Shown here: positions 1-32,731 of the stretch, piece after piece | Layout: each line of letters starts with the position of its first letter | Position numbering within the stretch: position 1 is the first letter of the stretch | Assembly (NCBI GenBank): GCA_947631545.1 | Contig: CANRLS010000010.1 | Coordinates: 1 to 32,731, forward strand | Direction: 5' to 3' | From: an uncultured Atopobiaceae bacterium | Lineage (GTDB): Bacteria > Actinomycetota > Coriobacteriia > Coriobacteriales > Atopobiaceae | DNA length: 32,731 bases | The notes under the pieces: generated by a model | The model's input: only the letters and a program-made list of their open reading frames with translations | The model's database searches: none | What the model was told of the DNA's origin: nothing | Translations under genes and position numbers: made by a program

Positions 1-991
1 CGTCGCGCGCCTTCTCGATGCGAGTGGGGTCGTCGCCCTTCTCCTCGGCCTCCTGGTAGGCCGACAGCGCGTCGGGGAAGCGCCGGGTGGCGCCGGCCAG
101 CGTCTCGAGCGGACGGGTGAAGCGGCTCTCCAGGTACCACAGGATCGCGCAGACGAAGAACCAGAGGATGAAGGCCGTCTGGCCGGCGTAGAGGAGATTG
201 CTCGCCACGATGGAGATGAGGCCCGCGTAGCCCTCCGCCTCGAAGTCGAAGCCGTCGAGGTACGAGATGAACGAGAACAGGACCATGAAGGCCATGAAGA
301 GCGCGAAGACGAACACGAGTCGCTGGGTGAGGTTCATGCGGGGCCGATGGACGAAGGTCGCCCCGACCCATCGCGGCGCCTGGGCGGCGAGGGCGCTCCG
401 CTCGAGTCCGAGCAGGACGAGCGTCCCCAGCACGCTCGCGAGGTCGAAGGTGATGAAGAAGCAGAAGGACCAGAGCCCCCAGGCGGAGTCGGACTGGGCC
501 TGCTCGTAGAGGAAGGCGGTCACGACGCTCGCCCAGACGAGGCTCGACAGGGCGAGGAGGATGAGGCAGATCGCGAGCTTGGGGGCCCTGTCGAGCCTTG
601 GATAGGGATCCCTCGACCTGCCGTAGACGGCATACCAGAGCACGTAGGGCAGCGCATCGAAGACGAGCTCCGCCACGAGCGCGATCCAGTAGGCGCCGGG
701 GGCGAGCGGCTGGGCGAAGACGAGCAGCAGCGCCTCGGCCGACACGCACCCCACGATCGCGGGCCAGCCCAGGTAGAGGCAGACGACGGGCGTGAGGCAC
801 TGGACGATGGAGAGCGGGAAGAACTGCTGATGCTCCGCCCGCAGGTAGAAGAGCCAGGTGAAGCCCAGATAGAGCAGGAAGACCGCTGCCCATGTGAGGA
901 AGACCCTGGGGGCCCGGGAATCCGGGCCGCGCCCTTCCCGGGCCTCCCCTTCGGCTTCGCGTCCCGGATCTTGGACCCTGGCGTCCGTCAT
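1..991 (-). CDS. Polytopic membrane sensor/effector protein, N-terminal 330 residues only (partial)
   Basis: This minus-strand frame stays open from an ATG at 991 to the left edge, so the C-terminus is missing. A GAGGGGAG ribosome-binding site lies just upstream of the ATG. The visible protein has a charged 30-residue N-terminus followed by several hydrophobic helices (about residues 30-48, 60-95, 100-120, 139-162 and 172-195). A second pair of helices lies near 226-245 and 262-290. After the last helix comes a juxtamembrane stretch with RPLETLAGATRRF near residue 300, which resembles the start of a HAMP-type linker. That layout is typical of membrane receptors whose cytoplasmic output domain is a kinase, a SpoIIE/PP2C phosphatase or a cyclase. 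The output domain is outside the window, so no specific function can be assigned. The gene diverges from the small ORF at 1262. Confidence 0.75.
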   Translation of the reverse strand, partial: MTDARVQDPGREAEGEAREGRGPDSRAPRVFLTWAAVFLLYLGFTWLFYLRAEHQQFFPLSIVQCLTPVVCLYLGWPAIVGCVSAEALLLVFAQPLAPGAYWIALVAELVFDALPYVLWYAVYGRSRDPYPRLDRAPKLAICLILLALSSLVWASVVTAFLYEQAQSDSAWGLWSFCFFITFDLASVLGTLVLLGLERSALAAQAPRWVGATFVHRPRMNLTQRLVFVFALFMAFMVLFSFISYLDGFDFEAEGYAGLISIVASNLLYAGQTAFILWFFVCAILWYLESRFTRPLETLAGATRRFPDALSAYQEAEEKGDDPTRIEKARD

Positions 992-1261
992 GGCTCTGGG
1001 ACTCCCCTCTCGGCCGCGCCGATCGCTCCCGCTTCCCGCAAGCTTAAACGCTCGGGCGCCAAAACGATGCGCGCGAGCCGCTCGGAGCGTCTCGGACGAG
1101 CGCCTTGTCATTGGTGTCGCCAGAGGGCAGGTTTGTAACGCGTTGAGGACCCAAGATTGCCTTCATCGCCTTTCGACCTGCGAATATCCGTAGAATCGCC
1201 TCGAAAGCACGGAGCACGGCACGGCGCTCCGCTCAAGGGGGATACGAGCGAAGAGGATGCG
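992..1261. promoter_or_regulatory. Divergent intergenic region, possible promoter for the 1262 ORF
   Basis: This 270-bp gap separates two divergently transcribed genes. A TAGAAT hexamer at 1191-1196 on the plus strand matches a sigma-70 -10 box at five of six bases. No good -35 box sits 16-18 bp upstream, so the promoter call is weak. The stretch around 1125-1200 is less GC-rich than the surrounding coding DNA. No RNA gene or repeat is visible. Confidence 0.25.
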
Positions 1262-1603
1262 ATGGCGAGAAATTCCAAGAGGGGCACGGCGAGCGAGGCG
1301 GCAGGCGCCGGGAACGCTCGGGGAGGCGCGGGCCTCCCCCAGTTCTCCCCCGCATTCATCGCCGAAGTGGGCGCCTGCCAGGATGTCGACGAGTTCCGCG
1401 ATCTCTTGGAGCGCAAGGGCCTCTGGCTGAACCGCAACGCCGCCGATGGGGTCTTCAGCTACCTGAGGTCGCTCTCAGACCACGCCCTCCACGATGACGA
1501 TCTGGCGCTCGTCGTGGGAGGGGTGGAGAATCCCTTGTGGGATGAGTCCCTGCGGACGACGCTCCAGTTCCTCGCAGATCAGTTCAGCGATATGCGGCGT
1601 TGA
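1262..1603 (+). CDS. Small protein with Nif11-like/double-glycine leader character (113 aa)
   Basis: The frame could start at 1157, but the ATG at 1262 has an AAGAGGA site (1250-1256) at good spacing, giving 113 residues. The first 25 residues are basic and low-complexity. Residues 29-85 then read FIAEVGACQDVDEFRDLLER and continue through a GLWLN segment to HDDDLALVVGG, with the double glycine at 86-87. A helical segment, an acidic D/E-rich stretch and a hydrophobic-GG end is the layout of Nif11-type and related RiPP leader peptides. The 26-residue tail after GG contains no Cys and ends SDMRR, so it is not an obvious thioether core. The protein could equally be a leader-like protein without a modified core. 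No neighbour supports a function. A strong hairpin follows at 1671-1702. Confidence 0.6.
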   Translation: MARNSKRGTASEAAGAGNARGGAGLPQFSPAFIAEVGACQDVDEFRDLLERKGLWLNRNAADGVFSYLRSLSDHALHDDDLALVVGGVENPLWDESLRTTLQFLADQFSDMRR

Positions 1604-1670
1604 TCGCAGGGGGCCGGCGATCGCGGACGGCCTGGGGCCGGAAGCGGCCGAGGATGGCGATTCGACGGGG

Positions 1671-1702
1671 AAGCGGCGATGCCCGGGCGGGCATCGCCGC
1701 TT
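1671..1702. terminator. Bidirectional hairpin between convergent genes
   Basis: AAGCGGCGATGCCC pairs perfectly with GGGCATCGCCGCTT, a 14-bp stem with a GGGC loop. It lies between the end of the plus-strand small ORF (1603) and the end of the minus-strand nucleotidase (1746), so it can terminate both. There is little T-tract on either side, which is common for terminators in very GC-rich genomes. Confidence 0.75.
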
Positions 1703-1745
1703 CTCGTCGGTCGAGTCGTTCGGAGCCGAAGCCGATCCGGACGCG

Positions 1746-3992
1746 TCAGCCCTCCACGGCGCGCCAGCCGATCCCCTCGCCCTTCCAGCCGAGGCCCTCG
1801 AGGACGCTCTCCTCGTTCTTCGACGTCGTCCAGAGATGGCTGCCGAGTCCGCCGTCGGCCGTCATGTTGGGGTTGTAGAGCCTGAAGACGTCGATGCCCC
1901 CCGCCACCGGACCGTACCAGGCGATTCCCTCGGACTTCCAGCCGAGGGCGATGAGCCGGTCGGCCTCGACGGCCGACGCCGTGAAGAAGTGGCCGCCGTT
2001 GCTGGGGTTGTAGAGCCGGTAGACCGCCTGCTCGCCCGTGCCCACGGAGGCGTACTCCTCGAAGCAGGTCCCCTCCTCATCCCAGCCCAGCCCGGAGAGC
2101 GTCTGGTACTCCACGAGGCTCGTCGTGAAGAGGTGCTCGCCGCTGCTCGGGTTGTAGAGCCGGTAGACCTTCACGGTCTCTTGCACGGGGCTCTCCGAGG
2201 TGGTGAGGGTGATGCGGCCCTGACCCGCAGGGTCGGCGTAGGCCTGGCCGATGGTGCCGCCGAGGTCGTCTCGCAGGTAGCGCACGAGGGCGTCGTAGTC
2301 GAGCCCCACGTCGGGCTTCACCGGGGTCGCATCGGCGAACATCGTGTAGTCGCCGCCGAGGATGATCGGGATCGTCGTCATCGTGTAGGTGGCGCTCGGG
2401 TCGATGGGCGCCCCGCCCACGGTGACGTCGCGCACGCGGCGCTCCATGGAGGGATCGACCGACTCGAAGCCGCCATCCGAATTCTCGATCACGGGCGTGG
2501 GGATGTCGACCCGTGCGGTGAAGCTCAGACCCGACACCTGCAGGAAGGAGCCCTCGGCCTCGGTCTCGTCATCGAAGGCGGGCGTGAGGGCGCGCACCGA
2601 GTACTCGAGGGCGTCGAGGATGTCCTGCCCTTTGACCTCCACGACCGAGAGCGTGTTCGCGAAGGAGTTGATGGAGATGAAGTCGTTGTAGGTGAAGGGG
2701 CCCGCGGCGAAGCCGAAGGTGCCGTTGGAAAGCGGTGTCACGGCCGTCTGGGGCGCGCGGATGCCGCCGCCGTTCACGAACGCCACGTCGGAGTCGAGGA
2801 GCGAGCGGTAGGCGTCCGCGACGTAGTCGCCGAGGTTCGTCTCGTGCATGCGGGCGGCCCACCACCAGGGGTCGCCCTCGTCGTTGGGGGCGTAGACGGA
2901 AAGGCCCACCTGGGAGGTGCCCACGACCTGCTTGAGCTCCTGGTCGAGGGCGTCCTGCTTGGCCTGGACGGCCGCGGCGACGGTCGGGTCCTGGGGCGCG
3001 GGCTGGTGCAGGTCGCTCGCTTGGACGATGCCGCTCTGGATGTCGTCGGGGCCGGGGTCGGCATCGGGATAGAGGTACATCTCGCCCATGGCCTGGAACT
3101 GCGTGCCGCACTGGGCGATGGGGATCTGCGCCCCGTCCTCGTTGGGGACGGTCGTGTTGTAGATCTGGTGGGTGTGGCCGTCGATGACCGCGTCGATGCC
3201 GGTGGTGTGGGCGACCACGGCCGTGGAGGTCCAGCGCTCGGGCACCGAGGAGCTCGCGTCCTTGCCGAGGTGCGTCACGGCGATCACGTAGTCGGCGCCC
3301 TCGGCGCGGGCCGCGTCCACGGTGGTCTGCACCTGGTCGTAGAGGGCCTCGCCGCTGTCGTCGCCGTAGAAGCTGTAGATGGTCTGGCCGCTCGCGTCCT
3401 CGAAGATCGAGGGGTCGGATCCCGTGAGGGTCGCGGGCGTCGTCACGCCCACGTAGGCGACCTCATACGTTTGGCCATCGACCTCGTAGGAGAGGATCCT
3501 GTAGCCGTCGAAGAGCGGCTCTCCCGTCTGGGTGTTCACGACGTTGCAGCTCACGTAGGGGTAGTCGGCCGTGCCCTCGAGCGCCTGGAGCTGGGCGATG
3601 CCGTAGTCGAACTCGTGGTTGCCGGGCACCGCGATGTCGTAGCCCGAGACGTTCATGAGGTCCACGAGGTCCTGGCCCTTGGAGAGCGTGCCGATGGGCT
3701 GGCCCTGGATGGCGTCGCCGGCGTCGACGAGGGTCACGTTGGCCGCTCCGTAGCTCTCCTTCGCCTCGCTCGCGTACTGGGCGATGCCGGGATAGCCGAT
3801 GGCCGTGGCCGAGGTGGCGAGCCCCGAGCAGTGCACGTCGTTGGAGTGGACGATCACGATGGCGTGCTCGGCGGCGGGTGAATCCTCGGCCTTGGCGGCG
3901 AGGGGCGCTCCGACGAGCGCGGCGAGGACGAGGGCGAGCGCGAGGGCCACGGCGCCCTTGGGCGCATGGCGATGGCGGGCGGCGTGCGGCAT
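1746..3992 (-). CDS. Secreted bifunctional 5'-nucleotidase/2',3'-cyclic phosphodiesterase family protein with C-terminal DUF5648-type repeats
   Basis: The 748-residue protein starts at an ATG with a GGGAGT site upstream. It begins with a Sec signal peptide (MPHAARHRHAPKG, a hydrophobic core, then AAKA). The calcineurin-like metallophosphatase domain shows the metal-ligand blocks SNDVHC, DAGDAIQG, VPGNHEFDYG, VTHLGKD and DGHTHQ. The 5'-nucleotidase C-terminal domain follows, with ETNLGDYVADAYR, NGGGIRAP and FLQVSGLSF. Residues 609-656, 657-701 and 702-748 are three repeats of the form RLYNP...H.FTTS...L..LGW..EG. The enzyme should release phosphate from extracellular nucleotides or cyclic nucleotides. 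The repeats replace a usual LPXTG or SLH anchor and may bind the cell surface. Its tandem neighbour at 4135 is a paralogue, but the two have separate terminators and start sites. Confidence 0.92.
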   Translation of the reverse strand: MPHAARHRHAPKGAVALALALVLAALVGAPLAAKAEDSPAAEHAIVIVHSNDVHCSGLATSATAIGYPGIAQYASEAKESYGAANVTLVDAGDAIQGQPIGTLSKGQDLVDLMNVSGYDIAVPGNHEFDYGIAQLQALEGTADYPYVSCNVVNTQTGEPLFDGYRILSYEVDGQTYEVAYVGVTTPATLTGSDPSIFEDASGQTIYSFYGDDSGEALYDQVQTTVDAARAEGADYVIAVTHLGKDASSSVPERWTSTAVVAHTTGIDAVIDGHTHQIYNTTVPNEDGAQIPIAQCGTQFQAMGEMYLYPDADPGPDDIQSGIVQASDLHQPAPQDPTVAAAVQAKQDALDQELKQVVGTSQVGLSVYAPNDEGDPWWWAARMHETNLGDYVADAYRSLLDSDVAFVNGGGIRAPQTAVTPLSNGTFGFAAGPFTYNDFISINSFANTLSVVEVKGQDILDALEYSVRALTPAFDDETEAEGSFLQVSGLSFTARVDIPTPVIENSDGGFESVDPSMERRVRDVTVGGAPIDPSATYTMTTIPIILGGDYTMFADATPVKPDVGLDYDALVRYLRDDLGGTIGQAYADPAGQGRITLTTSESPVQETVKVYRLYNPSSGEHLFTTSLVEYQTLSGLGWDEEGTCFEEYASVGTGEQAVYRLYNPSNGGHFFTASAVEADRLIALGWKSEGIAWYGPVAGGIDVFRLYNPNMTADGGLGSHLWTTSKNEESVLEGLGWKGEGIGWRAVEG

Positions 3993-4074
3993 GGGACTCC
4001 CTTGGATGCGACGGGCGGAAGGGTCCGATCGCGCCGGACCCAGCCCCGCATTCTAGCCCCATCCCGAACGCATC

Positions 4075-4109
4075 CCGCCCCCGTGCCCTGTCGAGCGGCA
4101 CGGGGGCGG
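4075..4109 (-). terminator. Hairpin terminator of the second nucleotidase gene
   Basis: CCGCCCCCGTGCC pairs perfectly with GGCACGGGGGCGG across a 9-base loop. It lies just past the stop codon of the minus-strand gene at 4135 and upstream of the start of the next minus-strand gene. The paralogous nucleotidases are therefore probably separate transcription units. Confidence 0.75.
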
Positions 4110-4134
4110 CGTCGCCTCTGTGGATCGTGAGGGT

Positions 4135-6426
4135 CTACTCCGCTGCGAGGGAGTGCCAGGCCTCGCCCTCCGGCCGCCAGCCGAGCGCGGTGAGGGTGTC
4201 CCGCTCGTTGACGCTCGTCGTCCAGAGGTGGTTGCCCAGGCCGTCGTTGTCCGTCTGGTTGGGGTTGTAGAGCCTGAAGGTGGGCGACGCGCCGGTCGCG
4301 TCGGAGAGCGCGCCGTACCACGCGATATTCTCGTACACCCATCCGATGCCGCGGAGCGCCTCCCGCTCTCCCTCGGAAGCCGTGTAGAAGTGGTCGCCGT
4401 TGTTGGGGTTGTAGAGCCTGAAGACCGGATCATCACCGCTTTCGGCGTCCGCATGGGCGCTGAAGTGGGCCCCCTCGTCCTTCCAGCCGAGGGAGGAGAG
4501 GACCTTCACCTCGTTCTCGTCCGCCGTGAGCAGGTGCGCTCCCGCAAGGGCGGGGTTGTAGAGGCGGTGGATGCGGAGGGTGGCGCCCTCGGACCCACCC
4601 GGCAGGTCGCCTTCGGGCTCGGCCGGCAGATCGGCGTCCGGCTCATCCGTTCCCTCGTCGGGCGTCTCCGTCGCCTCGTCATCGGTGTCGGGCGCAGGGG
4701 CGGGGGCGGATCCGCTGGAGCCGCCCGAGGAGCTGGAGCTACCCGAAGAGCTGGAGCTGCCGCTGGACGAGGCGCTCGTGATGACGATCCGACCCTCCGT
4801 GCCCTGGTAGCGGCTGTCGATGACCCCGTTCAGCCCCTCGAAGAGGTAGGTGGCCAGCGCTTCGTAGTCGAGTCCGTACTCCTCGCCCTCCACGCGGGTC
4901 GCCTGGGCGAACTGGCCGTAGCCGTCGCCGCCGTTCGCGAGGAACGAGGACGTCGCCACCGTGTAGGTTTTCGAGGGGTCGAGGGGAAGGTAGCTTCCGC
5001 TCTCCGTATCGAAGACGGACACCTGGATCGAGCCGCCGCGAGCGTGCATCTTCACGCCCGAGACCTGGAGGAACCTCTTGCTGCCCGCGCTATTGCTCGA
5101 CTGGGCGAGAATGCTCCTCAGCGTCTCCCCCGTCATCTCCAGCTTGTGGATCTCGTTTCCAAAGGGGTTGATGTCCATCAGCATGGTCGTCGTGATGGCG
5201 CTGTCGGCGGGGATGGCGCCGCCCGAGGCGATGCTCGGGGAACCGATCCCGCCCGCGTTCACGAGGCCCACCTCCGCGCCGGGCACGACGAAGCGGTAGG
5301 CGTCGGCGACGAAGTTGCCGAGGTTGGTCTCGCGGCTGAGGGCGCTCACCTGTAGGGCGACGTCGGTCCTTCCCGTGGCGCCCTGCGCCGCCTCGTCCTC
5401 GACCTTCGCCACGAGGGCGCCGACCTCCTGGAGCGCCGCGTCCTTCGTGGAGGAGGAGGCGTAGGTGATCGTCGAGGCGATGTCGGCAGGGCTCGCCTTC
5501 CCGGACGGGGTGATCACCATCGTGCCGTAGGCCTGGAAGTACTGGCCGCTCTGCGCGATGCGGATCTGCTGCCCGTCTCCGTTTCGGGCGGTTCCGTTCA
5601 CGACCGCGTGCGAGTGACCGTCGATGACGGCGTCCAGGCCGCGGATGGCCGAGGCGAGCGAGCCGCCCGATCCGTGGTGCATGACGGCGATCACGTAATC
5701 CGCGCCGGCCGCCTTGGCCTCATCGACGGACTCCTGCACCCGTGCGGCCAGGTCGGAGCTATGGAAATCCCAGGCGAGCTGGCCATCCTCCTGGAAGATG
5801 CTCGGGTTCTCCTTCGAGGGCGTCTCCGGCGTCACCGCGCCCACGAAGGCCACGGAGACGTCGCCGAACTCGAAGAGCTTGTAGCCGTCGAAGAGGGACT
5901 CCTGCGTGTTCATGTTCGTGACGTTGCTCGCCACGTACGAGAACGTCGAGGCCACGCTCGTCGCGTAGTCGCCCTCGCCCTCGACCTGGGCCAGCTCGTT
6001 CAGGGAGCGGAGCTGCTCGATGCCGTAGTCGAAGTCGTGGTTGCCCGGCACGGCGAGGTCGTAGCCCGAGGCCTTCATGAGCTCCACGATGTCCTCGCCC
6101 TCCGAGAAGGCGCCCAGGGCCGAGCCCTGGATGGTGTCGCCGGCGTCGACGAGCACGACGTTGCCCTCGCCATAGCGCTCCTCGAGCGCCGCCTTGGCGC
6201 CGGCGATGCCGTCGAAGCCCACGGCCGAATCGCTGGCCGTGAGGCCCTTGGCGTGGATGTCGGTGGTGTGGAGGATGACGATGGGCTGCGGGGCGTCCGA
6301 GCCGTCCTGGGCCTCGTCCGCCAGGGCGACGCCCGGCGTGAGGCCCAGCGTGAGGGCGAATCCGAACAGCAGCGCGAAAAGGGCAAGGAGGGCGCGTCCC
6401 TTTGGATGCGTCGACCTGGTGATCAC
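4135..6426 (-). CDS. Secreted 5'-nucleotidase family phosphoesterase with Ser/Gly and acidic linker plus DUF5648-type repeats
   Basis: The 763-residue protein uses a GTG start at 6426, with a GAGGAGG site at 6437-6443. A signal peptide (MITRSTHPKGRALLALFALL, ending near VALADEA) is followed by a metallophosphatase domain with HTTDIHAKG, DAGDTIQGS, VPGNHDFDYG, MHHGSGG and DGHSHA. The 5'-nucleotidase C-domain follows, with ETNLGNFVADAYR, NAGGIGSPS and FLQVSGVKM. Residues about 550-615 are a serine/glycine tract and then a Pro/Asp/Glu-rich spacer, absent from the paralogue at 1746. Three RLYNP/GW repeats occupy about 619-667, 668-715 and 716-763. The third repeat (DGLGNHLWTTS) closely matches the third repeat of the paralogue, which supports tandem gene duplication. 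It probably hydrolyses extracellular nucleotides; substrate choice cannot be read from the sequence. Confidence 0.92.
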   Translation of the reverse strand: MITRSTHPKGRALLALFALLFGFALTLGLTPGVALADEAQDGSDAPQPIVILHTTDIHAKGLTASDSAVGFDGIAGAKAALEERYGEGNVVLVDAGDTIQGSALGAFSEGEDIVELMKASGYDLAVPGNHDFDYGIEQLRSLNELAQVEGEGDYATSVASTFSYVASNVTNMNTQESLFDGYKLFEFGDVSVAFVGAVTPETPSKENPSIFQEDGQLAWDFHSSDLAARVQESVDEAKAAGADYVIAVMHHGSGGSLASAIRGLDAVIDGHSHAVVNGTARNGDGQQIRIAQSGQYFQAYGTMVITPSGKASPADIASTITYASSSTKDAALQEVGALVAKVEDEAAQGATGRTDVALQVSALSRETNLGNFVADAYRFVVPGAEVGLVNAGGIGSPSIASGGAIPADSAITTTMLMDINPFGNEIHKLEMTGETLRSILAQSSNSAGSKRFLQVSGVKMHARGGSIQVSVFDTESGSYLPLDPSKTYTVATSSFLANGGDGYGQFAQATRVEGEEYGLDYEALATYLFEGLNGVIDSRYQGTEGRIVITSASSSGSSSSSGSSSSSGGSSGSAPAPAPDTDDEATETPDEGTDEPDADLPAEPEGDLPGGSEGATLRIHRLYNPALAGAHLLTADENEVKVLSSLGWKDEGAHFSAHADAESGDDPVFRLYNPNNGDHFYTASEGEREALRGIGWVYENIAWYGALSDATGASPTFRLYNPNQTDNDGLGNHLWTTSVNERDTLTALGWRPEGEAWHSLAAE

Positions 6427-6481
6427 AGTGCCTGAACCTCCTCGTCAGACAGATGCGACAGGCATGGCGAAGGCGCCAGCG

Positions 6482-6655
6482 CTATCGCAGCGCAGTGAAG
6501 ATGACGTGGGTGATGGTGAGGATGCGGTGCCTGATCTCGATGAAATCCGAGCCGTTGGCAACGAAGGTCCGTTGCGGTCCCGCCGCCTTCCCTTCGTGCG
6601 AGATGGAGTGTATCGAAGACCTCGAAGGCGCGCTCCGATGGAGCCGCCCGTTCAA
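6482..6655 (-). CDS. Possible small ORF, 57 codons, TTG start
   Basis: A minus-strand frame opens at a TTG (6655) five bases after a GGAGG and ends with TAG at 6482. Its C-terminal half reads FVANGSDFIEIRHRILTITH and ends IFTALR, an alternating hydrophobic pattern that is plausible as protein. There is no ATG start, the N-terminal half is low in information, and I recognise no family. It may be chance. It is recorded because it fills most of the largest gene-free gap and its ribosome-binding site lies in the arm of a perfect hairpin. Confidence 0.2.
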   Translation of the reverse strand: MNGRLHRSAPSRSSIHSISHEGKAAGPQRTFVANGSDFIEIRHRILTITHVIFTALR

Positions 6656-6657
6656 GG

Positions 6658-6681
6658 ATCCTCCATGTTCAGATGGAGGAT
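6658..6681 (-). promoter_or_regulatory. Perfect 9-bp hairpin enclosing a GGAGG site
   Basis: ATCCTCCAT at 6658-6666 pairs with ATGGAGGAT at 6673-6681 around a 6-base loop. Read on the minus strand, the right-hand arm contains GGAGG, which is the candidate ribosome-binding site of the TTG ORF that starts at 6655. The hairpin could hide that site or could be a leftover terminator. It has no T-tract. Confidence 0.35.
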
Positions 6682-6781
6682 TCGTGCAGGTCAGGCCCCC
6701 TGTTCGGCTGCTCGGCGGGGCCGTGTCCCACGCCGTCTCGAAGGGGCGCCAAGACTCGGGCGCCTCGCGCGAGGCCCGGCG

Positions 6782-7438
6782 TCAGAGAAGGGAGGCCACG
6801 CGCTGGACGAGGCGTTCCGCCACCTCGTCCTTGGGAAGCGTCGGCAGCCGCTCCACCCCCGAGCGCGAGATGACGGTCACGCGGTCGGTCTCCGAGCCGA
6901 AGGTGGAGTCGGCGCGCGAGACGTCGTTCGCGACGATGAGGTCGCAGCCCTTCTCGCGGAGCTTCGCTGCGGCGTTCGCCTCGAGGTCGTTCGTCTCGGC
7001 GGCGAATCCGACGACGACGCGACGGCCCTTCCCGGCCGAGAGCCTGGCGAGGATGTCGGCCGTCTGCTTGAGCGAGATGGATTCGAGCCCGCCCTCGGCC
7101 TTCTTGAGCTTGTGGTCGGCGACGGAGACGGGGGTGTAGTCCGCCACGGCGGCCGCGAGGATCGCCGCATCCATCGAGGGGAAGGCCCGCTCGCAGGCGT
7201 CGAGCATGTCGGCGGCGGAGACCACGGGCACGACCTCGACGCCCGATGGGGCCGCGAGGGCGACCGGCCCCGAGACGAGCGTCACCTCGGCGCCGGCGTC
7301 CCGCGCCGCCCGTGCGATGGCGTAGCCCATCTTCCCCGAGCTCGCGTTGGCGAGGTAGCGCACCGGGTCGATGTGCTCATGGGTGGGCCCGGCGCTCACC
7401 AGGATCCGCTTGCCCTCGAGTGCCCTCTGCCCGACCAT
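6782..7438 (-). CDS. coaB: Phosphopantothenate--cysteine ligase, stand-alone CoaB domain
   Basis: The 218-residue protein matches the C-terminal half of the usual CoaBC fusion. It has ILVSAGPTHEHIDPVRYLAN, then SSGKMGYAIA (nucleotide-binding Rossmann-like start), AAAVADYTP, HKLKK (the conserved lysine segment), LKQTADILA, GFAAETND and ANDVS. CoaB joins cysteine to 4'-phosphopantothenate with a nucleotide triphosphate, the step before decarboxylation by CoaC. The ATG at 7438 has a GAGGAG site upstream. In most bacteria CoaB is fused behind CoaC. Here the two are separate genes on the same strand, about 110 bp apart, with a terminator between them, so coaB may have its own promoter or depend on read-through. 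Confidence 0.93.
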   Translation of the reverse strand: MVGQRALEGKRILVSAGPTHEHIDPVRYLANASSGKMGYAIARAARDAGAEVTLVSGPVALAAPSGVEVVPVVSAADMLDACERAFPSMDAAILAAAVADYTPVSVADHKLKKAEGGLESISLKQTADILARLSAGKGRRVVVGFAAETNDLEANAAAKLREKGCDLIVANDVSRADSTFGSETDRVTVISRSGVERLPTLPKDEVAERLVQRVASLL

Positions 7439-7503
7439 GGCCGCTCCTCGCGCTCTCCGTCCCGCTCCACGGGTCTATGACCGAGTTCATGCCCAGAGAG
7501 AAA

Positions 7504-7537
7504 GGGCCCGCCGTGCCCTCGGGCGATCGGCGGGCCC
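7504..7537 (-). terminator. Rho-independent terminator after coaC
   Basis: GGGCCCGCCG pairs perfectly with CGGCGGGCCC across a 14-base loop. Read on the minus strand, the stem is followed by TTTCTCTC, a reasonable U-rich tail for this genome. It sits just downstream of the coaC stop and would end the long minus-strand operon before coaB. Confidence 0.75.
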
Positions 7538-7547
7538 TCACGGGCCG

Positions 7548-8717
7548 TCAGGCGTTTGCGCGATGATCGCCGTCGCGCTTCAGCTCGTCCAGGCAGGCCC
7601 GGACGATGCCGTCCACGGGGGCGAGCTTGCCCTCGCCCCAATCGCCGCAGACGAGATAGCCCTCGGTGGGCTCCATGACCATGATGCCGCGGTCGCGGAG
7701 CGTCTTCACGTTGGCCTGGGTCGCCGCGTTCTTCCACATGTGCACGTTCATAGCCGGGCAGACCATCACCTTGGAGGTGGCGGCGAGCACGGTGGCGCAC
7801 ACGCAGTCGTCGGCGAAGCCATGGGCGATCTTGGCGATGGAGTCGGCCGATGCCGGGGCCACGACGATGAGGTCGGCCCAGTCGGCGAGGTCGATGTGGG
7901 GAAGCTGCGAGACCGACCAGTCGAAGAGGTCGATGGCCACGGGGAGGTCCGTCAGAGCCGCGAAGGTGGACTGCCCCACGAACCTTTCGGCGGCGGGGGT
8001 CATGGCCACGGCCACGTCGCAGCCGCCCTTCTGGAGGCCGCGGACGATCTCGGCCGCCTTGTAGGCGGAGACGCTCCCTGTGACGCAGACGGCCACGCTC
8101 GGGGTCTCGGCCTCCTCGATCATCTGCTCGAGAGCGGCCTCGGCGACGGCCTCGGCCGCGCTCGGCGCCTCGACGACGACCTCCTCGACGGTCTCCACGG
8201 TCTCGACGGGCGCGGGCGCCGCGTCGGCGGCCTCGGCCTTGCGGGGACGGCCGCGCCTCTGGGCGGGCTTCGCCTCGGCTTCGGCGCCCTCGGCGACCGT
8301 CTCGGACGTGGGCTCTTCGCCTGCGGGGCTCTTCCCCTCATCGGCATCCTTCGGCGCGCTCTTCGGCTTGGCGTCGTCGGCCTTGGTTTCGTCGGCCTTC
8401 TTCGGGGCCTCCGCCTTCTTGGCCGCCTCGGCCTTGCGGGGACGGCCCCGGCGGGTCGCCTTGGCCTTGGGGGCATCGGCCACGACGCCGGTCTCGCGCA
8501 CCTCGATGATGCCCTTGGTCCTGTCGGTGCGATCGGTCTTCACGCTCACCTTCATGGCGAGGTTCTTGGCCACGGTGCGGGCGCGCTGGGTGAAGCGGCT
8601 GAAGTGCTCCTGCTCGTCGGGCTGGAGATCGAAGACGACGCGGTCGCCCGCCTCCTTGTTCTCGAGCTCCGCCTTGATGGCGAGGCTCCGGGCCTGCATG
8701 GGACGTCCGTTGGGCAT
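7548..8717 (-). CDS. coaC: Phosphopantothenoylcysteine decarboxylase (CoaC) with a 205-residue N-terminal extension carrying two AT-hook motifs
   Basis: The ATG at 8717 follows an AGGAGAGG site and gives 389 residues; the frame is open further upstream but that part lacks a good start. Residues 206-375 form a complete flavoprotein CoaC domain: CVTGSVSAYKAAEIV, the active-site region LPHIDLADWADLIVVAPASA with H274, PAMNVHMW (321-328) and the clamp LVCGDWGEGKL with C357. It decarboxylates 4'-phosphopantothenoylcysteine in CoA synthesis. The N-terminus is unlike CoaC. Residues 1-80 look like a small compact domain with many charged residues. Residues 85-205 are rich in Lys, Ala and Glu and contain RRGRPRK twice (89-95 and 154-160), each followed by AEAA. 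RGRP cores are the DNA minor-groove-binding AT-hook signature. Whether the extension binds DNA is inference. Confidence 0.88.
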   Translation of the reverse strand: MPNGRPMQARSLAIKAELENKEAGDRVVFDLQPDEQEHFSRFTQRARTVAKNLAMKVSVKTDRTDRTKGIIEVRETGVVADAPKAKATRRGRPRKAEAAKKAEAPKKADETKADDAKPKSAPKDADEGKSPAGEEPTSETVAEGAEAEAKPAQRRGRPRKAEAADAAPAPVETVETVEEVVVEAPSAAEAVAEAALEQMIEEAETPSVAVCVTGSVSAYKAAEIVRGLQKGGCDVAVAMTPAAERFVGQSTFAALTDLPVAIDLFDWSVSQLPHIDLADWADLIVVAPASADSIAKIAHGFADDCVCATVLAATSKVMVCPAMNVHMWKNAATQANVKTLRDRGIMVMEPTEGYLVCGDWGEGKLAPVDGIVRACLDELKRDGDHRANA

Positions 8718-8832
8718 GGTGTTCCTCTCCTTCTCGCCGTCGGTTCCGTCTGTCGCTTCGCGTCGTTCGCCTCTCTTCGCCCCTCCTTCGCCTGGAACCG
8801 TTCGGGCACCGGAGAGGTCCAGATCCCATGGA

Positions 8833-9549
8833 TCAGCCACCGCGTCCGATGACGAGGATCCGCTTGCAGTAGGGGCATTCGGTGATGGGCGCCTCGCGCT
8901 CGAGCTCGGCGATGACGCCAGGCTGGAGCGAGACCCGGCAGATGCTCGGGCTCTTTCCCCGAAGCTCCTCCACCGCGAGCCCGTCGAATCGCTCCATCGC
9001 CCTCTCGTAGGCCAAGAGCGCGTCGCCGTCGAGGCCCTCGGCGAGGCGGCGCCTCTCCTCGCGGAGCTTGGAAACCTCCGAGCGCGCCTCCCCCACCGTG
9101 GCGCGGGCCCGCTTCGCGATGGCATCGACCGCCTGGCCGGCCCTTTCGAGCGCGACGTTGGCCTTGGCCTCCCTGCCCTCGATCTCGACGAGGGCGACCA
9201 TGGTGCTCTCGCTCGTGAACTCGACCTTCTCGAGGCGCTTGGCGAGATTCGAGTACTGCTCCCGGATGCTCTCCTGGCTCCGATAGTCCATCGGGCCGCT
9301 CTCGCTCCGGGCCTTCACCTCCTCGATGGCGCTCTCGAGGCGCTTCCTGTCCTCGTCGAGGTCGGCGAGGGCCATCTCGAGGTCCTTCCGCTGGCCCTTG
9401 ATCGGCCCCATGAGCGATTCGACGCGCTTCCTGGCCCTCACGGCCTTCTCGAGCGCGGCGAGCTCGGGCGGGTTCTGGGCGCGCTCGCTCGCGCGGGCGA
9501 TCTGGAGGTCGAGTTCCTGGAGGGAGAGGAGCAGCTCCGCCGTATCCAT
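8833..9549 (-). CDS. Coiled-coil protein with C-terminal zinc-ribbon-like motif (DUF164/C4-type zinc ribbon family)
   Basis: The ATG at 9549 has GGGAGG seven bases upstream, so it is preferred over the in-frame ATG at 9570, giving 238 residues. From MDTAELLLSLQELDLQIARA to about residue 185 the protein is mostly charged heptad-like helix, expected to form a long antiparallel coiled coil. The C-terminus has ICRVSLQPG and then ECPYCKRILVI, the zinc-ribbon position of this family. The first knuckle has only one Cys where relatives have C-x-x-C, so the metal site may be altered. Family members often sit beside Nif3-like genes, as here (39 bp downstream of one). Its exact cellular role is not established. 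Confidence 0.82.
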   Translation of the reverse strand: MDTAELLLSLQELDLQIARASERAQNPPELAALEKAVRARKRVESLMGPIKGQRKDLEMALADLDEDRKRLESAIEEVKARSESGPMDYRSQESIREQYSNLAKRLEKVEFTSESTMVALVEIEGREAKANVALERAGQAVDAIAKRARATVGEARSEVSKLREERRRLAEGLDGDALLAYERAMERFDGLAVEELRGKSPSICRVSLQPGVIAELEREAPITECPYCKRILVIGRGG

Positions 9550-9588
9550 CGCGCTCCCTCCCTTTGCCATAAAGGCGCGCTTGTCAGA

Positions 9589-10380
9589 TCACGCCCCCAG
9601 CCCGTGCCAACGCAATTCCCCATCGAGGGCCTCGATGGGCACATCATTCAAGATAGCTGCGGCGACGCTCTTCAGAAGCTGCGAATAGGGCCGTTCCGAG
9701 ACGTCGTGCCCAATTATAATAACTTTCGTTTTCGCATTTCCAGACGATTTCGCGTCGAGCAGATCGAGAATGCGATGGTAGGACGCCTCCCCCGTGACGA
9801 TGCACTCGGCGCCGCCCGCGACGGCCGAGGCGCCGAGGCCCCCGAGCGACCCAGAGAGATAGGCGGCCCTCGAGAGCGGTTCGTCGCCATCGCCCCAGAT
9901 GATCGGCGATGCGCCGAGCCGCTCGCGAAACCGCCGGCCGAGGTCGTCCGCCGTGAGGCCCGAGGCGTCGAGGAGCGCTCCGTAGCCCTCGGGCGTCGCT
10001 CTCCCGAGGAACGGAAGGCCGATGAGGTCGGCGAGATATGGTAAGGCGAGCTGCGATCGATCCAGGTTCGTATGCAGGGCGATGAGCGAGACGCCCTCCT
10101 CGATGGCCTTCCAGAGAAGGGCGCCCGCGGGCGAGGAGTCGCTCGGATCCGGGGTGAGGCGGCTCGGCGCATCGAGGAAGGCGGGATGGTGCGTGAGGAG
10201 GACGTTCGCCCCCATCGAGGCCGCGCGCTCGATGCCCTCCCGGGTGGGGTCGAGGGCGCAGAGGACGCCCGTCACCTCGGACGACGGGTCTCCGACAAGG
10301 AGCCCGGGACGATCCCAGTCCTCGGCGTCCGTCGCGGGGAACCTCTCCAAGAGCGCCCCTTCGAAAGCCCTGACGTCCAT
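9589..10380 (-). CDS. Nif3-like dinuclear metal-centre protein (DUF34/NIF3 family)
   Basis: The 263-residue protein starts at an ATG with an AAGGGGAGG site. Conserved blocks are DWDRPGLLVGD near residue 22, LLTHHPAF with its metal-binding histidines, ALHTNLD, TGEASYHRIL and IGHDVSERPYSQLL near the end. These are the metal-ligand motifs of the toroidal hexameric NIF3 family, often labelled GTP cyclohydrolase I type 2 homologue, although the true substrate is unsettled. It lies between mnmA and the zinc-ribbon gene in the operon. A short patch (9709-9741, minus-strand codons for NAKTKVIII) uses AT-rich codons such as AAA, ATT and ATA that are otherwise rare here. Confidence 0.88.
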   Translation of the reverse strand: MDVRAFEGALLERFPATDAEDWDRPGLLVGDPSSEVTGVLCALDPTREGIERAASMGANVLLTHHPAFLDAPSRLTPDPSDSSPAGALLWKAIEEGVSLIALHTNLDRSQLALPYLADLIGLPFLGRATPEGYGALLDASGLTADDLGRRFRERLGASPIIWGDGDEPLSRAAYLSGSLGGLGASAVAGGAECIVTGEASYHRILDLLDAKSSGNAKTKVIIIGHDVSERPYSQLLKSVAAAILNDVPIEALDGELRWHGLGA

Positions 10381-10451
10381 GCTGGCCTCCCCTTCCTCGG
10401 CGATCGTGCCCTGCGGCCCCCCGCCGCCGCATGGAGGATCCTTTGGCTCCC

Positions 10452-11513
10452 TCAGGCGAACGCGACGCTGGAGATCGTCCCTTCGCCGATGACGACGTCC
10501 TCCGAGTACAGCGCGGCGGACTGCCCCGGGGCCGCGAGCACCGGGTCCTCGGTGAAGGTCGCCTCGGCGGTGCCCAGGGACCCGCGCCTGAGGGAGACGG
10601 GCCTCGCGGTGGCGCGGTAGTGCGTCTGCACCGCCACGGGGATCGCTTCCAGCGCCCCCTCGTCCACGTTCAGCGTGACGTCCACGAGCTCGAGCCGAGC
10701 CACCTTGGGCTGGTCGCCATGGCCGACCACGATGGTCGCGTCATCCGCGACGATCTCCTTCACGAACCAAGGGCCGCCGGAAAGGCCGAGGCCCCGTCTC
10801 TGGCCGACCGTGTAGCTGGCGATCCCCCTGTGCGTGCCGAGCGCCTTCCCCTCCTCGCTCACGATGGGACCGGGCTCGAGGCTCTCCGGCGCGAGGCGCT
10901 CGAGGACCTGCCGGTAGTCGCCATCCGGAGCGAAGCACACCCCCTCGGAATCGGCTTCGGAGGCCGCCGGCAGCCCGTGGTCGAGCGCGCGCCGGCGCAC
11001 CTCCGCCTTCGTCTCGTCTGCCAAGGGGAATGCGAGCCTTTCCGCCTGCTCGGGCGAGAGGCGCGCAAGGAAGTAGCTCTGGTCCTTGGCGCCGTCTCGC
11101 CCCCTGGCGATCCTCACGACCCCGTCTTCGCCCTCCACGAGGCGCGCGTAGTGGCCCGTCGCCACGCGATCGGCGCCGACCTCGTCGGCGGCGCGGATGA
11201 GCTCCTCCACCTTGAGGGCCCTGTTGCAGAGGGTGCAGGGGTTGGGCGTGAGGCCGCGCGCATACGCCGTCGCGAAGGGCGCCATGACCCGCTCGAAGAA
11301 GGCCTCGCCCACGTCGCGCACCATGAAGGGGACGCCGAGCCCCTCGCAGGTGGCGCGGGCCCTCTCGATGGCCCTGGGCGATGGAACGGGGACGTCCGGC
11401 CCCGGGGCGCGCATGACCAGGAGGCAGCCCACGGGATCGAAGCCGCGCTCCCTCGCCCAGAGGATGGCCACCGACGAATCGACCCCGCCCGACAGGCCGA
11501 CGAGGAGCCTCAT
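10452..11513 (-). CDS. mnmA: tRNA-specific 2-thiouridylase MnmA
   Basis: The 353-residue protein has the PP-loop ATP-pyrophosphatase motif SGGVDSS at 8-14, NPCTLCN at 91-97 with catalytic C96, ATGHYARL, KDQSYFLARL and EGVCF with C193, the Cys that forms the persulfide/disulfide pair. SYTVGQRRGLGLSGG and a C-terminal beta-barrel follow. It thiolates U34 of Lys, Glu and Gln tRNAs. The start ATG overlaps the TGA of the upstream cysteine desulfurase gene (ATGA), so the two are translationally coupled. This fits delivery of sulfur from the desulfurase to MnmA. Confidence 0.96.
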   Translation of the reverse strand: MRLLVGLSGGVDSSVAILWARERGFDPVGCLLVMRAPGPDVPVPSPRAIERARATCEGLGVPFMVRDVGEAFFERVMAPFATAYARGLTPNPCTLCNRALKVEELIRAADEVGADRVATGHYARLVEGEDGVVRIARGRDGAKDQSYFLARLSPEQAERLAFPLADETKAEVRRRALDHGLPAASEADSEGVCFAPDGDYRQVLERLAPESLEPGPIVSEEGKALGTHRGIASYTVGQRRGLGLSGGPWFVKEIVADDATIVVGHGDQPKVARLELVDVTLNVDEGALEAIPVAVQTHYRATARPVSLRRGSLGTAEATFTEDPVLAAPGQSAALYSEDVVIGEGTISSVAFA

Positions 11514-12694
11514 GACCCGAGCCTTGCCGCCAGGATCTGCTCCAGGCACGCCGCGAAGGCCTCGAGCTCGGCGTCGCTCACGCGCTCGTCGAACGAGATC
11601 CGCAGGGCGCCGAAGGCGAGGTCTTTGGGGATGCCCATGGCCGTGAGCACATGGGAGGGATCGAGCGAGCCCGAGCTGCAGGCGGAGCCCGCCGAGACTT
11701 CGAACCCCGCCTCGTCGAGCGCCAAGATCATGGTCTCCGATTCCAGGCCGTCCACGCAGACGTTCACGATGCCCGGGAGCCTCGACGAGCCGTCGTAGGG
11801 AAGCGGGCTCGTCGCACGGACGCGCGGGTGCTCGAGCAGGCGCTCCGCGAGCCGCTCCGCCTTGCGGGAGGTCTTCGCCATCGCGGCGTCGAGGCCGGAT
11901 CGGAGCTCCGCCGCCGTCTTTCCGAAGGCCACGGCGCCCGCCACGTCCTGGGTTCCCGCGCGCCTTCCGCCCTCCTGCCCGCCGCCGAAGGACTGCGGGG
12001 CGAAGGGGGTCGCGTTCCTCATCGCCAGGGCACCGACGCCGGGCGCGGCGCCGATCTTGTGGGCCGCGAGCGAGACGGCGTCGACGGCCGAGAGGTCGAG
12101 CCGCACGTGGCAGAACGCCTGGATCGCATCGGTGAAGAAGGGGGCGCCGCACCTATGGGCGCTCTCCCCCAGCCGGCGGATGGGCTGGGCGGCCCCGGTC
12201 TCGTTGTTGGCGGCCATGACGGCGACGAGGGCCACGTCGTCTCCGAGGAGCCCTTCGAGCGCCTCGGGCTCCACCACGCCCTCGCGATTCGGCTGGACCC
12301 AGCTGACGGTGAAGCCCCGCTGCCGCAAGGGCGAGGCCAGGTCGAGCACGGAGTCGTGCTCGATGGAGGAGAGGATCGCGCGCGAGCGGCGCCGGTCCCG
12401 GAGGCGCATGCCCTCGGCCATCCCGAGGACGGCGATGTTGTTGGCCTCGGTGCCGCCGCCGGTGAAGGCGACGTCGCCCGGCCTGAACCCGTGGCCGAGG
12501 GCGCTCGCGATCTGGCGCCGGGCGCCGTCGAGCGAGCGCGCGGCGGCCCTGCCGAGGCTGTGCGTGGAGTTGGGGTTCGCCTTCGCCCAGGGCTCGCGCC
12601 TGTAGGCGGCCTCGGCCTCGAGCGCGGCCCTTCGGAGCGGCGCCGAGGCGGCGTAGTCGAGGTAGATCTTGGCGGCCAGGTCCATCGCGCTCAC
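11510..12694 (-). CDS. Cysteine desulfurase (NifS/IscS family), likely sulfur donor for MnmA
   Basis: This 394-residue PLP enzyme shows YLDYAASAP at the N-terminus, GGTEANN at 80-86, ANNETGA, the PLP lysine K213 in SLAAHKIGA, GGGQEGGRRAGTQ and the mobile catalytic C339 in SAGSACSSGSLDPSHVL. It removes sulfur from L-cysteine to form an enzyme persulfide. The first start is a GTG at 12694, three bases after the rpe stop; an ATG at 12685 is an alternative. Its stop overlaps mnmA by four bases, so its main client is probably tRNA thiolation. No iscU- or sufU-like scaffold lies in the window. Confidence 0.94.
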   Translation of the reverse strand: MSAMDLAAKIYLDYAASAPLRRAALEAEAAYRREPWAKANPNSTHSLGRAAARSLDGARRQIASALGHGFRPGDVAFTGGGTEANNIAVLGMAEGMRLRDRRRSRAILSSIEHDSVLDLASPLRQRGFTVSWVQPNREGVVEPEALEGLLGDDVALVAVMAANNETGAAQPIRRLGESAHRCGAPFFTDAIQAFCHVRLDLSAVDAVSLAAHKIGAAPGVGALAMRNATPFAPQSFGGGQEGGRRAGTQDVAGAVAFGKTAAELRSGLDAAMAKTSRKAERLAERLLEHPRVRATSPLPYDGSSRLPGIVNVCVDGLESETMILALDEAGFEVSAGSACSSGSLDPSHVLTAMGIPKDLAFGALRISFDERVSDAELEAFAACLEQILAARLGS

Positions 12695-12697
12695 GGC

Positions 12698-13375
12698 TCA
12701 GGCGCCCATGCCCTTGCCGAGCCTCGCCCTCTCCCTGAGGAGGGCGATCGTCCGGGAGCGGTCTTGCGTCTTGAAGACGGCGCTCCCGCACACCACCACG
12801 TCGGCTCCGGCCCTCACGACGTCCTCGATGTTGGCGGGGCCGATGCCGCCGTCCACCTCGATGAGGGCGGTGGGATTGCGCCTGTCGCGGAGCTCCCTCA
12901 CCCGGCGGATCCGCTCAAGGCTCTGGGGGATGAAGGTCTGCCCCGAGAACCCGGGCTCGACGCTCATCACGAGCACGTAGTCGACGTAGTCGATCACCGC
13001 CTCGAGCGACGAGACGGCCGTCGCGGGGTTGAGCGCGACGCCGGGCCTCGCGCCCGCGGCGCGGATGCGCTGGCACATGCGGTAGGCATGGGGACAGGCC
13101 TCGAGATGGAACGAGAGGGCGTCGGCGCCCGCGCCCAGGTAGAAGTCGGCGACGGCCCTCGGGTCGGCCACCATGAGGTGCGTGTCGACGACGAGGTCGC
13201 TCCGGCGCTTGCAGGCGGCCACGACGTCCGGGCCGAAGGTGAGGTTCGGCACCCAGCGCCCGTCCATCACATCGACGTGGATCCAGTCGGCGCTCGCGAT
13301 GGAATCGAGCTCGGCGCCCATGTTGAGGAAGTCGGCCGAGAGGATGGACGGCGCGATGCGTACCTCATCTATCAT
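12698..13375 (-). CDS. rpe: Ribulose-phosphate 3-epimerase
   Basis: The 225-residue TIM-barrel protein begins MIDEVRIAPSILSADFLNMG. It shows the family blocks WIHVDVMDGRWVPNLTFGP, VDTHLMVADP, LSFHLEA, GVALNPAT, VLVMSVEPGFSGQ and EVDGGI, which include the metal-binding His and Asp residues and the phosphate-binding end. It interconverts ribulose 5-phosphate and xylulose 5-phosphate in the pentose phosphate pathway. The ATG has a GAGGGAG-like site. The length is normal. It is 36 bp downstream of gpsA and nearly touches the desulfurase gene. Confidence 0.96.
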   Translation of the reverse strand: MIDEVRIAPSILSADFLNMGAELDSIASADWIHVDVMDGRWVPNLTFGPDVVAACKRRSDLVVDTHLMVADPRAVADFYLGAGADALSFHLEACPHAYRMCQRIRAAGARPGVALNPATAVSSLEAVIDYVDYVLVMSVEPGFSGQTFIPQSLERIRRVRELRDRRNPTALIEVDGGIGPANIEDVVRAGADVVVCGSAVFKTQDRSRTIALLRERARLGKGMGA

Positions 13376-13411
13376 GTGCGGCTCCCTCGCTTGGCGACCG
13401 GTGCCCCCAGC

Positions 13412-14446
13412 TTAGCCCTCCGGACGGTTCAGGCCATAGAACTCGGTCCTCGGCTCCCGCGAGAGCAGCCCCGCCACCTCGCCGTCGAGCGGCGCGTCCT
13501 CGTAGAGCGCGCGGTAGACGGAGTTCACGAGCGGCGCATCCACGCCGAGGCGAAGGGCGAGGTCATGGGCGCTCGCGGCCGCCCGGTAGCCCTCGACCAC
13601 CATGCCGGTGCGGCCCTCGTAGTCGGCGAGGCCCTCCCCCGCCGCGAACGCCCTGCCGAAGGTGCGGTTCCTCGAGTGCGGCGAGGTGCACGTGGCCACG
13701 AGGTCGCCCATGCCGGCGAGCCCCATGCAGGTGATCGGATCGGCGCCGAGGGCGTAGGCGATGCGGGTCATCTCGGCGAGCCCTCGGGTCATGAGCACGG
13801 CGAGCGTGTTGTCGCCGAGTCCCATCCCGCTCGCGATGCCGCAGGCGAGCGCCACGACGTTCTTCACGGCGCCGCAGGTGGCCACGCCCACGCGATCGCG
13901 AGAGCCGTAGATCCTGAAGTGCGGACCGCCGAGCACCGCCCTGAAGAGCCCAACGAGGTCATCGTCGGCGGCGCCCACCACGGCGGCGGCGGGAAGGCCC
14001 TTCACCACCTCCTCCGAGTGGTTCGGGCCCGAGAGGATCGCGACTCGCCGGTCGTTGCCGAGCGCATCCGAGGCCACCTGGTGGACGAGGAGCCCCGTCT
14101 CGCGCTCGATGCCCTTGGCGAGGACGAGGAGGGGCGTGGACGGCGCAACGAAGGGCCGGAGCCTCTCGCAGGTTCCCCTGAGGTAGGCGGAGGGCGTGGC
14201 GATGAGGATCGCCTCGGCGCCCGCCACGGCCCCTTCGATCGAGGAGGTGGCCCTGACGTTCGCGGGAAGCTCGTAGCCCGTGGCGTAGCGGGGGTTGCGG
14301 TGGGTGGCGTTCACCCCATCGACGACGTCCTCGAGGAAATCCCAGGCGACGACCTCGTCGACGTTTCTCGCGCAGAGGCCCGCCACGGCCGTTCCCCACG
14401 AGCCGAGGTTCACGACGGCGACGCGCTTCGGGGCGCTCCCAGCCAT
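13412..14446 (-). CDS. gpsA: Glycerol-3-phosphate dehydrogenase [NAD(P)+]
   Basis: The 344-residue protein reduces dihydroxyacetone phosphate to sn-glycerol 3-phosphate, the substrate of the PlsY pathway encoded just upstream. It has an N-terminal Rossmann fold with VVNLGSWGTAVAG, IATPSAYLR, LAKGIERETG, LSGPNHSEEV, the catalytic lysine K195 in CGAVKNVVALACGI and GLAGMGDLVATCTSPHSRNR. The nucleotide loop reads N-L-G-S-W-G where most homologues have G-A-G-S-W-G, so the first glycine of the dinucleotide motif is replaced. The rest of the active site looks intact. It starts ten bases after the plsY stop codon. Confidence 0.95.
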   Translation of the reverse strand: MAGSAPKRVAVVNLGSWGTAVAGLCARNVDEVVAWDFLEDVVDGVNATHRNPRYATGYELPANVRATSSIEGAVAGAEAILIATPSAYLRGTCERLRPFVAPSTPLLVLAKGIERETGLLVHQVASDALGNDRRVAILSGPNHSEEVVKGLPAAAVVGAADDDLVGLFRAVLGGPHFRIYGSRDRVGVATCGAVKNVVALACGIASGMGLGDNTLAVLMTRGLAEMTRIAYALGADPITCMGLAGMGDLVATCTSPHSRNRTFGRAFAAGEGLADYEGRTGMVVEGYRAAASAHDLALRLGVDAPLVNSVYRALYEDAPLDGEVAGLLSREPRTEFYGLNRPEG

Positions 14447-14456
14447 GGCGGCCCCG

Positions 14457-15437
14457 CTAAGCCTCGTCGTCGTTCGCGTCGGCCCTGGGGCCGTCGCCCA
14501 AGAGGCTCGCCTCGAAGTCGTCGACGGCCTCGTTCAGCTCGTCGACGTCCCGCTCGGTGGTGTCGACCTCGCTCTTCACGCTCCGCTCGTCGCCGAAGGT
14601 GTAGGTGGCGCCGGCCTGGGGCCGCCTCGCCGCATCGGCCTCGGCGGCCTCGATGGTCGCAGCCTCGACGTCGTCCGTCGTGTAGTCGTAGCGGCGCTCC
14701 TCGCCGTCGCTCAGGTCCCGGCTCTCGTCCATCACGACCTCCTCGGTGCCGTCGGGCTCCGTCTTCAGGCTGAATTCCGATTCGACGCCGTCCTTGAGCC
14801 TCCGGACGTTCACGCGATGGGCCCAGATGGCGCAGAGGGCGGCGAGGATGAGCGGTATCTCGAAGCCCCAGAAGATGAGCCAGCTGCCCGGCAGCCCCGA
14901 GGGCCAGAAGAGGAAGACCGCCGCGACGGGGAGCGCGACCGACCCCGCGATCGATCCGGCGGAGACGTAGCGGGTGGGGACGGCCACCACGAGGAAGACG
15001 AGGAGAATGACGAGGGCGAGCCAGACGTTCAGGCCGAGCGCCGCCCCGAAGCCGCAGGCGATGCCCTTGCCGCCCTTGAACCCGAGGTAGGGAGAGAAGA
15101 TGTGGCCGCAGACGCAGGCGAGGAAGACGCAGGAGAGGCACCAGCCGAAGGGACCCATGGGGTCGAAGGGCGCGGTGTCGCCGCCGGTGATGAGCAGCGC
15201 GAGCACCAACCTCGAGACGATGACGCAGACGAGGCCCTTCAGGGCGTCGAGGCAGAGCGTCGCCGCGCCGGCCTTGGCGCCCACCGTGCGGGCCACGTTC
15301 GTCGAGCCGATGTTGCCGGATCCCACATGGGTCACGTCGACGCCGGCGCTCCTCTTTGAGATGAGATAGCCGAACGGAACGCCGCAGAGGGCGTAGGCCC
15401 CCAGCATGAGCGCGAGCGTTGCGATGAAGATCGTCAC
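14457..15437 (-). CDS. plsY: Acyl-phosphate:glycerol-3-phosphate acyltransferase PlsY with acidic cytoplasmic tail
   Basis: Residues 1-216 form a complete PlsY: hydrophobic helices, GSGNIGSTNVAR at 39-50 (acyl-phosphate/glycerol-phosphate site), the KGGKG motif at 121-125 and a last helix near 190-207. It makes lysophosphatidic acid at the membrane. Residues 217-326 are an added hydrophilic, very acidic tail (many D, E and T) with no recognised domain; typical PlsY proteins end close to residue 200-220. The gene sits six bases from der and ten bases from gpsA, so lipid precursor supply and acylation are encoded together. Confidence 0.93.
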   Translation of the reverse strand: MTIFIATLALMLGAYALCGVPFGYLISKRSAGVDVTHVGSGNIGSTNVARTVGAKAGAATLCLDALKGLVCVIVSRLVLALLITGGDTAPFDPMGPFGWCLSCVFLACVCGHIFSPYLGFKGGKGIACGFGAALGLNVWLALVILLVFLVVAVPTRYVSAGSIAGSVALPVAAVFLFWPSGLPGSWLIFWGFEIPLILAALCAIWAHRVNVRRLKDGVESEFSLKTEPDGTEEVVMDESRDLSDGEERRYDYTTDDVEAATIEAAEADAARRPQAGATYTFGDERSVKSEVDTTERDVDELNEAVDDFEASLLGDGPRADANDDEA

Positions 15438-15443
15438 GATCGC

Positions 15444-16763
15444 CTACCTCCTCTTGAATCCGATCCTGAGAGGGGTGCCCGTGAGGTCGAAGGCTTCCCT
15501 GAAGCGCCGTTCCAGATAGCGCCGGTAATTATCCGTCACAAGGTCGGGATGGTTGCAGAAGAGCGTCAGCTGCGGCGGTGAAACGGCGGTTTGGACGCCG
15601 TAGAGGATGCGGAGCCTGCGTCGCCCCTCGCCCACCGTGTGGCCCGACTCGCGCACCTTGGCGAGGACGTCGTTCACCCGGGGCGTCGGCAGGTGCGCCT
15701 CGTGGTGCTCGACGGAGCGCTCGGCCGCCGCCCAGAGCTTGTCCATGCCCCGGCCCGTGAGGGCCGAGATGGCGACGACCGGCGCCCAGGCGCAGAAGGC
15801 GAGCCTTCTCTCGATCGAGAGCCTCACCCGCTCGCGCTCGTCCGCATCGTGGACGAGGTCCCACTTGTTGAGCAGCACGACGAGCGCAGAGCCCCGCTCC
15901 ACGGCCATGGAGGCGAGCTTCTGGTCCTGCTCGGTGATGCCATCCTGGGCATCGACCACGAGGAGGCAGAGCTCGGCGGCCTCCATGGCGCGAAGGCCGC
16001 GCACCATCGAGTAGTACTCCACGTCCTCCGTAACGTTGGGGCGCTTGCGCATGCCGGCGGTGTCCACGAGCCTGAAGGGCGTCTCCCCATGCCAGACCAC
16101 GACGTCGATGGCGTCGCGCGTGGTGCCGGCGACGTCGCTCACGATGGAGCGCTCCTCGCCCGAGAGGCGGTTCACGAGCGACGACTTCCCCACGTTGGGG
16201 CGGCCGATGACGGCCACGTCGACGGTGCCGGGGGGATAGGGGTCCTGGCCGTGCGCCGCCTCCTCGGGCAAGAGCTCCACGAGCTCGTCGAGGAGGTCGC
16301 CCGTCGCCGTCCCATGGGCGGCCGAGACGGGCCTCGGCTCCCCCACGCCCAGGGAGAGGAAATCCCAGAGGCCGTCAGCGCTCCCAGGGTCGTCGACCTT
16401 GTTCGCGACGAGGATCACGGGCACCTCGGACCTCCTCAGGAGCCGCGCCACCTCCTCGTCCTCGGCGGTGGGGCCCGACCGGGCATCGACGATGAAGAGC
16501 ACGGCGTCGCTCTCGGCGAGCGCGGCCTCCGCCTGGCTCCGGATGGCGCCGGAGAAGCGGTCGTCGGTCTTCAGGCCCTCGATGCCCCCGGTATCCACCA
16601 GCACGAACTCCCTGCCGTTCCAATCGGCCTCGTGGTAGGAGCGATCCCGGGTCACGCCGCGGGCGGGGTCGACGATGGCCCGACCCGTCTCGGAGAGGCG
16701 GTTCACGAGCGTGGATTTGCCCACATTCGGGCGACCGACGATCGAGACGATGGGCTTGGGCAC
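15444..16763 (-). CDS. der: Ribosome-biogenesis GTPase Der (EngA)
   Basis: The 439-residue protein has two tandem GTPase domains: GRPNVGKSTLVNRL at 10-23 with DTGG and NKVD, and GRPNVGKSSLVNRL at 187-200 with DTAGMRKR and NKWD. A KH-like C-terminal domain follows, containing RILYGVQT and ending LTGTPLRIGFKRR. Der acts in assembly of the 50S ribosomal subunit. The start is a GTG placed directly after the ispH TAG with no gap, so translation is probably coupled. Confidence 0.97.
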   Translation of the reverse strand: MPKPIVSIVGRPNVGKSTLVNRLSETGRAIVDPARGVTRDRSYHEADWNGREFVLVDTGGIEGLKTDDRFSGAIRSQAEAALAESDAVLFIVDARSGPTAEDEEVARLLRRSEVPVILVANKVDDPGSADGLWDFLSLGVGEPRPVSAAHGTATGDLLDELVELLPEEAAHGQDPYPPGTVDVAVIGRPNVGKSSLVNRLSGEERSIVSDVAGTTRDAIDVVVWHGETPFRLVDTAGMRKRPNVTEDVEYYSMVRGLRAMEAAELCLLVVDAQDGITEQDQKLASMAVERGSALVVLLNKWDLVHDADERERVRLSIERRLAFCAWAPVVAISALTGRGMDKLWAAAERSVEHHEAHLPTPRVNDVLAKVRESGHTVGEGRRRLRILYGVQTAVSPPQLTLFCNHPDLVTDNYRRYLERRFREAFDLTGTPLRIGFKRR

Positions 16764-17681
16764 CTACACCATCCCCTCAATGGCGCTGACGACGGACTCG
16801 ATCTGGCTCGCCGGCGTCGAGGCGCCGGCCGTGACGCCGACGAGCCCCGTATCGCGGAACCAGCGCGGGTCGAGCTCCCGGGTGCCCTCGATGTGGCGCG
16901 TGGGGCAGACCTCCGCGCAGAGGGCCGCCAGGCGGCTCGTGTTCGCTGAGTTCCTACCCCCGATGACGATCATGAGATCGGCCCGGGAGGCCAGCTCGAG
17001 CGCCGCCTCCTGGCGCTCCCGCGTGGCAAGGCAGATCGTGTTCGCGCGGGAGACGTCGACGCCGCGCTCCCTGAGGGACCTTGAGACCCGCTCGTAGCGC
17101 TCGGGGGTCTGGGTCGTCTGGGCGACGAGTCCGACGCGACCTTCGATGCCGAGCGCCTCGGCCGCCTCCGCGTCGGCGACGGCGATGGCCCCGGGAGCAT
17201 GGGCGAGGATCCCCTCGACTTCCGGATGGCCCGCCTCCCCCACCACGACGACCGTCCGCCCCTCGCGGGCGAGCTCCTCCGCCGCTCGCTGGGCCTTCTG
17301 CACGTAGGGGCAGGTGGCGTCGACCACCGTGAGGCCGGCCGCGAGGGCCTCGGCCTTCACGTCGGGCGCCGTGCCATGGGTGCGGAGCACGAGGGTAGAG
17401 GGCGTATCGGAGGGCACGCGATCGACGGCGTCCACGCCCCGGGCCTCGAGCTCCCGGACGACTTGCGGGTTGTGGATGATCGGCCCCAGCGTCCTCACGG
17501 GGCCGATCGAGCTCGCGACCGTCTCCTCGAGGAGCCGCAGGGCCCGCTCGACGCCGAAGCAGGCGCCGGCCTTGTCGGCCACCTCGATGCGGACGTCGGC
17601 CGCGGGCGCCTCGCCCGCGTCGCCATCCCGGCGGGCCCGCTCCTCCTGGCGCCTCTCGAAGGCCAGCCACCAGGATCCCAT
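16764..17681 (-). CDS. ispH: 4-hydroxy-3-methylbut-2-enyl diphosphate reductase
   Basis: The ATG at 17681 lies two bases past the upstream stop and gives 305 residues. The three [4Fe-4S] ligands are visible: C41 in AGACFGVERAL, C124 in DATCPYVQKA and C217 in NTICLATRERQ. HNPQVV, RTHGT, GHPEVEG, TTQTP and GGRNSANTSRL complete the family set. IspH makes isopentenyl and dimethylallyl diphosphate in the last step of the MEP pathway. A charged N-terminal extension of about 30 residues precedes the domain. The gene directly follows the cmk-plsC fusion. Confidence 0.96.
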   Translation of the reverse strand: MGSWWLAFERRQEERARRDGDAGEAPAADVRIEVADKAGACFGVERALRLLEETVASSIGPVRTLGPIIHNPQVVRELEARGVDAVDRVPSDTPSTLVLRTHGTAPDVKAEALAAGLTVVDATCPYVQKAQRAAEELAREGRTVVVVGEAGHPEVEGILAHAPGAIAVADAEAAEALGIEGRVGLVAQTTQTPERYERVSRSLRERGVDVSRANTICLATRERQEAALELASRADLMIVIGGRNSANTSRLAALCAEVCPTRHIEGTRELDPRWFRDTGLVGVTAGASTPASQIESVVSAIEGMV

Positions 17682-17683
17682 GG

Positions 17684-19228
17684 TCAGACCTCGCCGGGGT
17701 GCTCGAGTCTCAGCTGGTCCCGCAGCTCGTAGACCTTCTCCATGGCCCTCTCCTCCATGGCCTCGAGCTGTCGCCTCCGGCCCTTCACGCCGAGCATCCC
17801 GAAGGCGATCGCATCGCCGATCTTGAGGAACACATGGCGGCGATGGAAGAGCTTCTTGCCGGGCGCATGACGGCGGGCGCCGACGACCGCCGAGGGCGTG
17901 ACGTCGGTCTTCCCCATCCTGGCGATGAGCGCGAAGCCGCCATGCCGCTCGGCCTCCTGCGCGTCGTCCTGGATGCGGGTCCCCTCCGGAAACACCAGCA
18001 CCGACTCGCCGCGTTCGATGGCGTGCTGGGCGCGCCGGAGCGCCTTCATGTCCGACGTGCCGCGGCCGACGGGGATGCCGCCGACCCGCGAGAGCACCCA
18101 TTCGAAGACGACGTGCTCGTTGACCTCGTCCTTGTAGATGGGCCGGATGCGCTGGCCATGGAGCCAGAAGATGACGGAGGGAAGCGCCGTCTCCACGAAG
18201 GAGATGTGGTTCATGATGAGGACGGTGCCCCGATCCTGCCTGCCCAGCCGAGCGAAGAACCCCTCCTCGTCTTCGAAGCGCCAGGGCCAGAGGAGCTTGG
18301 TCACGCAAAGGACGCCGACGCCGATGAGGTTGTAGAGGAGGCGGCTCGGCAGGGGATAGTCCATGAGCCCGTGGTCGAAATAGTCTTCGAAGTCGTTGCC
18401 GAAGGGGCGCATCGGCTCCAGCTTGGCGTCGTAGGCCGTGCGGGGACGCTCGGCCGCCTTGGGGCCGGGCCTGTAGAGCCCCTTGCCGCCGACAGGGGCG
18501 GTGGCGCCCTCACCGAGCTTTCGGGACTGCGCCTCCTCGGCCCTCCGCCTTTGGATGAGGACGTCGATGGCGGCGATGACCTCGCCCACGGAAAGCCCGG
18601 TCGTATCGATGACCGTCGCGTCGTCGGCCTTGGCCAGGGGCGCGATCGAGCGGGTGGCGTCGGTCTCGTCCCTCGCGGTGAGCCCCTTCAGCACCTCGGC
18701 CTCGAGGGCCGGATCGGCCGTGGCGCCGGCATCCTCCGCAGTGTCGCCGCCCGACTTCTGCACGGCCCTCCTTCGGGCTCTGGCTTCGAGCGATGCATCG
18801 AGGTAGACCTTCACGTCGGCGTCGGGGAAGACGACCGTGCCCATGTCGCGGCCCTCGCAGACCACGTCCCGGCTCCGGGCGACCTCGCGCTGGAGCTCGG
18901 TCATGGCCTCCCGCGCGGCGCCCACCTTGGCCACGTGGGAGACGGCCGCGTCGACGGCATCGGTGCGGATGCGATCCGTCACGTCCTCGCCGTCGGCGAA
19001 GACCCTTGCGGAGCCGTCGCTCGCGGACTCGTAGCCGATGCGCACGGAACGAGCCGCCTCCGCCACCGCGGCCCCGTCATCGACGTCGATCCCCCGCTCA
19101 AGGCAGGCCACGGCGAGCGCCCGGTAGGTGGCGCCGGTATCGAGGAAGAGGAACCCCTCCTGCGCCGCGAGGCCATGGGCGACGGTGGACTTGCCGGAAC
19201 CAGCCGGTCCATCGATGGTGACGATCAT
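17684..19228 (-). CDS. cmk: Cytidylate kinase fused to 1-acyl-glycerol-3-phosphate acyltransferase (Cmk-PlsC)
   Basis: The 514-residue protein starts at an ATG with a GAGAGGGGAGAGG site. Residues 1-226 are a full CMP kinase: IDGPAGSGKST, FLDTGATYRALA, CEGRDMGTVVFPDADVKVYL and the RD lid region. Residues 227-295 are a linker. Residues 296-514 are a PlsC-type acyltransferase with a hydrophobic helix near 297-313, NHISFVETALPS (340-351) and VFPEGTR (412-418). The kinase supplies CDP/CTP and the acyltransferase makes phosphatidic acid, whose next step consumes CTP, so the fusion is metabolically sensible. The usual H-x4-D acyltransferase motif reads H-x4-E here (H341, E346). Confidence 0.92.
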   Translation of the reverse strand: MIVTIDGPAGSGKSTVAHGLAAQEGFLFLDTGATYRALAVACLERGIDVDDGAAVAEAARSVRIGYESASDGSARVFADGEDVTDRIRTDAVDAAVSHVAKVGAAREAMTELQREVARSRDVVCEGRDMGTVVFPDADVKVYLDASLEARARRRAVQKSGGDTAEDAGATADPALEAEVLKGLTARDETDATRSIAPLAKADDATVIDTTGLSVGEVIAAIDVLIQRRRAEEAQSRKLGEGATAPVGGKGLYRPGPKAAERPRTAYDAKLEPMRPFGNDFEDYFDHGLMDYPLPSRLLYNLIGVGVLCVTKLLWPWRFEDEEGFFARLGRQDRGTVLIMNHISFVETALPSVIFWLHGQRIRPIYKDEVNEHVVFEWVLSRVGGIPVGRGTSDMKALRRAQHAIERGESVLVFPEGTRIQDDAQEAERHGGFALIARMGKTDVTPSAVVGARRHAPGKKLFHRRHVFLKIGDAIAFGMLGVKGRRRQLEAMEERAMEKVYELRDQLRLEHPGEV

Positions 19229-19261
19229 GGCCTCTCCCCTCTCGGCGCCGACGGACGCCCG

Positions 19262-20107
19262 TCAATGATAGCCGCGCGGCGATATCTCCTCTAAAAGCGC
19301 CCGCTCGCCGCCCGTGAGCTCCCGCCAGGTCCCAAGGGGCAGATCGCCGAGTTCGAGCGGGCCGAATGATACTCGATGGAGCCGTGCCACCGGATGGCCG
19401 ACGGCCGCGAGCATGCGCTTCACCTGGTGCTTCCGCCCCTCGTGGATCTCGAGCTCCACGATCGAGCCGCCGGGACGCCCGCTCCCTTCCAGGACGGCTG
19501 CGGCCTCCGGGTCGCCCGCGGCCACGATGCGGGCCCGCGCGGGCGCCGTCGGCCCGTCATCGAGGACGATTCCCTCCTCGAGGGCGCGGAGCGCCTCGGC
19601 GCGCACGGTCCCCTCGACGAGGGCGATGTAGCGCTTGGCCTTCTCCCTCGACGGGTGCAGGAGGGCCTGGGCGAGGTCGCCGTCGGTGGTGAAGAGCAGG
19701 AGCCCCGTGGTATCCCTGTCGAGCCGCCCCACGCAGAAGAGGCCGGGATGCTCGCCTACGGGCACGAGGTCGGCCACGGTGGGCCTCCCCTTGGGGTCTT
19801 TCATCGTCGAGAGCACGCCGACCGGCTTGTTGAGCATGAGGTGGAAGGGCCGGGCATCCCAGACGACGGGCCGTCCGTCCACGGTGACGACGTCCGCGAG
19901 GGGATCGACCTTGCTGCCGAGCTCGGTCACCGTCAGGCCGTTCACCTGGACCCGCCCTGCGGTCATGAGGTTCTCGGAGCCCCTTCGCGAGGCGACGCCG
20001 CTCCGGGCGAGGAAGCGCTGGAGCCGCATCGGCACGGCGCGCGGCGCCGCCTGGTCCGGGCGGCGATCCGCCTCACCCATCGAAGGATCGCCCCCCATCC
20101 GCCCCAT
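19262..20107 (-). CDS. rluB: 23S rRNA pseudouridine synthase, RsuA/RluB family
   Basis: An S4 RNA-binding domain (MRLQRFLARSGVASRRGSEN, then GRVQVNG) is followed by the pseudouridine synthase domain with the catalytic-Asp block CVGRLDRDTTGLLLFTTDGD, and EGRKHQVKRMLAAVGHPV. It belongs to the family that modifies a single uridine in rRNA; RluB is more likely than RsuA by gene context next to scpB, but the target is inferred. The start is uncertain. The ATG at 20107 has a GAGGG site and overlaps the end of scpB by 35 bp; ATGs at 20098, 20080 and 20029 are alternatives. Confidence 0.9.
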   Translation of the reverse strand: MGRMGGDPSMGEADRRPDQAAPRAVPMRLQRFLARSGVASRRGSENLMTAGRVQVNGLTVTELGSKVDPLADVVTVDGRPVVWDARPFHLMLNKPVGVLSTMKDPKGRPTVADLVPVGEHPGLFCVGRLDRDTTGLLLFTTDGDLAQALLHPSREKAKRYIALVEGTVRAEALRALEEGIVLDDGPTAPARARIVAAGDPEAAAVLEGSGRPGGSIVELEIHEGRKHQVKRMLAAVGHPVARLHRVSFGPLELGDLPLGTWRELTGGERALLEEISPRGYH

Positions 20108-20759
20108 CGGCGCCCTCGATGGGTCCGGGGGCGCTCGCGGCCGCCTCCTCGGCGGCCGTATCGCTCGTGCCCTCGATCCTCAGACCCGAGAGGCGCTCGG
20201 CGATGAACCGCCTGGTCTCCTCGTCGGGCGCGAAGTCCTCGAGGGGCGGCAGGTCCCTCACGCCCCTCAGCCCGAAGCGCTCGAGGAAGCTCCGGGTCGT
20301 GCCGTAGAGGATGGCGTTCCCGCGCGCCTGGTCGCGCCCCGCCTCGCGAACGAGCCCCTTGTCCACGAGGGAGGCGATGGTGCCATCGGAGTTCACGCCC
20401 CTCACGGCCCTCACGCCGTCTCGGGTCACGGGCTGCAGGTAGGCGATGACGGCGAGCGTCTCGAGCGCGGCCTGGGTGAGCTTGCGGGTATCCCAGGAGA
20501 GCACGAGCGCCTCCACCTGGTCGTGGTAGGCGGGCGGCGTGAAGAGCCTCCAGCCGCCGGCCACTTCACGGAGGGCGAGGCCGCGCCCCTTGTCCTGGTA
20601 TTCGGCCGAGAGGTCGCCGAGCGCCTCCACCACGTCGCCGGGCGCGACCCCCAGCACCCGGGCGAAGTCCGTGGCCGGCGTCGGGTCGCTCGAAGCCACG
20701 AGCATCGCCTCGAGGGCGCCCTTCAGCTCGTTCGGATCGAGCGCGTCGAGGTCCTCCAT
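20073..20759 (-). CDS. scpB: Segregation and condensation protein B
   Basis: The 228-residue protein has the paired winged-helix layout of ScpB: DPNELKGALEAMLVASSDPT at the start, DFARVLGV, VAGGWRLFTPP, LSWDTRKLTQAALETLAVIA, RDGVRAVRGVNSDGTIASLV and ILYGTTRSFLERFGL. ScpB binds ScpA and SMC in the bacterial condensin complex. Its ATG overlaps the scpA stop codon as ATGA, so it is translationally coupled. The last 40 residues are Ala/Glu-rich and disordered. Confidence 0.95.
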   Translation of the reverse strand: MEDLDALDPNELKGALEAMLVASSDPTPATDFARVLGVAPGDVVEALGDLSAEYQDKGRGLALREVAGGWRLFTPPAYHDQVEALVLSWDTRKLTQAALETLAVIAYLQPVTRDGVRAVRGVNSDGTIASLVDKGLVREAGRDQARGNAILYGTTRSFLERFGLRGVRDLPPLEDFAPDEETRRFIAERLSGLRIEGTSDTAAEEAAASAPGPIEGADGADGGRSFDG

Positions 20760-21565
20760 CAGATGGTCTCCTCCCAGAGGCTCACGTCGCTTTCGTAGGG
20801 CACGGCGCCGGGAAGGCGCCTCACGGCGATCTCGCCGAAGGAGCGCCGCTGGCGCACGTCGACGTTGCCGATCTTGTAGAGCTCCAGCAATGCGAGGAGC
20901 GTGACCACGATGTCCTCGGGGTCGTCGCTTCCGGCGAGGAGCTCCGAGAAGGTGGTCTTCGGATGGGTCTGGGTGTAGCGGTCGACGCTTCGGGTGGTGA
21001 GCGCCACCGGCGGCCTCGGCGCGGCGACGTGATCGGCCTCGAGGAGGAAGGACTGGCGCCTTCCGGCGAGGTCGGCGGCGATGACGGCGAGGCCGCGCAG
21101 GGTGATGTCGCGGAGGAAGTCGGGCATGAGGCCGAGGAACTCGGGATCGGGGCCCGCCACGCGCGGGTGCATGCGCGCCTCGGTCTCCCCCCGCGCTTCG
21201 AGCGATGCCGCGGCCGCCCGGAATTGGCGATAGGCGATGAGGCGCGCGACGAGGACGTCCCGGGCCTCATCGGCCGAGAGGAGATCGCCCGGATCCTCGT
21301 CCCCCTCATCGAAGACGGGCCTCCCCCTCTTCCAGTCTCTGGGCAGAAGGGATGCCGCCTTCAGTGCCAGGAGCGAGGCGGCCACCTCCATGAAGTCGCT
21401 CGCCACCTCGAGGTCGATCTCCCCCATGGCCTCGACTTCGGCGAGGTACTGGTCGGCCAGGTCCGAGATGGAGATCGCCGAGACGTCGAGGCGCTGACGG
21501 CTCACGAGCGAGAGCAGGAGGTCGAAGGGCCCGTCGAACGCCTCCGTCACTACCCGATAGGCCAC
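20759..21565 (-). CDS. scpA: Segregation and condensation protein A
   Basis: I choose the GTG at 21565, which follows an AAGGGAGG site and yields MAYRVVTEAFDGPFDLLLSL, the usual start of ScpA (268 residues). An upstream TTG at 21604 and ATG at 21589 lack ribosome-binding sites. The kleisin shows IDLEVASDFMEVAASLLALK (a conserved central block) and a C-terminal winged helix ending near SVWE-like SDVSLWEETI. It bridges SMC heads with ScpB. It is the first gene of the long minus-strand operon; a terminator lies just upstream at 21636-21659. Confidence 0.93.
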   Translation of the reverse strand: MAYRVVTEAFDGPFDLLLSLVSRQRLDVSAISISDLADQYLAEVEAMGEIDLEVASDFMEVAASLLALKAASLLPRDWKRGRPVFDEGDEDPGDLLSADEARDVLVARLIAYRQFRAAAASLEARGETEARMHPRVAGPDPEFLGLMPDFLRDITLRGLAVIAADLAGRRQSFLLEADHVAAPRPPVALTTRSVDRYTQTHPKTTFSELLAGSDDPEDIVVTLLALLELYKIGNVDVRQRRSFGEIAVRRLPGAVPYESDVSLWEETI

Positions 21566-21635
21566 AGGCCCTCCCTTCGTCCGTGCCATTCTAGCGGGGC
21601 TCAAGGGACGGGCCCTTCCGACGCGGAAGACGGAA

Positions 21636-21659
21636 GGCGCCGGCCCCTGGGCCGGCGCC
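21636..21659 (-). terminator. GC-rich hairpin downstream of the small membrane protein gene
   Basis: GGCGCCGGCCC pairs perfectly with GGGCCGGCGCC around a tight loop. It lies between the stop of the gene at 21690 and the start of scpA at 21565. It probably ends the upstream transcript, so the scpA operon would begin between here and 21565. T-residues after the stem are few. Confidence 0.7.
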
Positions 21660-21689
21660 GAAGAGCTTCGTTTCCACTATTCGGTATGG

Positions 21690-22160
21690 CTACATGAGAC
21701 CCATGCCGAGGAGGATCATCCAGATGATGAAGTAGGCGCCCGAGACGGAGAGGCCCGCGATGGCGAAGGCCCTCGGCGGCCTGAAGACCGCGATGAACGA
21801 GATGACGAGGCCGACCGCCCACGGGAGCCACCCCAGGAAGTAGAACCAGCCGCTGCATATGGACACGATGGACACCACGAAGCCGATGATGCCCCAGATG
21901 TTGGTGTAGTCGTTTGCCCTGTGGAGCGGGACGCCGAGCGTGCCCTCGTCGTCGGCCTCCATCTCGGCGGCGGCGTCGAGGGGCTGGTCGGCGAGCACTT
22001 CGTCGTCGGCGTAGGCGAGGGCGTCTTCCGGAGCGGGGGCGCCTCCCACGAGGACGTCATCGACGGAATCGGGCACTCTCACCCCCTTGAGGACGTCGTC
22101 TTCCCGATCGAGCACGGCCGCGCTCTTCACGGGCCCGTCGTTCTTCTTCGCGTGCTTCAT
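21690..22160 (-). CDS. Small membrane protein, DUF4190-like, with acidic cytoplasmic N-terminus
   Basis: The 156-residue protein starts at an ATG with a GGAG site. Residues 1-85 are hydrophilic and acidic. Residues 87-112 (NIWGIIGFVVSIVSICSGWF) and then 114-130 and 135-156 are hydrophobic helices; the short loop FRPPR and the AIAGLSVSGAYFIIW end resemble DUF4190-type proteins. No enzymatic motif is present and no function can be assigned. It is transcribed alone, away from the divergent VOC-ABC cluster. Confidence 0.75.
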   Translation of the reverse strand: MKHAKKNDGPVKSAAVLDREDDVLKGVRVPDSVDDVLVGGAPAPEDALAYADDEVLADQPLDAAAEMEADDEGTLGVPLHRANDYTNIWGIIGFVVSIVSICSGWFYFLGWLPWAVGLVISFIAVFRPPRAFAIAGLSVSGAYFIIWMILLGMGLM

Positions 22161-22309
22161 AGCGCATCTCCTAACCTCGCAGCGCCTGAGCCCACAGGCG
22201 TCGGCCGAGTGGGGCCGTCTTGAACGTCACTCGTTTCGATGCCCCTTCCGGGTCGCGGGAATCAGCTGGTAGTCCGAGATGGACGGAAATCCACGCAGTC
22301 GGCAACAGC

Positions 22310-22338
22310 CTGATAGCAACGTGAAAGGCACCTATACT
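22310..22338 (+). promoter_or_regulatory. Sigma-70-type promoter for the VOC/ABC-F cluster
   Basis: CTGATA at 22310-22315 and TATACT at 22333-22338 are separated by 17 bp, 38 bp before the ATG at 22376. The -10 box matches five of six consensus bases and the -35 box four of six. The local sequence is noticeably more AT-rich than its surroundings. Confidence 0.55.
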
Positions 22339-22375
22339 TGGCCTTCAGCGAGAGTGCGGCGACGAAGGGAGCACC

Positions 22376-22756
22376 ATGCCAGGCAAGAGCGGCGACCCCG
22401 TGAGGGATCTCGGACTCCGCATCGCCCATGTGGGGATCAACGCGCCCACCTCCAAGGAGGCCGAGGCCATCGCCGAGCGCTTCTCGGCCCTCATGGGGCT
22501 CGAGCGAAACGAGACCGCGCCCATCTCCGTCTTCTCGGGGACGCTCGTTGAGACGATGCGGGGCGGCGGTCGCGGGGAGCACGGCCACATCGGCTTCCAC
22601 GTCGACGACATCGATGCGGCTGAGGCCTGGTTCGAGGCCCGCGGCTTCAAGATCGACCAGGGCTCCCGCGTGCTCATGGACGACGGCTCCACCCGGCTCG
22701 TCTACTTCGAGGAGCCCATCGGCGGCTTCGCCATCCATCTCACGCAGGACGACTAG
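22376..22756 (+). CDS. VOC (glyoxalase/bleomycin-resistance fold) family protein
   Basis: The 126-residue protein has a GAAGGGAG site four bases before its ATG. It follows the beta-alpha-beta-beta-beta layout of one VOC unit repeated: LRIAHVGINAPTSKEAEAIA with a metal-type His, an FSGTLVETM strand, HGHIGFHVDDIDAAEAWFEA and a last strand FEEPIGGFAIHLTQ. The His and Glu positions fit a metal site, but the substrate cannot be predicted. It leads the plus-strand cluster and is 18 bp before the ABC-F gene. Confidence 0.82.
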   Translation: MPGKSGDPVRDLGLRIAHVGINAPTSKEAEAIAERFSALMGLERNETAPISVFSGTLVETMRGGGRGEHGHIGFHVDDIDAAEAWFEARGFKIDQGSRVLMDDGSTRLVYFEEPIGGFAIHLTQDD

Positions 22757-22774
22757 CGCTCGGGGCTCGCCGCC

Positions 22775-24829
22775 GTGATCCTCACCGTCGACAGGGTCTC
22801 CAAGTCCTTCGGGCCCCAGCTCCTCTACTCCCAGGCATCCTTCCAGCTGAATGCCGGGGAGTCGTGGGCGCTCGTGGGCCCCAACGGCGCCGGCAAGACG
22901 ACGCTCCTCAAGATCGTTCTCGGCCAGGAGGCGCCCGACGAGGGATCCGTCGTCGTGGCCAAGGGAACCAGCATCGGCTATCTCGAGCAGGAGGCGCTCT
23001 CCGCCAACGGCAAGAGCGCCCTCGAGGAGGTCATGGATTCGGCCACGGAGGTGAGGCGGCTCGGCGAGCGCATCGCGGAGCTCGAGGCGAGTATGGCGGT
23101 GGAGAGCGGCGCAGCCCTCGAGGAGGCCATGGAGGCCTACGGGCCCGCGCGCGATCGCTTCGAGGCCCTCGGCGGCTACGAGCTCGAGAGCAGGGCCCGC
23201 GCGATCCTCTCGGGCCTGGGCTTCTCCGTCGCGGACTTCGGGAAGGAGGCCGCCGCGTTCTCGGGCGGCTGGCAGATGAGGATCGCCCTCGCCAAGCTCC
23301 TGCTCTCCCGGCCCGACCTGCTGCTCTTGGACGAGCCCACGAACCACCTCGACCTCGAGAGCGTGCAGTGGTTCGAGTCCTACCTCTCCGCCTACACGGG
23401 AGCCGTGCTCCTCGTCTCCCACGACCGCGCCTTCATGGACGCCTGCGTCGACCATGTGGCCGCCCTCGAGAACCGCCGGCTCCAGACCTACGCGGGAAAC
23501 TACTCCGACTACCTGGCCCAGCGGGAGGCCAACTTGGAGCAGCTCCGCGCCAAGCGGGCGGCGCAGGAGCGCGAGATCGCCCATATGCAGGTCTTCGTCG
23601 ACCGGTTCCGCTACAAGCCCACCAAAGCGCGGCAGGTGCAGGAGCGCGTGAAGCGCATCGAGAAGGTCGAGAGCGAGCTCGTGGTGCTCCCCGAGCAATC
23701 CAAGCGCCCGCACTTCGACTTCCCCAAGCCGCCGAGGACGGGCGACATGGTGGTGGCCCTCTCCGACGTGTCGAAGGCCTTCGGTGGGAACGTCGTCTAC
23801 CAGGACGTCTCGTTCACGCTCTACCGGGGCGACCGGGTCGCGCTCGTGGGGCCCAACGGGGCCGGCAAGTCGACGCTCCTCAAGCTCGTCGCCGGCAGGC
23901 TCTCCCCCGATGCCGGCGGCATCGAGCGGGGCAAGAACGTGACGAGCGCCTACTACGCCCAGCACCAGCTCGATGAGCTCACCCGCGAGAACACCGTCCT
24001 CGCCGAGCTCGACGCCGTGGCGCCCGGCTGGTCGCAGGGCGAGGAGCGCAAGCTCCTCGGCGCCTTCCTCTTCGGGCCGGACGACGTGGAGAAGCGCGTG
24101 TCGGTGCTCTCGGGCGGCGAGAAGTCGAGGTTGGCCCTCGCGAAGATGCTCGCCCACCCCGATCCGCTCCTGCTCCTCGACGAGCCGACGAACCACCTCG
24201 ACATCGATTCCGTCGACGTGCTCGAACGGGCCCTCTGCGCCTTCGGCGGCACGATCCTCCTCGTCTCCCACGACGAGCACCTCGTGAGGGCCATGGCCAA
24301 CAAGATCATCGACATCCGCGACGGCGCCGTCACGGTCTACGAGGGCGATTACGACTACTTCCTCTGGAAGCGCGCCGAGATCCTCGCTCGCGAGCAGGGT
24401 GACGAGGGCGAGGCGGCCATCGCCTGCGCCCATGCCGCCGCGGCCGAGGACGAGCGCTCCCGCCGCCGCGCCGTGAGCGGCAAGGAGAGACGGCGGCTCG
24501 AGGCCGCCGAGCGCAGGGAGCGCGCCAAGAGGACCGAGCGCGAGCGCAAGCGGCTCGCCGAGGTGGAGGCTATCCTTAGCCCTGCCCACGAGCGCTACGC
24601 CCAGCTCATGGAGCTCATGGCCTCGCCCGAGCTCTACGGCGACGCGGACCGGTTCAATGAGGCCCTCGGCGAATACGAGGAGCTCAAGCGCACCATCCCT
24701 CCCCTCGAGGAGGAGTGGCTCGAGCTCTCCGAGGCCATCGAGGCGGCGGAGGCCGAGCCCGTGGAGCTGGACGCGAAGGACCTCAAGCGCACGCCGCGGG
24801 AGCTGAGGGAGGCGGCGGATGGCCATTAG
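22775..24829 (+). CDS. ABC-F family ATPase (ribosome-associated type)
   Basis: This 684-residue protein has two ATP-binding cassettes and no membrane segments. Cassette 1 has GPNGAGKTT at 35-43, signature [27 protein letters not shown] and a switch His in LLVSHDRAF. An ABC-F interdomain linker follows, rich in Arg/Lys/Glu ([19 protein letters not shown]). Cassette 2 has [24 protein letters not shown] and [16 protein letters not shown]-terminal coiled-coil (about 550-670) resembles Uup/YdiF-type members. ABC-F proteins act on the ribosome, in translation control or antibiotic protection. The start is a GTG with only a weak upstream site, so coupling to the VOC gene is likely. Confidence 0.94.
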
Positions 24830-25115
24830 GAACGTCATCTCGGTGCTCTTCGTGGCGCTCTCCTGGATCTGCCGGATCCTCGCCATCGGCTTCGCAGCGG
24901 CCACCGTCGTGCTCTGCTTCTCGCCCCTTCTGCAGATAACGCCCGTCGCGGACGTCGTGTTCTGGCTCAACGGCTCCATGCCCGACGCCATCGCGGGCCT
25001 CTACGTCGACTCGAGTGCCTTCGGCGGGGCCTTCCGGGGAGATTTCGCCATCGTCTCCGTCCTTCTCTTCATCGGCGATTGGGCGTGCCTTCGCGTGGCG
25101 TCCGTTGCGAGATAG
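24819..25115 (+). CDS. Two-helix small membrane protein (98 aa)
   Basis: The ATG overlaps the end of the ABC-F gene by 11 bp and has a GGGAGG site six bases upstream, so it is a genuine coupled gene. Residues 5-45 are strongly hydrophobic ([20 protein letters not shown] and onward) and residues 76-92 form a second hydrophobic segment. I recognise no family. Its position between the ABC-F ATPase and an M50 membrane protease gives no clear functional clue. Confidence 0.75.
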
Positions 25116-25117
25116 CC

Positions 25118-25798
25118 ATGTTCTCGAGCCTCTTCAACTTCGATTTCATCGAGATCGCGCTCACCGTCCTCGCGCTCCTCATCTCCATCGTCGTCCATGA
25201 GGTGTCCCATGGCTACGTGGCCTACCTCTGCGGCGATCCGACGGCCAAGGAGGCGGGTCGCCTCTCGCTGAACCCGCTCGCGCACCTCGACCCCTTCGGG
25301 TCGGTCCTCCTGCCGCTTCTGCTCCTCTTCCTGGGAGGGCCGGTCTTCGCCTATGCCAAGCCGGTGCCCTACGACCCGCGCTATCTGCGCCATCGGCGCC
25401 GCGACGAGCTCCTCGTCGCGCTCTCGGGGCCGGCGTCGAACCTCGTGCAGGCGCTCGTCGGAGCGGGGCTCTGGCAGCTCCTCTGGCGCGTCGCGCCGGA
25501 GGCCACGGTGGCGGGCTTCGGCTGGTACCTCGCGGATTTCCTGCTCACCTACGTCTACGTGAACCTCGTGCTCATGTTCTTCAACCTCATCCCGCTCCCG
25601 CCGCTCGACGGTTCGGCGATCATCGGGTGGTTCCTGCCCGAGCGCGCCCTTCGCACCTACTACCGAATCCAGCAGTACTCGATGCCCATCCTCATCGGCG
25701 TGCTCTTCCTCGTGCCGATGGTCCTCCATTGGGATCCGGTGGCCCTCTACATCGATGTCACGGCGGCGCCCATCTACGACTGGCTCTGCTTCGCCTGA
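25118..25798 (+). CDS. Site-2 protease-type M50 family membrane metalloprotease
   Basis: The ATG at 25118 lies two bases after the upstream stop and gives 226 residues. The zinc-binding HEVSH motif is at 27-31 within the first membrane helix. The third ligand region NLIPLPPLDG (156-165, with D164) lies in a later helix. NPLAHLDPFGSVLLP and LVALSGPASNLVQA are the conserved family segments. The protein is membrane-spanning throughout and lacks PDZ domains, matching the short YwhC-like group of site-2 proteases. Substrates are unknown. Confidence 0.93.
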   Translation: MFSSLFNFDFIEIALTVLALLISIVVHEVSHGYVAYLCGDPTAKEAGRLSLNPLAHLDPFGSVLLPLLLLFLGGPVFAYAKPVPYDPRYLRHRRRDELLVALSGPASNLVQALVGAGLWQLLWRVAPEATVAGFGWYLADFLLTYVYVNLVLMFFNLIPLPPLDGSAIIGWFLPERALRTYYRIQQYSMPILIGVLFLVPMVLHWDPVALYIDVTAAPIYDWLCFA

Positions 25799-25872
25799 CG
25801 GCGCACCCGCCCTTGCGGCGCTCCCATCTGCCGAGGTGGGGCATAAACGGCTCATACGGGCAGTCGTCGCCC

Positions 25873-25886
25873 ACGGCGCGCGCCGT
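25873..25886. promoter_or_regulatory. 14-bp palindrome upstream of the peptide-binding lipoprotein gene
   Basis: ACGGCGCGCGCCGT is a perfect palindrome about 100 bp upstream of the ATG at 25984. A second small inverted repeat, TCGCCC-GGGCGA, is at 25888-25905. They could be an operator or part of a transcript end for the protease gene. No clear promoter hexamers were found next to them, so the role is open. Confidence 0.3.
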
Positions 25887-25983
25887 CTCGCCCATGACCG
25901 GGCGACAGGATCGGCGCCACAGGTCGCGGGCGACGGGCGCGCGGTCGAACAAGGACGCACCTCACGTGTCGAAAGGATCCCCC

Positions 25984-27666
25984 ATGGCCATCTCGAGCCC
26001 CATCGCCCGCCGCACCTTCCTCAAGGGATCCGCCGCCGTCCTCGCCATGGGCGCCCTCGCGGGCTGCGGGGGCACCGACATGAACGAGGCGCTTCAGGAG
26101 AACGCCGCCAAGGAGGAGAATCCCGCCCTCGGCGAGGGCGATCCCAGCGTCGTGGCGCGGGCGTACCTCGCGAACCCCACCTGCATCGACCCCTACGACG
26201 TCCAGGAGCGCTACGGCTTGGAGGTCACGGCGCAGCTCTTCGACCCCTTGACCTCCTACAACTACGAGACCGGCGAGCTGGAGCCCCTCGCCGCACGGGA
26301 ATGGACCTCCAACGAGGACGCCACCGAGTTCAACTTCCATCTGGTCACGGGCGCCACCTTCGCCAACGGCGAGCCGGTGACGGCCGAGGCCTTCAAGCGC
26401 GCCTGGACCCGCATCGTCGATCCCCAGACCAACCCCACGACCCCCTCCGCCATCGCCTACCGTCTCGCGATGGTGAAGGGCTACCAGGAGCTCGCCGACG
26501 GCGAGGCGACGGACTTCACGGGCGTCCTGGCCCCCGCGGACGACCTCCTCGTCGTGATGCTCTCCGCCCCCTACGCCGACTTCCCCTACGTCTGCAGCCT
26601 CCCCGCGCTCTCGCCGGTCCCCCAGGCGGCCCTCGACGACCCCGGCGAGTTCTGGCTCGCGCCCATCGGCAACGGCCCCTTCATGATGGACGGGCGCTGG
26701 GAGGACGGCCAGGAGATACGCGTCGTGCGCTACGACGGCTACTACGGCTTCACCAAGGCCACCATCCAGGGCGTGGACTTCAGCATCAAAAGCGACATGG
26801 AGACCGGCTGGCGCTCGTTCAAGGCCGGCAACCTCGACCTCTGCGAGGTGCCGGCCCAAGAGATCGGGCAAGCCATAGAGGACTACGGCGAGTCGGAGGA
26901 CGGCTACACGGTGACTCCCGGCCATCAGGTGCTCACCGGCGAGGAGATGGGGACCTATTTCCTCACCGTGAACAACGAGGATGGCAAGCTCTCCGATCCC
27001 GAGCTCCGCAAGGCCATCTCCCTCGCCATCGACCGCCAGGCGATCTGCGACGCGATATTCCATGGGAGCAGGACGCCGGCCGACAACATCGTCCCGCCGT
27101 CGATGGCGGGCTACGAGCCCGAGGCCTGGCCCTATGCCCGCTATGACAAGGAGGAGGCCGAGAGGATCATCGAGGAGAACGGCTTCGAGGGCACGGACAT
27201 CGAGCTCGTCTGCGACGCCGAGGGCGGCCACGAGGAGATCATGGCCATGATCCAGGCCGACCTCGCCGCCGTGGGCATCAACGCGACCATCGATACGCGG
27301 GAATGGGCGGCGATGCTCGACGACTACGCGGCGGGCGACTACCAAGTGGGCCGCCTGAGCTGGTACGCCGACTATCCCCTCCTGGACGACTTCCTCTATC
27401 CGCTCTTCAGCTCGGAGAGCGCGGACAACCGATCGCGCTACGACAACCCCGTGGTGGACGGGGCGATCCGAGACGCCCGCTCCATCGTCGACGACGACGA
27501 GCGCACGGCCGCCCTCCAGGAGGCCAACCGCCTGATCGGGGAGGATTGCCCGGTCATCCCGATCATGTACTTCAGCGCGGGCCTGTGCGGATCGAACCGC
27601 ATCATCGACCTTCGCTGCGATCCGAACGGGATCGCCCGCTTCGCGCTCGCCCAGATGCGCGCCTGA
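25984..27666 (+). CDS. Oligopeptide-binding (SBP family 5) lipoprotein with Tat-type signal
   Basis: The 560-residue protein has an AAAGGA site before its ATG. The N-terminus ARRTFLKGSAAVLAMGALAG followed by C28 combines a twin-arginine motif with a lipobox, so it is predicted to be exported folded and lipid-anchored. The mature part is a family-5 solute-binding protein: ALDDPGEFWLAPIGNGPFMM, YYGFTKATIQGVDF, SDPELRKAISLAIDRQAICD and SWYADYPLLDDFLYPLFSSE. These proteins bind oligopeptides for ABC importers. No permease or ATPase gene is nearby, so it is an orphan binding protein. It precedes the RiPP-like precursor genes on the same strand but is separated from them by a hairpin. Confidence 0.93.
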   Translation: MAISSPIARRTFLKGSAAVLAMGALAGCGGTDMNEALQENAAKEENPALGEGDPSVVARAYLANPTCIDPYDVQERYGLEVTAQLFDPLTSYNYETGELEPLAAREWTSNEDATEFNFHLVTGATFANGEPVTAEAFKRAWTRIVDPQTNPTTPSAIAYRLAMVKGYQELADGEATDFTGVLAPADDLLVVMLSAPYADFPYVCSLPALSPVPQAALDDPGEFWLAPIGNGPFMMDGRWEDGQEIRVVRYDGYYGFTKATIQGVDFSIKSDMETGWRSFKAGNLDLCEVPAQEIGQAIEDYGESEDGYTVTPGHQVLTGEEMGTYFLTVNNEDGKLSDPELRKAISLAIDRQAICDAIFHGSRTPADNIVPPSMAGYEPEAWPYARYDKEEAERIIEENGFEGTDIELVCDAEGGHEEIMAMIQADLAAVGINATIDTREWAAMLDDYAAGDYQVGRLSWYADYPLLDDFLYPLFSSESADNRSRYDNPVVDGAIRDARSIVDDDERTAALQEANRLIGEDCPVIPIMYFSAGLCGSNRIIDLRCDPNGIARFALAQMRA

Positions 27667-27700
27667 CGAGGGAGCGACCGGAGCGCGGTGCGCGCTGAGG

Positions 27701-27725
27701 GGCCACCGGCATCGAGCCGGTGGCC
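27701..27725 (+). terminator. Hairpin after the oligopeptide-binding protein gene
   Basis: GGCCACCGGC and GCCGGTGGCC form a perfect 10-bp stem with the loop ATCGA, 34 bp after the stop codon. There is no T-tract. It is expected to end the upstream transcript before the accessory region. Confidence 0.7.
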
Positions 27726-27730
27726 AGCCC

Positions 27731-27930
27731 CGTGGCGCGCGGGGCGACGCCGACGCCGACACCGGCGTGCTCCTCAAGGGCGAGCCGGGCTTCCGCAGCT
27801 TCGACATCTTCGGCGTGGGCGAGGAGCTCTCCGCCGCTTCGGGCAAGCGCGTCGACGTCCACGGAGTCTCCGAGCTCGTGGACGGCCCTTCTACGACACC
27901 GTCCCCGCGGAAGCGGTGGCGCTTCGAGGG
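27731..27930 (+). pseudogene. Remnant of an MNT-type nucleotidyltransferase domain protein
   Basis: The translation RGARGDADADTGVLLKGEPG, then FRSFDIFGVGEELSAASGKR and VDVHGVSELVDG, closely follows MNT-domain nucleotidyltransferases (the MntA antitoxin type). The 5' part, normally encoding the first 30 or so residues and the GS of the GSRARGD motif, is missing. The catalytic S-D-x-D is changed to A-D-T-G. A one-base deletion near 27886 shifts the frame before the ending PFYDTVPAEAVAL. No HepT-like toxin partner is visible nearby. The gene is a truncated, frameshifted and catalytically dead relic, which marks this stretch as old accessory DNA. Confidence 0.72.
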
Positions 27931-28101
27931 ACGGCCGCAAGAGGCCCGAGCAGCCGCGCGGCCCGGCGTCCCAGTGAGGGCCTTTCTGCGATGCGCCGCC
28001 CACCTGCGCGGACGTGGCCGCGCGAGGAGAGAGGCCCTTCATCAACGTCCCGTATCCCGTAACGAACGCATCGGAGCCGCGCCGCAGCCCCTTCGCCGCC
28101 G

Positions 28102-28123
28102 ATCCCCAGAGTGGCAGGGGGAT
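28102..28123 (+). promoter_or_regulatory. Inverted repeat ATCCCC-N10-GGGGAT, candidate operator/promoter of precursor copy 1
   Basis: ATCCCC and GGGGAT are perfect arms separated by ten bases, 55 bp before the first ATG. The right arm abuts GATACTATT, which contains a loose -10-like hexamer, but no -35 box stands at the right distance. An activator- or repressor-controlled promoter is possible. The only base that differs between the two repeats is in the spacer of this element. Confidence 0.35.
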
Positions 28124-28162
28124 ACTATTCGCCAAGCGGCTCGCAGTGAAAGGAGCATGACG

Positions 28163-28537
28163 ATGGGCGAGAACCTGAAGGCGATCCTCAAGGCGATCAT
28201 GGCGGACGACGACTTGAGGAGAGCCTACGAGGCGGATGTCCTCGACGTCTCCGGCAGGGCCTACGCCGAGGCGCTCCTGGCCTTCGCGAGCGACCATGGA
28301 TTCGAGCTCACCGCGGCCGACCTCGAGGGGGCGGGTGCGCCGGCCGGCCATGAGCTCGCAGAGGACGAGCTCATGGCCGTCACGGGCGGCGGCGCGGCCA
28401 ACGACTCCTCGCATGGCTGCGGCGAGGCGTTGGCCGCCGTCGACGACATCTCCCAGGGCTGCGGCACGCCGGCGGTCATCAGCGTCATGCAATCCTGCGG
28501 CTTAAACGTGTTGAAGGTCTTCTTCCCGGAATCGTAG
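28163..28537 (+). CDS. RiPP-like precursor peptide, Nif11-type leader, copy 1 (124 aa)
   Basis: AAAGGAG at 28149-28155 is only one base before the ATG at 28157 but seven bases before the ATG at 28163, so the latter is chosen. Residues 1-76 form a Nif11-type leader: ENLKAILKAIMADDDLRRAY, AYAEALLAFASDHGFELTAA, then ELAEDELMAVTGG. The TGGG at 74-77 is a double-glycine cleavage site. The 47-residue core from about residue 78 has three cysteines, each followed by glycine (C86, C100, C112), and ends FFPES. Serines lie three residues before C86 and C100. Such precursors are matured to thioether or other crosslinked peptides and exported by peptidase-containing ABC transporters; none is in the window. 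The product type is unknown. Confidence 0.82.
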   Translation: MGENLKAILKAIMADDDLRRAYEADVLDVSGRAYAEALLAFASDHGFELTAADLEGAGAPAGHELAEDELMAVTGGGAANDSSHGCGEALAAVDDISQGCGTPAVISVMQSCGLNVLKVFFPES

Positions 28538-28570
28538 CCCCGATGCGATCGGAGCCCGGTGACTGCCACA

Positions 28571-28588
28571 CATTCCGGGGGCGGAATG
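28571..28588 (+). terminator. Hairpin after precursor copy 1
   Basis: CATTCCG and CGGAATG form a perfect 7-bp stem with a GGGG loop, followed by ATCTCTTCC. It lies between the two precursor genes, just outside the repeat, so copy 2 lacks it. A smaller CCGAT-GCG-ATCGG hairpin at 28540-28552 follows the stop in both copies. Confidence 0.55.
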
Positions 28589-28648
28589 ATCTCTTCCGAG
28601 CTGGATCCCGGCGGTCATCGGAATCGCGTCGCCGCCCCTTCGCCGCCG

Positions 28649-28670
28649 ATCCCCAGAGTGGCTGGGGGAT
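28649..28670 (+). promoter_or_regulatory. Inverted repeat ATCCCC-N10-GGGGAT upstream of precursor copy 2
   Basis: This is the copy-2 counterpart of the element at 28102-28123, with both arms intact and the single A-to-T change in its spacer. Because it is duplicated with the gene, each precursor probably has its own control region. Confidence 0.35.
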
Positions 28671-28709
28671 ACTATTCGCCAAGCGGCTCGCAGTGAAAGG
28701 AGCATGACG

Positions 28710-29084
28710 ATGGGCGAGAACCTGAAGGCGATCCTCAAGGCGATCATGGCGGACGACGACTTGAGGAGAGCCTACGAGGCGGATGTCCTCGACGTCTCCG
28801 GCAGGGCCTACGCCGAGGCGCTCCTGGCCTTCGCGAGCGACCATGGATTCGAGCTCACCGCGGCCGACCTCGAGGGGGCGGGTGCGCCGGCCGGCCATGA
28901 GCTCGCAGAGGACGAGCTCATGGCCGTCACGGGCGGCGGCGCGGCCAACGACTCCTCGCATGGCTGCGGCGAGGCGTTGGCCGCCGTCGACGACATCTCC
29001 CAGGGCTGCGGCACGCCGGCGGTCATCAGCGTCATGCAATCCTGCGGCTTAAACGTGTTGAAGGTCTTCTTCCCGGAATCGTAG
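28710..29084 (+). CDS. RiPP-like precursor peptide, Nif11-type leader, copy 2 (124 aa)
   Basis: The protein is identical to that of copy 1 in every residue, with the same AAAGGAG site (28696-28702) favouring the ATG at 28710 over 28704. Leader, TGGG site and the three Cys-Gly pairs of the core are unchanged. Most multi-precursor RiPP loci carry variable cores behind a conserved leader; identical cores suggest gene dosage or a very recent duplication. Unlike copy 1, no strong hairpin follows within 60 bp. Confidence 0.82.
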   Translation: MGENLKAILKAIMADDDLRRAYEADVLDVSGRAYAEALLAFASDHGFELTAADLEGAGAPAGHELAEDELMAVTGGGAANDSSHGCGEALAAVDDISQGCGTPAVISVMQSCGLNVLKVFFPES

Positions 29085-29114
29085 CCCCGATGCGATCGGA
29101 GCCCGGTGACTGCC

Positions 29115-29331
29115 TCCCGCCGAATATGCCCGACGAGAGGCTACTGGAGGAACAGGTGAGGAGAACGATCGAGGCAAACGAGCGAAGGCTGTTCGAAGAA
29201 TCGGTCGTAGGTGGAGCTATCTCGTAGATCGGGCTGTATGGTCGCTCGCAGATGACGCCCGGAAGCGCTTGCGTCGACTCGCCGACGGGCAAGATGAAAG
29301 GAAGGCTCTTCGGCAACGATGCGAGGCTCGT
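29115..29331. other. Unassigned spacer between precursor copy 2 and the surface-protein gene
   Basis: The stretch is less GC-rich than the rest of the window. A 33-codon ORF (29126-29227, plus) starts MPDERLLEEQVRRTIEANER and ends VVGGAIS, but it has no ribosome-binding site. Another plus-strand frame stays open across it and encodes a basic, Arg-rich sequence without a recognisable family. It may be relic coding DNA. The surface-protein gene ends at 29332 on the opposite strand, and I see no strong terminator for it here. Confidence 0.4.
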
Positions 29332-32300
29332 CTACGAGGTGGCCCTCAGACCCCACATGGTAGGGGCATGGACCTTCCAACCCTGGGCCATGCGCGCGTC
29401 CACCTCGGACTTCTGGATCGTCCAGAGGTGCGTGTCCACGTCCGCGTTCGGGTTGAAGAGGGTCGTCACCTCGACGTTCGCGGAATCGTCGGCGGCGCTC
29501 CAGATGGCGCTCGTCTCGCCGTCCATCTGCCAGCCGAGACCGGTCAGGACGGAAATCTGATAGGCGTCGCTCTCCTTCACGAAGCAGTGGTCGCCGTTCG
29601 AGGGGTTGTAGAGGCGGAGGACTTTCCAGGCCGCGGCCTCGCTGCCGCCCTTCGGCGCGTACCAGGCCGGCTTGCCCTCGAAGTCGACGTCCCAGCCGGC
29701 TGCCCTCAGCTCGGAGACCTCGTTCGTGTCGGTGGTGTAGAGGTGCTGGAAGCCGTGCGGGTTGTAGAGGCGGTAGACGGCCAGGGGCTCCCCAGCCGTC
29801 TCACCGGTGAAGTGGATCGCGTAGGTGACCGTGGCCATGTCCTTGCCTCCCTTGCCGGCGGTTACGACTTGGAAGGAGGCCGTCCTGCCGATGAGCTCGC
29901 CGATATCCGCAACCGTCGGCGTCTCGCCGTCGGTCTGAAGGGACGCGGTGGGCACGGCAGCGACCAGGCAATCGATGCCGAACCGGTCGATCTGCGCGGC
30001 GGTCGCGCCGATGAGGTTCAACGTGATGGCGCTGTCCTGGAGGCTGGTCGCGGTGGCCGTCACCGCACCGGCGACGCTCACCTTGCCGAGCATGGTGCCG
30101 ATGACGGCGGTGGCCATCTGCGAGATCGTGGCCTTGCCATCGATGACCTCGACGCTCCATCTGACAGTCGCCACGCCCGTGGACGGGTCGACTGTGGAGA
30201 CGGCGGCGGCCACCTCTGCGTAGTCCCTGGTCGCATCCGCGATGGCCCCTTGGGTGGCGGAGCTGGTGGTCGCGCTGGCGATGCTCTCGACGGTCGGGGG
30301 CACAGGCTTCCCAGTCCCGGTGCCGGGGCCGCCCGACCCGCCCGAGCTGCCGCTTCCACTCGATCCGCCGGCTCCGCCATCACCCGAACCCGACTCGGGC
30401 CGCGCGAGAGTGAGCCCGCCGACGGCGGCTTCGAGCGCGGCATCGACCCTCGCGATGTCATCGGGCGTGGCCAGCGGATCATCGAGAACCTTCACGGCGT
30501 CATCGAGAGCGCTCCTGTAGGCCCGCCACGAGCCCTCCGTGTACCTTCCGTCATTCTCGATGCCGTAGGTGCGCATGCATTCGTCCACCAAGGCCCGCAC
30601 GCTCGTCTTGCTGGGCTCCTCCACGTGGACGATCGCCGACTTCACGGTGAGCGCCGGATAGAGGGGCGCGAGCGGGCTCCCAACGGAGAAGGTTCCCGTG
30701 ATGGTCCCCGAGGTCGCCGTGTCCAAGACTTTGAAGCCTCCGACGCCATCGGCCGTCGCCGCGCCCACGGGCGAGAGGGCGAACTCGCCCGGTACCGAGG
30801 CTTTGAGCTCGGTGAAGGGACCGTCGATGCCCTTGAAGCTATGGTCGAGCGCAAGGGCGAAGGCACCTCCGGGTTCGACGCTCGACGGCTCGGCGCTCAC
30901 CGTCAGATCCTCGAGCGGCTGCGGGGAGATCTTCACCCAGCGCTGGGTGCCCAGCGCGGCGTACTCCTCGCCAGAGGCGGCGCCTTGCGCGATCGCCCCG
31001 GCGAACCCCTCGAGCACGTTCCCGTTCGTCTCGAGGCTGTCGGGATCGGTCGGGATGGCGCCCGTCGTCAGCCCTGTCGCCGCATCGGCGCCGTCCGTAT
31101 AGCTCTGTGCGAGCCAGGGATAGAACGTCTCGCCGCTCCCCGTCGCGATGGTCGGGTTGACACCGACGGGCCCTCTGCCCGACCCGTATATCGAACCCTC
31201 CGTCTTGCCGAAGGCCGGTCTCGGAGACCCGTTCGTGGACCCGCCGACGGCTATGACGGTCGGACCCTCGGATGCCGCGGCCGGCTCCACCGACTTGTCC
31301 GGACTCCCCTTCTGGATCGTGATCCTGTCCGCGTGGATGCCGTTCGCGCCCCATGTGTCCCCGGACGCGTTCTTCCCGACGGCCACGGTGGTGCCGCCGT
31401 AGAAGTTGGCGCTTCCGTATTCGTTCACGTAGACGCCGTCGGTCGGGTTCCCGCCGGCCCTGCCGAGGGCGAAGAGCCTCCCACCGTAGACGTTGAGGGC
31501 GCTCGCCCGATCATGGCCGTCGATGATGATGCCCGCTCCGCCGGAACCGCTGTCGGGAAGGTGCGTCGCGGTGAGGTCGCCCGGCCCGTAGACGTTGACG
31601 ATAGCGACGCCCTCGCCCTGGGGATACTGGGGCCCGAGGTGGATGGTGCCGTTGCAGTTTGCCCCGATGAGCGTGAGGCTGCCAGCGCCGCGGAAGTTCA
31701 GCGTGATGGTCTCCACGTCGTTGTAGGGGCTGATGATCGGCCAGTTGTTGTAGCCGTTGTTGTTCCCGTCGCTCACGATCTCGTTGCTTCCCACGCTCTC
31801 GATGGTGAGGGCGCCTCGGTTGCCCGGATTGATGACGGCACCGAAGAGCTCGCCAGCGTCCTGGCTCTGGCCGAGCTCCGTCTTGCCGTTGATCGTGGAA
31901 CTGGTGGAGATGGACGAGAGGTCGCCTTGCGCCACGCCGTCGAGGACGATCGTGCTCCCCCACTCGCCCGTCGGGGCCGCCTTGTTCGCGCCCCGGATGG
32001 CGTAGCTGCCTCCGCCGTGGATCCGAGATCCGTTCTCGACGACGAGGGTGCATCCCGGTATCCCCTCGTTGGTGAGCTGCACGGCGGGATGCGTGCCGTT
32101 TCCCTCGAGTGTGATGCCGTCCAGCGTCAGCCTCCCGGAGTATCCCGAGAGGTCGAGGTTCGTCACCGTGGCGCCGGAGGCGCCTGTCGCGTCAGGGGCG
32201 GCCGTTACCCGTATGTCCGCCGCCGGGAACCCGCCGCTCGGGTTGTCCACCGTCGCGATGCCCGTCTTCGCGTCGAACGCCACGCTCGTTGCAGTGGCGC

Positions 32301-32469
32301 TCGGAACGTCGGAGAGCTGCCCGCCGTCGGAGCGGAACGAGAGCTGGCCCACCCGGAGGTCGGCTGCGGAGGCCGATGCGAGCGTCGGCGCGATGAGAAT
32401 GGTTGCGAGCAGGAGCGTCGCGACGCAGGCGAAGACCCGGGCGACGTCCAGTCCGCGCGTCCTTCCCAT
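29332..32469 (-). CDS. Large secreted surface/adhesin-like protein with FIVAR-like region and DUF5648-type repeats
   Basis: I choose the ATG at 32469, with a GGAAGGGG site, giving 1045 residues; the frame opens 35 codons earlier without a good start. A signal peptide (MGRTRGLDVARVFACVATLL and on to ASASA) is followed by about 400 residues of beta-strand, Gly/Asn-rich sequence (LDGITLEGNGTHPAVQLTN, NVYGGRLFALGRAGG) that looks like a right-handed beta-helix. Residues about 640-685 (YTEGSWRAYRSALDDAVKVL) match a FIVAR sugar-binding helix pair. A Gly/Ser linker spans about 693-723. Three RLYNP/GW repeats fill about 898-949, 950-1000 and 1001-1045; the last is degenerate (LFNP). There is no LPXTG motif or C-terminal membrane anchor. 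It probably binds host or wall glycans. Confidence 0.85.
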   Translation of the reverse strand: MGRTRGLDVARVFACVATLLLATILIAPTLASASAADLRVGQLSFRSDGGQLSDVPSATATSVAFDAKTGIATVDNPSGGFPAADIRVTAAPDATGASGATVTNLDLSGYSGRLTLDGITLEGNGTHPAVQLTNEGIPGCTLVVENGSRIHGGGSYAIRGANKAAPTGEWGSTIVLDGVAQGDLSSISTSSTINGKTELGQSQDAGELFGAVINPGNRGALTIESVGSNEIVSDGNNNGYNNWPIISPYNDVETITLNFRGAGSLTLIGANCNGTIHLGPQYPQGEGVAIVNVYGPGDLTATHLPDSGSGGAGIIIDGHDRASALNVYGGRLFALGRAGGNPTDGVYVNEYGSANFYGGTTVAVGKNASGDTWGANGIHADRITIQKGSPDKSVEPAAASEGPTVIAVGGSTNGSPRPAFGKTEGSIYGSGRGPVGVNPTIATGSGETFYPWLAQSYTDGADAATGLTTGAIPTDPDSLETNGNVLEGFAGAIAQGAASGEEYAALGTQRWVKISPQPLEDLTVSAEPSSVEPGGAFALALDHSFKGIDGPFTELKASVPGEFALSPVGAATADGVGGFKVLDTATSGTITGTFSVGSPLAPLYPALTVKSAIVHVEEPSKTSVRALVDECMRTYGIENDGRYTEGSWRAYRSALDDAVKVLDDPLATPDDIARVDAALEAAVGGLTLARPESGSGDGGAGGSSGSGSSGGSGGPGTGTGKPVPPTVESIASATTSSATQGAIADATRDYAEVAAAVSTVDPSTGVATVRWSVEVIDGKATISQMATAVIGTMLGKVSVAGAVTATATSLQDSAITLNLIGATAAQIDRFGIDCLVAAVPTASLQTDGETPTVADIGELIGRTASFQVVTAGKGGKDMATVTYAIHFTGETAGEPLAVYRLYNPHGFQHLYTTDTNEVSELRAAGWDVDFEGKPAWYAPKGGSEAAAWKVLRLYNPSNGDHCFVKESDAYQISVLTGLGWQMDGETSAIWSAADDSANVEVTTLFNPNADVDTHLWTIQKSEVDARMAQGWKVHAPTMWGLRATS

Positions 32470-32643
32470 GGCGCCCCTTCCGGCCGACTGCCACCGATGC
32501 CAAATCGGCAGCCAGTCTAGATGGAGCCGCCGGGCGCGACCGTGCGATGCCGCCCGGGCACACCGACGACACAACCCTTGACGGCTTCCAGTCGATGCCC
32601 GTACGTCGCCTCGCGCCCCGCACGAATACCCGCCAGAGACGAA
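32470..32643. other. Intergenic region between the surface-protein gene and tRNA-Val
   Basis: This 174-bp stretch should contain the promoter of the minus-strand surface-protein gene. A TAGACT hexamer on the minus strand (plus-strand AGTCTA at 32515-32520) is a possible -10 box, but no matching -35 box is apparent. No other gene is visible. Confidence 0.3.
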
Positions 32644-32672
32644 CAGGCCACCGGGATGACCCCAGTGGCCTG
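32644..32672. terminator. Hairpin downstream of tRNA-Val
   Basis: CAGGCCAC pairs perfectly with GTGGCCTG, with three more G-C pairs possible inside after one mismatch. It lies ten bases past the encoded CCA end of the tRNA. On the plus strand it is followed by GCGGTTTTA; on the minus strand, the tRNA direction, by TTCGTCTC. It probably terminates the tRNA transcript. Confidence 0.65.
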
Positions 32673-32681
32673 CGGTTTTAC

Positions 32682-32731
32682 TGGTGGGCGATGCTGGATT
32701 CGAACCAGCGACCCCATCCGTGTGAAGGATG
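32682..32731 (-). tRNA. tRNA-Val(CAC), 3' part
   Basis: Read on the minus strand, the sequence contains an anticodon arm CATCC-TTCACAC-GGATG with anticodon CAC, a GGGTC variable loop, a T-arm GCTGG-TTCGAAT-CCAGC and an acceptor strand ATCGCCC-A followed by an encoded CCA. The 5' half lies outside the window. Anticodon CAC reads GUG valine codons. Confidence 0.92.

Follow-up and report, generated by a model that had tools for sequence, protein, structure and literature searches.

Nif11-derived peptides (N11P, TIGR03798) and their processing at a Gly-Gly site were described in 2010 by Haft, Basu and Mitchell (PMC2887384), and the same work showed that in Eggerthella lenta, a coriobacterium, Nif11-leader precursors adjoin the same NHLM exporters as those considered here. 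In prochlorosins, Nif11 precursors are scattered or arranged in tandem and a single enzyme serves them in trans (PMC10783134), and a paper naming Nif11 together with SPASM mentions Nif11 in a spliceotide setting only. We scrutinized a 32,731-nt stretch of DNA (the window) from an uncultured Atopobiaceae bacterium, which constitutes contig C10 of a 1.74-Mb assembly (136 contigs, 98.4% complete) and carries a tandem pair of TIGR03798 precursors. Since such precursors, their NHLM adjacency, and the trans organization of prochlorosins have all been described, the window pair belongs to a known kind. Its leader family, the end of similarity at Gly-Gly, a variable Cys-containing core, large paralogous sets, and NHLM in the genome all agree with N11P (PMC2887384). 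Unlike the systems of that report, the window pair lies far from any exporter or enzyme gene, and its core resembles none found outside the genome.

Each of the two ORFs encodes a 124-residue protein, and their 372-nt coding parts do not differ. The tandem identical precursors and the Nif11-type leader, both reported by the first-pass annotation of the window, were borne out by repeat analysis and profile search. Against TIGR03798, the leader scored 39.9 bits (E 3.6e-10), passing the curated cut-off of 32.3, and both copies were recovered at 39.5 bits in a six-frame search of the genome with this model; the broader, shorter Pfam Nif11 model gave 18.4 bits, below its cut-off of 23.8. The ATG is placed at a good distance from a Shine-Dalgarno sequence (GAAAGGAGCATGACG-ATG), and G+C at codon positions 1/2/3 (0.67/0.46/0.91) constitutes a strong coding signature. 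A start 6 nt upstream is possible, but is disfavored because it would crowd the Shine-Dalgarno. The two 499-nt repeat units match at 494 bases, all five mismatches falling within the first 48 nt. As a unique 48-nt spacer parts the units, we regard them as two genuine gene copies and no assembly echo; the spacer and the mere five mismatches together mark the duplication as real and recent. On direct reading, the spacer holds a small inverted repeat (CATTCCG-GGGG-CGGAATG); a scan found no terminator-like site, and a consensus search returned no sigma-70-like promoter for the pair. Beyond the Shine-Dalgarno and first codons, the window pair had no conserved upstream motif in common with the genome's other precursors.

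Table 1. Coordinates of the features discussed in the text. Plain numbers are window positions; locus identifiers refer to other contigs.
Feature	Location	Strand	Basis or remark
Precursor gene copy 1, 124 aa	28163..28537 (including stop)	+	TIGR03798 match, codon-position G+C, Shine-Dalgarno
Precursor gene copy 2, 124 aa	28710..29084 (including stop)	+	coding DNA same as copy 1
Tandem repeat unit 1 (upstream region, gene, and 30 nt beyond stop)	28069..28567	+	494/499 vs unit 2
Tandem repeat unit 2	28616..29114	+	494/499 vs unit 1
Unique spacer between repeat units, 48 nt	28568..28615	.	read from sequence
Shine-Dalgarno AAGGAG	28150..28155 (copy 1), 28697-28702 (copy 2)	+	read from sequence
Oligopeptide-binding lipoprotein SBP_bac_5, stand-alone, without own permease	25984..27666	+	Pfam; directly upstream of precursor pair
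Large proteins with C-terminal DUF5648	1746-3992, 4135-6426, 29332-32574	-	
Partial tRNA	32685-32731	-	cut by contig end; sole Rfam match
C1 tandem precursors	L020:3094-3396, 3541-3846	-	
C59 precursor and module	L021:1825-7683		
Short Gly-Gly peptide with conserved tail	L025:2856-3044	+	
Short Gly-Gly peptide with conserved tail	L017:10586-10837	-	
C36 radical-SAM protein	L032:3-1145	+	TIGR04340

The double-glycine site and Cys-bearing core noted at first pass were likewise found. VTGG occupies residues 73-76 of the VTGG|G site, dividing a leader (1-76) from a core (77-124; GAANDSSHGCGEALAAVDDISQGCGTPAVISVMQSCGLNVLKVFFPES) of 48 residues if cleavage follows the second Gly, or the originally cited 47 if it follows the third. 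The three Cys residues of the core lie within a loose repeat of the type S-x-G-C-G / S-C-G. Among the paralogues of this genome, too, Gly-Gly ends the conserved part and a variable core lies downstream. In a model of the window precursor built on a nine-row alignment, the leader was ordered and the core had low confidence, its helices (pLDDT ~50 or less) carrying no meaning; no solved structure matched the prediction (best E 2 or worse). No relatives of the precursor were found in contigs of 84,980 species or in plasmids, phages, and viral contigs, sets that may omit this genome or its near relatives. None was detected for the core outside its own genome, and PHROGs gave chance-level matches only.

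The window genes scanned with Pfam have housekeeping, transport, and surface functions, DUF5648 surface proteins among them; LanM, radical-SAM, YcaO, and C39 exporter genes did not turn up, in keeping with the earlier reading that the pair has no RiPP enzyme or exporter nearby. Non-genic fragments flank the pair. The lipoprotein directly upstream shares 68% identity with the operon-encoded copy on C25 and is possibly a peptide receptor or partner of the precursor pair. In a search for the empty site in sister species, their oligopeptide-binding genes proved to be orthologues of the operon copy on C25, not of the window copy. Two of the three large DUF5648 proteins are tandem 5'-nucleotidases, and the DUF5648 domain apparently serves this genome as a surface module. 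The window also ends in a partial tRNA (Table 1).

With a profile built from paralogue leaders, ten Nif11-leader ORFs were found on seven contigs (two each on C10, C1, and C108; one each on C11, C18, C31, and C59), a count that leaves out a C93 match with an internal stop codon and a weak C23 match. The C31 ORF lacks part of its N-terminus, and the contig ends within one of the C108 ORFs. Only the C18 and C108 ORFs adjoin an enzyme gene; most Nif11-leader genes of this genome are unlinked, and the lack of a maturase in the window tells little for genes of this kind. Paralogue leaders are 42-98% identical to each other, the window leader being 42-54% identical to the rest, and most cores align no better than shuffled sequences. 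The window and C59 cores share a stretch, GC-x-TP..SV..SC-x-L (shuffle p 0.0014, ~0.011 after eight comparisons). The C59 precursor is followed by genes for an ABC ATPase, an FtsX-type permease, an OmpR-family regulator, and a SapS-like kinase, a layout that resembles peptide-antibiotic immunity modules and hints at antibacterial activity. On C1, two tandem precursors have almost the same DNA throughout the leader and in most of the upstream region, similarity is gone within a few codons of Gly-Gly, and the cores are unrelated; a leader-end/core remnant (DEPLALVAGGCSYCQDNFIQYC) lies behind the pair. This pattern looks like recombination of a promoter-plus-leader module. In contrast to the C1 pair with its differing cores, the window duplication took in the core as well.

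Prochlorosins and synechococsins (PMC10783134) are organized alike: their many precursors pair a conserved Nif11-type leader with a hypervariable core and are scattered singly or in tandem, mostly away from the enzyme; a shared trans enzyme is known in that case and presumed here. Unlike in prochlorosins, no LanC-containing enzyme was found, and the candidate maturases are several radical-SAM enzymes, not one LanM. Four related radical-SAM enzymes are encoded on C18, C37, C43, and C108, those on C108 and C18 directly downstream of Nif11 precursors. The enzymes exceed the PF04055 cut-off; PF13186 (SPASM) is above its cut-off on C108 and C37 and under it on C43. Many NCBIfam radical-SAM models match, but no equivalog cut-off is reached, so that a chemistry cannot be assigned. 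The nearest solved sequences are SkfB, PqqE, SuiB, MoaA, and CteB.

A structure model of a relative from a Synergistaceae contig had a mean pLDDT of 89.4. Residues 5 to 441 superposed on SuiB (382-384 aligned, rmsd 4.3-4.5, Z 24.2-24.6) and residues 9 to 434 on SkfB (350 aligned, rmsd 5.0, Z 26.6). SuiB and SkfB possess N-terminal leader-recognition (RRE) domains. From these two superpositions, within a list of structure matches that hardly probes outside residues 92-462, the N-terminal part of the modeled enzyme appears to resemble that leader-binding domain. The overall fold, with an N-terminal domain, a radical-SAM domain, and a C-terminal Cys cluster region, is shared with SuiB (streptide), SkfB (sactipeptide), and CteB (ranthipeptide). 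Unlike those enzymes, the ones described here reach no equivalog cut-off and none adjoins the window pair; the clustering of precursor and radical-SAM/SPASM maturase that characterizes sactipeptides, ranthipeptides, and other radical-SAM RiPPs is absent from the window pair and is seen beside the C108 and C18 paralogues. C36 encodes a further radical-SAM protein that scores 522 bits against the ACGX-system model TIGR04340 (cut-off 400) and represents a separate peptide-modification system.

Export machinery is also encoded elsewhere in the genome. The NHLM export locus on C2 encodes ABC1 with a C39 peptidase (902.1 bits, cut-off 853.3), ABC2 (725.5, cut-off 709.4), and a partial HlyD-like protein, and a second ABC1/ABC2 pair, both members under their cut-offs, lies on C34; the C39 peptidase matches of the genome fall on C2 and C34. 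With NHLM export loci and radical-SAM enzymes on other contigs, this genome is not an orphan of machinery. The initial proposal of a new orphan RiPP class is not supported, given also that the leader falls within the published TIGR03798 family, whereas maturation in trans, which the first-pass annotation had offered as one alternative, gains from the NHLM/C39 exporters and the Nif11-linked radical-SAM enzymes. Its suggested genome-wide search for maturases and C39 transporters was productive for exporters and radical-SAM enzymes and returned neither LanC nor YcaO. The tail DSRLxMGxIRxKPRIK is conserved in two short Gly-Gly peptides, one encoded next to the NHLM export locus and the other on C93, where several more short Gly-Gly peptides lie nearby; the two may represent a further peptide family handled by that exporter.

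Comparable linkages occur in other genomes. In sister species, a precursor is followed by a C18-type radical-SAM enzyme (L066, L068, L077) or by two C37-type enzymes (L075, L076), and precursors at L078 and L080 adjoin an NHLM ABC2 gene 86-88% identical to that of C2. Beyond this family, too, Nif11-leader ORFs adjoin full-length relatives of the enzymes, namely in Synergistaceae, Ruminococcaceae, other Clostridiales, and Lachnospiraceae. Precursors beside the same radical-SAM family in Clostridiales (L110), Atopobiaceae (L112), and Lachnospiraceae (L115) carry paired motifs of the type W-C-x-x-(D/N)-(Y/F)-x-C, possibly a substrate signature. Across 140 genomes of the family, 30 of the 32 with a Nif11 leader also encode NHLM ABC1 (Fisher p 1e-16) and 16 of the 32 encode a member of the radical-SAM family (p 1e-7), the other 16 having none; excluding the window's own genus, the counts are 26/27 (p 1e-15) and 11/27 (p 2e-5), all p values ignoring shared ancestry. 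The NHLM exporter is consequently the constant partner of Nif11 leaders and the radical-SAM family a frequent, not an obligatory, one.

On balance, we favor the interpretation that the window pair encodes unlinked RiPP precursors modified by a radical-SAM enzyme in trans, cleaved at Gly-Gly, and exported, yielding an antibacterial peptide or a signal. The ~76-residue leader would act as a recognition tag to which a shared maturase from another locus binds; this maturase is most likely one of the four radical-SAM enzymes and would probably cross-link the Cys-containing core before export. An NHLM-type ABC exporter would then use its C39 peptidase to cut after Gly-Gly and would export the 48-residue core, and the recent tandem duplication would raise gene dosage. 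The product may act outside the cell, most likely as an antibacterial peptide or a signal. Leader removal and export by machinery in trans are well supported as predictions from sequence; modification of the core, its chemistry, and the activity of the product are what we infer beyond that. Counting against a radical-SAM enzyme are the lack of a maturase linked to the window pair and the 42-54% identity between its leader and those of the paralogues.

The tighter co-occurrence of Nif11 leaders with exporters than with radical-SAM enzymes leaves room for the main rival, export without modification, in which the leader serves Gly-Gly cleavage and export only and what the NHLM/C39 exporter releases is a 48-residue bacteriocin-like or signaling peptide, unmodified, with its three Cys free or disulfide-bonded. 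That no enzyme gene adjoins the pair agrees with this, and the lone upstream oligopeptide-binding lipoprotein could serve as a re-import receptor. However, paralogous precursors with homologous leaders directly adjoin radical-SAM enzymes, and modifying enzymes classically take Nif11 leaders as their substrates (PMC2887384); we consider unmodified export unlikely.

Still less probable is modification of the core by another type of enzyme, for example an ATP-grasp protein, a cyclase-less dehydratase, or a flavoenzyme, encoded elsewhere or in the missing ~2% of the genome. Our search covered the LanC, YcaO, SPASM/radical-SAM, and C39 families, and the Ser/Cys spacing of the core (SHGC, SQGC) would suit lanthionine rings, but no LanC-like protein (PF05147, LANC_like) was matched in this 98.4%-complete genome and no YcaO exceeded its cut-off in six genomes of the genus. 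A YcaO candidate in a 1597-aa frame (19.5 bits over 23 positions) was judged to be noise. A prochlorosin-type lanthipeptide and a thiazole/oxazole-modified peptide (TOMM) were rejected, the former for want of a LanM/LanC synthetase and the latter for want of YcaO in the six genus genomes. Although the truncated C31 copy and the C1 remnant testify to decayed relatives and non-genic fragments surround the window pair, we give little credence to the idea that it belongs to a fast-turnover family and, recently duplicated, is out of use or in decay, as both copies are intact and identical with a good Shine-Dalgarno and strong codon-position bias.

Trans modification by radical-SAM enzymes, the reading we prefer, may tentatively be extended to the genus, one of bacteria with small genomes, although we would not yet bet on it. 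A few related radical-SAM enzymes, in place of LanM, would modify many unlinked Nif11 precursors in a prochlorosin-like combinatorial system, with new precursors arising as a promoter-plus-leader module recombines before a new core; the window pair would then stem from the recent amplification of one member. This genus-wide radical-SAM version with leader-module turnover is the less certain reading. If one enzyme does modify many unlinked cores, the system would be the radical-SAM counterpart of prochlorosins. A single genome here offers four candidate radical-SAM enzymes and two NHLM exporters for the one precursor pair, which turns what looked like an orphan into a testable system. Sister species additionally contain arrays of Nif11 precursors (L069, L070, L071, L072, L074, L078, L083), up to six per 3.5-kb stretch, that have one Cys-rich core type, C-x-C-x-x-I-G-A-x-K-G-C-G-C-F...GGGK, very different from the cores of the window's genome.
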